From positions 1 to 46,245 of the forward strand of contig CAJXOU010000019.1 in NCBI GenBank assembly GCA_913057645.1: a DNA stretch of 46,245 nucleotides, in the 5' to 3' direction. The position numbers and the translations under genes are program-made. This document shows, piece after piece, positions 1 to 46,245 of this stretch (the stretch's first letter is position 1; each line of letters begins with the position of its first letter). Below the pieces are notes generated by a model. It worked only from the letters and a program-made list of their open reading frames with translations. It was not told the origin of the DNA and searched no databases. This DNA comes from an uncultured Rhodobiaceae bacterium. Lineage in GTDB: Bacteria > Pseudomonadota > Alphaproteobacteria > Parvibaculales > Parvibaculaceae.

Positions 1-18
1 ACGCTGAGCGACTTACGT

Positions 19-184
19 CCCACCCTCTCCTCGGGGAGGGTCAAACGGTCGAAGACCGTTTGGGGCGGGGGCGCTGAGCGAGATGAAATAGCTGGCCGTT
101 GAATATGACGACGGGGTCTCACCCCCGCCCCGAAAACTCTTCGCTTCGCTCGATTTTTCGACCCTCCCCAAGGGGAGGGTGGGT
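19..184. repeat. Inverted pair of GC-rich hairpin repeats
   Basis: Two related arms face each other. The left arm (19-71) starts CCCACCCTCTCC and ends in GGGGCGGGGGC. The right arm (121-184), read on the minus strand, starts CCCACCCTCCCC and ends in GGGGCGGGGGT. About 22 of the first 24 bases agree, and the central parts differ. Each arm also folds on itself: AAACGGTC/GACCGTTT around GAA at 43-61, and a perfect 9-bp palindrome ACCCTCCCC-AA-GGGGAGGGT at 161-180. The word GCTGAGCGA occurs at 3-11 and again at 72-80. It looks like a dispersed intergenic hairpin element. It lies just past the glycosyltransferase stop codon and could end or stabilise that transcript, but there is no U tract on that strand. 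Confidence 0.7.
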
Positions 185-193
185 GGTGAGGCC

Positions 194-1387
194 TTACGCC
201 GTCGCGGCCGCCAGTTCGCGCGGCGCTTCCGCGTCTTCCACCGGCATCTCTTCCAGCGCGAGGTTCGAGATGAACTGCTTCGCGCAGGCGTCCCATGCAA
301 AGGTCATCGCATAGGCGCGGGCGTCGTCGCGGTTCAGCCTCAGCGCCGCCATGCAGGCGGTCTTGAGGTCATCGTCCAGCGCGCCGGCTTTCATGCCGTC
401 CGGCGTAAAGGCGAGCACGTCGCCCGGGCCCTGCACCGGATAGCCCGCGACCGGTGTTCCCGCCGCCATCGCCTCGATGAGGACGAGGCCGAACGTGTCG
501 GTCTTGCTCGGGAAGACGAAGACGTCCGCGCCCGCATAGGCTTCCGCCAGTTCCTCGCCGAAGAGCGGCCCGGTGAAATGCGCGTCGGGATATTTCTTCT
601 TCAGGTGCTCGAGGCGCGGGCCTTCGCCGACCACCATCTTCGAGCCCGGCAGGTCGAGATCGAGGAACGCCTCGATGTTCTTTTCGACCGCGATGCGGCC
701 GACGTTGAGCCAGACGGGGCGCGCGAGGCCCTTCGGATGCGCGTCCGCGAATTCCGGGCGTGGCCGGTAGCGCTCCGTGTCGACCCCGCGCGACCAGATC
801 ACCGGTTCGCCGAAGCCGCGCTCCTTCAGCTCCTTCTGGAGCGAGGGCGTCGCCACCATCAGCGCGGTCGATTTCGCGTGGAAGCGGCGCAGGAACGCAT
901 AGCCCCATGACAGCGGGATGCCCGTCCGCGCATTCAGATATTCCGCAAAGCGCGTATGGAACGAGGTCGAGAAGGGAATCTTCTTCCTGAGGCAGAAAGA
1001 GCGCGCGGCGAGCCCGAGCGGGCCTTCCGTCGCGATGTGGATCGCGTTCGGGTTCGCCTCGCGGATCATGCGCGCGATCTTGCGGCCCGGGAAAAGCGCG
1101 AGGCGGATTTCCTTGTAGGTCGGCAGCGGCACCGTCGTGAACATGTCCGGTGTGATGAAGGTCACTTCGTGGCCCATCGCCGTCAGGTTCTGCGTCAGCT
1201 GCTGCAGCGTGCGCACCACGCCGTTCACCTGCGGCGGCGCGGCGTCGGAGACGATCACGATGCGCAAGGGTTCGCCGAAGCGGCCGACGTCGCGCGGCAG
1301 CGGTTTTCCGCGCAGGCGGTCCAGAAGCCTTGCCACGCGGCGCTTCTTGCGGGGCGTGGCGGGGGGCGTTTCCGATGTATGGGGCAT
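194..1387 (-). CDS. GT4 glycosyltransferase, probable diacylglycerol glycosyltransferase (Agt-like)
   Basis: A 397-residue GT-B fold glycosyltransferase of family GT4. The N-terminal domain has the acceptor-side motif PPQVNGVVRTLQ (51-62). The C-terminal domain has the nucleotide-sugar region FVFPSKTDTFGLVLIEAMAAG (290-310, with the distal Glu at 305) and VGEGPRLE (253-260). The start at 1387 is chosen because the family begins about 40 residues before VIVSDAAPP and because the upstream gene stops one base earlier, so translation is probably coupled. Family names include alpha-mannosyltransferase MgtA. Its pairing with a PlcP-like gene is the arrangement described for Agt, which glycosylates diacylglycerol during phosphate-starvation lipid remodelling. 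The donor sugar (glucose, glucuronate or mannose) cannot be read from the sequence. It probably acts at the cytoplasmic face of the inner membrane. Confidence 0.85.
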   Translation of the reverse strand: MPHTSETPPATPRKKRRVARLLDRLRGKPLPRDVGRFGEPLRIVIVSDAAPPQVNGVVRTLQQLTQNLTAMGHEVTFITPDMFTTVPLPTYKEIRLALFPGRKIARMIREANPNAIHIATEGPLGLAARSFCLRKKIPFSTSFHTRFAEYLNARTGIPLSWGYAFLRRFHAKSTALMVATPSLQKELKERGFGEPVIWSRGVDTERYRPRPEFADAHPKGLARPVWLNVGRIAVEKNIEAFLDLDLPGSKMVVGEGPRLEHLKKKYPDAHFTGPLFGEELAEAYAGADVFVFPSKTDTFGLVLIEAMAAGTPVAGYPVQGPGDVLAFTPDGMKAGALDDDLKTACMAALRLNRDDARAYAMTFAWDACAKQFISNLALEEMPVEDAEAPRELAAATA

Positions 1388-1388
1388 G

Positions 1389-2369
1389 TCAGGCAGCCGT
1401 TGGCACCGTTTGGGGCAGGTCGTCCTCGTCGGCGGGTTCCGTCTCGCCGTTCGCGAGATCGGTGTCCCAGGAGAATGTCTGCCAGGTGATGAGAGAGAGC
1501 GCGCCGGTTTCATCTTCGGAAAGCGCCGTGCAACTTTCCACCCAGTCGCCGTCGTTGCAGTAGAGCACGCCGTCGAAGTCGCGGATTTCCGCATGGTGGA
1601 TGTGGCCGCAGATGACGCCGTCAACGCCGCGTTCCCGGGCGGAGCGGGCGACGGCCTGTTCGTAGCTTGAAATATATTCGACCGCGTTTTTCACCCGGTT
1701 CTTCAGGTAGGAAGAGAGCGACCAGTAGGAGAGGCCGAAGAAGCGGCGGATTTCGTGCAGCCAGTTGTTGAGCGCGAGCGCGAACCCATAGGCGCGGTCG
1801 CCAAGATGGGCGAGCCATTTCGCATATTTCACGACGCTGTCGAACTGGTCGCCATGGATCACGAGGAACTGGCGGCCGTCCGCCGTCTCGTGGATCGCCT
1901 CGCCGATCACGTCGACGCCGCCGAAATTGAGGCCGGTATAGTCGCGCAGCGCCTCGTCGTGATTGCCGGGCACGTAGATGATGGCCGCGCCCTTGCGCGC
2001 CTTGCGCAGGAATTCCTGCACCACCGCGTTATGCGCCGCGTTCCAGTACCAGGACCGCTTGATGCGCCAGCCGTCGATGATGTCGCCGACGAGATAGAAG
2101 GTATCGGCGTCGTTGTGGCGGAGGAAGTCGAGCAGCAGTTCCGCCTTGCAGCCGGGTGTCCCCAGATGAATGTCGGAGAGGAAGAGCGTCCGGTGCTGCT
2201 TGCGGTGTTTGGGGCGGGGCCCGAGCAATCTTTCGTCGAGCCCGTTCCGCCGCGCTTTCGCCCTGGCGGCTTCCTTGCGGGCCTTCCTTGCGGCCTTTTG
2301 CGGCGTCCGGGCGGGGGCCCCTTCCGCTGGCCGCCTCTTATCGAACAAGGTCGTATCGAACAGCGTCAT
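1389..2369 (-). CDS. plcP: PlcP-like metallophosphoesterase (often labelled UDP-2,3-diacylglucosamine diphosphatase)
   Basis: A 326-residue calcineurin-like phosphoesterase with the full metal set: SDIHLG (Asp66, His68), GDIIDG (Asp96), GNHDE (Asn136, His137), HGDQFD (His172) and GHIHH (His256, His258). A basic, alanine-rich stretch of about 60 residues precedes the domain. Databases often call this family LpxH-like, but the version with AELLLDFLR and RSWYWN next to a GT4 glycosyltransferase is the one known as PlcP. PlcP is a phospholipase C that turns phosphatidylcholine or phosphatidylethanolamine into diacylglycerol under phosphate limitation. The assignment rests on motif wording and gene pairing; an LpxH role in lipid A synthesis remains possible. 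It is first in a two-gene operon, and the element at 2482-2523 reads as a Pho box in its direction of transcription. Confidence 0.75.
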   Translation of the reverse strand: MTLFDTTLFDKRRPAEGAPARTPQKAARKARKEAARAKARRNGLDERLLGPRPKHRKQHRTLFLSDIHLGTPGCKAELLLDFLRHNDADTFYLVGDIIDGWRIKRSWYWNAAHNAVVQEFLRKARKGAAIIYVPGNHDEALRDYTGLNFGGVDVIGEAIHETADGRQFLVIHGDQFDSVVKYAKWLAHLGDRAYGFALALNNWLHEIRRFFGLSYWSLSSYLKNRVKNAVEYISSYEQAVARSARERGVDGVICGHIHHAEIRDFDGVLYCNDGDWVESCTALSEDETGALSLITWQTFSWDTDLANGETEPADEDDLPQTVPTAA

Positions 2370-2481
2370 GTCCTCGCCGATCTCTCATTCTCATCGCGCC
2401 AACTCCGGGCTGCGCGGTTACCGCGAATCGTTTTTCGTCCATCTCTCACGCCGGAAATATGGGTGCGCCGCAACAAGGTCT

Positions 2482-2523
2482 TGTGACGCTTGGATGACAC
2501 TTGTGTGACAGTCAGGCTCCGGA
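2482..2523 (+). promoter_or_regulatory. Triple TGAC direct repeat (11-bp period), candidate response-regulator or Pho box
   Basis: TGAC occurs at 2484, 2495 and 2506, exactly 11 bp apart, followed by CTCCGGA at 2517-2523. A close copy lies at 7274-7314; about 34 of 42 aligned positions agree. On the minus strand the units read CTGTCAC, GTGTCAT and GCGTCAC separated by 4 bp, which is the layout of a PhoB box and points towards plcP. On the plus strand it lies 97 bp before the OmpR-type regulator. OmpR-family proteins bind direct repeats of about this period, so autoregulation is an alternative to PhoB control. No convincing -10 was found for either gene. Confidence 0.65.
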
Positions 2524-2591
2524 CCCTGCGGCATTCCGTCCCTAAGTGTCTGGCCTGGCGGGACTTTCCCCGTGCTAAGGTAACAGTGGGG

Positions 2592-2605
2592 GATGACGGG
2601 TCATC
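2592..2605. promoter_or_regulatory. Perfect inverted repeat before the regulator start codon
   Basis: GATGAC-GG-GTCATC lies one base before the ATG at 2607, where a ribosome binding site would be. The best purine run, GGGGG at 2587-2591, is 15 bases from the start codon, so a fold here could bring it nearer or hide the start. The half-site contains the same TGAC word as the triple repeat upstream. The function is unknown. Confidence 0.4.
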
Positions 2606-2606
2606 A

Positions 2607-3281
2607 ATGCGTGTTCTGATCGTCGAGGATAACCGCCGCCTTGCGGCGCTCATCGCCAAGGGGTGCGGAACGGCCGGCTTTGCCGCCGACATCTGCGAAG
2701 ACCTCGAAGGCGCGCGGGCGGCGCTCGCCACCGCGCGATATGACATCGCCGTGCTCGACCTCGGTCTTCCCGACGGCGACGGGCTCGACCTTCTCGCCTC
2801 GCTCCGGCAGCAGGGGAGCGAGCTTCCCGTTCTCGTGCTCACCGCGCGCGATGCGCTCGAGTCCCGCGTCGAGGGGCTGAATGCGGGCGCCGACGACTAT
2901 CTTCTCAAGCCCTTCGCGATGGAGGAACTCGTGGCGCGGCTTCGCGCGCTTCTCCGCCGTCCCGGTCAGGCGCTGGGGCGGAAGCTCACGGCGGGCAATG
3001 TCGAGTTCGATACCGTCGCCCGCGAAGTCTCGGTCGGCGGCGTCAATACCGTCTTCTCCCGGCGCGAGACGGACCTTCTCGAAATTCTGCTCCGCCGCCA
3101 GGGACGCGTCGTGCCGAAGGACGCCATCGAGGAAGGTCTCTATTCCTTCGGCGACGAGGTCTCCTCCAACACGATCGAGGTCGCGGTTCATCGTCTGCGC
3201 AAGCGCATGGCGGAAGCGGGCGCCGATATCGAGGTGCACACGCTGCGTGGCATCGGCTATGTGCTGAGTCCTGCGGCATGA
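2607..3281 (+). CDS. OmpR-family response regulator (QseB/PmrA/TctD-like)
   Basis: A 224-residue regulator with an N-terminal receiver domain and a C-terminal winged-helix DNA-binding domain. The receiver has acidic residues at VLIVEDN, the phosphoacceptor Asp51 in AVLDLGLPDGDG, Thr79 in LTA and Lys101 in LLKPF. The C-terminal domain ends in the usual VHTLRGIGYVL. The ATG at 2607 is chosen because it directly precedes MRVLIVEDN; the open frame further upstream is not receiver-like and runs through the operator region. Its stop overlaps the kinase start as ATGA. With EptA downstream the locus resembles PmrCAB, which modifies lipid A in response to metals or cationic peptides. It probably controls the neighbouring lipid genes through the TGAC repeats, but this is inference. 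Confidence 0.9.
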   Translation: MRVLIVEDNRRLAALIAKGCGTAGFAADICEDLEGARAALATARYDIAVLDLGLPDGDGLDLLASLRQQGSELPVLVLTARDALESRVEGLNAGADDYLLKPFAMEELVARLRALLRRPGQALGRKLTAGNVEFDTVAREVSVGGVNTVFSRRETDLLEILLRRQGRVVPKDAIEEGLYSFGDEVSSNTIEVAVHRLRKRMAEAGADIEVHTLRGIGYVLSPAA

Positions 3282-4669
3282 AGCGTTTCCTTCGCCGTTT
3301 ATCCGCTCCCTCGCTCACCGTGCGCCTCACGCGGCGCATGCTCGCCATTGTCGCTGCGAGCTTCCTGCTTCTCCTCGTCATTCTGCAGGTCCAGTACCTC
3401 CTGGTGCGCGACACGCTGCGCGACCGGGGTCTGCGCGCCCAGGCGGCCGACATCGCCGCGCATGTCCGGGCCGGTCGGGATGACGGATTTGCCGTCGACC
3501 TGCCGGAAACGCTGAAGACGGCCTACCACCGTCCCGACCGGCAATATGTCTATTTCCTTCTCGACGGCGAGGGCCGCGTGCTCGCCTCCTCGCATGGCGG
3601 CACCGCGCCGCTCGCACCGGTTCCCGCTCCCGGCGGCGATCCCTTCTTCAGCCGCACCGACTTCGCGAACCGTGGCGCCTATTACGGCGTGACCGTTCCG
3701 CTCGAAGGAGCGAACCCGCCGCTCTACCTGCAGGTGGCGCAGGGCTCCGTTCATCCCGATGTGCTGGCGGACACCCTCATCGAGGAATTTCTCGAGCGTT
3801 CATGGGCCTTCCTTCTTCTTCTCGCCGTCGCGATCGCAAGCGTGACGATCTGGACCGTGCGCCAGTCGCTGGCGCCGGTCACGCGGCTCTCCGTCATGGC
3901 GCGCAATATCGGGCCCGCTTCGCTCGACCGGCGCCTGCCGGAAGACAATCTCCCTTCCGAAATCACGCCGCTCGTCCATGCCGTCAACACCTCGCTCCAG
4001 CGCATCGAAAGCGGTTACCGGCGCGAGCGCGAATTCACGGCCAATGCCGCGCATGAACTCCGCACGCCGCTCGCCGTCCTCAAGGCGAATATCGAAACAC
4101 TGTCGAGCCTTGACGAAGTACCGCAGCTCATCGAGGAACTCGCCGACCTCGAACGTCTCGTGACGCAGCTTCTCCGTCTCGCGCAGGTGGACAATCTGGT
4201 GCCCCGGCCGGAAGAGGAGGCGGACCTTCGCGCCGTCGCGACGGCCGTCGCGCGGCAGCTCGGGCCCATCGCGCTTGCGGAAGGCAAGTCCGTCGAGCTC
4301 ACGGGCGAGGAGGGGCCGGTCCGTGTGCGCGGCCATGCGGACTTCCTTGCGCTCGCGCTCCGCAATCTCGTGGAGAACGCGCTCGCCCACACGCCGCGCG
4401 GCTCAGGCGTCGAGATCAGGGTGGGGGCGGACCGGAGTCTCGCCGTCGTCGATGACGGCCCCGGCGTTCCGCCCGCCGATGCCGCCCGCATCTTCGAACG
4501 CTTCGTGCGCGTGAAGCCCGGCGCCTACAAGGGAGCGGGCCTCGGCCTTTCCATCGCCCAGCGCGTCGCCGCCGTTCACGGCGGTGGAATCGAGGTGAGC
4601 CGCGAGCCGGGGAGAGGCGCCGTCTTCACTCTCCGTTTGCCCGGAAATCCGCCGTTTTCGGCCTCGTAA
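3278..4669 (+). CDS. Sensor histidine kinase, QseC/PmrB-like
   Basis: A 463-residue inner-membrane kinase. The first membrane segment is at about 20-43 and the second at about 174-193, enclosing a periplasmic sensor of about 130 residues. A HAMP-type linker follows, then the phosphoacceptor His259 in NAAHELRTP, and an ATPase domain with the N box NLVENALAH, DDGPGVP and GAGLGLSIAQ. The gene overlaps the regulator by 4 bp (ATGA) and must be its partner. The periplasmic part lacks an obvious acidic ExxE iron-binding motif of the PmrB kind, so the signal is unknown. Tandem GTAAG words 11 bp apart (4666, 4677) lie across its stop codon. Confidence 0.92.
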   Translation: MKRFLRRLSAPSLTVRLTRRMLAIVAASFLLLLVILQVQYLLVRDTLRDRGLRAQAADIAAHVRAGRDDGFAVDLPETLKTAYHRPDRQYVYFLLDGEGRVLASSHGGTAPLAPVPAPGGDPFFSRTDFANRGAYYGVTVPLEGANPPLYLQVAQGSVHPDVLADTLIEEFLERSWAFLLLLAVAIASVTIWTVRQSLAPVTRLSVMARNIGPASLDRRLPEDNLPSEITPLVHAVNTSLQRIESGYRREREFTANAAHELRTPLAVLKANIETLSSLDEVPQLIEELADLERLVTQLLRLAQVDNLVPRPEEEADLRAVATAVARQLGPIALAEGKSVELTGEEGPVRVRGHADFLALALRNLVENALAHTPRGSGVEIRVGADRSLAVVDDGPGVPPADAARIFERFVRVKPGAYKGAGLGLSIAQRVAAVHGGGIEVSREPGRGAVFTLRLPGNPPFSAS

Positions 4670-4756
4670 GGTTCCTGTAAGCGAGAGCCGCTGAATTCAT
4701 GTTGTCCGGGAGCCTGCGAGGGACCCGGCGGCACGTGCAGCCATCCGGGAATTCGA

Positions 4757-6484
4757 ATGCCTCTTTCAAGCCTGACCAGGGCCCTTCTGCAGCGGCTTTC
4801 CGCGTTTCGGCTTCCCGCCGTCCATCCGCTTCTCCTCGCGCTCGGCGTTTCCTGCCTCTTCGTCCTTTTCTACAATGGCCAGCTCTGGTCGGCTGTGCTC
4901 GGCTGGTGGCCCGGCCGTTCGCTGCGCGACATCTCGTTTCTCGCGTCGATCGGCCTTTTTCTCGCCATCGCTTTCAATCTTGTGCTGCAGCCGTTCGCTT
5001 TCCCGCGCCTGCTGAAACCCGTTCTTGTTCTTCTCGTTCTCGCCGCGGCGGGCGTCTCCTGGTTCGCCTCCGCCTATGGCGCGCTGATGGACCGCAGCAT
5101 GATCGCGAATGTGATCGAAACGGATGCGCGGGAGGTCGGCGATCTTCTGAATTTCCGTTTTCTCCTTCACATGGTGCTTTTCGGCCTGCTGCCGGCGCTT
5201 CTCGTCGCGGTCGTGCCGCTCCGGTCATCCGGCTACGGACGCGAGGCCCTCCTTCGCGGCGGTACGCTTCTCGGCAGCGTCGCGCTGATCGGTCTCGTCG
5301 CGGTCTTCTTCTTTCAGGACTATGCGGTTCTTCTGCGCGGGCATCGCGAACTCCGGCTGATGATCAATCCGTCCGCCGCGATCTATGCCTCGCTGCGCTA
5401 TGCGACCGCCGTACCGGAAGGGCTTGGCGCGGAGTTCGAGCGCATCGCGGACCGTGTCGAGCGCGGGCCTCGTCCTGCGAAACTCGGCGGCCGGAGAAAG
5501 GTGCTTGTCTTCGTCGTCGGCGAGACGGCGCGGGCAGATCACTTTTCGCTCAACGGTTATGCGCGCGACACCAATCCGGAACTCGCGAGGCGCGGCGTGG
5601 TGAGCTTCGGCGATGTCCGGTCCTGCGGGACATCGACGGCGGAGTCCGTGCCCTGCATGTTCTCCGATCTCGCGCGCGGCCGGTATTCCGCCTCCAGCGC
5701 GGGGTCGCGCGAGAACCTGCTCGATCTTCTCGTCCGCGCCGATATCGATGTCCTCTGGCTCGAGAACAATTCGAGCTGCAAGGGCGTCTGCGCGCGCGTT
5801 CCCGTCAGGACGGCGTGGGAAGCGGAAGACACGCAATATTGCGATGGCGGCGAATGTCTCGACGACCTGATGGTCCGTCAGCTTCGGGAGGCGATGGCGG
5901 CGGATACCGGCCGCGATCTCGTCGTGGTGATGCACCAGATCGGCAGTCACGGCCCGTCCTACTTCAAGCGCTACACGCGGGACTATCGCCGCTTCGCGCC
6001 AACCTGCGACACGAACCAGCTTCAGTCCTGCTCGCAGGCGGAGCTTGTGAACAGCTACGACGACTCGATCCTCTACACCGATCACATTCTCGCCGAAACG
6101 ATAGACGTTCTCGCCGGTGCCTCGGACCGCTTCGATACCGCCATGCTCTATGTCTCGGATCACGGCGAGTCGCTCGGCGAGAAGGGCATCTATCTCCACG
6201 GCATGCCCTACATGTTCGCACCCGACGCACAGACGCATGTGCCGATGGTGCTCTGGACCTCGCCCGGCTATCGCGCCGCCACCGCGCTCGACATGGCGTG
6301 CGTCCGCGGCGAGGCCGGCAAGGCATACAGCCACGACAACCTCTTCCATTCGGTGCTCGGCATGTTCGGCGTCCGCACCGATGTCTATCGCACCGATCTC
6401 GACCTGCTCGCGCCCTGTCGTCCGGGCGCGGCGGTTGCTCACGTGGCGGGCCTCGCCACCCCAGATGAGACGGCCCGCCCGTGA
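4757..6484 (+). CDS. eptA: Lipid A phosphoethanolamine transferase (EptA/PmrC family)
   Basis: A 575-residue enzyme with five N-terminal membrane segments (about residues 15-180) and a periplasmic sulfatase-fold domain. Visible catalytic parts are VVGETARADHFSLNGYARD, the nucleophile Thr in SCGTSTAESVPC, and the zinc-binding SDHGESLGEKGIYLHG. Several cysteine pairs (SSCKGVC, CDTNQLQSC) match the disulfides of the family. It transfers phosphoethanolamine from phosphatidylethanolamine to lipid A or core sugars, leaving diacylglycerol, and typically gives resistance to cationic peptides. It follows the kinase by 87 bp and overlaps the PAP2 gene by 4 bp (GTGA). The 87-bp gap has no clear promoter, so it is probably part of the regulator operon. 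The exact acceptor is not determined. Confidence 0.93.
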   Translation: MPLSSLTRALLQRLSAFRLPAVHPLLLALGVSCLFVLFYNGQLWSAVLGWWPGRSLRDISFLASIGLFLAIAFNLVLQPFAFPRLLKPVLVLLVLAAAGVSWFASAYGALMDRSMIANVIETDAREVGDLLNFRFLLHMVLFGLLPALLVAVVPLRSSGYGREALLRGGTLLGSVALIGLVAVFFFQDYAVLLRGHRELRLMINPSAAIYASLRYATAVPEGLGAEFERIADRVERGPRPAKLGGRRKVLVFVVGETARADHFSLNGYARDTNPELARRGVVSFGDVRSCGTSTAESVPCMFSDLARGRYSASSAGSRENLLDLLVRADIDVLWLENNSSCKGVCARVPVRTAWEAEDTQYCDGGECLDDLMVRQLREAMAADTGRDLVVVMHQIGSHGPSYFKRYTRDYRRFAPTCDTNQLQSCSQAELVNSYDDSILYTDHILAETIDVLAGASDRFDTAMLYVSDHGESLGEKGIYLHGMPYMFAPDAQTHVPMVLWTSPGYRAATALDMACVRGEAGKAYSHDNLFHSVLGMFGVRTDVYRTDLDLLAPCRPGAAVAHVAGLATPDETARP

Positions 6485-7203
6485 GCGATGCGTCCTTTGC
6501 CGCCCGGCCTCGCAGCGTTCCGCGCTTCCCGGAACTCGCATTGGCCGTCGCGGCGATTGCCGTCTTCACGCTCTGGCCGCCGGTCCATGCGCTCGACCTT
6601 CGCCTCGAAGCCTACTTCTTCGACCGGGCCGCAAGCGCCTGGCTCGTCCCGCCGGACGGCCGTGATGCTCTCTTCTGGCTTTTCTATCGCGGTCCCAAGG
6701 TGGCGCTTGCCGTAGCGAGTGCGGCCTCGCTTCTCTGGCTCCTCCGGTGCGGGCTCACGCGGCGCTGGCGTTCCTTCGAAACGCGCCTGCTGCTCGCTCT
6801 TTCCGTTCTCGGCGTTACCGCGCTCCTTGCCGGTCTCCTCAAGAGGTGGACAGGCATCTCCTGCCCCGTGCAGGAAACGATCTTCGCCGGTCCCTATGCG
6901 CATGTCGCGATTCCGGATCGTCTCTTCGGTATTATTCCGTTCAATGAGCATTTCAGGTGCTGGCCTGCCGGTCATGCGGCTGCGGGGTTCGGGCTTCTCG
7001 GCCTTCGCCTTCTCGCACCCGGCGGCGTATCTCCGTCATGGCGCCATCTCGCGCCGGGCCTTGCGGGCGGATGGGCGCTTGGCATCTACCAGATGGCCCG
7101 GGGACAACATTATCTGTCCCACACCATCGTCACGATGGCGCTCGCCTTTCTCCTTTCATCGCTCGCCATCATGATTCTCGATCGCCTCGAGGATCGCGGT
7201 TGA
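6481..7203 (+). CDS. PAP2-family membrane phosphatase
   Basis: A 240-residue membrane protein with about six hydrophobic segments. PAP2 signatures are KRWTGISCP near residue 118, PAGHAAAG for the PSGH motif, and RGQHYLSHT for the last motif, where His replaces the common Asp; that form occurs in the RGAHFLSH subgroup. The start is GTG and overlaps the eptA stop as GTGA. PAP2 proteins beside eptA include lipid A 1-phosphatases and undecaprenyl-pyrophosphate or phosphatidate phosphatases. Removal of the 1-phosphate or handling of a lipid phosphate fits the operon, but the substrate cannot be decided from sequence. Confidence 0.85.
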   Translation: MSDASFAARPRSVPRFPELALAVAAIAVFTLWPPVHALDLRLEAYFFDRAASAWLVPPDGRDALFWLFYRGPKVALAVASAASLLWLLRCGLTRRWRSFETRLLLALSVLGVTALLAGLLKRWTGISCPVQETIFAGPYAHVAIPDRLFGIIPFNEHFRCWPAGHAAAGFGLLGLRLLAPGGVSPSWRHLAPGLAGGWALGIYQMARGQHYLSHTIVTMALAFLLSSLAIMILDRLEDRG

Positions 7204-7273
7204 CCGGGGATAAGTTTTTCTGGCTAATCCTTCGCAGTAACGACGGCGTCCGTTCCGAGCGACCAAAAGTGTT

Positions 7274-7314
7274 TGTGACGTTTCGATGACAGTTCAGTGA
7301 CAACAGCCTCCGGA
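7274..7314 (+). promoter_or_regulatory. Second triple TGAC repeat, before the lipid kinase gene
   Basis: TGAC occurs at 7276, 7287 and 7298, again exactly 11 bp apart, with CTCCGGA at 7308-7314. The last TGAC is only 23 bp before the TTG start at 7325. The order of elements and the downstream CTCCGGA match 2482-2523, so the two are probably read by one protein. On the minus strand the units are TTGTCAC, CTGTCAT and ACGTCAC, again Pho-box-like, but here that orientation points away from the kinase gene. Confidence 0.65.
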
Positions 7315-7324
7315 TATCCCCGTT

Positions 7325-8206
7325 TTGGCGCTTCGCCGCTTCATCCACATCATCCTGAACCCGACCGCGGGCAGGCGTAAGCGCCACCTTCTGGACGATG
7401 TCGTCGGCCGTCTTCGTGCCGCGGGTGCGGATGTCACCATCGAGCTCACGGAGGCTGCCGGTCACGCGACGGAGCTTGCGCGCAATGCCGCGCGCGCAGG
7501 CCATGCGGACGTCATCGTTGCGGCGGGCGGCGATGGAACGATCAACGAAGTCGCACGTGGATTGCTCGGGCAGGGCGTGCCGCTCGGTATCGTGCCGCTC
7601 GGCACCGCGAACGTGCTTGCCGTCGAGATTGGACTTCCTCTGCAGGCGGAGAATGTCGCTTCCATGCTGCTTGGCGGGCCTGCCGAACTCATCGGCACCG
7701 GGCTCGTTCAGGGCGAAATCTTTCTGATGATGGTCGGCATCGGCTTCGACGGCGAGATCGTGCATGGCATCGATCCGAAGCTGAAACGCCTCTGGGGCAA
7801 GGGCGCTTTCATCTGGTCGGGCCTCAGGACATGGGTGCGCGGGCCCGCGCATGACATCCGCTTCATCGTCGACGGGCGCGAGAAGCGTGCCGCCTGGGCC
7901 ATCGCCACGAATGGCCGCCACTATGCGGGGCCTTACGTGCTCGCGCCCGCTCAGGACATCACGCAGCCGGGTCTCACGCTTTTCCTCTTCAGAAAGCCGT
8001 CTCGCTTCGCCTTTGCGATCTATCTCGCCGCGCTCGGTCTCGGGCTCGTGCCGCGTCTTTCGAGTGTCGAGGTCATTCCGGCGCGCCACATCGACGTGCT
8101 GGGACCCGAAGGGCTCGCCGTCGAAGTCGATGGCGACGACAGAGGCGTCCTGCCGCAGACGATCGAGCAGGGCACGCAGTTTCTCCGGATGGTCGTTCCC
8201 GGCTGA
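7325..8206 (+). CDS. Diacylglycerol/lipid kinase, YegS/DgkB-like
   Basis: A 293-residue soluble lipid kinase of the DAGK catalytic superfamily. It shows ILNPTAGRR (10-18), the nucleotide-binding AAGGDGTINEVARG (66-79) and PLGTANVLA (91-99). The TTG at 7325 is required because NPTAG lies nine residues in; an in-frame ATG at 7286 is closed by TGA at 7298. The Shine-Dalgarno sequence is poor. The enzyme phosphorylates diacylglycerol (or a related lipid) with ATP to phosphatidate. EptA, and PlcP if active, make diacylglycerol, so a recycling role fits. A regulatory repeat sits immediately before it, so it may be switched separately from the upstream genes. The gene abuts the next, convergent stop with no spacer. 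Confidence 0.88.
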   Translation: MALRRFIHIILNPTAGRRKRHLLDDVVGRLRAAGADVTIELTEAAGHATELARNAARAGHADVIVAAGGDGTINEVARGLLGQGVPLGIVPLGTANVLAVEIGLPLQAENVASMLLGGPAELIGTGLVQGEIFLMMVGIGFDGEIVHGIDPKLKRLWGKGAFIWSGLRTWVRGPAHDIRFIVDGREKRAAWAIATNGRHYAGPYVLAPAQDITQPGLTLFLFRKPSRFAFAIYLAALGLGLVPRLSSVEVIPARHIDVLGPEGLAVEVDGDDRGVLPQTIEQGTQFLRMVVPG

Positions 8207-8956
8207 TCAGATCGTCTTGCGGATGTCTTCCGGCAGAAGTTCCGGCAGCGCATGGATGATCCGGTCGGGTGTCACCTCGCTCGATGCGGGCAGGCCCATG
8301 CGATGCGGGTCATGCCAGATACCGTATATTCCGAGGCGCTGCGGCGCGGCGATCTCCCATTCGAGATTGTCGCCGACCATCCATGTTTCCTCCGGTGCGA
8401 CATCAAGTACGGACAGCGCGTGATGATAGGCCTGCTCTTCCGGCTTGCCGAAGCCGTGTTCGCCTTCGATCTGTATGTGATCGAAGCGATGTTCGAGACC
8501 GAAGCGCACGACCTTGGCGCGTTGCGTTTCTGCGGCGCCGTTCGTGATGAGCGCCATGATGACGCCGAGTTCCTTCAGCTTGTCGAGTGTTTCGCAGGCG
8601 CCGGGAAAGAACTTCATTTCCTCTTCGCGAAAGGCCGAGAAGCGGTCGGCGAGGGCGTGGATGATGACGTCGCCGGGCGAAGCGCCGCCCTTTGCGGAGA
8701 GCCGCTCGAAGCCGCCGGCGACGATCCTGCGCCGTGCTTCCATGAGATTGAGCCGCCAGTGCTTGTGCTGCGACGCATCGGCCCAGAACTCGCGTGCATA
8801 GGCTCCGATCGCCTTGACGAGCTCGTTCGTATCGAAGGGTTCGAGCTGATCGGCGAACTCGGCGACGACCGCCTTCCATGCAAGCTCCGGCTGGCCATAG
8901 GCGGAGAGGATCGTGTCGTCGAGATCGAAGAGAATGGCGCGTGGCAGGTTTGTCAT
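8207..8956 (-). CDS. HAD-family hydrolase
   Basis: A 249-residue HAD hydrolase with the nucleophile motif LFDLDDTIL (Asp11, Asp13), motif II ALITNGAAE, a Lys in FGKPEEQAYHHAL, and the acidic MVGDNLEWEI. Together these suggest a small-molecule phosphatase or dehalogenase-like enzyme of the YjjG/GS1 type. The specific substrate is unknown. Its TGA abuts the TGA of the convergent lipid kinase, making TGATCA at the junction. Confidence 0.82.
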   Translation of the reverse strand: MTNLPRAILFDLDDTILSAYGQPELAWKAVVAEFADQLEPFDTNELVKAIGAYAREFWADASQHKHWRLNLMEARRRIVAGGFERLSAKGGASPGDVIIHALADRFSAFREEEMKFFPGACETLDKLKELGVIMALITNGAAETQRAKVVRFGLEHRFDHIQIEGEHGFGKPEEQAYHHALSVLDVAPEETWMVGDNLEWEIAAPQRLGIYGIWHDPHRMGLPASSEVTPDRIIHALPELLPEDIRKTI

Positions 8957-8997
8957 CGCCGCAGTCTATCCGATTCAGCGGCGAAGACAGAGCGCGA

Positions 8998-10605
8998 TCA
9001 GGCGATATTCCTGTGCGGAACGCTGTCCGCCTCGAAAGCCGGACGGACGAGACCGTTCTTCGAGGGAAGTGCGGCGGGTGACGTCCAGCGGCCGTAATAT
9101 TCCGCAAGCGACATCGAAACGCCGTCTGACCCCATGATGCGCGCGTGTTGGCGGTCGAGCCGGCGCGGTTCGGTGACGCCGCAGGAATGCGCGATCACGC
9201 AGACCTCGTGGGTCACGCGATCGGCGTAGCGGCGTACGCGCTCCGCCTTGTCGGTCACGTCGAGACCGCGCTGAAGCCGCTTGTTGTGCGTCGTGATGCC
9301 GGTCGGGCAGGTGTTCTTGTTGCATTGAAGCGCCTGGATGCAGCCAAGCGAGAACATGTAGCCGCGTGCGGAGGAAATGAAGTCCGCGCCGACGCAGAGC
9401 GCCCAGGCGACTTCCGCCGGCGTGATGAGCTTGCCGCTCGCGTTCACGCGAATGCGCGTGTTGAGCTTGTGGCGTTCCAGCGCATCGCAGAGCATCGGCA
9501 GGCTTTCCCAGATCGGCAGGCCGACATAGTCGATGAGCGCCATGGGTGCCGCGCCCGTGCCGCCATCGGCGCTGTCGAGCGTGATGAAATCGGGCGCGTG
9601 CTGGATACCCCGATGGTTGATCTCGGCGCAGAGGTCGTCGAGCCATTCGTAGGCGCCAAGCACGAGCTTGAAGCCCGTGGGCTTGCCGGTGACGTCGCGC
9701 ACATGGGAAACGAGATCGAGAAGATCGGAGATGCTTTCGACTTCGGGGTGACGGTTGGGGCTGATCGAATCCATGCCTTGCGGAATGCCGCGAACCCGCG
9801 CGATCTCATCCGTCACCTTCGAGCCGGGCAGGATGCCGCCCTTGCCGGGCTTCGCGCCCTGGCTGAGCTTGATTTCGAACATTTTTATCTGGTCGAGTTC
9901 GCCGAGTGCTTTCAACCGGTCGTCGCAGAGCGAGCCGTCATCCTTGCGGCACCCGTACTTCGCCGTGCCGATCTGGAAAACGAGATCGGCGCCGCCTTCG
10001 AGATGGAAGGGCGACAAGCCGCCTTCGCCCGTATTGAGCCAGACGCCGGCCATGCGCGCACCGTTCGACAATGCGAGGACGGCGGGCTTCGAGATTGCGC
10101 CGTAGCTCATCCCGGAAATGTTGTAGAGCGAGGCGGTGCGGTAGGGCTTGCGTGCGAAGGGGCCGATTTCGACGATGGCGGTTTCGGCCGCGCTCTGGTC
10201 GAGCGGCGGAAAGGGGCAGTTCGCGAAACTCACCGTGCCCGCGGGGCGCAGGTCGCGTGTTGAGCCGAAGGCGACGGTCGTGTCGACGCCTTTCGCCGCG
10301 CGGTAGACCCAGGCGCGCTGCGCGCGGTTGAAGGGCAGTTCCTCGCGGTCCATCGCGAAGAAGTACTGGCGGAAATATTCGCCGAGCGCCTCGAACAAAT
10401 AGCGAAAGCGGCCGATGACGGGATAGTTCCGCCGAACCGCATGCTTCGTCTGCGTGACGTCGATGACGTAGATCGCGACGAGCGACAGGGCGAGGCAGCC
10501 GATCCCCATGATGAAGAGCGCCGACATGATGTCGACGACCTGCCAGATCACGGAGCCGTTAAGCGCGTCCGCGAGATTCTTCGTCGCCGTTCCGAAAGCG
10601 TTCAT
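8998..10605 (-). CDS. Membrane-anchored FMN-binding glutamate synthase-domain protein
   Basis: A 535-residue protein related to the synthase domain of GltB. A hydrophobic segment at about 24-48 anchors it. The domain carries GAKPGKGGILPGSKV, the flavin/substrate loop SADGGTGAAPMA, and a cysteine cluster C-x5-C-x4-C (CIQALQCNKNTC), the pattern of the 3Fe-4S site of glutamate synthase. There is no glutaminase domain, so it cannot by itself be a standard GOGAT. Such stand-alone GltB2-like proteins have unclear roles. The ATG at 10605 is preferred over 10620 or 10665 because GAGGGG precedes it at a good distance and it avoids overlap with the transglycosylase gene. Confidence 0.82.
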   Translation of the reverse strand: MNAFGTATKNLADALNGSVIWQVVDIMSALFIMGIGCLALSLVAIYVIDVTQTKHAVRRNYPVIGRFRYLFEALGEYFRQYFFAMDREELPFNRAQRAWVYRAAKGVDTTVAFGSTRDLRPAGTVSFANCPFPPLDQSAAETAIVEIGPFARKPYRTASLYNISGMSYGAISKPAVLALSNGARMAGVWLNTGEGGLSPFHLEGGADLVFQIGTAKYGCRKDDGSLCDDRLKALGELDQIKMFEIKLSQGAKPGKGGILPGSKVTDEIARVRGIPQGMDSISPNRHPEVESISDLLDLVSHVRDVTGKPTGFKLVLGAYEWLDDLCAEINHRGIQHAPDFITLDSADGGTGAAPMALIDYVGLPIWESLPMLCDALERHKLNTRIRVNASGKLITPAEVAWALCVGADFISSARGYMFSLGCIQALQCNKNTCPTGITTHNKRLQRGLDVTDKAERVRRYADRVTHEVCVIAHSCGVTEPRRLDRQHARIMGSDGVSMSLAEYYGRWTSPAALPSKNGLVRPAFEADSVPHRNIA

Positions 10606-10636
10606 CCCGAGCCCCCTCATGTCCCCCACCCGGATG

Positions 10637-11587
10637 TTACGCGCCGGGTATCGCGGCCTCCGCAACCTGTGTCGGTCCGCTGATCGCCGGCCGCGGGTCG
10701 AGAACCTTCGGTTCGACGCGCTCGGCTACTTCGGTTGTCGTCGCTTCGGCGATATCCTCTTCCGCGATGGAGAGGCGAAGGCCGACGGCGGCGCTTGCCG
10801 TTTCGCGCACTTGCCGTTCCGGCGCGGTGTCGAGCACTTTCGGCGCGGGGCGATAGTCGGCGGTCACCACGGTCTTCGCCGGAACGATGTTCACGCCGTG
10901 GCCGATCGCCGGCTTGAGGACGCCGGTCATGTCGATCTTCACCGGCTGCGGTTTGTACGTGAGGTTTGCGACACGGGTGCGTTCGTTTTCCCAAATCCGG
11001 ATGACACGCGCGAAGTATCGGCCGCCGCGCGATGCCGTCTGCGAATGGTAGTTTGCCACCGCCTGCTGCCAGGATCCCGTCCGCTCGCGCAAACGCATGA
11101 GGAAGTCGGCGCCATAGGCGACATTCGTCATCGGGTCGAAGGCGTCTTCGAGGCTCGCGAACGCGTCGGGGTGATAGCGCAGGTTGACCTGCATGCAGCC
11201 GATATCGATGGAGCGCATGCCGCCGTCGAGGAGGTTCTGCGTCTTCTCGATCGCTTCGCGCTTCGTCTTGAAATAATAGGGGCGGCCTTCCGCATTGATC
11301 GTCCACGGCCAGGCGCGCGCCTTGCGGGTCTTCGAGCTGTAGCGGCCCGATTCCGCCATGGCGACGGCGGCGAGGAGCGCGCGCGGCAGGCTGTTCTCCC
11401 GTTCGTGGTGGATGGCCGCCATTTCGCAGAAGGTCGAGGGATCCGCCTCGGAAAGGTCGCCGATTTCGCGGCCGAGCACGTTTCGAGGTGCCGCCATGAC
11501 GGCAAGCAGGACGAACACGGTGCCGAGCAGGAAGACCTGCCGCATCCGCGCGCCCGGTTGTGTCCTTGAAAGCAGCCCCAGCGCCAT
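10637..11587 (-). CDS. Periplasmic lytic transglycosylase (SLT domain)
   Basis: A 316-residue protein with a signal or anchor segment (about 16-34, cut probable near VLG-RE) and an SLT domain at about 55-200. Visible motifs are AVAMAESGR with the probable catalytic Glu79, GCMQVNLRYH, NVAYGADFLMRL and AVANYHSQ. It should cleave the glycan strands of peptidoglycan to 1,6-anhydro ends. The C-terminal 100 residues are proline- and alanine-rich and of no recognised family. An in-frame ATG at 11545 is an alternative start that gives a cleaner signal peptide. Nothing nearby indicates a flagellar or secretion role. Confidence 0.85.
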   Translation of the reverse strand: MALGLLSRTQPGARMRQVFLLGTVFVLLAVMAAPRNVLGREIGDLSEADPSTFCEMAAIHHERENSLPRALLAAVAMAESGRYSSKTRKARAWPWTINAEGRPYYFKTKREAIEKTQNLLDGGMRSIDIGCMQVNLRYHPDAFASLEDAFDPMTNVAYGADFLMRLRERTGSWQQAVANYHSQTASRGGRYFARVIRIWENERTRVANLTYKPQPVKIDMTGVLKPAIGHGVNIVPAKTVVTADYRPAPKVLDTAPERQVRETASAAVGLRLSIAEEDIAEATTTEVAERVEPKVLDPRPAISGPTQVAEAAIPGA

Positions 11588-11862
11588 GAACTCATCCCAG
11601 CTTTGCCGCGCGTCGGGAAGACGCGCAGCGACCCGTTTCAGGACCGATCATGGCGGGCAGGCATTAAGGAAGGTTTGAGGGCCGGACGCGGGTATCTTCT
11701 GCGGCTCTTGTTGCGCCGCACATTTCGGCATTTCAATCGGGAGGATGTCTAAAAAAACTGCGCTGTGCCAATAAGTTGGGCGGAAATATTTTTTGCTGCG
11801 CTGCGCAAGGAATTTCGCATTTTGCCCTTGATTTGTGTGCAGCGCAATGTCATCTTGTGCAT
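11588..11862. other. Upstream region of the transglycosylase gene, no gene seen
   Basis: This part of the 405-bp gap holds no convincing ORF. The ATG at 11746 opens only nine codons (to TAA) and its GGGAGG lies directly against the start codon. TTAA-N7-TTGA at 11665-11679 is one mismatch from a CtrA site. The promoter of the sRNA candidate is at its right end. Confidence 0.5.
11828..11856 (+). promoter_or_regulatory. Candidate sigma-70 promoter for the sRNA
   Basis: TTGATT at 11828-11833 and CATCTT at 11851-11856 are separated by 17 bp, an ideal spacing. Transcription would start near 11863. Confidence 0.5.
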
Positions 11863-11957
11863 CGCGGCATCGGTTGAGACTTTCTCCCGCTGCCGTAGCC
11901 CTTCCTGGGCGTTTCCTCCCTAAACTTGGGCCCTGGTTCGCCAGGGCCCCTTTTTTT
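11863..11957 (+). ncRNA. Probable trans-acting small RNA, about 95 nt
   Basis: A promoter-like pair ends at 11856 and a strong intrinsic terminator ends at 11957, with no reading frame between. The predicted RNA can form a stem from CGGCA (11865-11869) and TGCCG (11890-11894), then a small hairpin GCCC-TTCCT-GGGC (11898-11910). A single-stranded stretch containing TTTCCTCCC (11911-11919) follows, then the terminator. An exposed CCUCCC before the terminator is typical of alphaproteobacterial sRNAs that pair with Shine-Dalgarno sequences. It matches no family I can name with confidence. Both flanking genes are on the other strand, so it is not a leader or trailer. Confidence 0.6.
11928..11957 (+). 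terminator. Rho-independent terminator
   Basis: GGGCCCTGG-TTCG-CCAGGGCCC forms a perfect 9-bp stem with a UUCG loop, followed by C and seven T. The T run is on the plus strand only, so it terminates a plus-strand transcript although no plus-strand gene lies upstream. Confidence 0.88.
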
Positions 11958-11992
11958 GTCCGAAGCGGAAAATCGCGGAAAAGCGGGACTTT

Positions 11993-12949
11993 CTAGAAGG
12001 CTGCGCCCCGCATGCCGGCGCCGAGCGAGGTCCAGTCGCGGCTGGCCATTTCGGCGGCGAAGGCGGTCATATCCTCCCGCACCTGCACAAAACCGGCGCT
12101 CCGTTCGAGCCGGTCCTCGTCCATGTAGAGCGCCCGGTTGAGTTCGATCTGAAGCGCATGCAGCCCCTGGGAGGGCTTGCCGTAGTGCTCGGTGTTGAAG
12201 CCGCCGGCATAGGGGTTGTTGCGGACCACGCTGTAACCGAGCCGCCGAAGGATGCGTTCGGCTTCCGCCGTGACAACGCCGGCGCAGGAGGTGCCGTAGC
12301 GGTCACCCAGGACGATGTCGGGCCGGTCGAAGCCGTTGTCGTCGTCGGCGGGCCCGCCGACCGACGGCATGGAGTGGCAATCGATCAGCACGGCGCAGCC
12401 GAAGCTGCGAAGCGTTTCCTCGAGCAGTTCCCTCAAGGCCTCATGAAACGGCATGTAGAGGTGCCGGATGCGCTGTTCGGCCTCGGCATAGGCCAGCGGC
12501 TGGCGATATATCTCGGCCGAATCGGCAACCACCCGGGCAATCGTTCCCAGCCCGCCCGCAACGCGGAGCGAGCGCGTATTCACATGCGGCGGCAGGGGCT
12601 CGGCAAACATCGTCGGGTCGAGTTCGTAGGGCTCCCTGTTCGCGTCCAGATAGGCCCGGGGAAAGCGGGCGTGCAGGAGCGGCGCGCCGAGGCCCACGAC
12701 GCCACCGAAGAGATCCTCGACGAAACAGTCTTCGGAGCGGCGCAGCGTAACCGGATCGAGGTTCGAGCCCGCGACGAAGGCGTCCGGGTAGTGCCGCCCG
12801 CTATGCGGTGAACTGAAGACGAACGGATTTTGCTGATTTTCGGGCTCCTCGAGAACGAATGGCCGTTCGAAGAGGTCGGCCTCGTCGGCGCCGAAAGCGG
12901 CTGAGCCGATCTGCTGTCTGTTGGCCGATTTTCCGGGGGCAAGATCCAT
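11993..12949 (-). CDS. N-formylglutamate amidohydrolase family protein
   Basis: A 318-residue zinc hydrolase of the N-formylglutamate amidohydrolase family. Conserved stretches are FSSPHSGRHYP (45-55), FPRAYLDANREPYELDP, and the metal-site LIDCHSMPSVGG. The classical reaction is formylglutamate to formate and glutamate in histidine breakdown, but no hut genes are near. The gene sits divergent to cpdR, an arrangement I recognise from Hyphomicrobiales where it occurs without hut genes. The true substrate is therefore uncertain. Confidence 0.87.
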   Translation of the reverse strand: MDLAPGKSANRQQIGSAAFGADEADLFERPFVLEEPENQQNPFVFSSPHSGRHYPDAFVAGSNLDPVTLRRSEDCFVEDLFGGVVGLGAPLLHARFPRAYLDANREPYELDPTMFAEPLPPHVNTRSLRVAGGLGTIARVVADSAEIYRQPLAYAEAEQRIRHLYMPFHEALRELLEETLRSFGCAVLIDCHSMPSVGGPADDDNGFDRPDIVLGDRYGTSCAGVVTAEAERILRRLGYSVVRNNPYAGGFNTEHYGKPSQGLHALQIELNRALYMDEDRLERSAGFVQVREDMTAFAAEMASRDWTSLGAGMRGAAF

Positions 12950-13183
12950 TGGGGAAGTCGCTGAACTGCCTGACGGGTGGTGCGGGGAGCCGCGGGAACT
13001 GTTTTTTCAAGCATAGCACGGCTCGCGCCGCCGGGGCGACCGCGAGGGGAAATGGGCCTTTCCTTCGCCGGTTCACATCCTGTTTACCGTTCAAGTCCTA
13101 ATCTGCGCCTCAGGGTGGCGCCCCGAATCGCAGGATGTGGCATCCTGCTGGCGGGCATTCGAAAAACCGGTTGGGCTGGGTTC

Positions 13184-13546
13184 ATGGCACGTATTCTCCT
13201 TGCTGAAGATGATGAATCGATGCGCCGTTTTCTTGCCAAGGCGCTGGAAAACGCAGGCCATGAGGTGATTTCGTTCGGCAAGGGCGACGAAGCCCATGGC
13301 TGCCTGAAGCAGGATGTTTTCGACATCCTGCTGACCGACATCGTGATGCCGGAAATGGACGGCATCGAGCTGGCGCGGCTCGCGGCCGAACTCGATCCCA
13401 CCCTCAAGATCATGTTCATCACCGGATTTGCCGCCGTGGCGCTGAATCCGGAGGTTTCGGCTCCGCGCGAGGCGAAAGTGCTCTCAAAGCCGTTTCATCT
13501 GCGCGATCTCGTGGCCGAGGTCGACCGCTTGATGGCGGCGGCCTGA
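13184..13546 (+). CDS. cpdR: CpdR-type single-domain response regulator
   Basis: A 120-residue stand-alone receiver with MARILLAEDDE, the phosphoacceptor Asp52 in LLTDIVMPEMDG, ITGFAAVAL and Lys102 in LSKPF. Length and wording match CpdR, which in Caulobacter, when unphosphorylated, directs ClpXP to the cell pole and promotes degradation of substrates such as CtrA and PdeA. Phosphate comes from the CckA-ChpT relay, encoded elsewhere. The ATG at 13184 is chosen because it begins the receiver fold exactly. No output domain is present, as expected. Confidence 0.9.
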   Translation: MARILLAEDDESMRRFLAKALENAGHEVISFGKGDEAHGCLKQDVFDILLTDIVMPEMDGIELARLAAELDPTLKIMFITGFAAVALNPEVSAPREAKVLSKPFHLRDLVAEVDRLMAAA

Positions 13547-13684
13547 CGGGGTCTTTTCCCGGCTTCCGGCTTGGCCGGGAGAAAGCGTTTCCGGCTTGTC
13601 TTTGGCGATTATCCTAGATATACGAACGGCCTTCGGGGGCATTGCCGCCGCGGCCGCCAAGTGCGTCCGGTCTCCCTTGGCAAT

Positions 13685-13759
13685 GGGCGTGTAGCTCAGC
13701 GGGAGAGCACTTCGTTGACATCGAAGGGGTCACAGGTTCAATCCCTGTCACGCCCACCA
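13685..13759 (+). tRNA. tRNA-Val (anticodon GAC)
   Basis: A complete cloverleaf: acceptor GGGCGTG pairs with CACGCCC, the D arm contains GCTCAGCGGGAGAGC, and the anticodon stem is CTTCG/CGAAG with loop TTGACAT (anticodon GAC). The T arm is ACAGG-TTCAATC-CCTGT, followed by the discriminator A and an encoded CCA at 13757-13759. It reads GUC and GUU valine codons. No clear attachment-site duplication is seen at its 3' end. Confidence 0.97.
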
Positions 13760-13986
13760 TTGCCCCCTCCAGCTTTCTCCAGCAGCGCCGTTCATGCGGC
13801 CAAATCAGCGGGATTTGCCCAATAGTCGGGCACATGCTGGCAAATTGCCATTTTCGCGCTGCGTCAAATGGCCTATTCCAGTTGGTCCGCGTCCGAGCGC
13901 GGTTTCCCGTTTTGTGCGCGGCCCTCACCGTGCGGACCCCCCGACAGGGCGCCCCCGCGAACGGACAGCCCCAAGAGCGATACCTC

Positions 13987-15120
13987 ATGCCGTTGAATGC
14001 CCAGTCGTTGAAGAGTGTTTCCCCCCGTCAGATCATGCTGGGTGTCGGCATCCTGCTGCTCGCCGTGATCGTGGTTGTTTTCTCCTACCGGCTCTACGGG
14101 CGCTTCGCCGGCCAGCAGGGGCAGCACTTTCCAACGCCGGTCGTCGAGGCGATCACGGCCGAAGCGGAGCAGGTCGAGGTGACGGTTTCCGCGCTGGGAA
14201 CGCTGCAGGCCGATCAGGCAATCACCGTCACGCCGGAAATCACCGGCATCGTTACCAGCATCGATTTCGAGGATGGCGAGCGCGTCGAGAAAGGCGAAGT
14301 CATCATCACGATCGACGACAAGGACCTGAAGGCTCGGCTGGCGCAGGCGGAGGCGCGGCTCACACTCACGCGCGCCAACTATCAGCGCGCCGAACGCTTG
14401 CTGAAGCAGGGGTCTGGCACGGCGCGGGCGCGCGACGAAGCTCTCAACGATTTCAAATCGGCCGAAGCGGAGGTTGCGGCGACGAAGACCGCGCTCGACA
14501 AGGCCACCATCACGGCACCCTTCCCGGGCATCATCGGCCTCAGGCAGGTCAGCCTTGGACAATATCTGACGGCGGGCCAGCCGATCGCCACGCTTGCCGA
14601 TGTCGACAATCTCCGCATCGACTTCCGCGTATCCGAAGTCTTCCTGACGCAGATCGAAAAAGGACAAGACGTGAGCGTCGCCTTCGATGCGTTGCCCGGC
14701 GAGACCTACAAGGGCGTCATCAGCGCCATCGACCCGGTGGTCAGCGTCGACGGACGGGCGCTGAGCGTTCGTGCTCTTCTGCCCAACGATCACGGCAAGC
14801 TGCGCCCCGGTCTCTTCGGCCGCGTGGAAATCGTCACCGAAGTGCGCAACTCGATCATGCTGCCGGAATCCTCTGTCGTCGCTTCGCCGACGGGCGGCGA
14901 AGCGGTATTCGTGGTTGTGGACGGGGTTGCCGAGATCACGCCGGTAAAACTGGGCGAGCGCCGGCCGGGCGAGGTTGAAATTCTTTCGGGCGTCGAGGAA
15001 GGCGATACCGTTCTCGTCAGCGGACAGCTGAAGATACAGGACGGCGCGACGGTCGAAATTGCCGGTGAGGCAGAAGGCGCGGAGCCGGCGGCCGAGGCAA
15101 ACGCCGAGACGGCGAAATAG
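13987..15120 (+). CDS. RND efflux periplasmic adaptor (HlyD/AcrA family)
   Basis: A 377-residue membrane-fusion protein. A single N-terminal membrane segment (about 17-34) without a lipobox anchors it. A barrel-sandwich domain (about 60-200) is split by a short coiled-coil hairpin (LAQAEARLTLTRANYQRAERLL); beta-barrel and membrane-proximal domains follow up to about 350, then an acidic Ala/Glu tail. It links the inner-membrane pump encoded 13 bp downstream to an outer-membrane channel that is not encoded here. The open frame extends upstream through the tRNA, so the ATG at 13987 is the true start. Substrates are unknown. Confidence 0.92.
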   Translation: MPLNAQSLKSVSPRQIMLGVGILLLAVIVVVFSYRLYGRFAGQQGQHFPTPVVEAITAEAEQVEVTVSALGTLQADQAITVTPEITGIVTSIDFEDGERVEKGEVIITIDDKDLKARLAQAEARLTLTRANYQRAERLLKQGSGTARARDEALNDFKSAEAEVAATKTALDKATITAPFPGIIGLRQVSLGQYLTAGQPIATLADVDNLRIDFRVSEVFLTQIEKGQDVSVAFDALPGETYKGVISAIDPVVSVDGRALSVRALLPNDHGKLRPGLFGRVEIVTEVRNSIMLPESSVVASPTGGEAVFVVVDGVAEITPVKLGERRPGEVEILSGVEEGDTVLVSGQLKIQDGATVEIAGEAEGAEPAAEANAETAK

Positions 15121-15133
15121 CCGGGGAACGGGC

Positions 15134-18100
15134 ATGAATATTTCCGAGCTGTTTATCCGCCGGCCCGTCTTTGCAACGGTGGTCAGCCTCATTCTGATGC
15201 TGATCGGGCTCGTCTCCTACGACCGGCTTTCCGTTCGCGAGTATCCCGAGATCGACGAACCGGTCGTGACGGTCACGACGACCTATCGCGGCGCAAGCGC
15301 GTCGGTGGTGGAGCGCGAAGTTACCCAGCCGCTCGAAGATTCCATGGCGGGGATCGAGGGTATCGAGGTTCTGTCGTCGGCGAGCCGCGCCGAGACGAGC
15401 CAGGTGACGGCCCGTTTCAGTCTCGAGACGGATCCGGATGTCGCGGCGAGCGATGTTCGCGACAGGGTGGGGCGCGCCAGGGGCCTGCTGCCGGACGAGA
15501 TCGAGGAGCCGATCATCGCGAAGGTCGAGGCCGACGCGCAGCCGATCATGTATATCGCCTTCAAAAGCGACCGCATGTCGGAACTCGACATCACCGATTA
15601 TCTCGATCGCATCGTGACGGACCGGCTTCAGAACCAGCCGGGCGTCGCGCAGGTCTCGATTTTCGGCGGCCGGGAATATTCGATGCGTGTGTGGATCGAC
15701 CGCGCCCGTCTCGCGGCCTACAATCTGACGGTCCAGGACATCGAAAACGCGGTCCGCGCGCAGAATGCGGAAATTCCTTCAGGACGCATCGAGAGCCTCG
15801 ACCGCGAATTCACCGTCGTGTCGAAGACCGCGCTGCAGACGCCGGAGGAATTCGAGAACATCGTCGTCAAGGAGGCAGACGGTTTCCAGGTCCGCATGAA
15901 CCAGGTGGCGCGTGTGGAAGTCGCGGCGGCTGACGAGCGCCGCTCGGCGACCTATAACGGCGAAACCTCGATCTCCCTCGGTGTCGTGAAGCAGGCAACC
16001 GCCAACCCCCTGGACGTTGCCGCGAATGTGCGCAAGGCGCTCGACGATCTCGCGCCGACATTGCCGACCGGTATGTCGTCTTTCGTCGGTTACGACACGT
16101 CGGTCTTCATCGCGGAGTCGATCGACTCCGTCTATGAGACGATTTTCGAGGCGGTGATCCTCGTCGTTCTCGTGATCTTCGTTTTCCTGCGAACGCTGCG
16201 CGCTTCGTTCATTCCGGTCGTCACGATTCCGATTTCGCTCATCACGAGCTTCGCGATCATGCTGATGCTCGGTTTCAGCATCAATACGCTGACGCTGCTG
16301 GCGATGGTGCTCGCCATCGGTCTCGTCGTGGACGATGCGATCGTGATGCTCGAGAACATCTATCGTCATATCGAAGACGGGAAATCTCCCTTCCAGGGTG
16401 CGATCGACGGTTCCAAGGAAATCACCTTCGCCGTTATCGCCATGACGCTCACCCTTGCGGCGGTCTATGCACCGGTCGGCTTTGCCGAAGGACGCACGGG
16501 CAAGCTCTTCCTCGAATTTGCGTTGACCCTTGCCGGAACCGTCGTGGTTTCCGGTTTCGTCGCCCTGACGCTGACGCCGATGCTCTGTTCGAAGCTCCTG
16601 CGGCACGAAACGAAGGAGACGCGGCTGCAACGCTGGCTTCGTCTGCGGCTCGACGAAATCGATGCCGGATACAAGGACCTGCTTGCCCGCGCGCTGGCGC
16701 GGCAACGCGTCGTGGTCGGGGTGGCGCTTGGCGTCGCACTGTCCTGTGGCGGTCTCTTCATGCTGCTGCAGCAGGAGCTTGCTCCTTTCGAGGACCGCGG
16801 AACGCTTCTCGTCGTGGGGCAGGCGCCTCAGGGGGCGACGCTGGAATTCTCGCAGCGATACGCGAGGCAGCTCGAGTCGATCTATGTCGATATTCCGGAA
16901 GTCGCGGGCTACCTTGTTGTCTCCGGTTTTCCGCAGATTACCGATCTGATTTCCTTCTCGCGCCTTGTTCCCTGGGGTGAGCGGGACCGGACACAGCAGG
17001 AAATCGTTCAGACGTTGCAGCCGAAGCTCAACCGCATCCCGGGGATCATGGCGTTTGCGGTCAACCCACCGTCTCTGGGTCAGAGCGGCCGCTCGCAGCC
17101 GGTCGAGTATGTCATCCAGGCATCGAGTTCCTATGAAGAGCTCGAGAAATATGTAAGCGCGATGATGCAGGAGGTGCGGTCCAATCCGGGGTTCGTAAAC
17201 CCGGATACCAACCTGAAGCTGCAGAAACCGCAGCTCGACATCACGGTGAACCGGGCAAAGGTCGTCGATGCGGGTATCGACGTATCGACGGTGGGCCGGA
17301 CGCTCGAAACGCTACTCGGTGGACGCCAGATCACGCGCTACGAGCAGGGCGGCAAGCAGTACGATGTAATCGTGCAGGTGGAAGACGATGACCGGCGCAC
17401 GCCGACGGACATCAGCAATATCTATGTCCGGGGTGCCAAGGGCGAGATGATCCAGTTGTCGAACCTGGTGACGATACGGGAGACGATTGCGCCGAATTCG
17501 CTCAATCATTTCAATCAGCTCCGTTCGGCGACCATCTCCGCCAACCTGTCACCGGGATATTCGATGGGTGAGGCCCTCGAATTTCTCGACGCGACCGCAC
17601 AACGCCTGCTCCCAGCGAATGCGCAGACGGATGTGGACGGGCAGCTTCGCGAATTCGTGAAGTCGTCGGGAACGATTGCCGTCACGTTTGTTCTCGCGCT
17701 GCTTTTCATCTATCTCGTGCTCGCAGCGCAGTTCGAGAGTTTCATCGATCCGCTGATCATTCTGGTGAGCGTGCCGCTCTCCATTGCCGGCGCGCTCATG
17801 CTGCTCTTCCTCACCAACACGACGCTGAACATCTACAGTCAGGTGGGTCTCATCACGCTGGTGGGACTGATCAGCAAACACGGTATTCTGATCGTCGAAT
17901 TCTCGAACCAGCTTCGCGAGAAAGGACTGTCGGTCTATGACGCGGTGGTGGAAGCCGCGGGTCTTCGCCTTCGCCCGATCCTGATGACGACAGGTGCGAT
18001 GGTGCTTGGCGCTGTGCCGCTTGCGCTCGCCTCGGGTGCAGGCGCGGAAAGCCGGCGTTCGATCGGTTACGTGATCGTTGGCGGTATCAGTTTCGGTACG

Positions 18101-18208
18101 CTGTTGACGCTTTTCGTCGTGCCGACCGTCTATCTCATCATTGCGGGGTGGCGCGAGCGCAGTATCGAGGCGAGAGCCGCAGGCGCTTCGCATGCGCCGG
18201 CCGAATAA
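15134..18208 (+). CDS. RND multidrug efflux pump, inner-membrane subunit (AcrB/HAE1 family)
   Basis: A 1024-residue proton-driven transporter of full family length with the duplicated layout of 12 membrane helices and two large periplasmic domains. The first helix follows ISELFIRRPVFATVV. The proton-relay pair Asp400-Asp401 is visible in GLVVDDAIVMLENIYRHIE, and ALTLTPMLCSKLL and GLISKHGILIVEFSNQ mark later helices. It forms a tripartite pump with the adaptor 13 bp upstream. The wording is closer to MdtB/MexF-like drug and biocide pumps than to metal pumps (CusA), whose methionine clusters are absent. It ends 2 bp from the convergent barrel gene. Confidence 0.94.
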   Translation: MNISELFIRRPVFATVVSLILMLIGLVSYDRLSVREYPEIDEPVVTVTTTYRGASASVVEREVTQPLEDSMAGIEGIEVLSSASRAETSQVTARFSLETDPDVAASDVRDRVGRARGLLPDEIEEPIIAKVEADAQPIMYIAFKSDRMSELDITDYLDRIVTDRLQNQPGVAQVSIFGGREYSMRVWIDRARLAAYNLTVQDIENAVRAQNAEIPSGRIESLDREFTVVSKTALQTPEEFENIVVKEADGFQVRMNQVARVEVAAADERRSATYNGETSISLGVVKQATANPLDVAANVRKALDDLAPTLPTGMSSFVGYDTSVFIAESIDSVYETIFEAVILVVLVIFVFLRTLRASFIPVVTIPISLITSFAIMLMLGFSINTLTLLAMVLAIGLVVDDAIVMLENIYRHIEDGKSPFQGAIDGSKEITFAVIAMTLTLAAVYAPVGFAEGRTGKLFLEFALTLAGTVVVSGFVALTLTPMLCSKLLRHETKETRLQRWLRLRLDEIDAGYKDLLARALARQRVVVGVALGVALSCGGLFMLLQQELAPFEDRGTLLVVGQAPQGATLEFSQRYARQLESIYVDIPEVAGYLVVSGFPQITDLISFSRLVPWGERDRTQQEIVQTLQPKLNRIPGIMAFAVNPPSLGQSGRSQPVEYVIQASSSYEELEKYVSAMMQEVRSNPGFVNPDTNLKLQKPQLDITVNRAKVVDAGIDVSTVGRTLETLLGGRQITRYEQGGKQYDVIVQVEDDDRRTPTDISNIYVRGAKGEMIQLSNLVTIRETIAPNSLNHFNQLRSATISANLSPGYSMGEALEFLDATAQRLLPANAQTDVDGQLREFVKSSGTIAVTFVLALLFIYLVLAAQFESFIDPLIILVSVPLSIAGALMLLFLTNTTLNIYSQVGLITLVGLISKHGILIVEFSNQLREKGLSVYDAVVEAAGLRLRPILMTTGAMVLGAVPLALASGAGAESRRSIGYVIVGGISFGTLLTLFVVPTVYLIIAGWRERSIEARAAGASHAPAE

Positions 18209-18210
18209 GT

Positions 18211-19434
18211 TCAGAAATACCGGGCGATCCTGATCTGCACATAGTCGTCGTCAGCGATATTGTAGACCGGATCGCGGCGCGGTACGTCGGCGAAGAAGTA
18301 AGCCTCGACGGAGAGCCTGAAATCGGTTGCGATGCGTCTTTCGCCGCGGAACCGGAAGCCGAGTGCGCCGGTTTCGGTGTCGATGACGGCACCGCCCAGC
18401 ATGCTGGTCGTCGCGATATCGTTCGCCGACCAGCGCAACGCCACGAAAGCATCGTCCTGGTAAGGGTTTCGCTGGTTCATGCCGCGCGTGTCATAGGCGT
18501 ATTCCACGACGGTTCCCAGATCCCCATCGCTGCCGAAGGCGCCATAGAACGTGTATTCAACGCCGCCGGTCGCCGCCGCGTAATCGTCTCCGAGCTCGCG
18601 CCGCCCGAAACCTTCGAGCTTGTAGAGCCACGCGCCGATTGTCGCCTGGAGATCGAGCGAGGCCTGCTTCATCTGCGGATAGAAGGGGGCGAGCACCAGG
18701 TTACCACCACCATCAAGCGCCGGCTGCAGGATCGGGTCCCGCGCGGTGCCCTGAAAATAGGAGAGGCCGAGATCGAAGTCTCCGAAGGTGTTGGCGTAGC
18801 GCGCGGCGAAATCGGGATGCCATTCTTCCGCGCCGCTTTCATATCGCGTCAGGTCGCGTTCGACCGGAATGTCGGTCGCCGGCCGGCCCTCACGTCCGGG
18901 AAACGTCCGCTCCCGGAAATAGGGGAGGAAAAGCGCTTCCAGGGTGCCAAAAGAACGGACCGTGCGCAGCCGCATCATGGGCTGGCCGAGTTTCACTTCC
19001 TGTTTGATGGGGTCTTCGATCAGGTCCGTCTGGTTCACCACGTCGACGAGATGGACCGCCTCCGTCACACCCCAGAAGACCTTGTCGAAGCCTGCCCGAA
19101 ACTCCCAGCCGTTCCCGTAATAGGCATAGCGCGCTTCGCGGATGTCCCAGTGGCTGCGTTCGCCATCGTGCTGGTCGAGCCGGACGAAGGGGGTGAAGAC
19201 GAAAGACTGGTCATTGTCGTCCCAGAGATATTGCGCGGTGATTTCCCCGGCGATGGACAGCGTCTCGTCCTGCTGGCGCGAACTCGACGGCGTTTCGGTG
19301 AACAGCCGGAGCTCGGGCGCGATGAAGCCGCGCAACTCGAATTCGCCGGCATTGACCGGGGCGGCGACGAGGTATGCAAGCCCTGCGCATAGCGCGAGCA
19401 CGGCTCTGCCCCCAATCGGATTATTCCACCCCAC
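18211..19434 (-). CDS. Outer-membrane beta-barrel protein (DUF1302-like)
   Basis: A protein of about 407 residues with a signal peptide (hydrophobic ALCAGLAYLVAA, cut near VNA-GEF), then many alternating amphipathic strands rich in aromatic residues, and a terminal Phe (RIARYF), the sorting signal of outer-membrane barrels. GTG at 19434 is preferred because AGGGCAGG precedes it; the TTG at 19464 has no such site. Barrels of this kind occur with DUF1329, LolA-like and MMPL proteins, all present here, and a channel for hydrophobic molecules is likely. It is the last gene of the minus-strand run from 25455. Confidence 0.75.
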   Translation of the reverse strand: MGWNNPIGGRAVLALCAGLAYLVAAPVNAGEFELRGFIAPELRLFTETPSSSRQQDETLSIAGEITAQYLWDDNDQSFVFTPFVRLDQHDGERSHWDIREARYAYYGNGWEFRAGFDKVFWGVTEAVHLVDVVNQTDLIEDPIKQEVKLGQPMMRLRTVRSFGTLEALFLPYFRERTFPGREGRPATDIPVERDLTRYESGAEEWHPDFAARYANTFGDFDLGLSYFQGTARDPILQPALDGGGNLVLAPFYPQMKQASLDLQATIGAWLYKLEGFGRRELGDDYAAATGGVEYTFYGAFGSDGDLGTVVEYAYDTRGMNQRNPYQDDAFVALRWSANDIATTSMLGGAVIDTETGALGFRFRGERRIATDFRLSVEAYFFADVPRRDPVYNIADDDYVQIRIARYF

Positions 19435-19524
19435 GCGACCTGCCCTGCAAAGCAACGGATGCAACGAATGCTACTGAAACGGCCTTAATCGTCCGCAAAC
19501 AGACTTCTTAACAAGACCTTTCGA

Positions 19525-20358
19525 TCAGCGGGCTCGTTCGAGGCTCGACGTCGAAAAATCGCTTTCCGTCAATCCCGTCCTGAATTCATACTCTTCCCAG
19601 ATGAGCTTTGTTTTCTTGTCCGTTTCGTGGTTGACCATGTCGAGCTCGCGCGGACGCCATATGCCATCGAGATAGCTGTCATACTCACCGAAGGTCAGCG
19701 TTTTCAGCAGTGCATCTTTGCGATCATAGTAGTCCGTCTTGCGCGGCAGATAATCAGTCGTGTCGATCCAGACGACCTGTCTGGTGTAACCCGAACCTTC
19801 ATAGGCGGGTGTCCGTTCGATGACATGGCAGTTGCGTTCGCCGCATGGTTCGTCCCGCAGCCACTGGTAAGTGAATTTGCCGACTTCCTGCGCCGCCAGA
19901 TCCTCGAATGCGAATTCGCTGCCGACGAAGGGACCGGATTTGTTGGATGAGGATATGCGCTTGACGCGCTTTACGGCGGGCAGATAGAGCCATTGATCGT
20001 CCGGTTCGCCGACATGCGCATGTGTGAGAAGCGCCGTACCCTCGATATCGCGGGGTTCGTCGAACACCATCAAACTCCAGTCGCCCTCGTTCGCCTCCGT
20101 TACTTCGAGCATCGTGAACTGGAGTTCGCGCTCGCTGGTGTCGCCGGCGGCGTTGGTGAGCACCATTTTCATGCGGGCTTTCGCATCGCCCCAGCCGCTG
20201 TCGCGCCTGTCCATCTCCTCGGCAATGGCAAGGCCGCGAGCGGCGGGATCGCTTTCAGGCGGCAGTGTCGCTTCCGCCGTTGCTGGCGCCACGCGCATGA
20301 AAGCGAGCAGGGCAAGAGCGGCAATGAAAATGGATGGCTTTCTGGATGGTCCGGTCAC
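19525..20358 (-). CDS. LolA-like outer-membrane lipoprotein-sorting family protein
   Basis: A 277-residue periplasmic protein with a signal peptide (IFIAALALLAFMRVAPATA-EA). Recognisable features are the half-barrel wording MKMVLTNAAGDTSERELQ, DEPRDIEGTALLTH, QWLYLPAVKRVKRISSSNKSG, FVGSEFAFEDL and WIDTTDYLPRKTDYYDR. This family (COG2834-type) is distinct from true LolA and usually sits with MMPL/RND transporters. It may carry a hydrophobic ligand across the periplasm. GTG at 20358 is chosen because GGAGGGG lies 5 bases before it; upstream codons encode non-conserved sequence overlapping the radical SAM gene end. Confidence 0.82.
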   Translation of the reverse strand: MTGPSRKPSIFIAALALLAFMRVAPATAEATLPPESDPAARGLAIAEEMDRRDSGWGDAKARMKMVLTNAAGDTSERELQFTMLEVTEANEGDWSLMVFDEPRDIEGTALLTHAHVGEPDDQWLYLPAVKRVKRISSSNKSGPFVGSEFAFEDLAAQEVGKFTYQWLRDEPCGERNCHVIERTPAYEGSGYTRQVVWIDTTDYLPRKTDYYDRKDALLKTLTFGEYDSYLDGIWRPRELDMVNHETDKKTKLIWEEYEFRTGLTESDFSTSSLERAR

Positions 20359-20440
20359 GTTTCCCCCTCCGTTCCGATTCAGGGGGATGATGCCCGCCGC
20401 TCCCGTCCGTTCCAAGGGGAAATCGGAATTTCGCCACCGG

Positions 20441-21496
20441 TTAACCAACATCGGCCAAGGCGAGGCGCTTTTCGCGCATTTCGCGAATGACGGGCCCCAG
20501 CATTTCCTCGTGGAAACGGTCGCAGCCGATGCAGAGATTGGCGTAAGGGTGGCCCTGCGGCGTTATGGTGTGGGAGGCGGTGCGGAACTGTTCCTCGTCC
20601 CAGCCCATGCTTTCGCCCATGTGCAGCGGATCGCCTGCGTTCAGCGCCTCGAAGACGGGGTGGCCTTTCAGGCTCTCCAGAATGTCGACCAGCCGTTCTT
20701 CGACGAGATTTCCGAGCGGCAGCTTCGTCTTAAGGCAGCAGGGAAAGACGTCGCCATTGGGTTCGATCGCGACTTCCGATCCCGCCATCCCGTGGTTCAG
20801 AAAATTCCTTGCCCCCGACCAGCGCGAGCAGAAGTTCGTTTCCATCGTCGCCGTCGAGAGACCGTTTTCCCAGGCGCGACCGCGCGGCCAGAGTTCTGCG
20901 ATCCATTTGCCGGGCTGGGCGCCGAAAAAGACGTAGAAGGGTCCATCTTCCGTGAGGTGGTCGCGTCCGCTTGCGGGGTCGGGCACAGGGGTGAAGCCCG
21001 CATTCTCGAACATCGAGGTGAGATTCTCGACGAATGGCTGGCGTTTCGCGCCTTCCATGCCGACGTGATAGTCGTCGAGGCTCGCCACCGCGATCATCCA
21101 GACGCCGCGTTCGCGCAGCTCGCCCAGAATTTTCGGCGTCACCACGTCGCCCGTCGTCTGCATGCTGATGCGCGCGCCGCCGCGCCCGTATTTTTCATGG
21201 ACCGCTTCGATCGCCGGATAGAAGAGCGCTTCGCGGACCGGGTCGATCAGCAGCTCGCCGCCCGCCATGATGATCCTGCCGATGCGTGTCGAAGGCGTAC
21301 CGTCCGCATTCGGATGCGCCGGGTCGAGATACGTCATGCTGTCGGGCAGGTTCGCGATGATACGGCGGTGATTGTCGATGCCCTCGCCTACGACCGCCTT
21401 CAGCTCATCCCTGACATAGGGACGGAAGCGGGTGTCATAACAATGCCTGCACTTCCGGTGGCAGGCATAGGTGAGGACGTAGTAGACGGACTCCAT
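20441..21496 (-). CDS. Radical SAM protein of unknown function
   Basis: A 351-residue radical SAM enzyme. The cluster motif is C-x3-C-x2-C at Cys12, Cys16 and Cys19 (YACHRKCRHCYDTRF), very near the N-terminus. The glycine-rich RIIMAGGELLIDP stands where GGEP is expected. A SPASM-like C-terminus has PNGDVFPCCLKTKLPLGNL and CIGCDRFH, probably binding auxiliary clusters. Such enzymes often modify peptides, but no precursor peptide is visible nearby. The gene lies between a TauD-type oxygenase (75 bp upstream) and a LolA-like transport protein (82 bp downstream), so it may act on the transported compound. A clear Shine-Dalgarno (GGAGAGAG) supports the start. Confidence 0.85.
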   Translation of the reverse strand: MESVYYVLTYACHRKCRHCYDTRFRPYVRDELKAVVGEGIDNHRRIIANLPDSMTYLDPAHPNADGTPSTRIGRIIMAGGELLIDPVREALFYPAIEAVHEKYGRGGARISMQTTGDVVTPKILGELRERGVWMIAVASLDDYHVGMEGAKRQPFVENLTSMFENAGFTPVPDPASGRDHLTEDGPFYVFFGAQPGKWIAELWPRGRAWENGLSTATMETNFCSRWSGARNFLNHGMAGSEVAIEPNGDVFPCCLKTKLPLGNLVEERLVDILESLKGHPVFEALNAGDPLHMGESMGWDEEQFRTASHTITPQGHPYANLCIGCDRFHEEMLGPVIREMREKRLALADVG

Positions 21497-21571
21497 CTGT
21501 ACTCTCTCCGCTCGTTGTGCGGGCGAGCATAGTAGAGGGCTGCCTCACATGCGCATCACATCTGCGCGAGT

Positions 21572-22417
21572 CTAGAAGGGCCGGTCTCCGTCCACCGTCA
21601 CGCGTTCCATGTGGCGGCGGTGGCCGTGATAATCGTTGAGCGCAAAGTGCTGTGCCGCGCGATTGTCCCAGAAGGCGATGGCGTTCTTCGTCCAGCGGAA
21701 GCGGCAGGTAAACGGTTCCTGCGTGCAGTGCTCGAAAAGGAAGTTCAGAAGTGGGCGGCTTTCGCGCCGTGTCATGCCGACGAATTTCTCGGTGAAGGCC
21801 GGGTTCACATAGAGGGCCTTGCGGCCCGTCTCGGGATGGGTGCGCACCACCGGGTGTTCGTAGGAAGGGGTGTCGTCGCCCGCGGTCGCGACCTGCATCG
21901 AAGAACGCTTCTGCGCCGAGTGGCCGCGCTCGCTGTATTCGCCCTTCGCCGTGTGGACGGCCTTCAATCCCTCAAGCATCGTCTTCATGCCGTCCGACAG
22001 CGTTTCGTAGGCGAGATACTGGTTTGCCCAGAGCGTGTCGCCGCCATAGGGCGGCACTTCCTTCGCGTAGAGGATCGAGCCGAGCGCTGGTTCCTCGAGA
22101 AAGGACATGTCGGAGTGCCAGCCGCCGCCGAAATTGATGCGGTCTTCAGGCTCCTTCACGATCTGCATGATTTCCGGATGGCCGTCCATGCCCTTCACGT
22201 AAGGATGGATGTTCAGCGTGCCGAAGCGGCGACCAAAGGCCTTGTGCTGATCGTGGCTGATATGCTGGTCGCGAAAGAAGATGACGACATGATCGAGAAA
22301 GGCCTGGTGGATGGCGTCGAAGGTTTCGTTCGACAAATCCCTCGACAGGTCCACACCTTCGATCTCGGCGCCGAGCGCGCCGGAAATTGGCTTCACCTCG
22401 ATGGACTTCGATCCCAT
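21572..22417 (-). CDS. TauD/TfdA-family Fe(II)/2-oxoglutarate dioxygenase
   Basis: A 281-residue enzyme with the iron ligands His101 and Asp103 (GGGWHSDMSF) and His257 in WDNRAAQHFALNDY, and an Arg near 272 (HMERVTVDGD) for 2-oxoglutarate. The family hydroxylates taurine, sulfonates, alkyl sulfates, phenoxyacetates or carnitine precursors with loss of CO2 from 2-oxoglutarate. The substrate is not evident; no sulfonate ABC transporter or desulfurisation genes lie beside it. GGGAGG lies 6 bases before the ATG. It is 18 bp downstream of a glutathione transferase in the same direction. Confidence 0.88.
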   Translation of the reverse strand: MGSKSIEVKPISGALGAEIEGVDLSRDLSNETFDAIHQAFLDHVVIFFRDQHISHDQHKAFGRRFGTLNIHPYVKGMDGHPEIMQIVKEPEDRINFGGGWHSDMSFLEEPALGSILYAKEVPPYGGDTLWANQYLAYETLSDGMKTMLEGLKAVHTAKGEYSERGHSAQKRSSMQVATAGDDTPSYEHPVVRTHPETGRKALYVNPAFTEKFVGMTRRESRPLLNFLFEHCTQEPFTCRFRWTKNAIAFWDNRAAQHFALNDYHGHRRHMERVTVDGDRPF

Positions 22418-22435
22418 GACAGCCTCCCTGTGGTT

Positions 22436-23044
22436 CTACGCGGTTGCCTTCTGGAAGGCAGGGCGTTCTCCGAGCAGCGCGAAATAGGCATTCACGTTCG
22501 GATAGTCTTCGGTCAGCAGACCGAAGAGCTTGCAGAGCAGCAGGTCGTAGCCGAGCATCACGTCGGCGGCGGTGAACGCCTCGCCGCAGATATAGTCCTT
22601 GTCGGCGAGTTCCCGATCGAGGATGGCGAGCATCTTCTTCGCACTCTCGACCGCTTCCGCGGCGACCTGCGGAATGCGCTGGTCTTCGGGGCGGATGAAG
22701 GAGTGCTGCGCGATGTTGCCCAGCGGAACCATGAAGGTTGCCTCGGCAAAATGGAACCAGTGAAGATACTTCCCGTGCTCCGGCGTGCCGGCTTTCGGCT
22801 CCAGCTGTCCTTTCCCATGCTTCGCGAGCAGGTACTGCGCGATAGCACCTGACTCGTTGAGGATCAGCCCGTCATCGTCGATGGAGGGCACCTTGCCAAG
22901 CGGATGGATCGCCAGATAGGCCTCGGACTGGAGGTCCTCCGGCGCAAACTTCATCGTCTTCAGGTCATAGGGTATTCCGAGCTCCTCGCAGAGCCAGACG
23001 ATACGGACGGAACGCGTGTTCTGCGCGTGATAGACCTTGAGCAT
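22436..23044 (-). CDS. Glutathione S-transferase
   Basis: A 202-residue two-domain GST. The thioredoxin-like half begins MLKVYHAQNTRSVRIVWLCEELG and has the glutathione-binding cis-Pro and GKVPSIDDDGLILNESGAI. The helical half follows from about residue 85. The start at 23044 has AGGGAA 8 bases upstream; the longer open frame runs into the transporter gene. It could conjugate glutathione to electrophiles or act as an isomerase or dehalogenase. It sits between the transporter and dioxygenase genes of one run. Confidence 0.88.
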   Translation of the reverse strand: MLKVYHAQNTRSVRIVWLCEELGIPYDLKTMKFAPEDLQSEAYLAIHPLGKVPSIDDDGLILNESGAIAQYLLAKHGKGQLEPKAGTPEHGKYLHWFHFAEATFMVPLGNIAQHSFIRPEDQRIPQVAAEAVESAKKMLAILDRELADKDYICGEAFTAADVMLGYDLLLCKLFGLLTEDYPNVNAYFALLGERPAFQKATA

Positions 23045-23118
23045 TTTCTTTCCCTGGGCGCCTTTCATCCACGGGCGCCGATCGATTGCCGTTTCCGGCA
23101 CTCTAGCGGATGTGGCCG

Positions 23119-25455
23119 TCACCTGCGAGGGGCGCGCGGGAAGAGCCGTTCGAGAGTTGAGGCAAAGGCAGGCAGGAAGACGATCGCGGCCACCATGTTC
23201 GCGAGAAACATGAAGGACAGAAGAATTCCCATATCCGCCTGTAATTTGAGGCCGGAGAAGGCCCAGGTCGATACGCCCACGGCGAGTGTCAGGCCGGTAA
23301 AGATCACGGCGACACCGATCTGCTGCAGCGCCAGCGGATAAGCGCGTTCGATCGGGATACCCTCGTCGAGAAAACTCTGCAGACGGCTGTAGATGTAGAA
23401 GGCGTAGTCGACGCCGATCCCGGTGGCGAGCACGAGCACCGGCAGGGTCGATACCTTCAGTCCGATATTCAGTGCCGTCATCAGCCAGTAGCCGAGGAAC
23501 GTCGCCATCAAAAGCGGCATGCAGCAGCAGATGATCGCCCGCCAGTCCCGATAGGCCAGATAGACGAGAAGGACGATCACCGCATAAATCCATGCGAGCA
23601 TAGGCATCTCGTTGGCCTCGATCACGTCGTTCGTCGCAGCCATCACGCCGACGCCGCCCATTGCAAGTCTGAAGGTGACATCGTCATGCGAAAGAGCGCC
23701 GGGGTCGGTGGAGCGGAATTCCTTTACGGCGCCGATCACGGTCTCAATCGTCTGAGCCTTGTGGTCGTCCAGATAGATGATAACGGGAAGGATCGTGCAG
23801 GCTTCGTTCAGCAAGCCGCTCGACGGTTCATAGAGCGAGGTCGTCTGTATGAGATCTGCTTCCGCATGCGGCAGACCGATCCAGCGCGGATTTCCTTCCC
23901 GCCAGATGGCCGAGCTGTCGCGAACCGACATGGGCAGGGATTGCACGGAATTCACGTTTGGCACATTCCGCATGGCCCAGGAGAAACGTTCGATCAGGTG
24001 CATCGTGTCGTAGTCGATGCAGGCGTCCGGCGGTGTCTCGACGACGACGATCAGCGCATCGGCCGAAATGGAGAAGCGGCCAACGATTTCAGCGATATCC
24101 CGGTTGTAGCGGGAAGACGGCCATAATTCCGAGAAGCCGGCGGTCAGGTCGCCGATATGGCGCTGCCGTGTCTCATATACCGCAGCGACGAGCAGAACAG
24201 CGAAGACCACCAGCGCGCATGTGGCTGGCACCGGGCGGGCGATGTGTCCGATCGCCCCCATGATCCGCTCGCGCGAATGCCGCAACCGGGCAAAGGTTTC
24301 CGCGAAACCGGGACGAACCGGCATGTACGAGGCGACCAGCGGCAGCATGATGAGGTTCGTCACGATCTTCAGCGCAACACCCAGGCCCGCCATGACGGCC
24401 AGGTCCTGTATCACCTCGATGGGGATCAGGTAGAGCGTGCCGAAACCCACAAGGTCGGTGACGAGCGCAAGCGATCCGGGCACGAGCAGGCGCCGGAAAG
24501 TCGTGCGCGCCGCCTCGTCGGCGCTGTGGCCTTCGCTCAGTTCGGAGCCGATCAGGTTGATCTGCTGCACACCATGGCTGACGCCGATCGCGTAAACGAG
24601 GAACGGCACCAGAACGGCAAGTGGATCCAGCCCCCGGTCCATCAGGTGCAGCAGGCCGAACTGCCAGACGAGCGACACGAGCGAACAGAATACGGCGAGG
24701 AATGTGAGCTGCGGCGAGCGGCAATAGATGAAGACCGCGAGCGTTGTGAGAACAAACGCCAGAATGAAGAAGATCAGAACATCGCTCGCACCGTCGGCTA
24801 TGTCGCCGATGAATTTCGTGAAACCGACGATCTGTATTTCGACGTTCTCGTCTTCGTACCGGTCGCGAATTTTCGTTTCGAGCTTGTCGGCGAGATCGAG
24901 ATAGTCGAGTTGCTCGCGCGTGATGGGGTCGATTTCCTGCAATTCCGCCATCACGAGAGCGGCGCGATGGTCGTTGGAAATCAGGAAGCCCTCATGCTTG
25001 CCGTTCAGCGTCCGGTCCCGGATCGTCGCCACATCTTGGGCGGTGATGTTTTCCACCGTCACGCCGTTTGGAATGACGGGGTAGGCGTTGATGCCCTCTT
25101 CGGTGTTTTCGGTCACGCGCGTCGAGGGCGACCAGAGCGATCTCACGGTGGTGCGCCGCACGCCCGGGAGGAATGTCACTTCCTCGGTTACGGCCTGCAG
25201 CCTTTTCATGAAGGCGGTATTCCAGATCGTTCCCTCGCGTGCCTTCACGGCAACGAGAACGAGGTTCGCGCCCGGTACCTGGTTCTCATATTCGAGGAAG
25301 GTCTGAACGTACTCGTGGTTGGTCGGCACCTGTTTCAGAAAGCCGGCTTCCATCCGCAGCTGTACGGCGTAGTAGCCCATTGCCACGGTAGAAAGCGCCA
25401 GCGCCAGCAGGATGAGCGCGCGCGCCTTGAAGACCACGAATTCGACCGCGTTCAC
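23119..25455 (-). CDS. MMPL/RND-family transporter (HAE3-type)
   Basis: A 778-residue inner-membrane transporter with the duplicated MMPL layout: one helix, a periplasmic domain and five helices, twice. VYAIGVSHGVQQINLIG and ATGIGVDYAFYIYSRLQ mark the two functionally equivalent helices of the HAE3 subfamily. This group includes the hopanoid exporter HpnN and transporters next to DUF1329 genes; these move lipids or other hydrophobic molecules. GTG at 25455 is chosen because GGGGGAG lies 5 bases before it and the first helix then follows correctly. It is the first gene of the minus-strand run and is divergent from the DUF1329 gene. Confidence 0.88.
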   Translation of the reverse strand: MNAVEFVVFKARALILLALALSTVAMGYYAVQLRMEAGFLKQVPTNHEYVQTFLEYENQVPGANLVLVAVKAREGTIWNTAFMKRLQAVTEEVTFLPGVRRTTVRSLWSPSTRVTENTEEGINAYPVIPNGVTVENITAQDVATIRDRTLNGKHEGFLISNDHRAALVMAELQEIDPITREQLDYLDLADKLETKIRDRYEDENVEIQIVGFTKFIGDIADGASDVLIFFILAFVLTTLAVFIYCRSPQLTFLAVFCSLVSLVWQFGLLHLMDRGLDPLAVLVPFLVYAIGVSHGVQQINLIGSELSEGHSADEAARTTFRRLLVPGSLALVTDLVGFGTLYLIPIEVIQDLAVMAGLGVALKIVTNLIMLPLVASYMPVRPGFAETFARLRHSRERIMGAIGHIARPVPATCALVVFAVLLVAAVYETRQRHIGDLTAGFSELWPSSRYNRDIAEIVGRFSISADALIVVVETPPDACIDYDTMHLIERFSWAMRNVPNVNSVQSLPMSVRDSSAIWREGNPRWIGLPHAEADLIQTTSLYEPSSGLLNEACTILPVIIYLDDHKAQTIETVIGAVKEFRSTDPGALSHDDVTFRLAMGGVGVMAATNDVIEANEMPMLAWIYAVIVLLVYLAYRDWRAIICCCMPLLMATFLGYWLMTALNIGLKVSTLPVLVLATGIGVDYAFYIYSRLQSFLDEGIPIERAYPLALQQIGVAVIFTGLTLAVGVSTWAFSGLKLQADMGILLSFMFLANMVAAIVFLPAFASTLERLFPRAPRR

Positions 25456-25620
25456 GGAAACTCCCCCCACGGCGCGTTCTCTCCGGAACACGCCGCTTAC
25501 TGCTCCCCTTCCTGACCCTGCGTTCGCCGCCGATGCGATGATTTTTCCGCGAATGCGTAGCCGTGGCGGCGATTTTGGGCCAAGATTAGTAAAATCGAGT
25601 TACAAAGTGGGGGAGGGGAA

Positions 25621-27006
25621 ATGAGTTTGTCAAAGCGTATCTGGGGAATTGCTGCAACGTCGTTCTTGCTGGCGGGGGCGGCAAGCGCGGGAGTTCCGGC
25701 GTCCCAGGTCGAGCGTCTGGGCCAGGATCTGACGCCGATGGGCGCCGAGCGGGCCGGTAACGCGGATGGTTCCATACCGGCATGGACCGGGGGGCTCTCG
25801 TCTCCCCCGGAGGGTCTCGCCCCCGTGCCCGAGGGACACTATGCCGATCCTTTCGCGGATGACCCGGTGCTTTTCACCATCACGAAGGAGAATCTCGGCG
25901 AGCACGAAGATGCTCTCACGCCCGGCCAACGGGCGATGCTCGAGATTTATCCGAACTACAAGCTGAACGTTTATCCATCTCGACGGAGTTGTGCGCTCCC
26001 CGAGGAGGTTTACGGCGCGATCCGCAAGAATGCGGCAAACGGCTCGCTTGGCGGGGGCGGGGACAGCCTCGCGGACGTGGTGCACGGCGTGCCTTTTCCC
26101 ATTCCCTCCAACGCCTATGAAATCGTCTGGAATCACAATCTGCGCTATCGCGGCTACAAGGTGTCCCGCACTTTCGTTTCCGCCGCGCCGACGCGTGACG
26201 GAAACTTCACGCCGATCAAGGTGCAGGACGATCTGATATTCGACTACTCCGCGCCGGGTATTTCGTCGCTCGATGAGCTCGACAATACCTCCTTCCGTTA
26301 TCTGCAGGAGACGCTGTCGCCTGCGCGGCGTGCCGGCCAGCTGCTACTGGTGCACGAAATCGTTGACCCGAGTCGCGGCGAGCGGCGCTCGTGGCAATAC
26401 ACGACGGGGCGGACAGATTCGGCCCCGCGCGTGCAGCGTACCAGCGCCATCAACTACGATACGCCGCAAATCTACTCGGATGCCATGTCGACGGCCGACA
26501 GTTTCGACGTCTTCAGCGGTCCGCTCGACCGTTTCGACTGGAAATTTCTCGGGATCGAAGAACGCTACATCGCCTACAACTCCTATGAATTGAGTTCGCC
26601 GGACCACAAATACGCGGACATCATCAAGCCGGGTCATCTCAATCAGGATCTCGTGCGCTACGAGAAGCATCGCGTCTGGACCGTCGAGGCCGTGGTGAAG
26701 CCAACGCAACGCCATGTCTACAGCCGGCGTGTCGCCTATTTCGACGAGGATGGCTACAACATGGCGGCGGGTGAGCTGTACGATGCGCGCGGCGGATTGT
26801 GGCGTGTGCAGGAAGCGCATCTCATTCAGTATTACGACGTGCCGACCTGCTTCAACGCGTCCGATGTGGTCTACGATCTGGTGGAGGGACGCTATGTCGT
26901 CCAGAATCTCAAGAACGAGGAAGACGGGATCGTGTTCGACGCCGACGAACTCAACGACATGATGTTCGTCCCCGAGGAGTTGCGCAGGCGGATCAACCGC
27001 CGCTGA
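25621..27006 (+). CDS. DUF1329 periplasmic/outer-membrane protein
   Basis: A 461-residue secreted protein. The signal peptide (IAATSFLLAGAASA) is followed directly by the family hallmark: LGQDLTPMGAERAGN and DGSIPAWTGGL. DUF1329 proteins have a LolB-like fold and are encoded with barrel (DUF1302) and MMPL proteins; in Marinobacter a related pair, AupAB, takes part in alkane uptake. It has no lipobox, so it is probably soluble in the periplasm. The ATG has GGGGAGGGG just upstream. It is divergent from the MMPL gene with a 165-bp gap, and the stop lies 12 bp from the convergent VOC gene. Confidence 0.9.
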   Translation: MSLSKRIWGIAATSFLLAGAASAGVPASQVERLGQDLTPMGAERAGNADGSIPAWTGGLSSPPEGLAPVPEGHYADPFADDPVLFTITKENLGEHEDALTPGQRAMLEIYPNYKLNVYPSRRSCALPEEVYGAIRKNAANGSLGGGGDSLADVVHGVPFPIPSNAYEIVWNHNLRYRGYKVSRTFVSAAPTRDGNFTPIKVQDDLIFDYSAPGISSLDELDNTSFRYLQETLSPARRAGQLLLVHEIVDPSRGERRSWQYTTGRTDSAPRVQRTSAINYDTPQIYSDAMSTADSFDVFSGPLDRFDWKFLGIEERYIAYNSYELSSPDHKYADIIKPGHLNQDLVRYEKHRVWTVEAVVKPTQRHVYSRRVAYFDEDGYNMAAGELYDARGGLWRVQEAHLIQYYDVPTCFNASDVVYDLVEGRYVVQNLKNEEDGIVFDADELNDMMFVPEELRRRINRR

Positions 27007-27018
27007 GGTAGGGGGCCG

Positions 27019-27705
27019 TCAGTCCAGCGCGCCGACAAGGGAGGCGCGCTGGGACATCTCGATCCAGTTGCCGTCCGGGTCGCGCACGAAGGAAATGCGC
27101 GCGACCTTGCCGAGCGTCTGCGGTGCGCGGCCCTCGCGGCCGCCACGGGCGAGGATGGCGTTGTGCTCCTCGTCCACGTTGCGAATCTGGACCGTTATGT
27201 AGCGAAAGCCCGACCCCTCAAGAGCCGGATCTGGCACTATACCGTCAGCCTTTTCGACGAGAATGACGCTGTCGCCGCAGAGAAAGCTGTCGCCGCCTTC
27301 TTCCGGTACATCCGGCAGGCCAAGCGCCACCGCGTAGAAACGGCGATGCGCATTGGCGTCGCGCACGCCAAGACGAATGCCGATCCGTTCGATGCCGTGA
27401 GCCCCCGGCGGTACCAGCGTCACCTTGTTGCCGTCGGGATCCGTCAGTCGCTTCGGGCCCAACAGCCCCTCGCGCGCGATCAGCAGTTCGCGATATCCGG
27501 ATGGCGGTGCTACCGGCAATGCGTTTCGCGAATGATTGATCTTCAGCACCGATCCGAGAAGGTCGTGGCGGTGCTGCTGCATGCCGCCGCCGAGCGGCAG
27601 GACGTGATCGAGGGGAAGCCCGATCTCGTTCTGCCAGAAGTCGAGCATGGGCTCGAGACTGGTCGTGAAGAGGCCGACATCGATGCGCGGTTTCGCGAGT
27701 TCCAT
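27019..27705 (-). CDS. VOC-superfamily (glyoxalase/extradiol dioxygenase fold) protein
   Basis: A 228-residue protein with two paired beta-alpha-beta3 modules: about 5-100 (VGLFTTSLEPMLDFWQNEIGL, with PDGNKVTLVPPG closing) and about 105-225 (IGIRLGVRDANAHRRFYAVALGL, with RDPDGNWIEMSQR closing). The GMQQHRH and terminal Glu positions could supply a metal site. GGAGAGG before the ATG at 27705 fixes the start. It ends the three-gene DUF35-thiolase-VOC run, so an isomerase or dioxygenase acting on a CoA-linked or ring intermediate is possible. The function is not assigned. Confidence 0.82.
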   Translation of the reverse strand: MELAKPRIDVGLFTTSLEPMLDFWQNEIGLPLDHVLPLGGGMQQHRHDLLGSVLKINHSRNALPVAPPSGYRELLIAREGLLGPKRLTDPDGNKVTLVPPGAHGIERIGIRLGVRDANAHRRFYAVALGLPDVPEEGGDSFLCGDSVILVEKADGIVPDPALEGSGFRYITVQIRNVDEEHNAILARGGREGRAPQTLGKVARISFVRDPDGNWIEMSQRASLVGALD

Positions 27706-27721
27706 GCCGGCCTCTCCGTTT

Positions 27722-28864
27722 TCAGAGTGGTTCGTTCGAGAAGACGATGGTGCCCGACGCCGCGAACATGCCGCCGACACCATGCGCAATGGAGATTTTC
27801 GCACCCGGCACCTGCGCGGGTGCGATGCCCCTCATCTGACGCACGCTTTCCTGCAGCGCATACATGCCGTACATGCCGGAATGCATGTAGGAAAGGCCGC
27901 CGCCATTCGTATTGAGCGGCAGCTTGCCTCCCGGGCGCGTATTGCCCTCGCGGATGAAGGCAGCGCCTTCGCCGCGTTCGCAGAAGCCGAGATCTTCCAG
28001 CCCGTAGATCGGCAGATGGGCAAAGGCGTCGTAGATCATCAGGTGGTCGACATCCGAATGCCTGATGCCCGCCTCGTCGAAGGCTTTTTTGCCTGACACG
28101 CGGAATGCCTTCGACGTCGTGAAATCCTCCATCTGGGAGATCATCGGTGTCTCGCAGCTCTCGCCCGTCCCGAGAATGTAGACGGGCTTCTGCGGGAAAT
28201 CCTTCGCGCGCTCTGCACTCGTCAGGATCAGCGCACCGCCGCCGTCGGTCACGAGACAGCACATGAGAAGGCGGAAGGGCCAGGCGATCATCTTGGAATT
28301 CAGGACGTCGTCCACCGTGATGAGATCGCGGAAGCTCGCGCGCGGGTTCTTCGATGCCCATTCGCGCTGCACCACGGCGACATGCGCCACGTCTCCTTCA
28401 GTGACGCCGTACTGCTTCATGTAGCGCAGCGCCGGAATGGTGAACATGGTCGGCGGGTTGGTGATGCCGAAAGGCACTTCGAACTGGCCCGACTGGCTTG
28501 CGGGATCGCGACTGAAGCGCCGTGCGCCAACGCGGGAACGGCCGGACTCGGCATGGGTGATCAGCACCGTGTTGCAGAGCCCTTCGTTGATCGCTGCCGC
28601 GGCGTGCCGGACATGCAGCATGAAGGAACAGCCGCCGACGCTCGTGCCGTCGACCCATGTCGGGGTGATGCCGAGGTAATGCGCGATCTCGACGGGGCTG
28701 TCGCCCGCCGTCGCAACGCCATCGATGTCCTTCGCGGTCAGACCCGCATCCTTCATGGCGTTCAAGGCTGCGTCCGCGTGAAGCATCAGCTGCGATGTGT
28801 TCGGAATCTTGCCCATTTCCGTCGTTTCGGCGGCGCCGACGACGGCCACTGTCTTCTGCTTCAT
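27722..28864 (-). CDS. SCP2/lipid-transfer-type thiolase (Ltp2-like)
   Basis: A 380-residue thiolase-fold protein. It shows VDGTSVGGCSFMLHVRHAAAAI near the first active-site region, VTDGGGALILTSAERA, NTNGGGLSYMHSGMYGMYALQE and IAHGVGGMFAASGTI. This subgroup often lacks the full thiolase triad and works as a retro-aldolase with a DUF35 partner, as Ltp2-ChsH2 do in steroid side-chain breakdown. The partner gene lies 4 bp upstream. Ordinary acyl-CoA thiolysis remains possible. The ATG at 28864 starts the fold; the upstream extension overlaps the partner gene. Confidence 0.85.
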   Translation of the reverse strand: MKQKTVAVVGAAETTEMGKIPNTSQLMLHADAALNAMKDAGLTAKDIDGVATAGDSPVEIAHYLGITPTWVDGTSVGGCSFMLHVRHAAAAINEGLCNTVLITHAESGRSRVGARRFSRDPASQSGQFEVPFGITNPPTMFTIPALRYMKQYGVTEGDVAHVAVVQREWASKNPRASFRDLITVDDVLNSKMIAWPFRLLMCCLVTDGGGALILTSAERAKDFPQKPVYILGTGESCETPMISQMEDFTTSKAFRVSGKKAFDEAGIRHSDVDHLMIYDAFAHLPIYGLEDLGFCERGEGAAFIREGNTRPGGKLPLNTNGGGLSYMHSGMYGMYALQESVRQMRGIAPAQVPGAKISIAHGVGGMFAASGTIVFSNEPL

Positions 28865-28868
28865 CGCG

Positions 28869-29282
28869 TTACCCTTTCGCCGGACGGAACTTCGGAAGGC
28901 TGATCTCGTCATTCGCCTTTTCGAAAGTCACTTCGAGGGGCATGTCGAGGGTGAGGGCATCCGGCGTTTGCGGGCAGTCGACGACGTTCGTCATCATGCG
29001 CGGGCCTTCGGCGAGTTCGACGACCGCGATCGAGTGCGGCTGATCACCGAAATCCGGCCGCGGGCGGTGATTGATGATGTAGCTGTAAAGCGTCGCCTTG
29101 CCGCTCGCCTTGTAGATTTCGACTTCGCGCGAGCCGCAGGCCGGGCAGAAGGGGCGGGGCGGAAAATAGCTTTCCGTGCAACTGGTGCAGCGCTGCAGCC
29201 GCAGTTCGCCCTCCCGGCAGCCCTCCCAGAAATGGCGGGTTTCAGGCGTGGGCGAGGGCAGCGGGCGATTGTATTCCGCCAT
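28869..29282 (-). CDS. DUF35 Zn-ribbon/OB-fold acyl-CoA-associated protein
   Basis: A 137-residue protein with an N-terminal zinc ribbon (Cys32, Cys35, Cys46, Cys49 in CTSCTESYFPPRPFCPAC) and an OB-fold from about 55 onward (ATLYSYIINHRPRPDFGDQ, IAVVELAEGPRMMTNVV). These proteins bind acyl-CoA and act as obligate partners of SCP2-type thiolases, whose gene follows by 4 bp. It is the first gene of the three-gene minus-strand run; AGGGAG supports the start. Confidence 0.9.
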   Translation of the reverse strand: MAEYNRPLPSPTPETRHFWEGCREGELRLQRCTSCTESYFPPRPFCPACGSREVEIYKASGKATLYSYIINHRPRPDFGDQPHSIAVVELAEGPRMMTNVVDCPQTPDALTLDMPLEVTFEKANDEISLPKFRPAKG

Positions 29283-29436
29283 CGAAGTCTCCCTGTCTTG
29301 AGTTCAGATTCTTGTTGGCGGCGAGGATAGCCGGGCGGGGGGATTTGGCAAACTCCCGGAATTCTGCGGTTTTGCGCCGTTGATTCGAAGAGGTCGCAAC
29401 CTTATGTTTCAAAACGAAACACTTTCAGGGACGGGC

Positions 29437-29856
29437 ATGAGAAAGCGTCTAATTATTCTAGCCGGGTTGCTGGCGGCGGGGATCATGGCCCCGGCGGCGG
29501 CTGGCGAGGTGCGCTGGATCGATCCCTGGGCACCCCACTCCGGGATGCCGGAACTCGCGGGCGGGCCTTCGACAGAGGGCCATCACACGCACGGTTATCA
29601 CCCGCACGATCATCACGACGAGGAAATCGTCTGGATCGATCCCTGGGCCGGCGAGCCTTGCCATTGCACGGCCGAGAGCGCGGACATTACCGGCTCGCTC
29701 GGTCTCGCCGGGTTCAATGGCGGCGTCGGCAACCGGCAGACCATCGTGGTGCTCTCGAACGGTTTCTTCTTCAATCCGTCGCTGCCCGCAGGTCAGGTCG
29801 CGATGACGGGCGCGCGTGCCGCGCCTGTTCACCCGCTCGGCCGCCCGAGGTTCTAG
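29437..29856 (+). CDS. Small secreted His-rich protein with duplicated WIDPWA motif
   Basis: A 139-residue protein of no recognised family. A clear signal peptide (residues 1-23, cut near AAAG-EV) is followed by two copies of a short motif, WIDPWA at 27-32 and 66-71, each within an acidic context. Between them lies a histidine cluster (GHHTHGYHPHDHHDEE, 48-63), and CHC follows the second copy. The last 60 residues are Gly-rich and hydrophobic (VVLSNGFFFNPSLP). Metal binding in the periplasm is a reasonable inference from the His/Asp/Cys cluster. The ATG at 29437 is chosen because CAGGGACGGG precedes it; an ATG at 29404 is the alternative. It is divergent from the DUF35 operon. Confidence 0.7.
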   Translation: MRKRLIILAGLLAAGIMAPAAAGEVRWIDPWAPHSGMPELAGGPSTEGHHTHGYHPHDHHDEEIVWIDPWAGEPCHCTAESADITGSLGLAGFNGGVGNRQTIVVLSNGFFFNPSLPAGQVAMTGARAAPVHPLGRPRF

Positions 29857-29860
29857 TCCT

Positions 29861-30529
29861 CTAAAACCCGTGAAAGGTTGCGAAGCTGTCCAGCGGCTCG
29901 CGCTCGGCGGTGAGTGTGTTTACGGGCTGCGTCTCGTCCGCATAGCCGAGCGACATGCCACAGACAATGTATTCGTCGTCCGGCACGTCGAGCACGCGCC
30001 GCGTCACGCTCCAGAAATTGTTCCACGCGCCTTGCGAGCAGGTATCGAGCCCCCGCGCCTTCGCCGTCAGCATGATCGACTGCATGAAGATCCCGATATC
30101 GAGAAAGCTCATGCAGTCGAGATCCTTGTCGATGGTGAAGATGAGACCGACAGGTGCGTCGAAAAACCGGTAGTTGCGGCCCCATTGCTTCCAGTTTGCC
30201 TCCTTGTCGCCCTTCGGAATCCCGATCAGCCCGTACATCGCCTTGCCGAGCGTGCGCATGCGCGTGGTGTAGGGCTCCTTGCGCTTCGATGAGCGCGGAA
30301 ATTCCGCGCCCTTGTCGGCGGGGTCTGTTTCCCGGTGGGCGAGCACTTCCTCTTCGAGACGGCGGCGCACCTCGCCCGACACCACATGCACCTTCCATGG
30401 CTGGATGTTCGTACCGGAGGGCGAAAGCCGCGCCAGTTCGAGGATTTCCTTCACCAGGTCGAGCGGTACGGGGTCCGGCTTGAAGGCGCGCACGGATTTT
30501 CGCGCTTTCAGCGCTTCATCGAGGTTCAT
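29861..30529 (-). CDS. Nitroreductase family protein
   Basis: A 222-residue FMN-dependent nitroreductase-fold enzyme. It starts with MNLDEALKARKSVRAFKPDPV, binds FMN through SPSGTNIQPWKVHVV, and has GLDTCSQGAWNNFW and the closing SLGYADETQPVN. It would reduce nitro or quinone compounds, or an enone-like substrate, with NAD(P)H. The start at 30529 has GGAG 8 bases before it; longer frames upstream run into the divergent promoter region. Confidence 0.9.
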   Translation of the reverse strand: MNLDEALKARKSVRAFKPDPVPLDLVKEILELARLSPSGTNIQPWKVHVVSGEVRRRLEEEVLAHRETDPADKGAEFPRSSKRKEPYTTRMRTLGKAMYGLIGIPKGDKEANWKQWGRNYRFFDAPVGLIFTIDKDLDCMSFLDIGIFMQSIMLTAKARGLDTCSQGAWNNFWSVTRRVLDVPDDEYIVCGMSLGYADETQPVNTLTAEREPLDSFATFHGF

Positions 30530-30671
30530 GGGGATGCTCCGGCAAGAGAATGTCGATGGCGGATTGTTAGCAGGCGCACATACAGCCGCAAGCGCTTTCC
30601 GCTGCCCTTGATAATATTGCACTTGCCGTGCCATAAAGACGCCGCCCCGGAAATCTCGTGCGGAACATGCA

Positions 30672-31772
30672 ATGGCGAACGGCACGATCATCGTTCACGG
30701 CCTTACGCTTTCCTACTTCACGGGAAAGCTCGAAGCCTGGCTGCGCGCCAGGGGCATTCCCTACCGGTTTGAGGAAATGGATACGCGTGCTTTCCGCCGG
30801 GCGGGCCGCGCGACCGGTGTCATGCAGATGCCGCAGGTGGAAATGCCTGATGGTAGCTGGGTCACCGACACGACCGCGATCATGGCGGATTTCGAGACGC
30901 GCTTTCCGGGGCCGGCGCTTTCGCCGCGCGATCCCGCGACACGCTTCGCAAGTCTCCTTCTTGAAGACTATGGCGATGAGTGGCTCTGGCGGCCCGCGCT
31001 TCACTATCGCTGGTCCTTCGCCGAGGACATGACGCTGATGAGTGCGCAGATTGCGCGCACGATGTTGCGCGACGTGAAGCTGCCCTTCTGGCTCCGGCGC
31101 CAGATCATCCTGCGCCGGCAGCGTCGTGTCTATCTCTCGGAAGACGGAGTCGTGAAGGAAACCATCCCGCAGATCGAGGCGCTTTATCTCGACACGCTCG
31201 ATGCAATGGAGACGATCCTCGCGCGGTGGCCCTTCCTTATGGGAGAGCGCCCGGTGGAGGCCGATTTCGGCTTCTTCGGCTCGATGTTCCGTCACTTCTC
31301 GTCCGATCCGACGCCCGCCGCGATCATGCGTGCCCGCGCACCACATGTGCTGCTCTGGGTGGCGCGCCTCTGGGCGGTGCGGCCCGGCGAAATCGAGGCG
31401 GCTGAATTGCCCGCCGCGATACCCGCCGACCTCGCGCCTCTCCTTGCGCGTGCGGCGTCCGACTATCTTCCCTATCTCGTGGCGAACGAAGCGGCGCTCG
31501 CGCGGGGAGATGCAAAAGTCCGCTACACGCATGATGGCGTCCGCTGGGCTGTGCCGGTCAGTCCTTATCGCGCGCGTTGTCTCGCGGCGCTTCGTGACGG
31601 ATTTGCCGCGCTCGATCCGGCGGCACGCGCGAACGCGGCCGCCGTCCTTGGGCACGGCGCGCTCATCCTTGCGGGTGAGAGTGTGTACGATGTGGAAAAC
31701 GCTGCGAAGCCCCGGCCGGCATCGCGGCCCGTCGACCGGCATTGGCGCGGTTTGGCGGCAAGAGGGAGATGA
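30672..31772 (+). CDS. Long glutathione S-transferase-like protein
   Basis: A 366-residue protein whose first 85 residues are a GST thioredoxin-like domain (IIVHGLTLSYFTGKLEAWLRARGIPYRF, MQMPQVEMPDGSWVTDTTAIM). A helical domain follows, with FLMGERPVEADFGFFGSMFRHF. It is about 140 residues longer than a normal GST; the extra C-terminal part (about 245-366) has no recognised domain. The first domain also resembles glutaredoxin-like adaptors. It ends 3 bp before the sulfatase start, so the two are co-transcribed. The function is unknown. Confidence 0.75.
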   Translation: MANGTIIVHGLTLSYFTGKLEAWLRARGIPYRFEEMDTRAFRRAGRATGVMQMPQVEMPDGSWVTDTTAIMADFETRFPGPALSPRDPATRFASLLLEDYGDEWLWRPALHYRWSFAEDMTLMSAQIARTMLRDVKLPFWLRRQIILRRQRRVYLSEDGVVKETIPQIEALYLDTLDAMETILARWPFLMGERPVEADFGFFGSMFRHFSSDPTPAAIMRARAPHVLLWVARLWAVRPGEIEAAELPAAIPADLAPLLARAASDYLPYLVANEAALARGDAKVRYTHDGVRWAVPVSPYRARCLAALRDGFAALDPAARANAAAVLGHGALILAGESVYDVENAAKPRPASRPVDRHWRGLAARGR

Positions 31773-31775
31773 AGC

Positions 31776-33548
31776 ATGAGTTTCCGTCGGCTTGTGAGCC
31801 TGACAGCGGCGCTATCCGCCGCATTCGTCCTGCCTGCGGAAGCGCAGGAAGCGACGCGGCCCAACATTGTCGTGATCGTGGCGGACGATGTCGGCTTCAG
31901 CGATTTCGGCGCCTATGGAAGCGAGATTTCGACGCCAAACATCGACGCGCTTGCGGCGCGAGGCGCGCAGTTCTCGAACTTTCATACCGCCCCCGTCTGC
32001 GCGCCGACCCGCGCCATGCTGATGACGGGCACCGACAGTCATCTCGCGGGCATCGGTAATCTGCCCGAGTCCGCACCGCATGCACATCGCGGTCAGCCGG
32101 GCTATCTCGGGCGTCTCGCGGACAATGTGGTCACCGTTGCAAGTCTCCTCCGCGATGCGGGTTACTACACGGCGATGGCCGGTAAATGGCATCTCGGTCA
32201 CGACGCAGCTTCGCTTCCGCCCGCACGCGGCTTCGACCGTTCCTTTGCGCTCGATGCGTCGGGTGCGGACAACTGGGAGAAGCGCTCCTATCTGCCGATC
32301 TATGATGAGGCGCCCTGGTTCGAAGACGGTGAGCCCGCCGATCTGCCGGAGGATTTCTATTCCTCGAAATTCATCGTCGACAAGACGATCGAATATCTCG
32401 ACACGGAAGCAGAGGGTGGCAAGCCCTTCTTCGCCTATCTCGCTTTTCAGGCCGTTCACATTCCGGTGCAGGCGCCGCGCGAATTCGTCGAGAAGTACGA
32501 AGGTGTCTACTCTGAAGGATGGGACCCGCTCAGGCAGGCGCGTTTCGAAAAGGTGAGCGAGCGCGGCCTTCTTCCCGCCGACATGGAACTCGGGTCGATG
32601 CCCGAAGGCTTGCGCGACTGGAATGCGCTTTCGGAAGAAGAGCGCGCGCTGCTCGCGAAGAGCATGGCAGTCAATGCGGGCATGCTCGAAGCGATGGACT
32701 TCCATATCGGCCGCTTCATCGCGCACCTGAAGCAGACAGGCGCATACGACAACACGATCTTCTTCGTCATGTCCGACAACGGACCGGAGCCGAACCTGCC
32801 GACCGACACGCCGGGTTTCTCGCAATGGCTCTGGTGGGAAGGCTATAGCCGCGACATCGAGACGTTGGGCGAAAAAGGCACCTACGCCTTCATCGGCCCG
32901 GAGTTTGCGAGCGCCGCCGCGTCGCCCGGCGCCTTCTTCAAGCTCTATGCGGGCGAGGGTGGCATCCGCGTACCCCTCATCGTCTCGGGCGCGGGCATTC
33001 CGGACGAAGGGCTCGTGCCGGAGTTCAGCTTCGTCACCGACATTGCGCCAACGATCCTCGATCTCGCTTCCGTTGCGCAGGTCAAGACCTTCGAGGGCAA
33101 ATCCGTGAAGCCGATGATGGGGCGCTCGCTCCTGCCGCTCCTTACAGGCGAGACCGACACCCATTATTCAGATACGGAATCCGTGGGCATGGAAGCGGCG
33201 GGCAACGTCGCGCTCTTCCGCGGTGACTTCAAGCTCGTCCGGAACATGCCTCCGCTCGGCGACGGAACCTGGGCGCTCTACAACGTCAAGCTCGACCCGG
33301 GCGAGACACGGGACCTCTCTTCGGAGCGGCCCGGCCTCTTCGTGGAAATGAGAGCGGATTACGAGGACTACGCAGCCAATGTCGGCGCGCTCGAAGTGCC
33401 CGAAGGCTACAAGCAGATGCAGCAGATTGCCGACGACTGGATGGACGATAACTGGTGGAAACTTGTCCTCGGCGCGTTCGTCATTTTCGCGGTTGTCGTC
33501 GGACTTTGCTGGCTTGTCTTCCTCGGCATCCGCCGGTTGCGCGGCTAG
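31776..33548 (+). CDS. Membrane-anchored arylsulfatase
   Basis: A 590-residue sulfatase with a signal peptide (cut near AEA-QE), metal ligands at VADDVGFSDFG (Asp37, Asp38), and the formylglycine signature C-x-P-x-R at Cys75 (VCAPTRAMLMTG), so it needs a maturase acting on Cys. MAGKWHLGH and SDNGPEPNLP complete the active site. After the catalytic domain a hydrophobic helix (about 560-583) and a basic tail (RRLRG) would hold it in the inner membrane, facing the periplasm. It should hydrolyse sulfate esters of alcohols, phenols or lipids. AGGGAG precedes the ATG. Confidence 0.92.
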   Translation: MSFRRLVSLTAALSAAFVLPAEAQEATRPNIVVIVADDVGFSDFGAYGSEISTPNIDALAARGAQFSNFHTAPVCAPTRAMLMTGTDSHLAGIGNLPESAPHAHRGQPGYLGRLADNVVTVASLLRDAGYYTAMAGKWHLGHDAASLPPARGFDRSFALDASGADNWEKRSYLPIYDEAPWFEDGEPADLPEDFYSSKFIVDKTIEYLDTEAEGGKPFFAYLAFQAVHIPVQAPREFVEKYEGVYSEGWDPLRQARFEKVSERGLLPADMELGSMPEGLRDWNALSEEERALLAKSMAVNAGMLEAMDFHIGRFIAHLKQTGAYDNTIFFVMSDNGPEPNLPTDTPGFSQWLWWEGYSRDIETLGEKGTYAFIGPEFASAAASPGAFFKLYAGEGGIRVPLIVSGAGIPDEGLVPEFSFVTDIAPTILDLASVAQVKTFEGKSVKPMMGRSLLPLLTGETDTHYSDTESVGMEAAGNVALFRGDFKLVRNMPPLGDGTWALYNVKLDPGETRDLSSERPGLFVEMRADYEDYAANVGALEVPEGYKQMQQIADDWMDDNWWKLVLGAFVIFAVVVGLCWLVFLGIRRLRG

Positions 33549-33550
33549 GA

Positions 33551-34786
33551 TCAGAGGCCGAGCACGGCCTTCGCCATGATGTTGCGCTGAACCTCGTTCG
33601 TGCCCGCATAGATCGAGCCTGCGCGGTCGTTCAGATATTTCGGCGCAACGGTCCATGAATAGTCGGGGCCGACCGGCGTCTCGTTTGGCGAGACCTGCGG
33701 TGCATCGGGCACCGGGCCGCCCGGCGCGGTAGCGTGCGGCTGGAAGGGCAGCGCATAATAGGCGACCGTTTCGAGCGCGATCTCCGTCAGGCGCTGGCTC
33801 ACTTCCGTGCCGCGCGTTTTCAGGAGCGACGATTCCGCGCCGGGCGCCTCGCCATGGCTCAGCGCCGACATGATGCGGTGTTCGGTGTATTCGAGCGCCG
33901 TGATCTCGGCGGCTGCCTCAGCGACCTTTCGCGCGAAGTTCTCGTCGTCGATTAGCCGGCCGCCGCCGCCTTCGGCTTCCTCGCCCGCCATGCGCTGGAT
34001 GCGGTCGAGGCGCGTGTGAAGCCCCGGTGCATAGGCGTGGCCGCCGCGCTCGAACTGCATCAGGTATTTCGCGACTGTCCAGCCTTCGCCCACCTTGCCG
34101 ACGACGTTCTTCTTCGGCACGCGCACGTCGGTGAAGAAGATCTGGTTCTGGATGTGCTCGCCGGACAGCATGATCAGCGGTTCCACCTTCACGCCGGGCG
34201 TGTCCATGTCGATCAGGATGAAGGTGATGCCACGCTGGGGAATGTCTTCCTTCGAGGTGCGCACGAGGTTGAAGATGCGGTTTGCGTAATTCGCATGCGT
34301 CGTCCAGATCTTCTGGCCGTTGCAGACGAAGTCGTCGCCGTCTTCCTTCGCGCTCATCTGCAGGCTTGCCAGATCGGAACCCGAGCCCGGCTCCGAATAG
34401 CCCTGGCACCAGAAGTCCGAGCCGTCGAGGATGCGCGGCAGGTAGTAATTCTTCTGCTCTTCCGTGCCATAGCCGATCAGCACCGGCCCGCACATGCCGA
34501 GCCCCATCGGCGAGAGCGCGGGCGCGCCTGCCGCCGCGAGTTCGCTCGAGAAGATGTAGTGCTGGATCACGCTCCAGTCGCAGCCGCCATGTTCGACCGG
34601 CCAGGCGGGCGCCACCCAGCCCTTTTCGTAGAGCGCCTTGTGCCAGGTCATCGTGGTGTCGTAGTCGGCATAGACGCTCGTCATGCGCCGCCCGACGGCG
34701 CGCAGTTCCGGCGTCAGTCTTTCGTCGAGAAAGCTCCGCACCTCGTCGCGAAAGGCGGCGTCCGCCGCGCCAAAGGCGAGTTCCAT
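33551..34786 (-). CDS. Acyl-CoA dehydrogenase
   Basis: A 411-residue flavoenzyme. Visible are FWCQGYSEPGSGSDLASLQ (FAD/substrate binding), CNGQKIWTTHANYANRIF, VGEGWTVAKYLMQFERGG and the closing YAGTNEVQRNIMAKAVLGL. Length and wording match the large-chain or steroid-CoA subgroup (FadE-like) that often works as a heteromer; only one subunit is encoded here. It inserts a 2,3-double bond into an acyl-CoA. GGGAGG lies before the ATG. It is convergent with the sulfatase (2 bp) and divergent from a GST. Confidence 0.92.
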   Translation of the reverse strand: MELAFGAADAAFRDEVRSFLDERLTPELRAVGRRMTSVYADYDTTMTWHKALYEKGWVAPAWPVEHGGCDWSVIQHYIFSSELAAAGAPALSPMGLGMCGPVLIGYGTEEQKNYYLPRILDGSDFWCQGYSEPGSGSDLASLQMSAKEDGDDFVCNGQKIWTTHANYANRIFNLVRTSKEDIPQRGITFILIDMDTPGVKVEPLIMLSGEHIQNQIFFTDVRVPKKNVVGKVGEGWTVAKYLMQFERGGHAYAPGLHTRLDRIQRMAGEEAEGGGGRLIDDENFARKVAEAAAEITALEYTEHRIMSALSHGEAPGAESSLLKTRGTEVSQRLTEIALETVAYYALPFQPHATAPGGPVPDAPQVSPNETPVGPDYSWTVAPKYLNDRAGSIYAGTNEVQRNIMAKAVLGL

Positions 34787-34934
34787 GGTTTCCTCCCGGT
34801 TCTGCTATCGTTTGCGGGGAGTAGGCCCCCGCCGCCGAGCCCCTGTCAAACCGGCCGTATTTCACCAGTCTTTCGCTAGGTCATTTCGCGGCGTGTGCTG
34901 CCGTATTATGCTCCATCGCAGGGAGGACCGGGCC

Positions 34935-35720
34935 ATGGATATGGACGACATCGCGCTGGAACTGCATCAGTTTCCCCACTCGCACTACAACGAGAAGGCC
35001 CGCTGGGCGCTCGACTTCAAGAGCGTCCCGCACAAGCGGATCTCCTATCTGCCTGGACCGCATGCGGCGGCGATGCGGAAACTTGCGGGAACGACCGAGA
35101 CGCCGGTCCTGAAGATCGGCGGCCTTGTCATTGCCGGGTCGGCCGCGATCATCGATGCGCTGGAGGCGAATTATCCCGATCCGCCGCTCTATCCGGCGGA
35201 CCCCGAACAGCGCAGGGAGGCGCTCGCCTTGCAGTCGTGGTTCGACGAGGAAGTCGGTCCCAGCATCCGCCGCGCACTCTTCGCGGAACTCACGCAGGAG
35301 CTCGGCTATCTCTGCAAGCTCTTTGCGTCGGAGAAACCGCTTCACACGAGGCTCTTCTACCGCGCCGCGCTGCCCATCGCTCGCGGGACGATCAAGGCTT
35401 CGATGAGCATAAACGAACCGGGCGCCGTGGAGGCCGGGTACCGCGTTACCCAGGCCGCGCTCGACCGTGTCGCCGCGCAGGCCGGCTCGTCGGGGTATCT
35501 CGTCGGCGACAGCTTTTCGGTCGCCGATCTCACGGCCGCGGCACTCCTTGCACCCGCCTGCAATCCGCCGCATCCCGACATGGAATTCCCGCTTCCCCGT
35601 CCGGCGCGGATCGACGCCTGGTTCGGCCGCTGGGCGGGGCATCCCGGCGCGCAATGGGTCCGCACCATCTATCGCAAGCATCGTCCCCGCCGCGTGCTGC
35701 CGCTTCGCGCGGCGGCCTGA
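34935..35720 (+). CDS. Glutathione S-transferase family protein
   Basis: A 261-residue GST. The N-terminal half has LHQFPHSHYNEKARWALDFKSV, TETPVLKIGGLVIAGSAAII; the C-terminal half has GYLVGDSFSVADLTAAALLAP. It lies close to an acyl-CoA dehydrogenase gene on the opposite strand and an MFS gene downstream. GGGAGG lies 8 bases before the chosen ATG at 34935; the open frame upstream is antisense to the dehydrogenase. The substrate is unknown. Confidence 0.85.
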   Translation: MDMDDIALELHQFPHSHYNEKARWALDFKSVPHKRISYLPGPHAAAMRKLAGTTETPVLKIGGLVIAGSAAIIDALEANYPDPPLYPADPEQRREALALQSWFDEEVGPSIRRALFAELTQELGYLCKLFASEKPLHTRLFYRAALPIARGTIKASMSINEPGAVEAGYRVTQAALDRVAAQAGSSGYLVGDSFSVADLTAAALLAPACNPPHPDMEFPLPRPARIDAWFGRWAGHPGAQWVRTIYRKHRPRRVLPLRAAA

Positions 35721-35808
35721 CCCTGGGCTGGAAAGCGCTCGCCGTTTGACGTAAAGGAAGGGCCGTCCCCGCGCGGGGGATGCAGCAGCCCGGAAGGCGC
35801 CCCGCTTC

Positions 35809-37155
35809 ATGTCGGAAACAGAAGAACCAGGGACGGCGGAGAAAACCGCCGCGGAAGCGAAGCCGTCGCCGGTCCCCGAGGCCATGCGCAAGACGACGCC
35901 GCAGGAGCGCAAGCGCGCCTTTTTCATTCTTTTCGTCTGCCTGCTTTCTGTCGGCATGGGGCAGACGCTCGTTTTCGCCGTGCTGCCGCCCATCGCTGCC
36001 GATCTCGGCATGAGCGAATTCGAGACGACGATGATCTTCTCGCTCTCGGCCGCGCTCTGGGTCCTCACCAGCACCTTCTGGGGCCGCCGCAGCGACGTGA
36101 TGGGCCGCAAGCCGGTCATCCTGATCGGCATATTCGGTTTTGCGATCTCGACGTCGCTTGTCGGCGTTGTGCTGCTCGCGGGCTATCAGCACTGGATTTC
36201 GCTCGCGCTCATGTTCCCGCTCGTCATGGCGGCGCGCGCCATCTTCGGCATGTTCGGGTCGGGCTCCATGCCCGCCTCGCAGGCCTATGTCGCGGACCGC
36301 ACCACACGGGCGGAGCGCGCGGGCTCGATCGCCCAGATCGGTGCCGCCTTCGGCCTCGGCACGGTGGTGGGGCCGGGCGTCGCCGCCGCCTTCGCGGAAA
36401 TCCACATCCTTGCGCCGTTCTTCGCTGTCGGTCTTCTCGCTTTTGTCAGCGGTTTCGCGATCTGGATCCTGTTGCCGGAGCGCACCCGGCCGAAGACGCT
36501 GCTCGCCGAAAAGCAGGAAAAGCGCGCCTCGCTGCAGTGGCGCGCGCCCAATGTTCTGCCGTGGCTCGTCATCGGCGTGGTGCTCAGTCTCAGCCAGTCG
36601 ATCATGATGCAGCTCTTTGCCTTCTATCTCATGGCCGAACTCGGCATGAAGGGCTCGGAGGCAACGCAGCTCGTCAGCGTCGGCATGATGGCGATGGCGA
36701 TGGCGACGCTCGTCGCGCAGCTCGGGCTCATCCAGCGTTTCGATCTTTCGGTGCAGTTCCTGCTGCGCTGGGGCGCGGTCACCATGATCCTGTCCTTTGC
36801 CATGCTTGTCTTCGGCGGTTCCTACGGTGTGCTGGTGTCGGCACTGGCGCTGGCGGGCCTCGGCTTCGGCTTCCTGCGCTCGGGGCTGTCGGCGGGTGCC
36901 TCGCTCTCCGTCTCGCTCAAGGATCAGGGCGCGGTCGCGGGTCTCATCGGTTCGACGGCCGCGACGGGCCACATCCTCAACCCCGCCATCGGCATCCCGC
37001 TCTTCTACTTCATGCATTCCGCGCCCTTCATGCTCGGCATCGTGCTCATGCTCGCGATCCTCGCCTTCGCGATCTTCCATCCGGTGCTGAAGAACCTGCG
37101 CAGCACGGATGCGAACATCGCCGACGAGGACGAAGAAGAGATCGGTCTCCACTAG
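35809..37155 (+). CDS. MFS transporter (TetA/DHA1-like)
   Basis: A 448-residue major-facilitator carrier with 12 predicted helices after a charged 38-residue N-terminus. The loop 2-3 signature is WGRRSDVMGRKPVILIG, and the loop 8-9 equivalent is weak. GTVVGPGVAAAFAE is the helix 5 antiporter motif of drug:H+ antiporters. Export of a drug or metabolite is likely but unspecified. Its stop overlaps that of the convergent protease gene in CTAG. Confidence 0.9.
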   Translation: MSETEEPGTAEKTAAEAKPSPVPEAMRKTTPQERKRAFFILFVCLLSVGMGQTLVFAVLPPIAADLGMSEFETTMIFSLSAALWVLTSTFWGRRSDVMGRKPVILIGIFGFAISTSLVGVVLLAGYQHWISLALMFPLVMAARAIFGMFGSGSMPASQAYVADRTTRAERAGSIAQIGAAFGLGTVVGPGVAAAFAEIHILAPFFAVGLLAFVSGFAIWILLPERTRPKTLLAEKQEKRASLQWRAPNVLPWLVIGVVLSLSQSIMMQLFAFYLMAELGMKGSEATQLVSVGMMAMAMATLVAQLGLIQRFDLSVQFLLRWGAVTMILSFAMLVFGGSYGVLVSALALAGLGFGFLRSGLSAGASLSVSLKDQGAVAGLIGSTAATGHILNPAIGIPLFYFMHSAPFMLGIVLMLAILAFAIFHPVLKNLRSTDANIADEDEEEIGLH

Positions 37156-37964
37156 CCCTTTCGTGCGAAGCGGAAGCCGGCGAGCGTCGCCGGACCCCAC
37201 AGCAGGACGACGCCCGTGCATGCAGCGGCGAGGACCGGGAAGGTATATGCCGGATCGTAGTGCGAGCCGAAATTGGGAAAGAGGAAATAGGCGACATTGC
37301 ACATGGCGTGGAACAGCGCCGCGAGGAATACGCTTCGTCCGCCATTGACGTAGATCCAGACCGTCGCGACACGCAGCAGCACGGTCACGAGGCAATGCCA
37401 GAGGACCCAGGTTGCGCCGTGCCCTGTCTGGAAATAGGGAATGATGTGCCAGAGCGTCCAGATCGCGCCGAGAAGGAGCGCTGCGCCGAGCGCCTTCCAC
37501 TTCCGCTCCATCGCGTCATAGGCATATCCCTGCCAGCCGATTTCCTCGCCGAGACCGGCGGCAAGGAACATCACGAAGAAGACGGGAAGTGCGGCGAGCG
37601 AGAAGGCAGGATCGGGCAGGGGTGCGCCCATCATGCGCATCAGCAGGAAGCTTGCGGTCAGGATGCCGGGCATGAAGAGAAACGCGGCCAGAAACCATCT
37701 CTTCCGCGTCACGCGGCGGAAGTCTCCCGCCCGTTTCAGAAGTGCCGCTGCCCCTGATCTTCCTTCCGCCCGCCAGACGAGAATGAGGGCCGCCGCCGCG
37801 GGCGTGAACGCCATGAGCGCACTCACCGGCAGGTCGATCGGTATCAGGTCCGGTAGTTCTCCGAGGGCATAACCCGCCAGCCAGAAAGGAACGGAAAGCA
37901 CGAACACGAGCACGAAAAAGACCGTGAGGCGCGCGTCGCTCGATCCGCTCATTTCTTGCTTCAT
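37152..37964 (-). CDS. CPBP-family intramembrane metalloprotease
   Basis: A 270-residue membrane protein with about eight hydrophobic segments and the CPBP (CAAX protease-like) motifs: GEEIGWQGYAY, WTLWHIIPYF and FHAMCN. The usual EExxxR motif has Gln in place of Arg, and the HxxxN motif is intact. The role is unknown; relatives process prenylated or bacteriocin peptides or act in immunity and stress. The ribosome binding site lies in a hairpin (37972-37987). Confidence 0.85.
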   Translation of the reverse strand: MKQEMSGSSDARLTVFFVLVFVLSVPFWLAGYALGELPDLIPIDLPVSALMAFTPAAAALILVWRAEGRSGAAALLKRAGDFRRVTRKRWFLAAFLFMPGILTASFLLMRMMGAPLPDPAFSLAALPVFFVMFLAAGLGEEIGWQGYAYDAMERKWKALGAALLLGAIWTLWHIIPYFQTGHGATWVLWHCLVTVLLRVATVWIYVNGGRSVFLAALFHAMCNVAYFLFPNFGSHYDPAYTFPVLAAACTGVVLLWGPATLAGFRFARKG

Positions 37965-37971
37965 GGTTGTA

Positions 37972-37987
37972 TCTCCCCTGCGGGAGA
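37972..37987 (-). promoter_or_regulatory. Hairpin enclosing the Shine-Dalgarno of the CPBP gene
   Basis: On the minus strand TCTCCC-GCAG-GGGAGA makes a perfect 6-bp stem with a 4-base loop. GGGAGA is the Shine-Dalgarno, 7 bases before the ATG at 37964, so it is fully paired. Such masking can give temperature- or translation-dependent expression. Confidence 0.45.
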
Positions 37988-38023
37988 GCCTAGCCGGTCC
38001 GGCCGCCGATCAGAAGAGCGCGT

Positions 38024-38218
38024 TTAGCGGCCGGTCTGAACGCCCATCAGGTTCACGATGTGAACGATCATCACGACCGCGACGAGAACCGACGCAAAGA
38101 TCAGCGGCGTCGTCGGCACCATCCGTACGCGGGAGAAATCGGGCGGACGCCGTTCCAGCCAGATGAAGAAACCGGCACTTGCGAGGCTCGCCGCCAGCAC
38201 GGCGAGCGTTACCGTCAT
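38024..38218 (-). CDS. Small two-helix membrane protein
   Basis: A 64-residue protein with two hydrophobic helices (about 3-20 and 37-58) joined by a charged link (LERRPPDFSRVRMVPTTP). No family recognised. It starts 2 bp after the alpha/beta hydrolase stop codon, so it is co-transcribed and perhaps translationally coupled. The first helix may anchor a complex. The larger open frame around it is a shadow of the hydrolase gene. Confidence 0.65.
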   Translation of the reverse strand: MTVTLAVLAASLASAGFFIWLERRPPDFSRVRMVPTTPLIFASVLVAVVMIVHIVNLMGVQTGR

Positions 38219-38220
38219 CG

Positions 38221-39228
38221 TCAATCGAGTGCGCCTTCCGCGCGCCACTGGGCCATCACCGCCGCCACCGAAGCAGCAAAGGCGTGCGGCTGATCGAGCA
38301 TGATGTGATGCTGTGCGCCCGGCACGGTGAAGGCGGGTTTTTCCGGTGCGAGACGGCGCAGGAAGTCGAGTTTCTCGGGCTCGTAGTCCTTGCTTTCGAG
38401 GCCGAACATCGTCGCCCCCCGGCAGGCGAGGTTCGCGTAGATCTCCGCGTGATCGTTGCCCATGCGCAATCCATTGAAGATCGAGGCGTCGAACTTCCAG
38501 GTCCAGCCGGTTTCCTCGAAGGTCCGCTTGCCGCGGGTCTCGCCCTTCGTCACGGCGCGCAGGCTCAAGGGGCCGATATAGTCGAGAATGAAGCCGTTGG
38601 CGCAAGGCTGCAGCGGCGCGAGGCGAAAGCGCGACTTCGCTTCCTCGAGGTCCGTATAGATCTTCGTCGGCCGGCGTTCCGGGCCGTGCAGGAACCACTC
38701 ATGTGCGTCGTCCGCGGGGCGCACGGTGAAGTCGCAGAGCAGAAGACCGCCGAGCTTTTCGCCGTAGTGCTTCGCTGCGATCAGCGAGACGAAGCCGCCG
38801 AAGGAATGACCGACGACAACGGGCTTCGGTCCGAGCCCCGCATGGAGTGCGACTTCGCCGATCTCGCGGGCGAAGGTGTCGCGCGAATATTCCATGCGCC
38901 AGCCGCTGTCGCCCATGCCGCCGAGATCCATCGACGCGACGTTGTAGTGGTCGGTGAGCAGGGGAGCGATGAAATGAAACCAGTGCGCGTGGGCGCCGTT
39001 GCCATGCACGAACAGAATACCCGGACGCGACGGGTCGTCGTTTCCCCAGCGCAGGTAGTGAATGTTCGTGCCGTCCACGGTGAGGGTCCGGCTTTCGTGG
39101 GGCGCGGCGAGCGCCTGCCTGAACCATTGCGGCTGGTGGCGGATCACGTCCTCATACGGGATCGTCCGGGAGGCCGGGTCCGTCAGGTAATTGCCTTCCG
39201 GCTTTTCATACGCCATGTCACACGCCAT
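38221..39228 (-). CDS. Alpha/beta hydrolase
   Basis: A 335-residue serine hydrolase with the oxyanion motif FVHGNGAHAHWFHF, the nucleophile elbow GHSFGG, and a catalytic His probably in PGAQHHIMLDQP near the C-terminus. No signal peptide is present, so it is cytoplasmic. The substrate may be an ester, epoxide or ring-cleavage product. An in-frame ATG at 39216 is an alternative start; neither has a strong Shine-Dalgarno. Confidence 0.85.
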   Translation of the reverse strand: MACDMAYEKPEGNYLTDPASRTIPYEDVIRHQPQWFRQALAAPHESRTLTVDGTNIHYLRWGNDDPSRPGILFVHGNGAHAHWFHFIAPLLTDHYNVASMDLGGMGDSGWRMEYSRDTFAREIGEVALHAGLGPKPVVVGHSFGGFVSLIAAKHYGEKLGGLLLCDFTVRPADDAHEWFLHGPERRPTKIYTDLEEAKSRFRLAPLQPCANGFILDYIGPLSLRAVTKGETRGKRTFEETGWTWKFDASIFNGLRMGNDHAEIYANLACRGATMFGLESKDYEPEKLDFLRRLAPEKPAFTVPGAQHHIMLDQPHAFAASVAAVMAQWRAEGALD

Positions 39229-39331
39229 CGGCTTTTCGGAGTTGGGCTTTCCGGCATAAAAATGGCGCAGGCGTCATCTTTGTGCCGGCGCATGGTCTAA
39301 CCCGAATTGGCGCCGCCGGAAAGAGGCGGTT

Positions 39332-39754
39332 TCAGGAAAGCGGCAGCAGGGCCCGCAGCAGGGCGCGTGCGGAGGTCGGTTTGCTGAGGCGGGGAATGTC
39401 TGCGGCCGCGCCCCTGAAAAGGCGGTCGTCATCGGCATGAGCCGTTGCGAAAACCACGCGCACGCCCCTGTTCTTCAGCGCAACGGCGAGCTCAAGCGCA
39501 TAGTCGCCATTCAGGTTCACATCCAGCACCGCCATGTCGAGGGGCGTTTCTTCACCGAGCTTCTCGGCTTCCTCGAGCGACCATGCGGGCCCGACAATGT
39601 CCGCGCCTGCCGCCTCCAGCGTGTGAGCGAGTTCGATGCCGACGAAGAATTCATCTTCCGCCACCAGGACGGTACGTCCGGCCAATGGCAGTTCGTCCTG
39701 CGCGCCTGCATGGACGCCCTTGGGGCGGCCGGTATTGCCTCCCGCTCCCATCAT
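39332..39754 (-). CDS. Single-domain response regulator
   Basis: A 140-residue receiver with VLVAEDEFFVGIEL, phosphoacceptor Asp78 in AVLDVNLNGDYA, FATAHADDD and Lys125 in LSKPTSA. The wording (LNGDYALELA) is that of receivers paired with HWE/HisKA_2 kinases, as the gene 52 bp upstream is. No output domain. The ATG pair at 39754/39751 is taken as start; the frame extends upstream into the kinase gene but without homology. Confidence 0.82.
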   Translation of the reverse strand: MMGAGGNTGRPKGVHAGAQDELPLAGRTVLVAEDEFFVGIELAHTLEAAGADIVGPAWSLEEAEKLGEETPLDMAVLDVNLNGDYALELAVALKNRGVRVVFATAHADDDRLFRGAAADIPRLSKPTSARALLRALLPLS

Positions 39755-39806
39755 CCACCACAGGGGGCGATGTGAATTATGCGGTTCCGAAGTCCCGTTC
39801 CGGTCA

Positions 39807-41219
39807 TCATGATTCAGCGTTCTGTTCTTCCCCAGAGCCGACGGCGTCGCCGGTCTGCAGCTTCGGCAGCAGTATGTGGATTGACGTTCCGCCTGCCTCG
39901 TTCTTTTTCTTCCTGATTTCTCCACCGTACTGGCGCGAAAGGTTCTCGATGATCATCGAACCGAGGCCCGTGCGCGTTGCCGGATTGTCCTGCATTTCGT
40001 CGAAGCCGATGCCGTCGTCCTCGACCGCCATCACGGGGACACCGTCCTTCTGCAGCGTGAAGGATGCCCGGATCGTGCCGTCCTCGCGTCCCTCGAATGC
40101 ATGCTTGATGGCATTTGACACAAGCTCGCCAAGCACCACCGCAAGGGTTGTGGCGTCGCGGGATGAGACGACGAGCGGCTCGAAGTCGCTCGTTATGGTG
40201 ATCGAGCCGCTGTCGAGCGCGGCATCCGCGAGATCGGAGACGACCGCTTCCAGCAATCCGTCGGCGCGCGTCGATTGCAGGTCGTCGCCCAGCCGGAGGC
40301 GGCGCTGCGCGGTGCTGATCGTCTGAATGCGGCCGCGCGCCGTTTCGAGTGCGGCGCGCGCCGTGTCGTCATCGAGCTTCGCCTGTTGCATGCGCAGCAG
40401 GGACGATACCATGGCGAGATTGTTGCCGACGCGATGCGTCACTTCCCGGAGCAGGAGTTCGACGCGCCCGCGTTCGTATTCGGCGCGGCCGGCTTCCGCT
40501 TCCGCCATTTCGCGAGCGATTTCGAGTTCGCGCGTGCGGTCGCGCACGCGGGTTTCGAGTTCCTCGTTGAGGGCGGCAAGCTGATCGCGCCGTTTCGCCA
40601 TGCCGGTGAACTGACGCCGGGTCAGTTGTGCCGACAGAACCGCAAGCACCAGCGCCGCCGCCAGCGCCCCGATAAGCGAGGCGGAAAGCCAGGTGCGCGA
40701 AGCGATCGCCTTTGCCGCGCGTTCCGTGTGGCGGCTTTGCTCCGCCGCGAGCGCGCTGTCGACGATCTCGCGCACCTCGTCCATCAGCGCCTTGCCGCGA
40801 TCCCGGCTGACGATGGTGAGCGCCTCGCCGAAACGGCCCTCACGGCCGAGGGCGACGGTCGCGTCCGTTTCCTGGAGGCGGCGCTCGGCGGCGGCGCGCA
40901 ACTGGTCGACGCGAATGGCCTGTTCGGTGTTCGGGTCGACAAGGCTTTCGAGCGCGCTCAACCGGCGTCCGATCTGCAGGCGGGCACTGTTGTAAGGTTG
41001 CAGATACTGAGAATCCCGTGTCAGCAGGAAACCGCGCTGGCCGATCTCGGCATCCTGCAGCAGGCTCAGCACCTCCCGGAGCTCGCCCCGGATTTCCAGC
41101 GTATTCACGACGTCGTCGGTATTCTCGCGCGCGCGTGCGGACAGCATGAGGGCGGCGGTTCCCGCCGCGAAAAGCATGAAAAAAGCCAGGGCCATGAGGA
41201 TGGCGTTGGCTTTCCTCAT
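39807..41219 (-). CDS. CHASE3-domain sensor kinase with HisKA_2 core
   Basis: A 470-residue inner-membrane kinase. Helix 1 (about 7-28) and helix 2 (about 177-198) enclose a CHASE3-type sensor (about 35-165, with LQDAEIGQRGFLLTRDSQYLQPY). A coiled coil follows at 215-255, then the HisKA_2 phosphoacceptor His262 in REVTHRVGNNLAMVSSLLRMQ, and an ATPase domain (LGELVSNAIKHAF, VEDDGIGFD, TGLGSMIIENLS). This family commonly feeds light, redox or general-stress pathways in alphaproteobacteria. The partner receiver lies 52 bp downstream. No EcfG-type promoter was found upstream. Confidence 0.87.
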   Translation of the reverse strand: MRKANAILMALAFFMLFAAGTAALMLSARARENTDDVVNTLEIRGELREVLSLLQDAEIGQRGFLLTRDSQYLQPYNSARLQIGRRLSALESLVDPNTEQAIRVDQLRAAAERRLQETDATVALGREGRFGEALTIVSRDRGKALMDEVREIVDSALAAEQSRHTERAAKAIASRTWLSASLIGALAAALVLAVLSAQLTRRQFTGMAKRRDQLAALNEELETRVRDRTRELEIAREMAEAEAGRAEYERGRVELLLREVTHRVGNNLAMVSSLLRMQQAKLDDDTARAALETARGRIQTISTAQRRLRLGDDLQSTRADGLLEAVVSDLADAALDSGSITITSDFEPLVVSSRDATTLAVVLGELVSNAIKHAFEGREDGTIRASFTLQKDGVPVMAVEDDGIGFDEMQDNPATRTGLGSMIIENLSRQYGGEIRKKKNEAGGTSIHILLPKLQTGDAVGSGEEQNAES

Positions 41220-41525
41220 GTTTTCGGTGTCGGCGAGGTCTCCCCCGAAAAAACGGATCAATTCAGTCGACTTTCGTTCCGGACAGCGCAGCCGCCGCCC
41301 GCGATGGGTGCCCCCGCCCGGAATTCGGAAACATAACAAAGGAAGCGGCAAAGCCCTACCGCTGCGGAAGCGTAAAAAGCCCCCGAAAATGCCGGGTCTT
41401 GGCAGTTGACAGGTCCTGGCCGCCCGCTTAGGTTCCGCGCCAATTCAAGGGCGTTCCGGCATCGGGCCGGAGGCGGCGCGCGAATATTGCGCCGGTCCGC
41501 TTGCCCCCCGATCCGAGGTTAAGCC
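41220..41525. other. Divergent intergenic region, kinase/rpmJ
   Basis: This 306-bp gap holds the rpmJ promoter (41406-41434) and a long GC-rich leader of about 85 bases before rpmJ. A weak CCCG/CGGG hairpin followed by CTTTTT lies on the minus strand at about 41370-41400. No ORF or other motif stands out. Confidence 0.5.
41406..41434 (+). promoter_or_regulatory. Sigma-70 promoter of rpmJ
   Basis: A perfect -35 TTGACA at 41406-41411, a 17-bp spacer and the -10 TAGGTT at 41429-41434. Transcription would begin near 41441, leaving an untranslated leader of about 85 bases. Confidence 0.75.
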
Positions 41526-41651
41526 ATGAAAGTCCGTAACTCTTTGAGATCGCTCCGGAATCGGCACAGGGACAACCGTCTTGTCCGCCGCAAGGGACGT
41601 GTCTACATCATCAACAAGACGAACCGCCGCTTCAAGGCCCGTCAGGGCTGA
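41526..41651 (+). CDS. rpmJ: 50S ribosomal protein L36
   Basis: A 41-residue, strongly basic protein beginning [16 protein letters not shown] and ending [12 protein letters not shown]. This is the 41-residue L36 form without the zinc-binding cysteines (the C-minus type) common in alphaproteobacteria. GAGGTTAAG precedes the ATG. It is transcribed alone from the promoter at 41406. A hairpin CTGGCGC/GCGCCAG (41657-41677) and a terminator (41692-41721) follow. Confidence 0.96.
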
Positions 41652-41691
41652 GCGCGCTGGCGCCGTGTGTGCGCCAGATTGAATGAAATTT

Positions 41692-41721
41692 GGCCGCTGC
41701 CCCCCGGGGAGCGGCCTTTTT
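41692..41721 (+). terminator. Rho-independent terminator after rpmJ
   Basis: GGCCGCT pairs with AGCGGCC (7 bp, extended by CCCC/GGGG in the loop), followed by five T at 41717-41721. It ends rpmJ transcription 17 bp before the next start codon. Confidence 0.85.
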
Positions 41722-41737
41722 CATTGGAGGAGAGGGT

Positions 41738-42358
41738 TTGGCGGACAGGCTTGAGGCGGTCGTCTTCGATATCGGCAATGTCCTGGTCCAATGGGACCCG
41801 CGTCACCTTTACCGCAAGGTTTTCGCTTCGGAGGCCGAGATGGAGGCGTTTCTCGGCGAGGTCTGCACGATGGAATGGCATCTGGAGCACGACCGGGGTC
41901 TCTCCTTTGCCGAAAATGCCGCGCGCCTGAAGAGCCGCCACCCGGACAAGGCCGGCCTCATCGACCTCTGGGGCGAACGTTACGGCGAAATGGTGCCGGA
42001 CCGCGTGGCGGATGTGGCGTCGCTGGTCGAGGCGCTGGACGCGGCGGGCATCGCGCTTCACGGTCTCACCAACATGCCGGTCGGCTTTTTCCCGGAGCTT
42101 TGCGGCCGGTTTCCGGAGCTTCGCCGCCTGCGGGAGACGGTCGTCTCCGGCGAGGAGGGACTGATGAAGCCCGACGCCGCCATCTACGAGGTGCTGATCG
42201 GCCGGGCGGGGCTGACGCCTGCGCGGACCCTTTTCATCGACGATTCGCCGCGCAACGTGGAAGCCGCCCTCCGGCTCGGTTTCCTCGGGCATCGCTTCAC
42301 CGGCGCCGGGGAGCTCGCCGCCGAATTGCGTTCATTGGGGCTGCTACGTCCTTCCTGA
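41738..42358 (+). CDS. HAD-family phosphatase (YihX-like)
   Basis: A 206-residue HAD hydrolase with VVFDIGNVLVQWDPR (nucleophile Asp11; Gly at the usual second Asp position, as in YihX-type sugar phosphatases), GLTNMP, MKPDAAIYEVL and FIDDSPRNVEAA. The start is a TTG at 41738 with GGAGGAGAGGG immediately upstream; an earlier in-frame codon lies inside the terminator and is unlikely. It may act on a sugar phosphate or 2-haloacid. Confidence 0.83.
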   Translation: MADRLEAVVFDIGNVLVQWDPRHLYRKVFASEAEMEAFLGEVCTMEWHLEHDRGLSFAENAARLKSRHPDKAGLIDLWGERYGEMVPDRVADVASLVEALDAAGIALHGLTNMPVGFFPELCGRFPELRRLRETVVSGEEGLMKPDAAIYEVLIGRAGLTPARTLFIDDSPRNVEAALRLGFLGHRFTGAGELAAELRSLGLLRPS

Positions 42359-42469
42359 CCGTCTTCAGGGGGTGCGGGTTTGCGTTTGGCCCCGTTACGC
42401 GGGCTAATATGCGCCGTGCGGTGGCGTCCTGCCCGTTGCCGCGGGTTTCTGGCGAACGGAGAAGGCGCA

Positions 42470-43525
42470 ATGAGCGACAGGTTCATGATCTACGGCGCAA
42501 CCGGTTACACGGGCAAGCTCGTCGCCCGCACCGCGAAGATGCAAGGTCTCAATCCCCTGCTCGCGGGCCGCAATGAGGCGCGTCTCAAATCCATCGCCGC
42601 CCAGCACGGCTTCGAGTATCAGGCGATTTCGCTCGACGAGCCGGAGGCGATCGACGCCGGGCTCTCGCAGGTCGACACGGTGCTCCATATCGCGGGCCCC
42701 TTCTCGCAGACATCGAAGCCGATGGTCGATGCCTGCATCCGCACCGGCACGCATTACCTCGACATCACCGGCGAGATCGATGTCTTCGAGGCCTGCGCCG
42801 CGCGCGACGAGGAAGCGAAGAAAGCGGGCGTCATGCTGATGCCGGGCGTCGGTTTCGACGTCGTCCCGAGCGATTGTCTCGCCGCCCACATGAAGGCGCG
42901 CATGCCCGATGCGCGCGAACTCACGCTCGGCATTGCCGGCCTCTCCAACATGTCGCACGGCACCGCGAAAACGGGCATCGAAAGCATCGGCAAGGGCACG
43001 CGCGTCCGCCGCGATGGCAAGATCGTCTCCGCGAAGAAGACGCCGCGCCGCGAGATCGATTTCGGCCATGGCGCGAAGCCATCCATTGCGGTCGGCTGGG
43101 GCGACGTCTCGACGGCGTGGCATTCGACGAAAATTCCGGACATCACCGTCTATTTCGAAAGCAATCCGCAGTTCGAGCAGATGGCGAAGATGGGCCGCGC
43201 CACGCGCTGGCTGATGAGCCGGGGCTTCATGCAGCGCGCCCTCAAGAAGCGGATCGAACAGCAGCCCGAAGGGCCGAGCGACGCCGAGCGCGCCGAGGGC
43301 TACGCGATCCTCTACGGCGAGGCTGTCGGACCGGATGGCGAACGCGTGCAGTCGCGCCTCACGACGCCGGAGGGCTATACGCTGACCGCCATGACGGGCC
43401 TCGAAATCGTCCGCCGCGTGCTCGCGGGCGAGGCAAAGCCCGGCTATCAGACGCCGTCCGCCGTCTTTGGCCCGGATTTCATCGCCGAGTTCGAGGGCTG
43501 CAGCTATCAGGACCTCAACAGCTGA
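42470..43525 (+). CDS. Saccharopine dehydrogenase NADP-binding domain protein
   Basis: A 351-residue Rossmann-fold protein beginning MSDRFMIYGATGYTGKLVART (GxxGxxG dinucleotide site), with AGPFSQTSKPMVDACIRTGTHYLDITGE and PGVGFDVVPSDCLAAHMK typical of saccharopine-dehydrogenase-like reductases. It is close to the family including trans-acting enoyl reductases of mycobacteria, and true lysine metabolism is unlikely without neighbours. The substrate is unknown. GAAGG precedes the ATG. Confidence 0.85.
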   Translation: MSDRFMIYGATGYTGKLVARTAKMQGLNPLLAGRNEARLKSIAAQHGFEYQAISLDEPEAIDAGLSQVDTVLHIAGPFSQTSKPMVDACIRTGTHYLDITGEIDVFEACAARDEEAKKAGVMLMPGVGFDVVPSDCLAAHMKARMPDARELTLGIAGLSNMSHGTAKTGIESIGKGTRVRRDGKIVSAKKTPRREIDFGHGAKPSIAVGWGDVSTAWHSTKIPDITVYFESNPQFEQMAKMGRATRWLMSRGFMQRALKKRIEQQPEGPSDAERAEGYAILYGEAVGPDGERVQSRLTTPEGYTLTAMTGLEIVRRVLAGEAKPGYQTPSAVFGPDFIAEFEGCSYQDLNS

Positions 43526-43537
43526 CGGGGAGTTGAT

Positions 43538-44191
43538 TTGGCGCCGCCGCGCCCGCGCCCTATCATCGCTGCCATGATCTTCCGGGCCCTTTTCCCTGTC
43601 CTCCTTGCTGCCGCGCTTTTCGCGCCGGGTGCCGTTGCCGCCCCGGAGCCGCAGCCGGAGCTTGCGCCCGAGGGCGCGCCGCTGTCGCCGGAAGGCAAGG
43701 CGGAGGCGCGCGATGCGCTGCTCGACAAGCTCCTCGCCGAACTGGCGGAAGCGGAGGATGAGGAGGCGGGACGCGCCCTCGAGCGCGCGATCCAGAGCGT
43801 CTGGCTTTCCTCCGGCAGCCCGAGCATCGACCTGCTCATGGGCCGGGGCCTCGATGCGCTCAGAGAAGACGATATCGACCGCGCCTATTTCTATTTCGAC
43901 GAGGTGGTGACGCTCGCGCCCGGCTTCGCCGAGGGCTGGAACAAGCGCGCCGCCATCCACTACATCCGGGAAGACTATGCGGCGGCGCTGGGCGATCTCG
44001 AGCAGGTGCTGCGTCTCGAGCCGCGCCACTACGAGGCGCTGGCCGGGCTCGGCGTCATTCTCGAGGATCTCGGTGACAGAAAAGGCGCACTCGAAGCCTA
44101 TCGCCGCGCGCTGAAGCTTGATCCTTGGCTCCAGAACGGCAAGACGCGCATTGCGCCGCTCGAACTCGAAGTCGAGGGGCGCGGCATCTGA
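43538..44191 (+). CDS. Secreted TPR-repeat protein
   Basis: A 217-residue protein with a signal peptide (about 1-35, AAALFAPGAVA-AP), a charged Ala/Glu-rich segment and three tetratricopeptide repeats from about 100 (GRGLDALREDDIDRAYFYFDEV, GWNKRAAIHYIREDYAAALGDLEQV, GLGVILEDLGDRKGALEAYRRAL). It should act as a periplasmic protein-protein scaffold. TTG at 43538 with GGGGAG 5 bases upstream is taken as the start; ATG at 43574 is an alternative that still leaves a signal peptide. It lies 12 bp after the reductase gene. Confidence 0.83.
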   Translation: MAPPRPRPIIAAMIFRALFPVLLAAALFAPGAVAAPEPQPELAPEGAPLSPEGKAEARDALLDKLLAELAEAEDEEAGRALERAIQSVWLSSGSPSIDLLMGRGLDALREDDIDRAYFYFDEVVTLAPGFAEGWNKRAAIHYIREDYAAALGDLEQVLRLEPRHYEALAGLGVILEDLGDRKGALEAYRRALKLDPWLQNGKTRIAPLELEVEGRGI

Positions 44192-44231
44192 TGCGGTGAT
44201 CCGCGCCTTCCGCGCGGCCGTATTTCCCTGA

Positions 44232-45266
44232 ATGACAAACCGGACCGGCTTCATGACAACCCTGCTTCTCATCGCCGTCACGTGCGCCGCCGTGCTCTAT
44301 GTCGCGCTGGGGCCCGCGCGGGCGCAGACCATGTGGCCGCCGGACAGCTTCGTGGAGCTTGGCGGAGATTTCGCCGGGTCGCGGCTTCACTACGTGGACA
44401 AGGGCGTTGCGAAGCCCGGTGTCGCGCCCGTCATCGTCATCCACGGGGCGAGCGGCAATCTGCGCGACATGGAGCTCGCGCTCATGGATGAGCTTGCCCG
44501 CGAAACCCGTGTCATTGCCTTCGACCGCCCGGGCCATGGCTGGAGCGGCCGCACCCCGCATCCCGATATCGCCGATCCCTCCGTCCAAGCCGCCGCCATC
44601 CGCAACGGGTTGAAGAAACTCGGCGTCGAAAAGCCCGTTCTTCTTGGCCATAGCTGGGGCGCTTCCGTTGTCGCGGCCTATGCGCTCGAATGGCCGGACG
44701 AGATTGCGGGGCTGCTGCCGCTCTCAGGCGCACTTTATCCCTGGCCCGGCGGCGTCGCCTGGTATCACTCCGTCGTGCGCACGCCCGTCGCCGGCTGGCT
44801 TTTCACCAATCTTCTCGTTGCGCCCGCGGGCCACCTTCTGCTCGACAAGGGTGTCGCCGCGAATTTCCATCCCGACACGCCGCCGGAGAACTATGCGAAG
44901 AAGACGGCGCTGCCGTTACTCTTCCGCCCGGCCGAATTTCGCGCGAACAGCGAGGACACGGCGCAGTTGAAGGGCCATCTCGCGGAGCAAAGCCCGCGCT
45001 ACGGCGAGATTTCCGTCCCCACCATCGTCATCACCGGCAATGCCGACCACACGGTGTCGCCGAAAATCCATTCCTATGCGTTTCACAACGAGGTCGAGGG
45101 ATCCGAGCTCATCAAGCTGAAGGGCACGGGCCACATGCCGCATTATGCGCATACGGATGTTGTCGTGGACGCGCTTCTGCGCCTCGCGCGCGGCGAGCGT
45201 CCGCGCGCAGGGATGACGACGATCCACGCCGATGGCAAGGTCGAGATGCAACAGGCGGCGGACTAG
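44232..45266 (+). CDS. Alpha/beta hydrolase with N-terminal membrane anchor
   Basis: A 344-residue hydrolase. A hydrophobic N-terminal helix (about 9-30) acts as anchor or signal. The fold shows VIHGASGNLRDME, FDRPGHGWSG, the nucleophile elbow GHSWGAS, and the late Asp/His region ITGNADHTVSPK and GTGHMPHYAHTD. It is probably an esterase or lipase-like enzyme of the periplasmic side. ATG at 44253 is an alternative start. It ends 3 bp from the convergent pyk gene. Confidence 0.85.
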   Translation: MTNRTGFMTTLLLIAVTCAAVLYVALGPARAQTMWPPDSFVELGGDFAGSRLHYVDKGVAKPGVAPVIVIHGASGNLRDMELALMDELARETRVIAFDRPGHGWSGRTPHPDIADPSVQAAAIRNGLKKLGVEKPVLLGHSWGASVVAAYALEWPDEIAGLLPLSGALYPWPGGVAWYHSVVRTPVAGWLFTNLLVAPAGHLLLDKGVAANFHPDTPPENYAKKTALPLLFRPAEFRANSEDTAQLKGHLAEQSPRYGEISVPTIVITGNADHTVSPKIHSYAFHNEVEGSELIKLKGTGHMPHYAHTDVVVDALLRLARGERPRAGMTTIHADGKVEMQQAAD

Positions 45267-45269
45267 GCG

Positions 45270-46245
45270 CTATTCCGCGCTCCGCCGTCCCACGAACGCC
45301 ACGCGCAGCATGTTGGTCGCGCCGGGTGTCCCGAGCGGCACGCCTGCCGTCACCACGATGCGCTGGCCGGGTTCCGCGAAGCCTTCCTGAAAGGCGATGC
45401 GGCAGGCGCGCTCCGACAGGTCGTCGAGGTCCTTCGCATCCTCCGTCAGCACGCAGTGAAGGCCCCAGACAAGCGCAAGCCGCCGCGCCGTCGCATGGAC
45501 GGGCGTCAGCGCGATGATCGGGAACAAGGGCCGTTCGCGCGCGGCGCGCAGGCCCGTCGAGCCGGAATTCGTCCAGCAGACGATCGCCGCCGCGTTCAGC
45601 GTGTCGGCGACGGAATGCGCCGCCGCCGAAATCGCGTCGGCGCCGGTTGCTTCCGGCTCCGTGCGCTGCGCATAGATGATGCCGGGATAGGTCGGATCGT
45701 TTTCGACCGATTGCGCCACACGGTCCATCATCGTCACGGCTTCGACCGGATAGTCGCCGGCCGCCGATTCAGCCGAGAGCATGATCGCGTCCGCGCCCTC
45801 GAAGACGGCGGTCGCGACGTCCGAAACTTCCGCGCGTGTCGGCGTCGGCGAGGAGATCATCGATTCCAGCATCTGCGTCGCGACGACCACGGGCTTGCCC
45901 GAGCGCCGCGCCGCGCGCGTGAGGCGCTTCTGCCAGCCCGGCACATGTTCGAGCGGCAGTTCGACGCCGAGGTCGCCGCGCGCGACCATGATCGCGTCCG
46001 AAATCTCGATGATCTCTTCCAGATGCGCCAGCGCCTGCGGCTTCTCGATCTTGGCCATTACCGCCGCGCGTCCGCGCGCGATCTTGCGCGCCTCGGCAAC
46101 GTCGTCGGGACGTTGGATGAAGGACAGCGCCACCCAGTCGACGCCGAGGTCGAGCGCCGCGTCGAGGTCGCTGCGGTCCTTTTCGGTCAGCGCCGCCAGC
46201 GGCAGCATCGTGTCGGGCAGGCTCACGCCCTTGCGGTTCGAGAGC
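45270..46245 (-). CDS. pyk: Pyruvate kinase (5' end outside the window)
   Basis: The C-terminal 325 or so residues of pyruvate kinase. The reading frame continues past the right edge: LSNRKGVSLPDT at the edge is the conserved motif preceding the active site. Further motifs are AVMAKIEKPQAL (catalytic Lys and metal-binding Glu), MVARGDLGVELP and ATQMLESMISSPTPTRAEVSDVA, then the regulatory C-domain (NSGSTGLRAARERPLFPIIALT). It converts phosphoenolpyruvate and ADP to pyruvate and ATP in glycolysis. Apparent start codons within the window are internal. Confidence 0.96.
   Translation of the reverse strand, partial: LSNRKGVSLPDTMLPLAALTEKDRSDLDAALDLGVDWVALSFIQRPDDVAEARKIARGRAAVMAKIEKPQALAHLEEIIEISDAIMVARGDLGVELPLEHVPGWQKRLTRAARRSGKPVVVATQMLESMISSPTPTRAEVSDVATAVFEGADAIMLSAESAAGDYPVEAVTMMDRVAQSVENDPTYPGIIYAQRTEPEATGADAISAAAHSVADTLNAAAIVCWTNSGSTGLRAARERPLFPIIALTPVHATARRLALVWGLHCVLTEDAKDLDDLSERACRIAFQEGFAEPGQRIVVTAGVPLGTPGATNMLRVAFVGRRSAE

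Follow-up and report, generated by a model that had tools for sequence, protein, structure and literature searches.

Noc, SlmA and KOPS are chromosome-wide families of sites, and REP/BIME elements sit at convergent gene ends. Regulators of the OmpR family bind tandem repeats of the kind considered here. Besides these site families, the closest described systems are PhoB regulon promoters, among them the plcP-agt lipid remodelling clusters, which carry putative Pho boxes (PMC4796936), and the inert PhoB sites of E. coli, which are intragenic and not conserved (PMC10294691).

The window (the whole stretch of DNA analysed, 46,245 nucleotides) belongs to genome G000, and contains a lipid locus with two TGAC-N7-TGAC-N7-TGAC sites. 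An earlier, sequence-only reading had taken them for a shared operator. The features of the locus are as follows.

194..1387, minus strand: glycosyltransferase (Pfam Glyco_transf_4 / Glycos_transf_1), labeled Agt-like from its position beside plcP, a gene order as in PMC4796936
1389..2369, minus strand: PlcP-like metallophosphoesterase (Pfam Metallophos), the name PlcP being based on the sequence-only reading and gene order
2456..2461, minus strand: -10-like CATATT of the putative plcP promoter, 22 nt from the site 1 box
2484..2509, plus strand: site 1, three TGAC units; when read on the minus strand, they form a Pho-box-like tandem pointing to plcP
2607..3281, plus strand: OmpR-family response regulator (nearest models PmrA/QseB, scores under their cut-offs)
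3278..4669, plus strand: histidine kinase (profile matches)
4757..6484, plus strand: EptA-type phosphoethanolamine transferase (NF028537, above cut-off)
6481..7203, plus strand: PAP2 family phosphatase (27.5 bits, cut-off 27.2)
7198..7229, plus strand: promoter-like GGTTGACC-N18-CTAATC ahead of the lipid kinase gene, covering the last bases of the PAP2 gene
7206..7213, plus strand: GGGGATAA box of the dispersed class
7276..7301, plus strand: site 2, triple TGAC; the promoter-like -10 lies 46 nt upstream of it
7314..7321, minus strand: GGGGATAT, a variant of the box, placed at +38 in the composite
7325..8206, plus strand: diacylglycerol/lipid kinase, YegS-like (Pfam DAGK_cat)

Both exact triples are present on the plus strand as first described, with no third exact match in the window, and CTCCGGA follows each of them. 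The reported agreement of about 34 of 42 bases is slightly lower on realignment, at 32–33 of 42 columns with one gap (26 of 42 ungapped). The CTCCGGA after site 1 is not conserved, being found only in G000 among 14 genomes (in the 14 nt inspected on the 3′ side of the site). On the other hand, the description of the two sites as conserved, operator-like elements at lipid genes is borne out, and the 11-bp tandem layout fits a regulator of the OmpR/PhoB family. In a search of the genome and its relatives, the exact triple of site 1 is kept in 13 of the 14 genomes that carry the local regulator, and in these 13 it is located 97–140 bp ahead of the regulator gene. On the plcP side, a -10-like hexamer (AATATG in the TGAC frame) is found at the same offset from site 1 in all 14, at a distance close to the pstS spacing. 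Site 2 is positioned downstream of its promoter-like sequence, not upstream. A regular expression for this kinase promoter-like sequence matched eight of the nine loci searched (the miss is G017), and the GGGGAYAA word of site 2 is lost in G009, G011, and G021. The two sites also differ on a weight matrix from the 52 exact G000 copies (see below; both sites among them): site 1, at 39.4, is the weakest of the class (median 55.1), and site 2 reaches 48.5.

On the reverse strand, the repeat unit reads CTGTCAY-N4-CTGTCAY, direct repeats with an 11-bp period (7+4), which is how a Pho box is laid out. The unit resembles the box that each of these genomes has ahead of pstS: in G013, the box of the pstS promoter is CTGTCATCGAACCGTCGTAAAGC and a dispersed copy 3.7 kb away is CTGTCACCGAACCGTCACGAAGC, and one array copy in G017 is CTGTCACAAAACTGTCATAAAACTGTCA. 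In three pst regions scored with dispersed-copy matrices, the pstS box is the best match after the array copy itself (19.2, 33.6, and 39.5), although the G000 box, at 19.2, falls well short of the lowest class score, 39.4. PhoB is present as a single copy above the TIGR02154 cut-off in 24 of the 27 genomes of the genus, including G000, and its C-terminal 75 residues are almost identical across genomes; this search did not find it in G009, G021, and G022, all three of which are incomplete. The local regulator is absent from G013, yet site 1 (with the -10 variant CATAGT on the plcP side) and a two-unit site 2 are retained there. As a result, PhoB is the better candidate binder, consistent with the pstS-like units and the near-pstS spacing of the plcP -10.

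The motif is not confined to the lipid locus. The earlier count of two copies was too low, as G000 has 52 exact triples, compared to none for the reversed pattern (when one mismatch is permitted, the counts are 72 and 11). Fourteen Parvibaculum genomes have 48–78 copies each, counts that are not independent of each other since related genomes share positions; the copies number 67 in G001, 48 in G013, 62 in G022, 78 in G017, and 54 in G024. The reversed-pattern control is high in some array-rich genomes (26 against 74 in G012, 25 against 62 in G022), with further cases in G001 (13 against 67) and G013 (8 against 48). CAGT recurs at the same period inside 4 of the 48 G013 copies, and these control matches are therefore partly the array itself. 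The class is lost in a nested subclade (G002, G011, and G021, with 2, 3, and 3 exact triples), where the remaining triples are at pit in all three genomes (the pit gene was checked), at plcP in G011 and G021, and in one other shared sequence. G009, on a long branch, has 17 copies and may be a mixed bin. Genomes that lack the array carry PhoB equally, so the array is not explained by PhoB alone.

The array copies are largely intergenic. Among the 122 classed copies, 45 are located between convergent genes, compared to 19 of 168 background gaps (p = 3e-7). The genes for this count were called with our own codon-usage script, and their starts are approximate; it omits copies inside called genes (2 of 52 in G000, 2 of 48 in G013, and 2 of 30 in G017) and two G000 copies without a neighbor. 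For G017 and G024, the features refer to 30 of 78 copies (taken as loci) and 30 of 54, respectively. Given this gene context and the genome-wide count, the proposal of a lipid-remodelling regulon marked by the element is not supported, and it was rejected as the full meaning of the motif. The fixed-distance downstream -10 seen at site 1 is absent at the dispersed copies: -10 words at the plcP/pst spacing are found at 1 of 52 copies in G000, 1 of 48 in G013, and 1 of 30 in G017, for a control rate of 0.02–0.03. The lone copy with a -10 is the plcP site in G000 and G017 but not in G013, whose plcP variant CATAGT falls outside the word list used.

There is little common sequence beyond the motif, whose columns divide into free and fixed ones in the manner of a binding site. 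The dispersed consensus drifts among clades somewhat like the pstS box. A CGGGGAYAAGT-type box is located within 400 bp of most copies (46 of 52 in G000, 40 of 48 in G013, and 25 of 30 in G017). Of the 36 GGGGAYAA/TTRTCCCC words in a 400-kb part of G013, 20 have no copy within 600 bp. A scan of seven flanking proteins, hand-picked and not a sample, gave MraZ, PNPOx, MoaE, a thioesterase, an ABC ATPase, an HTH regulator, and a PHO4 transporter. An Rfam search of 20 sources (the window and 19 first loci) gave four matches, none over an array copy: an RNase P RNA adjoining the site in locus L014, two tRNAs, and one sRNA.

The positions of the copies are largely conserved: 37 of the 52 G000 copies are flanked by a gene whose orthologue also flanks a copy in G013. 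No empty site was found among the compared loci (27 G000/G024 pairs, excluding L456/L074, which are 99.8% identical), and one consensus G024 copy (L468) has no counterpart among the G000 loci compared. Placement along the chromosome is non-random in three of the four genomes tested. Spacing is over-dispersed in G013 (CV 0.61 vs 0.97 for random placement, p = 3.5e-4), in G017 (0.57 vs 0.94; five contigs, with C5, C7, and C10 lengths as rounded estimates, one non-consensus site dropped, and overlapping sites merged), and in G024 (0.60 vs 0.97; one non-consensus site dropped). The exception is G025, with spacing not significantly regular (0.80 vs 0.90, p = 0.20; five contigs, with rounded estimates for C1, C3, and C4). 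Orientation tracks GC skew in G000 (45 of 52), G013 (38 of 48), and G024 (24 of 29). No such relation is seen in G017 (17 of 30), and a reading of the motif by replication direction fails in this last genome while holding in the other three. GC skew is near zero at two sites that are inverted relative to genes between G000 and G013.

We lean, at slightly better than even confidence, toward the sites being PhoB boxes that form a lipid switch at this locus and a chromosome-scale array elsewhere. The sequence, layout, conservation, and genome-wide distribution of the sites are observed, and PhoB binding and all of its effects are our inference. Phosphorylated PhoB at site 1 would activate plcP and the glycosyltransferase gene. 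Bound at site 2, past the putative promoter of the lipid kinase gene, it would shut this gene off, a repression suggested by geometry alone, and the diacylglycerol released by PlcP would therefore be routed to glycolipid and not back to phosphatidate. The same box, together with CGGGGAYAAGT boxes for a second protein, would be kept about 50–78 times intergenically in one Parvibaculum clade. Ordinary gene regulation does not account for some 50–80 sites that are mostly off promoters. The array, with copies that have no recognizable promoter, most likely acts at chromosome scale; the dispersed copies could be fixed PhoB anchor sites for nucleoid organization in phosphate starvation, and perhaps double as a PhoB sink. 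More tentatively, and with some doubt, a response-regulator operator may have been multiplied in this clade into a largely position-conserved array of about 50–78 composites (three PhoB half-sites plus CGGGGAYAAGT) that organizes the chromosome or couples it to phosphate status.

It is unlikely, but compatible with anchoring, that the dispersed boxes only titrate PhoB and thereby set a threshold or buffer for the Pho response. They are strong boxes without a -10, many per genome and often between convergent genes where no promoter is disturbed, and their spacing might only reflect which places can accommodate additional sites. However, neither set positions nor spacing nor companion boxes are needed for a sink, whereas the positions are largely common to G000 and G013 and over-dispersion of the gaps is seen in three of the four genomes tested.

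Equally improbable is another winged-helix protein of PhoB-like specificity, or a complex with the CGGGGAYAAGT binder, with a segregation, replication-linked, or topological function, in which case PhoB would share only the promoter copies. PhoB persists through gains and losses of the array, the GGGGAYAA word of site 2 is missing in three genomes, and the copies are oriented along the GC skew in G000, G013, and G024. Against this stand the somewhat pstS-like shift of the dispersed consensus between clades and a search for a binding protein by ParB-domain counts, which gave no candidate; these counts show no relation to the array, and a ParB paralogue was rejected.

That the sites are operators of the response regulator at 2607, one of the two binders first suggested (PhoB, the other, fits best), is very improbable. 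Site 1 is indeed ahead of its gene in 13 of 14 genomes and the tandem is of the OmpR-family type. However, site and regulator do not co-occur across genomes, which argues against a general binder: the best match is only 42–43% identical in G001, G013, and G022, which have 67, 48, and 62 copies (the absence is less certain in G022, an 84%-complete draft), while G011 and G021 have an orthologue (77–78%) and three copies each. Moreover, G013 retains the lipid-locus sites, and the -10 at pstS-like spacing is on the plcP side.

A mobile REP/MITE-like repeat that happens to hold PhoB-like units is just as remote. In its favor are the many intergenic, clade-limited copies, some with CGGGGATAA/TTATCCCCG inverted pairs. 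Against it, the copies share little sequence outside the motif and have positions common across species and binding-site-like columns. A REP/RAYT element was rejected, as the REP-associated Y1 transposase is in none of the 14 array-rich genomes and only one of 27 (array-poor G019). A phage origin was rejected, as none of the 11 viral contigs with the motif has companion boxes within about 300 bp, and a LexA-like GTTC-N7-GTTC reading was dropped because the G000 copies mostly have GTTT in unit 1.

If the PhoB reading is correct, a single regulator would induce plcP and silence the lipid kinase, and a nutrient two-component system would be tied to chromosome organization or to a built-in titration device. 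The array idea is directly testable in P. lavamentivorans, which has a public complete genome.

As in the promoters of the PhoB regulon, CTGTCAY units are in tandem 11 bp apart, with a box and a -10 at both plcP and pstS. In comparison, each exact copy here has three half-sites, and dozens have no recognizable promoter. Like Noc, SlmA, and KOPS sites, the copies number in the tens or more along the chromosome, off promoters and with an orientation bias in some genomes, but the sequence is different, with PhoB-like units and companion CGGGGAYAAGT boxes. The preference for convergent intergenic regions is shared with REP/BIME elements; however, the TGAC part is a direct and not an inverted repeat, the columns are binding-site-like, and the RAYT transposase is absent from 26 of 27 genomes. 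As in the clusters of PMC4796936, plcP adjoins a glycosyltransferase gene. Finally, the array resembles the inert sites of E. coli (PMC10294691) in having PhoB-type sites untied to promoters, but the Parvibaculum copies are intergenic, largely position-conserved, and mostly near a second box.

The window carries two exact matches to TGAC-N7-TGAC-N7-TGAC, as the sequence-only reading had proposed. The genome search that it recommended recovers both sites, but they are not just a pair. The window genome (G000, a 3.75-Mb draft in the genus Parvibaculum) has 52 exact copies in a whole-genome count, compared to 0 for the reversed pattern, and the two window sites are therefore members of a large class. 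The features of the window are as follows.

2484-2509, plus strand: site 1, triple TGAC before plcP and the regulator gene
2607-3281: OmpR-family response regulator (the local regulator)
2607-7203: cassette of regulator, histidine kinase, EptA and PAP2 genes, with the plcP box on one side and the putative promoter of the lipid kinase on the other (compare loci L107, L375 and L376 of genome G013)
7276-7301, plus strand: site 2, triple TGAC before the lipid kinase
11891-11964: mmgR-type sRNA (Rfam suhB)
13685-13756: tRNA gene (Rfam)

Of the 27 Parvibaculum genomes counted, 14 have 48-78 copies, G009 has 17, and 12 have 0-3. Only 0 or 1 copy per genome is found in the 34 genomes counted outside the genus. 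In a GyrB+MoaE tree, made with a quick method, rooted by us on G003 and G007, and with G011 and G023 placed via MoaE alone, the array-rich genomes are all inside one 18-genome clade (support 92); the nine genus genomes beyond it have 0-2 copies. Within this clade, parsimony indicates that the array was lost in the subclade of G002, G011 and G021. These drafts are 83-88% complete, so missing sequence cannot account for their having just 2, 3 and 3 exact triples. G009 also falls in the array-rich clade, on a long branch in this tree. Its GyrB branch is long and several of its 17 copies have TGACATTCCGG as unit 2; it is either a diverged relative or a mixed bin.

The consensus of the G000 copies is YTTNR-TGACGTTNNNR-TGACAGTTCGR-TGACAGTCG. 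The G013 copies have TGACGGT as unit 1, and the 30 copies read in G017 have TGACAGTTTTR units and then AGAGGGGGG. In the G017 clade, AGAGGGGGG follows the third unit with 83-97% agreement per column (30 copies read; for example, L367 15767-15792). The unit columns are invariant and the spacer columns variable. Among 27 orthologous G000/G024 copies, no difference is seen in columns 4, 6, 16, 17 and 18, which lay outside the search pattern; there are 10 differences in each of columns 9 and 26, and divergence in the aligned flanks is 12% and 19%. A weight matrix sets the class sharply apart from the rest: a 400-kb stretch of G013 has eleven places with scores of at least 47.7, and the next best, an overlapping register, scores 16.4. 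Another conserved triple, TGACAAACAYRTGACYRAGTCATGAC, differs from the array (G002:C1:1877919, G011:C35:32143, G021:C107:3744, G016:C4:100304 and G025:C2:92027); no called gene lies across it in G002, G011 or G021.

The positions of the copies are shared between genomes. Flanking genes of at least 45% identity link 37 of the 52 copies in G000 with 34 of the 48 in G013, some of these pairings being weak and resting on one gene. Polarity is mostly kept, with two pairs inverted. Of the 30 copies fetched from G024, 27 can be aligned across the site with a copy in G000, and for one more the alignment covers a single side; the remaining two are a non-consensus match and L468, which has no counterpart among the G000 loci compared. 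A copy overlapping the moaE stop codon, 3′ of moaE, is present in 8 of 25 genomes read, and G016, outside those 25, also has one at adjoining coordinates. In locus L014, a copy at 1501, near mraZ, has the RNase P RNA gene (1103-1469) 31 bp away; its counterpart by flanking genes is L112 of G013.

In three of the four genomes tested, the copies are spaced more evenly along the chromosome than at random. In G013, a single contig of 3,914,745 bp, the CV of the gaps is 0.61, where random placement would give 0.97 (p 3.5e-4); gaps below 30 kb number 3, compared with 14.5 expected. The CV is 0.57 vs 0.94 in G017 and 0.60 vs 0.97 in G024 (0/5000 simulations each), the latter not being independent of G000, as the two have positions in common. 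Spacing in G025 falls short of significance (0.80 vs 0.90, p 0.20). All copies are intergenic except six in called genes. Of 122 copies classed by gene arrangement (48/52 in G000, 46/48 in G013, 28/30 in G017), 45 are in convergent-gene gaps, vs 19 of 168 background gaps (at least 100 bp, from 400 kb of G013 plus the window); the p value of 3e-7 assumes independent copies, which orthologous copies are not. TGAC reads on the C-rich strand for 45/52 copies in G000, 38/48 in G013 and 24/29 in G024, but for only 17/30 in G017. Several GC-skew sign changes inside G013:C1 560001-960000 suggest a much-inverted chromosome. The ten exact copies in this region are oriented in line with the skew patches, one of them sitting at a boundary.

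Words GGGGAYAA/TTRTCCCC (consensus CGGGGAYAAGT) are found within 400 bp of 46/52 copies in G000, 40/48 in G013 and 25/30 in G017, with a density of 2.2-2.6 per kb near copies vs 0-0.07 per kb farther off. They also occur away from copies: in 400 kb of G013, only 16 of 36 words are within 600 bp of any of 11 copies. The start of TTRTCCCC in G000 is +38 or +39 for 17 instances and +48 or +49 for 6, positions about one helical turn apart.

On the opposite strand, the array unit is the Pho box unit, and PhoB probably binds the boxes. A single PhoB above cut-off is found in 24 of 27 genus genomes, the other three being incomplete. The pstS promoters of nine clade genomes, including G002, have similar units with GCTAGC or close to it about 20 nt beyond. 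In the array-less subclade, one remaining triple precedes the pit gene in each genome and another precedes plcP in G011 and G021; one more triple sequence is common to all three. This pattern is as expected if PhoB promoters and the array are under separate constraints.

At the lipid locus, the distance from site 1 to the regulator gene downstream is 97-140 bp in 13 of the 14 genomes that have the regulator (G000 included); the exception, G012, has one unit changed. AATATG (minus strand CATATT) is 22 nt from the box on the plcP side in 14/14, a distance near that at pstS. A promoter-like sequence, GGTTGACC-N18-CTAATC, is present in 8 of 9 loci, with site 2 located 46 nt downstream; G011, G021 and G009 keep two units of site 2, the third being changed. 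In G013, plcP adjoins the lipid kinase gene and the four genes from the regulator to PAP2 are absent, so the cassette came or went as a block. G013 nonetheless retains site 1 and, behind the same promoter-like sequence, two units of site 2; the sites are therefore independent of the local regulator. In the proposed model, PhoB would activate plcP and the glycosyltransferase and, judging from the geometry, may repress the lipid kinase. Activation of plcP and the glycosyltransferase by PhoB agrees with the putative Pho boxes described in plcP clusters (PMC4796936).

For the dispersed copies, action at the chromosome scale is favoured, with low confidence in any detail. A sink for PhoB would explain part of the data, as it accounts for strong boxes without promoters, but it does not explain why positions are shared between genomes, why the gaps are over-dispersed or why companion boxes occur. 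A promoter role is not supported; in the dispersed copies the box is present, and a -10 element was looked for and not found.

No account of such an array was found in the titles and abstracts of the open-access literature, a scope in which subscription journals are mostly not included. In E. coli, according to one study, PhoB sites are mostly intragenic, inert and not conserved (PMC10294691). In comparison, the Parvibaculum class is intergenic and largely conserved.
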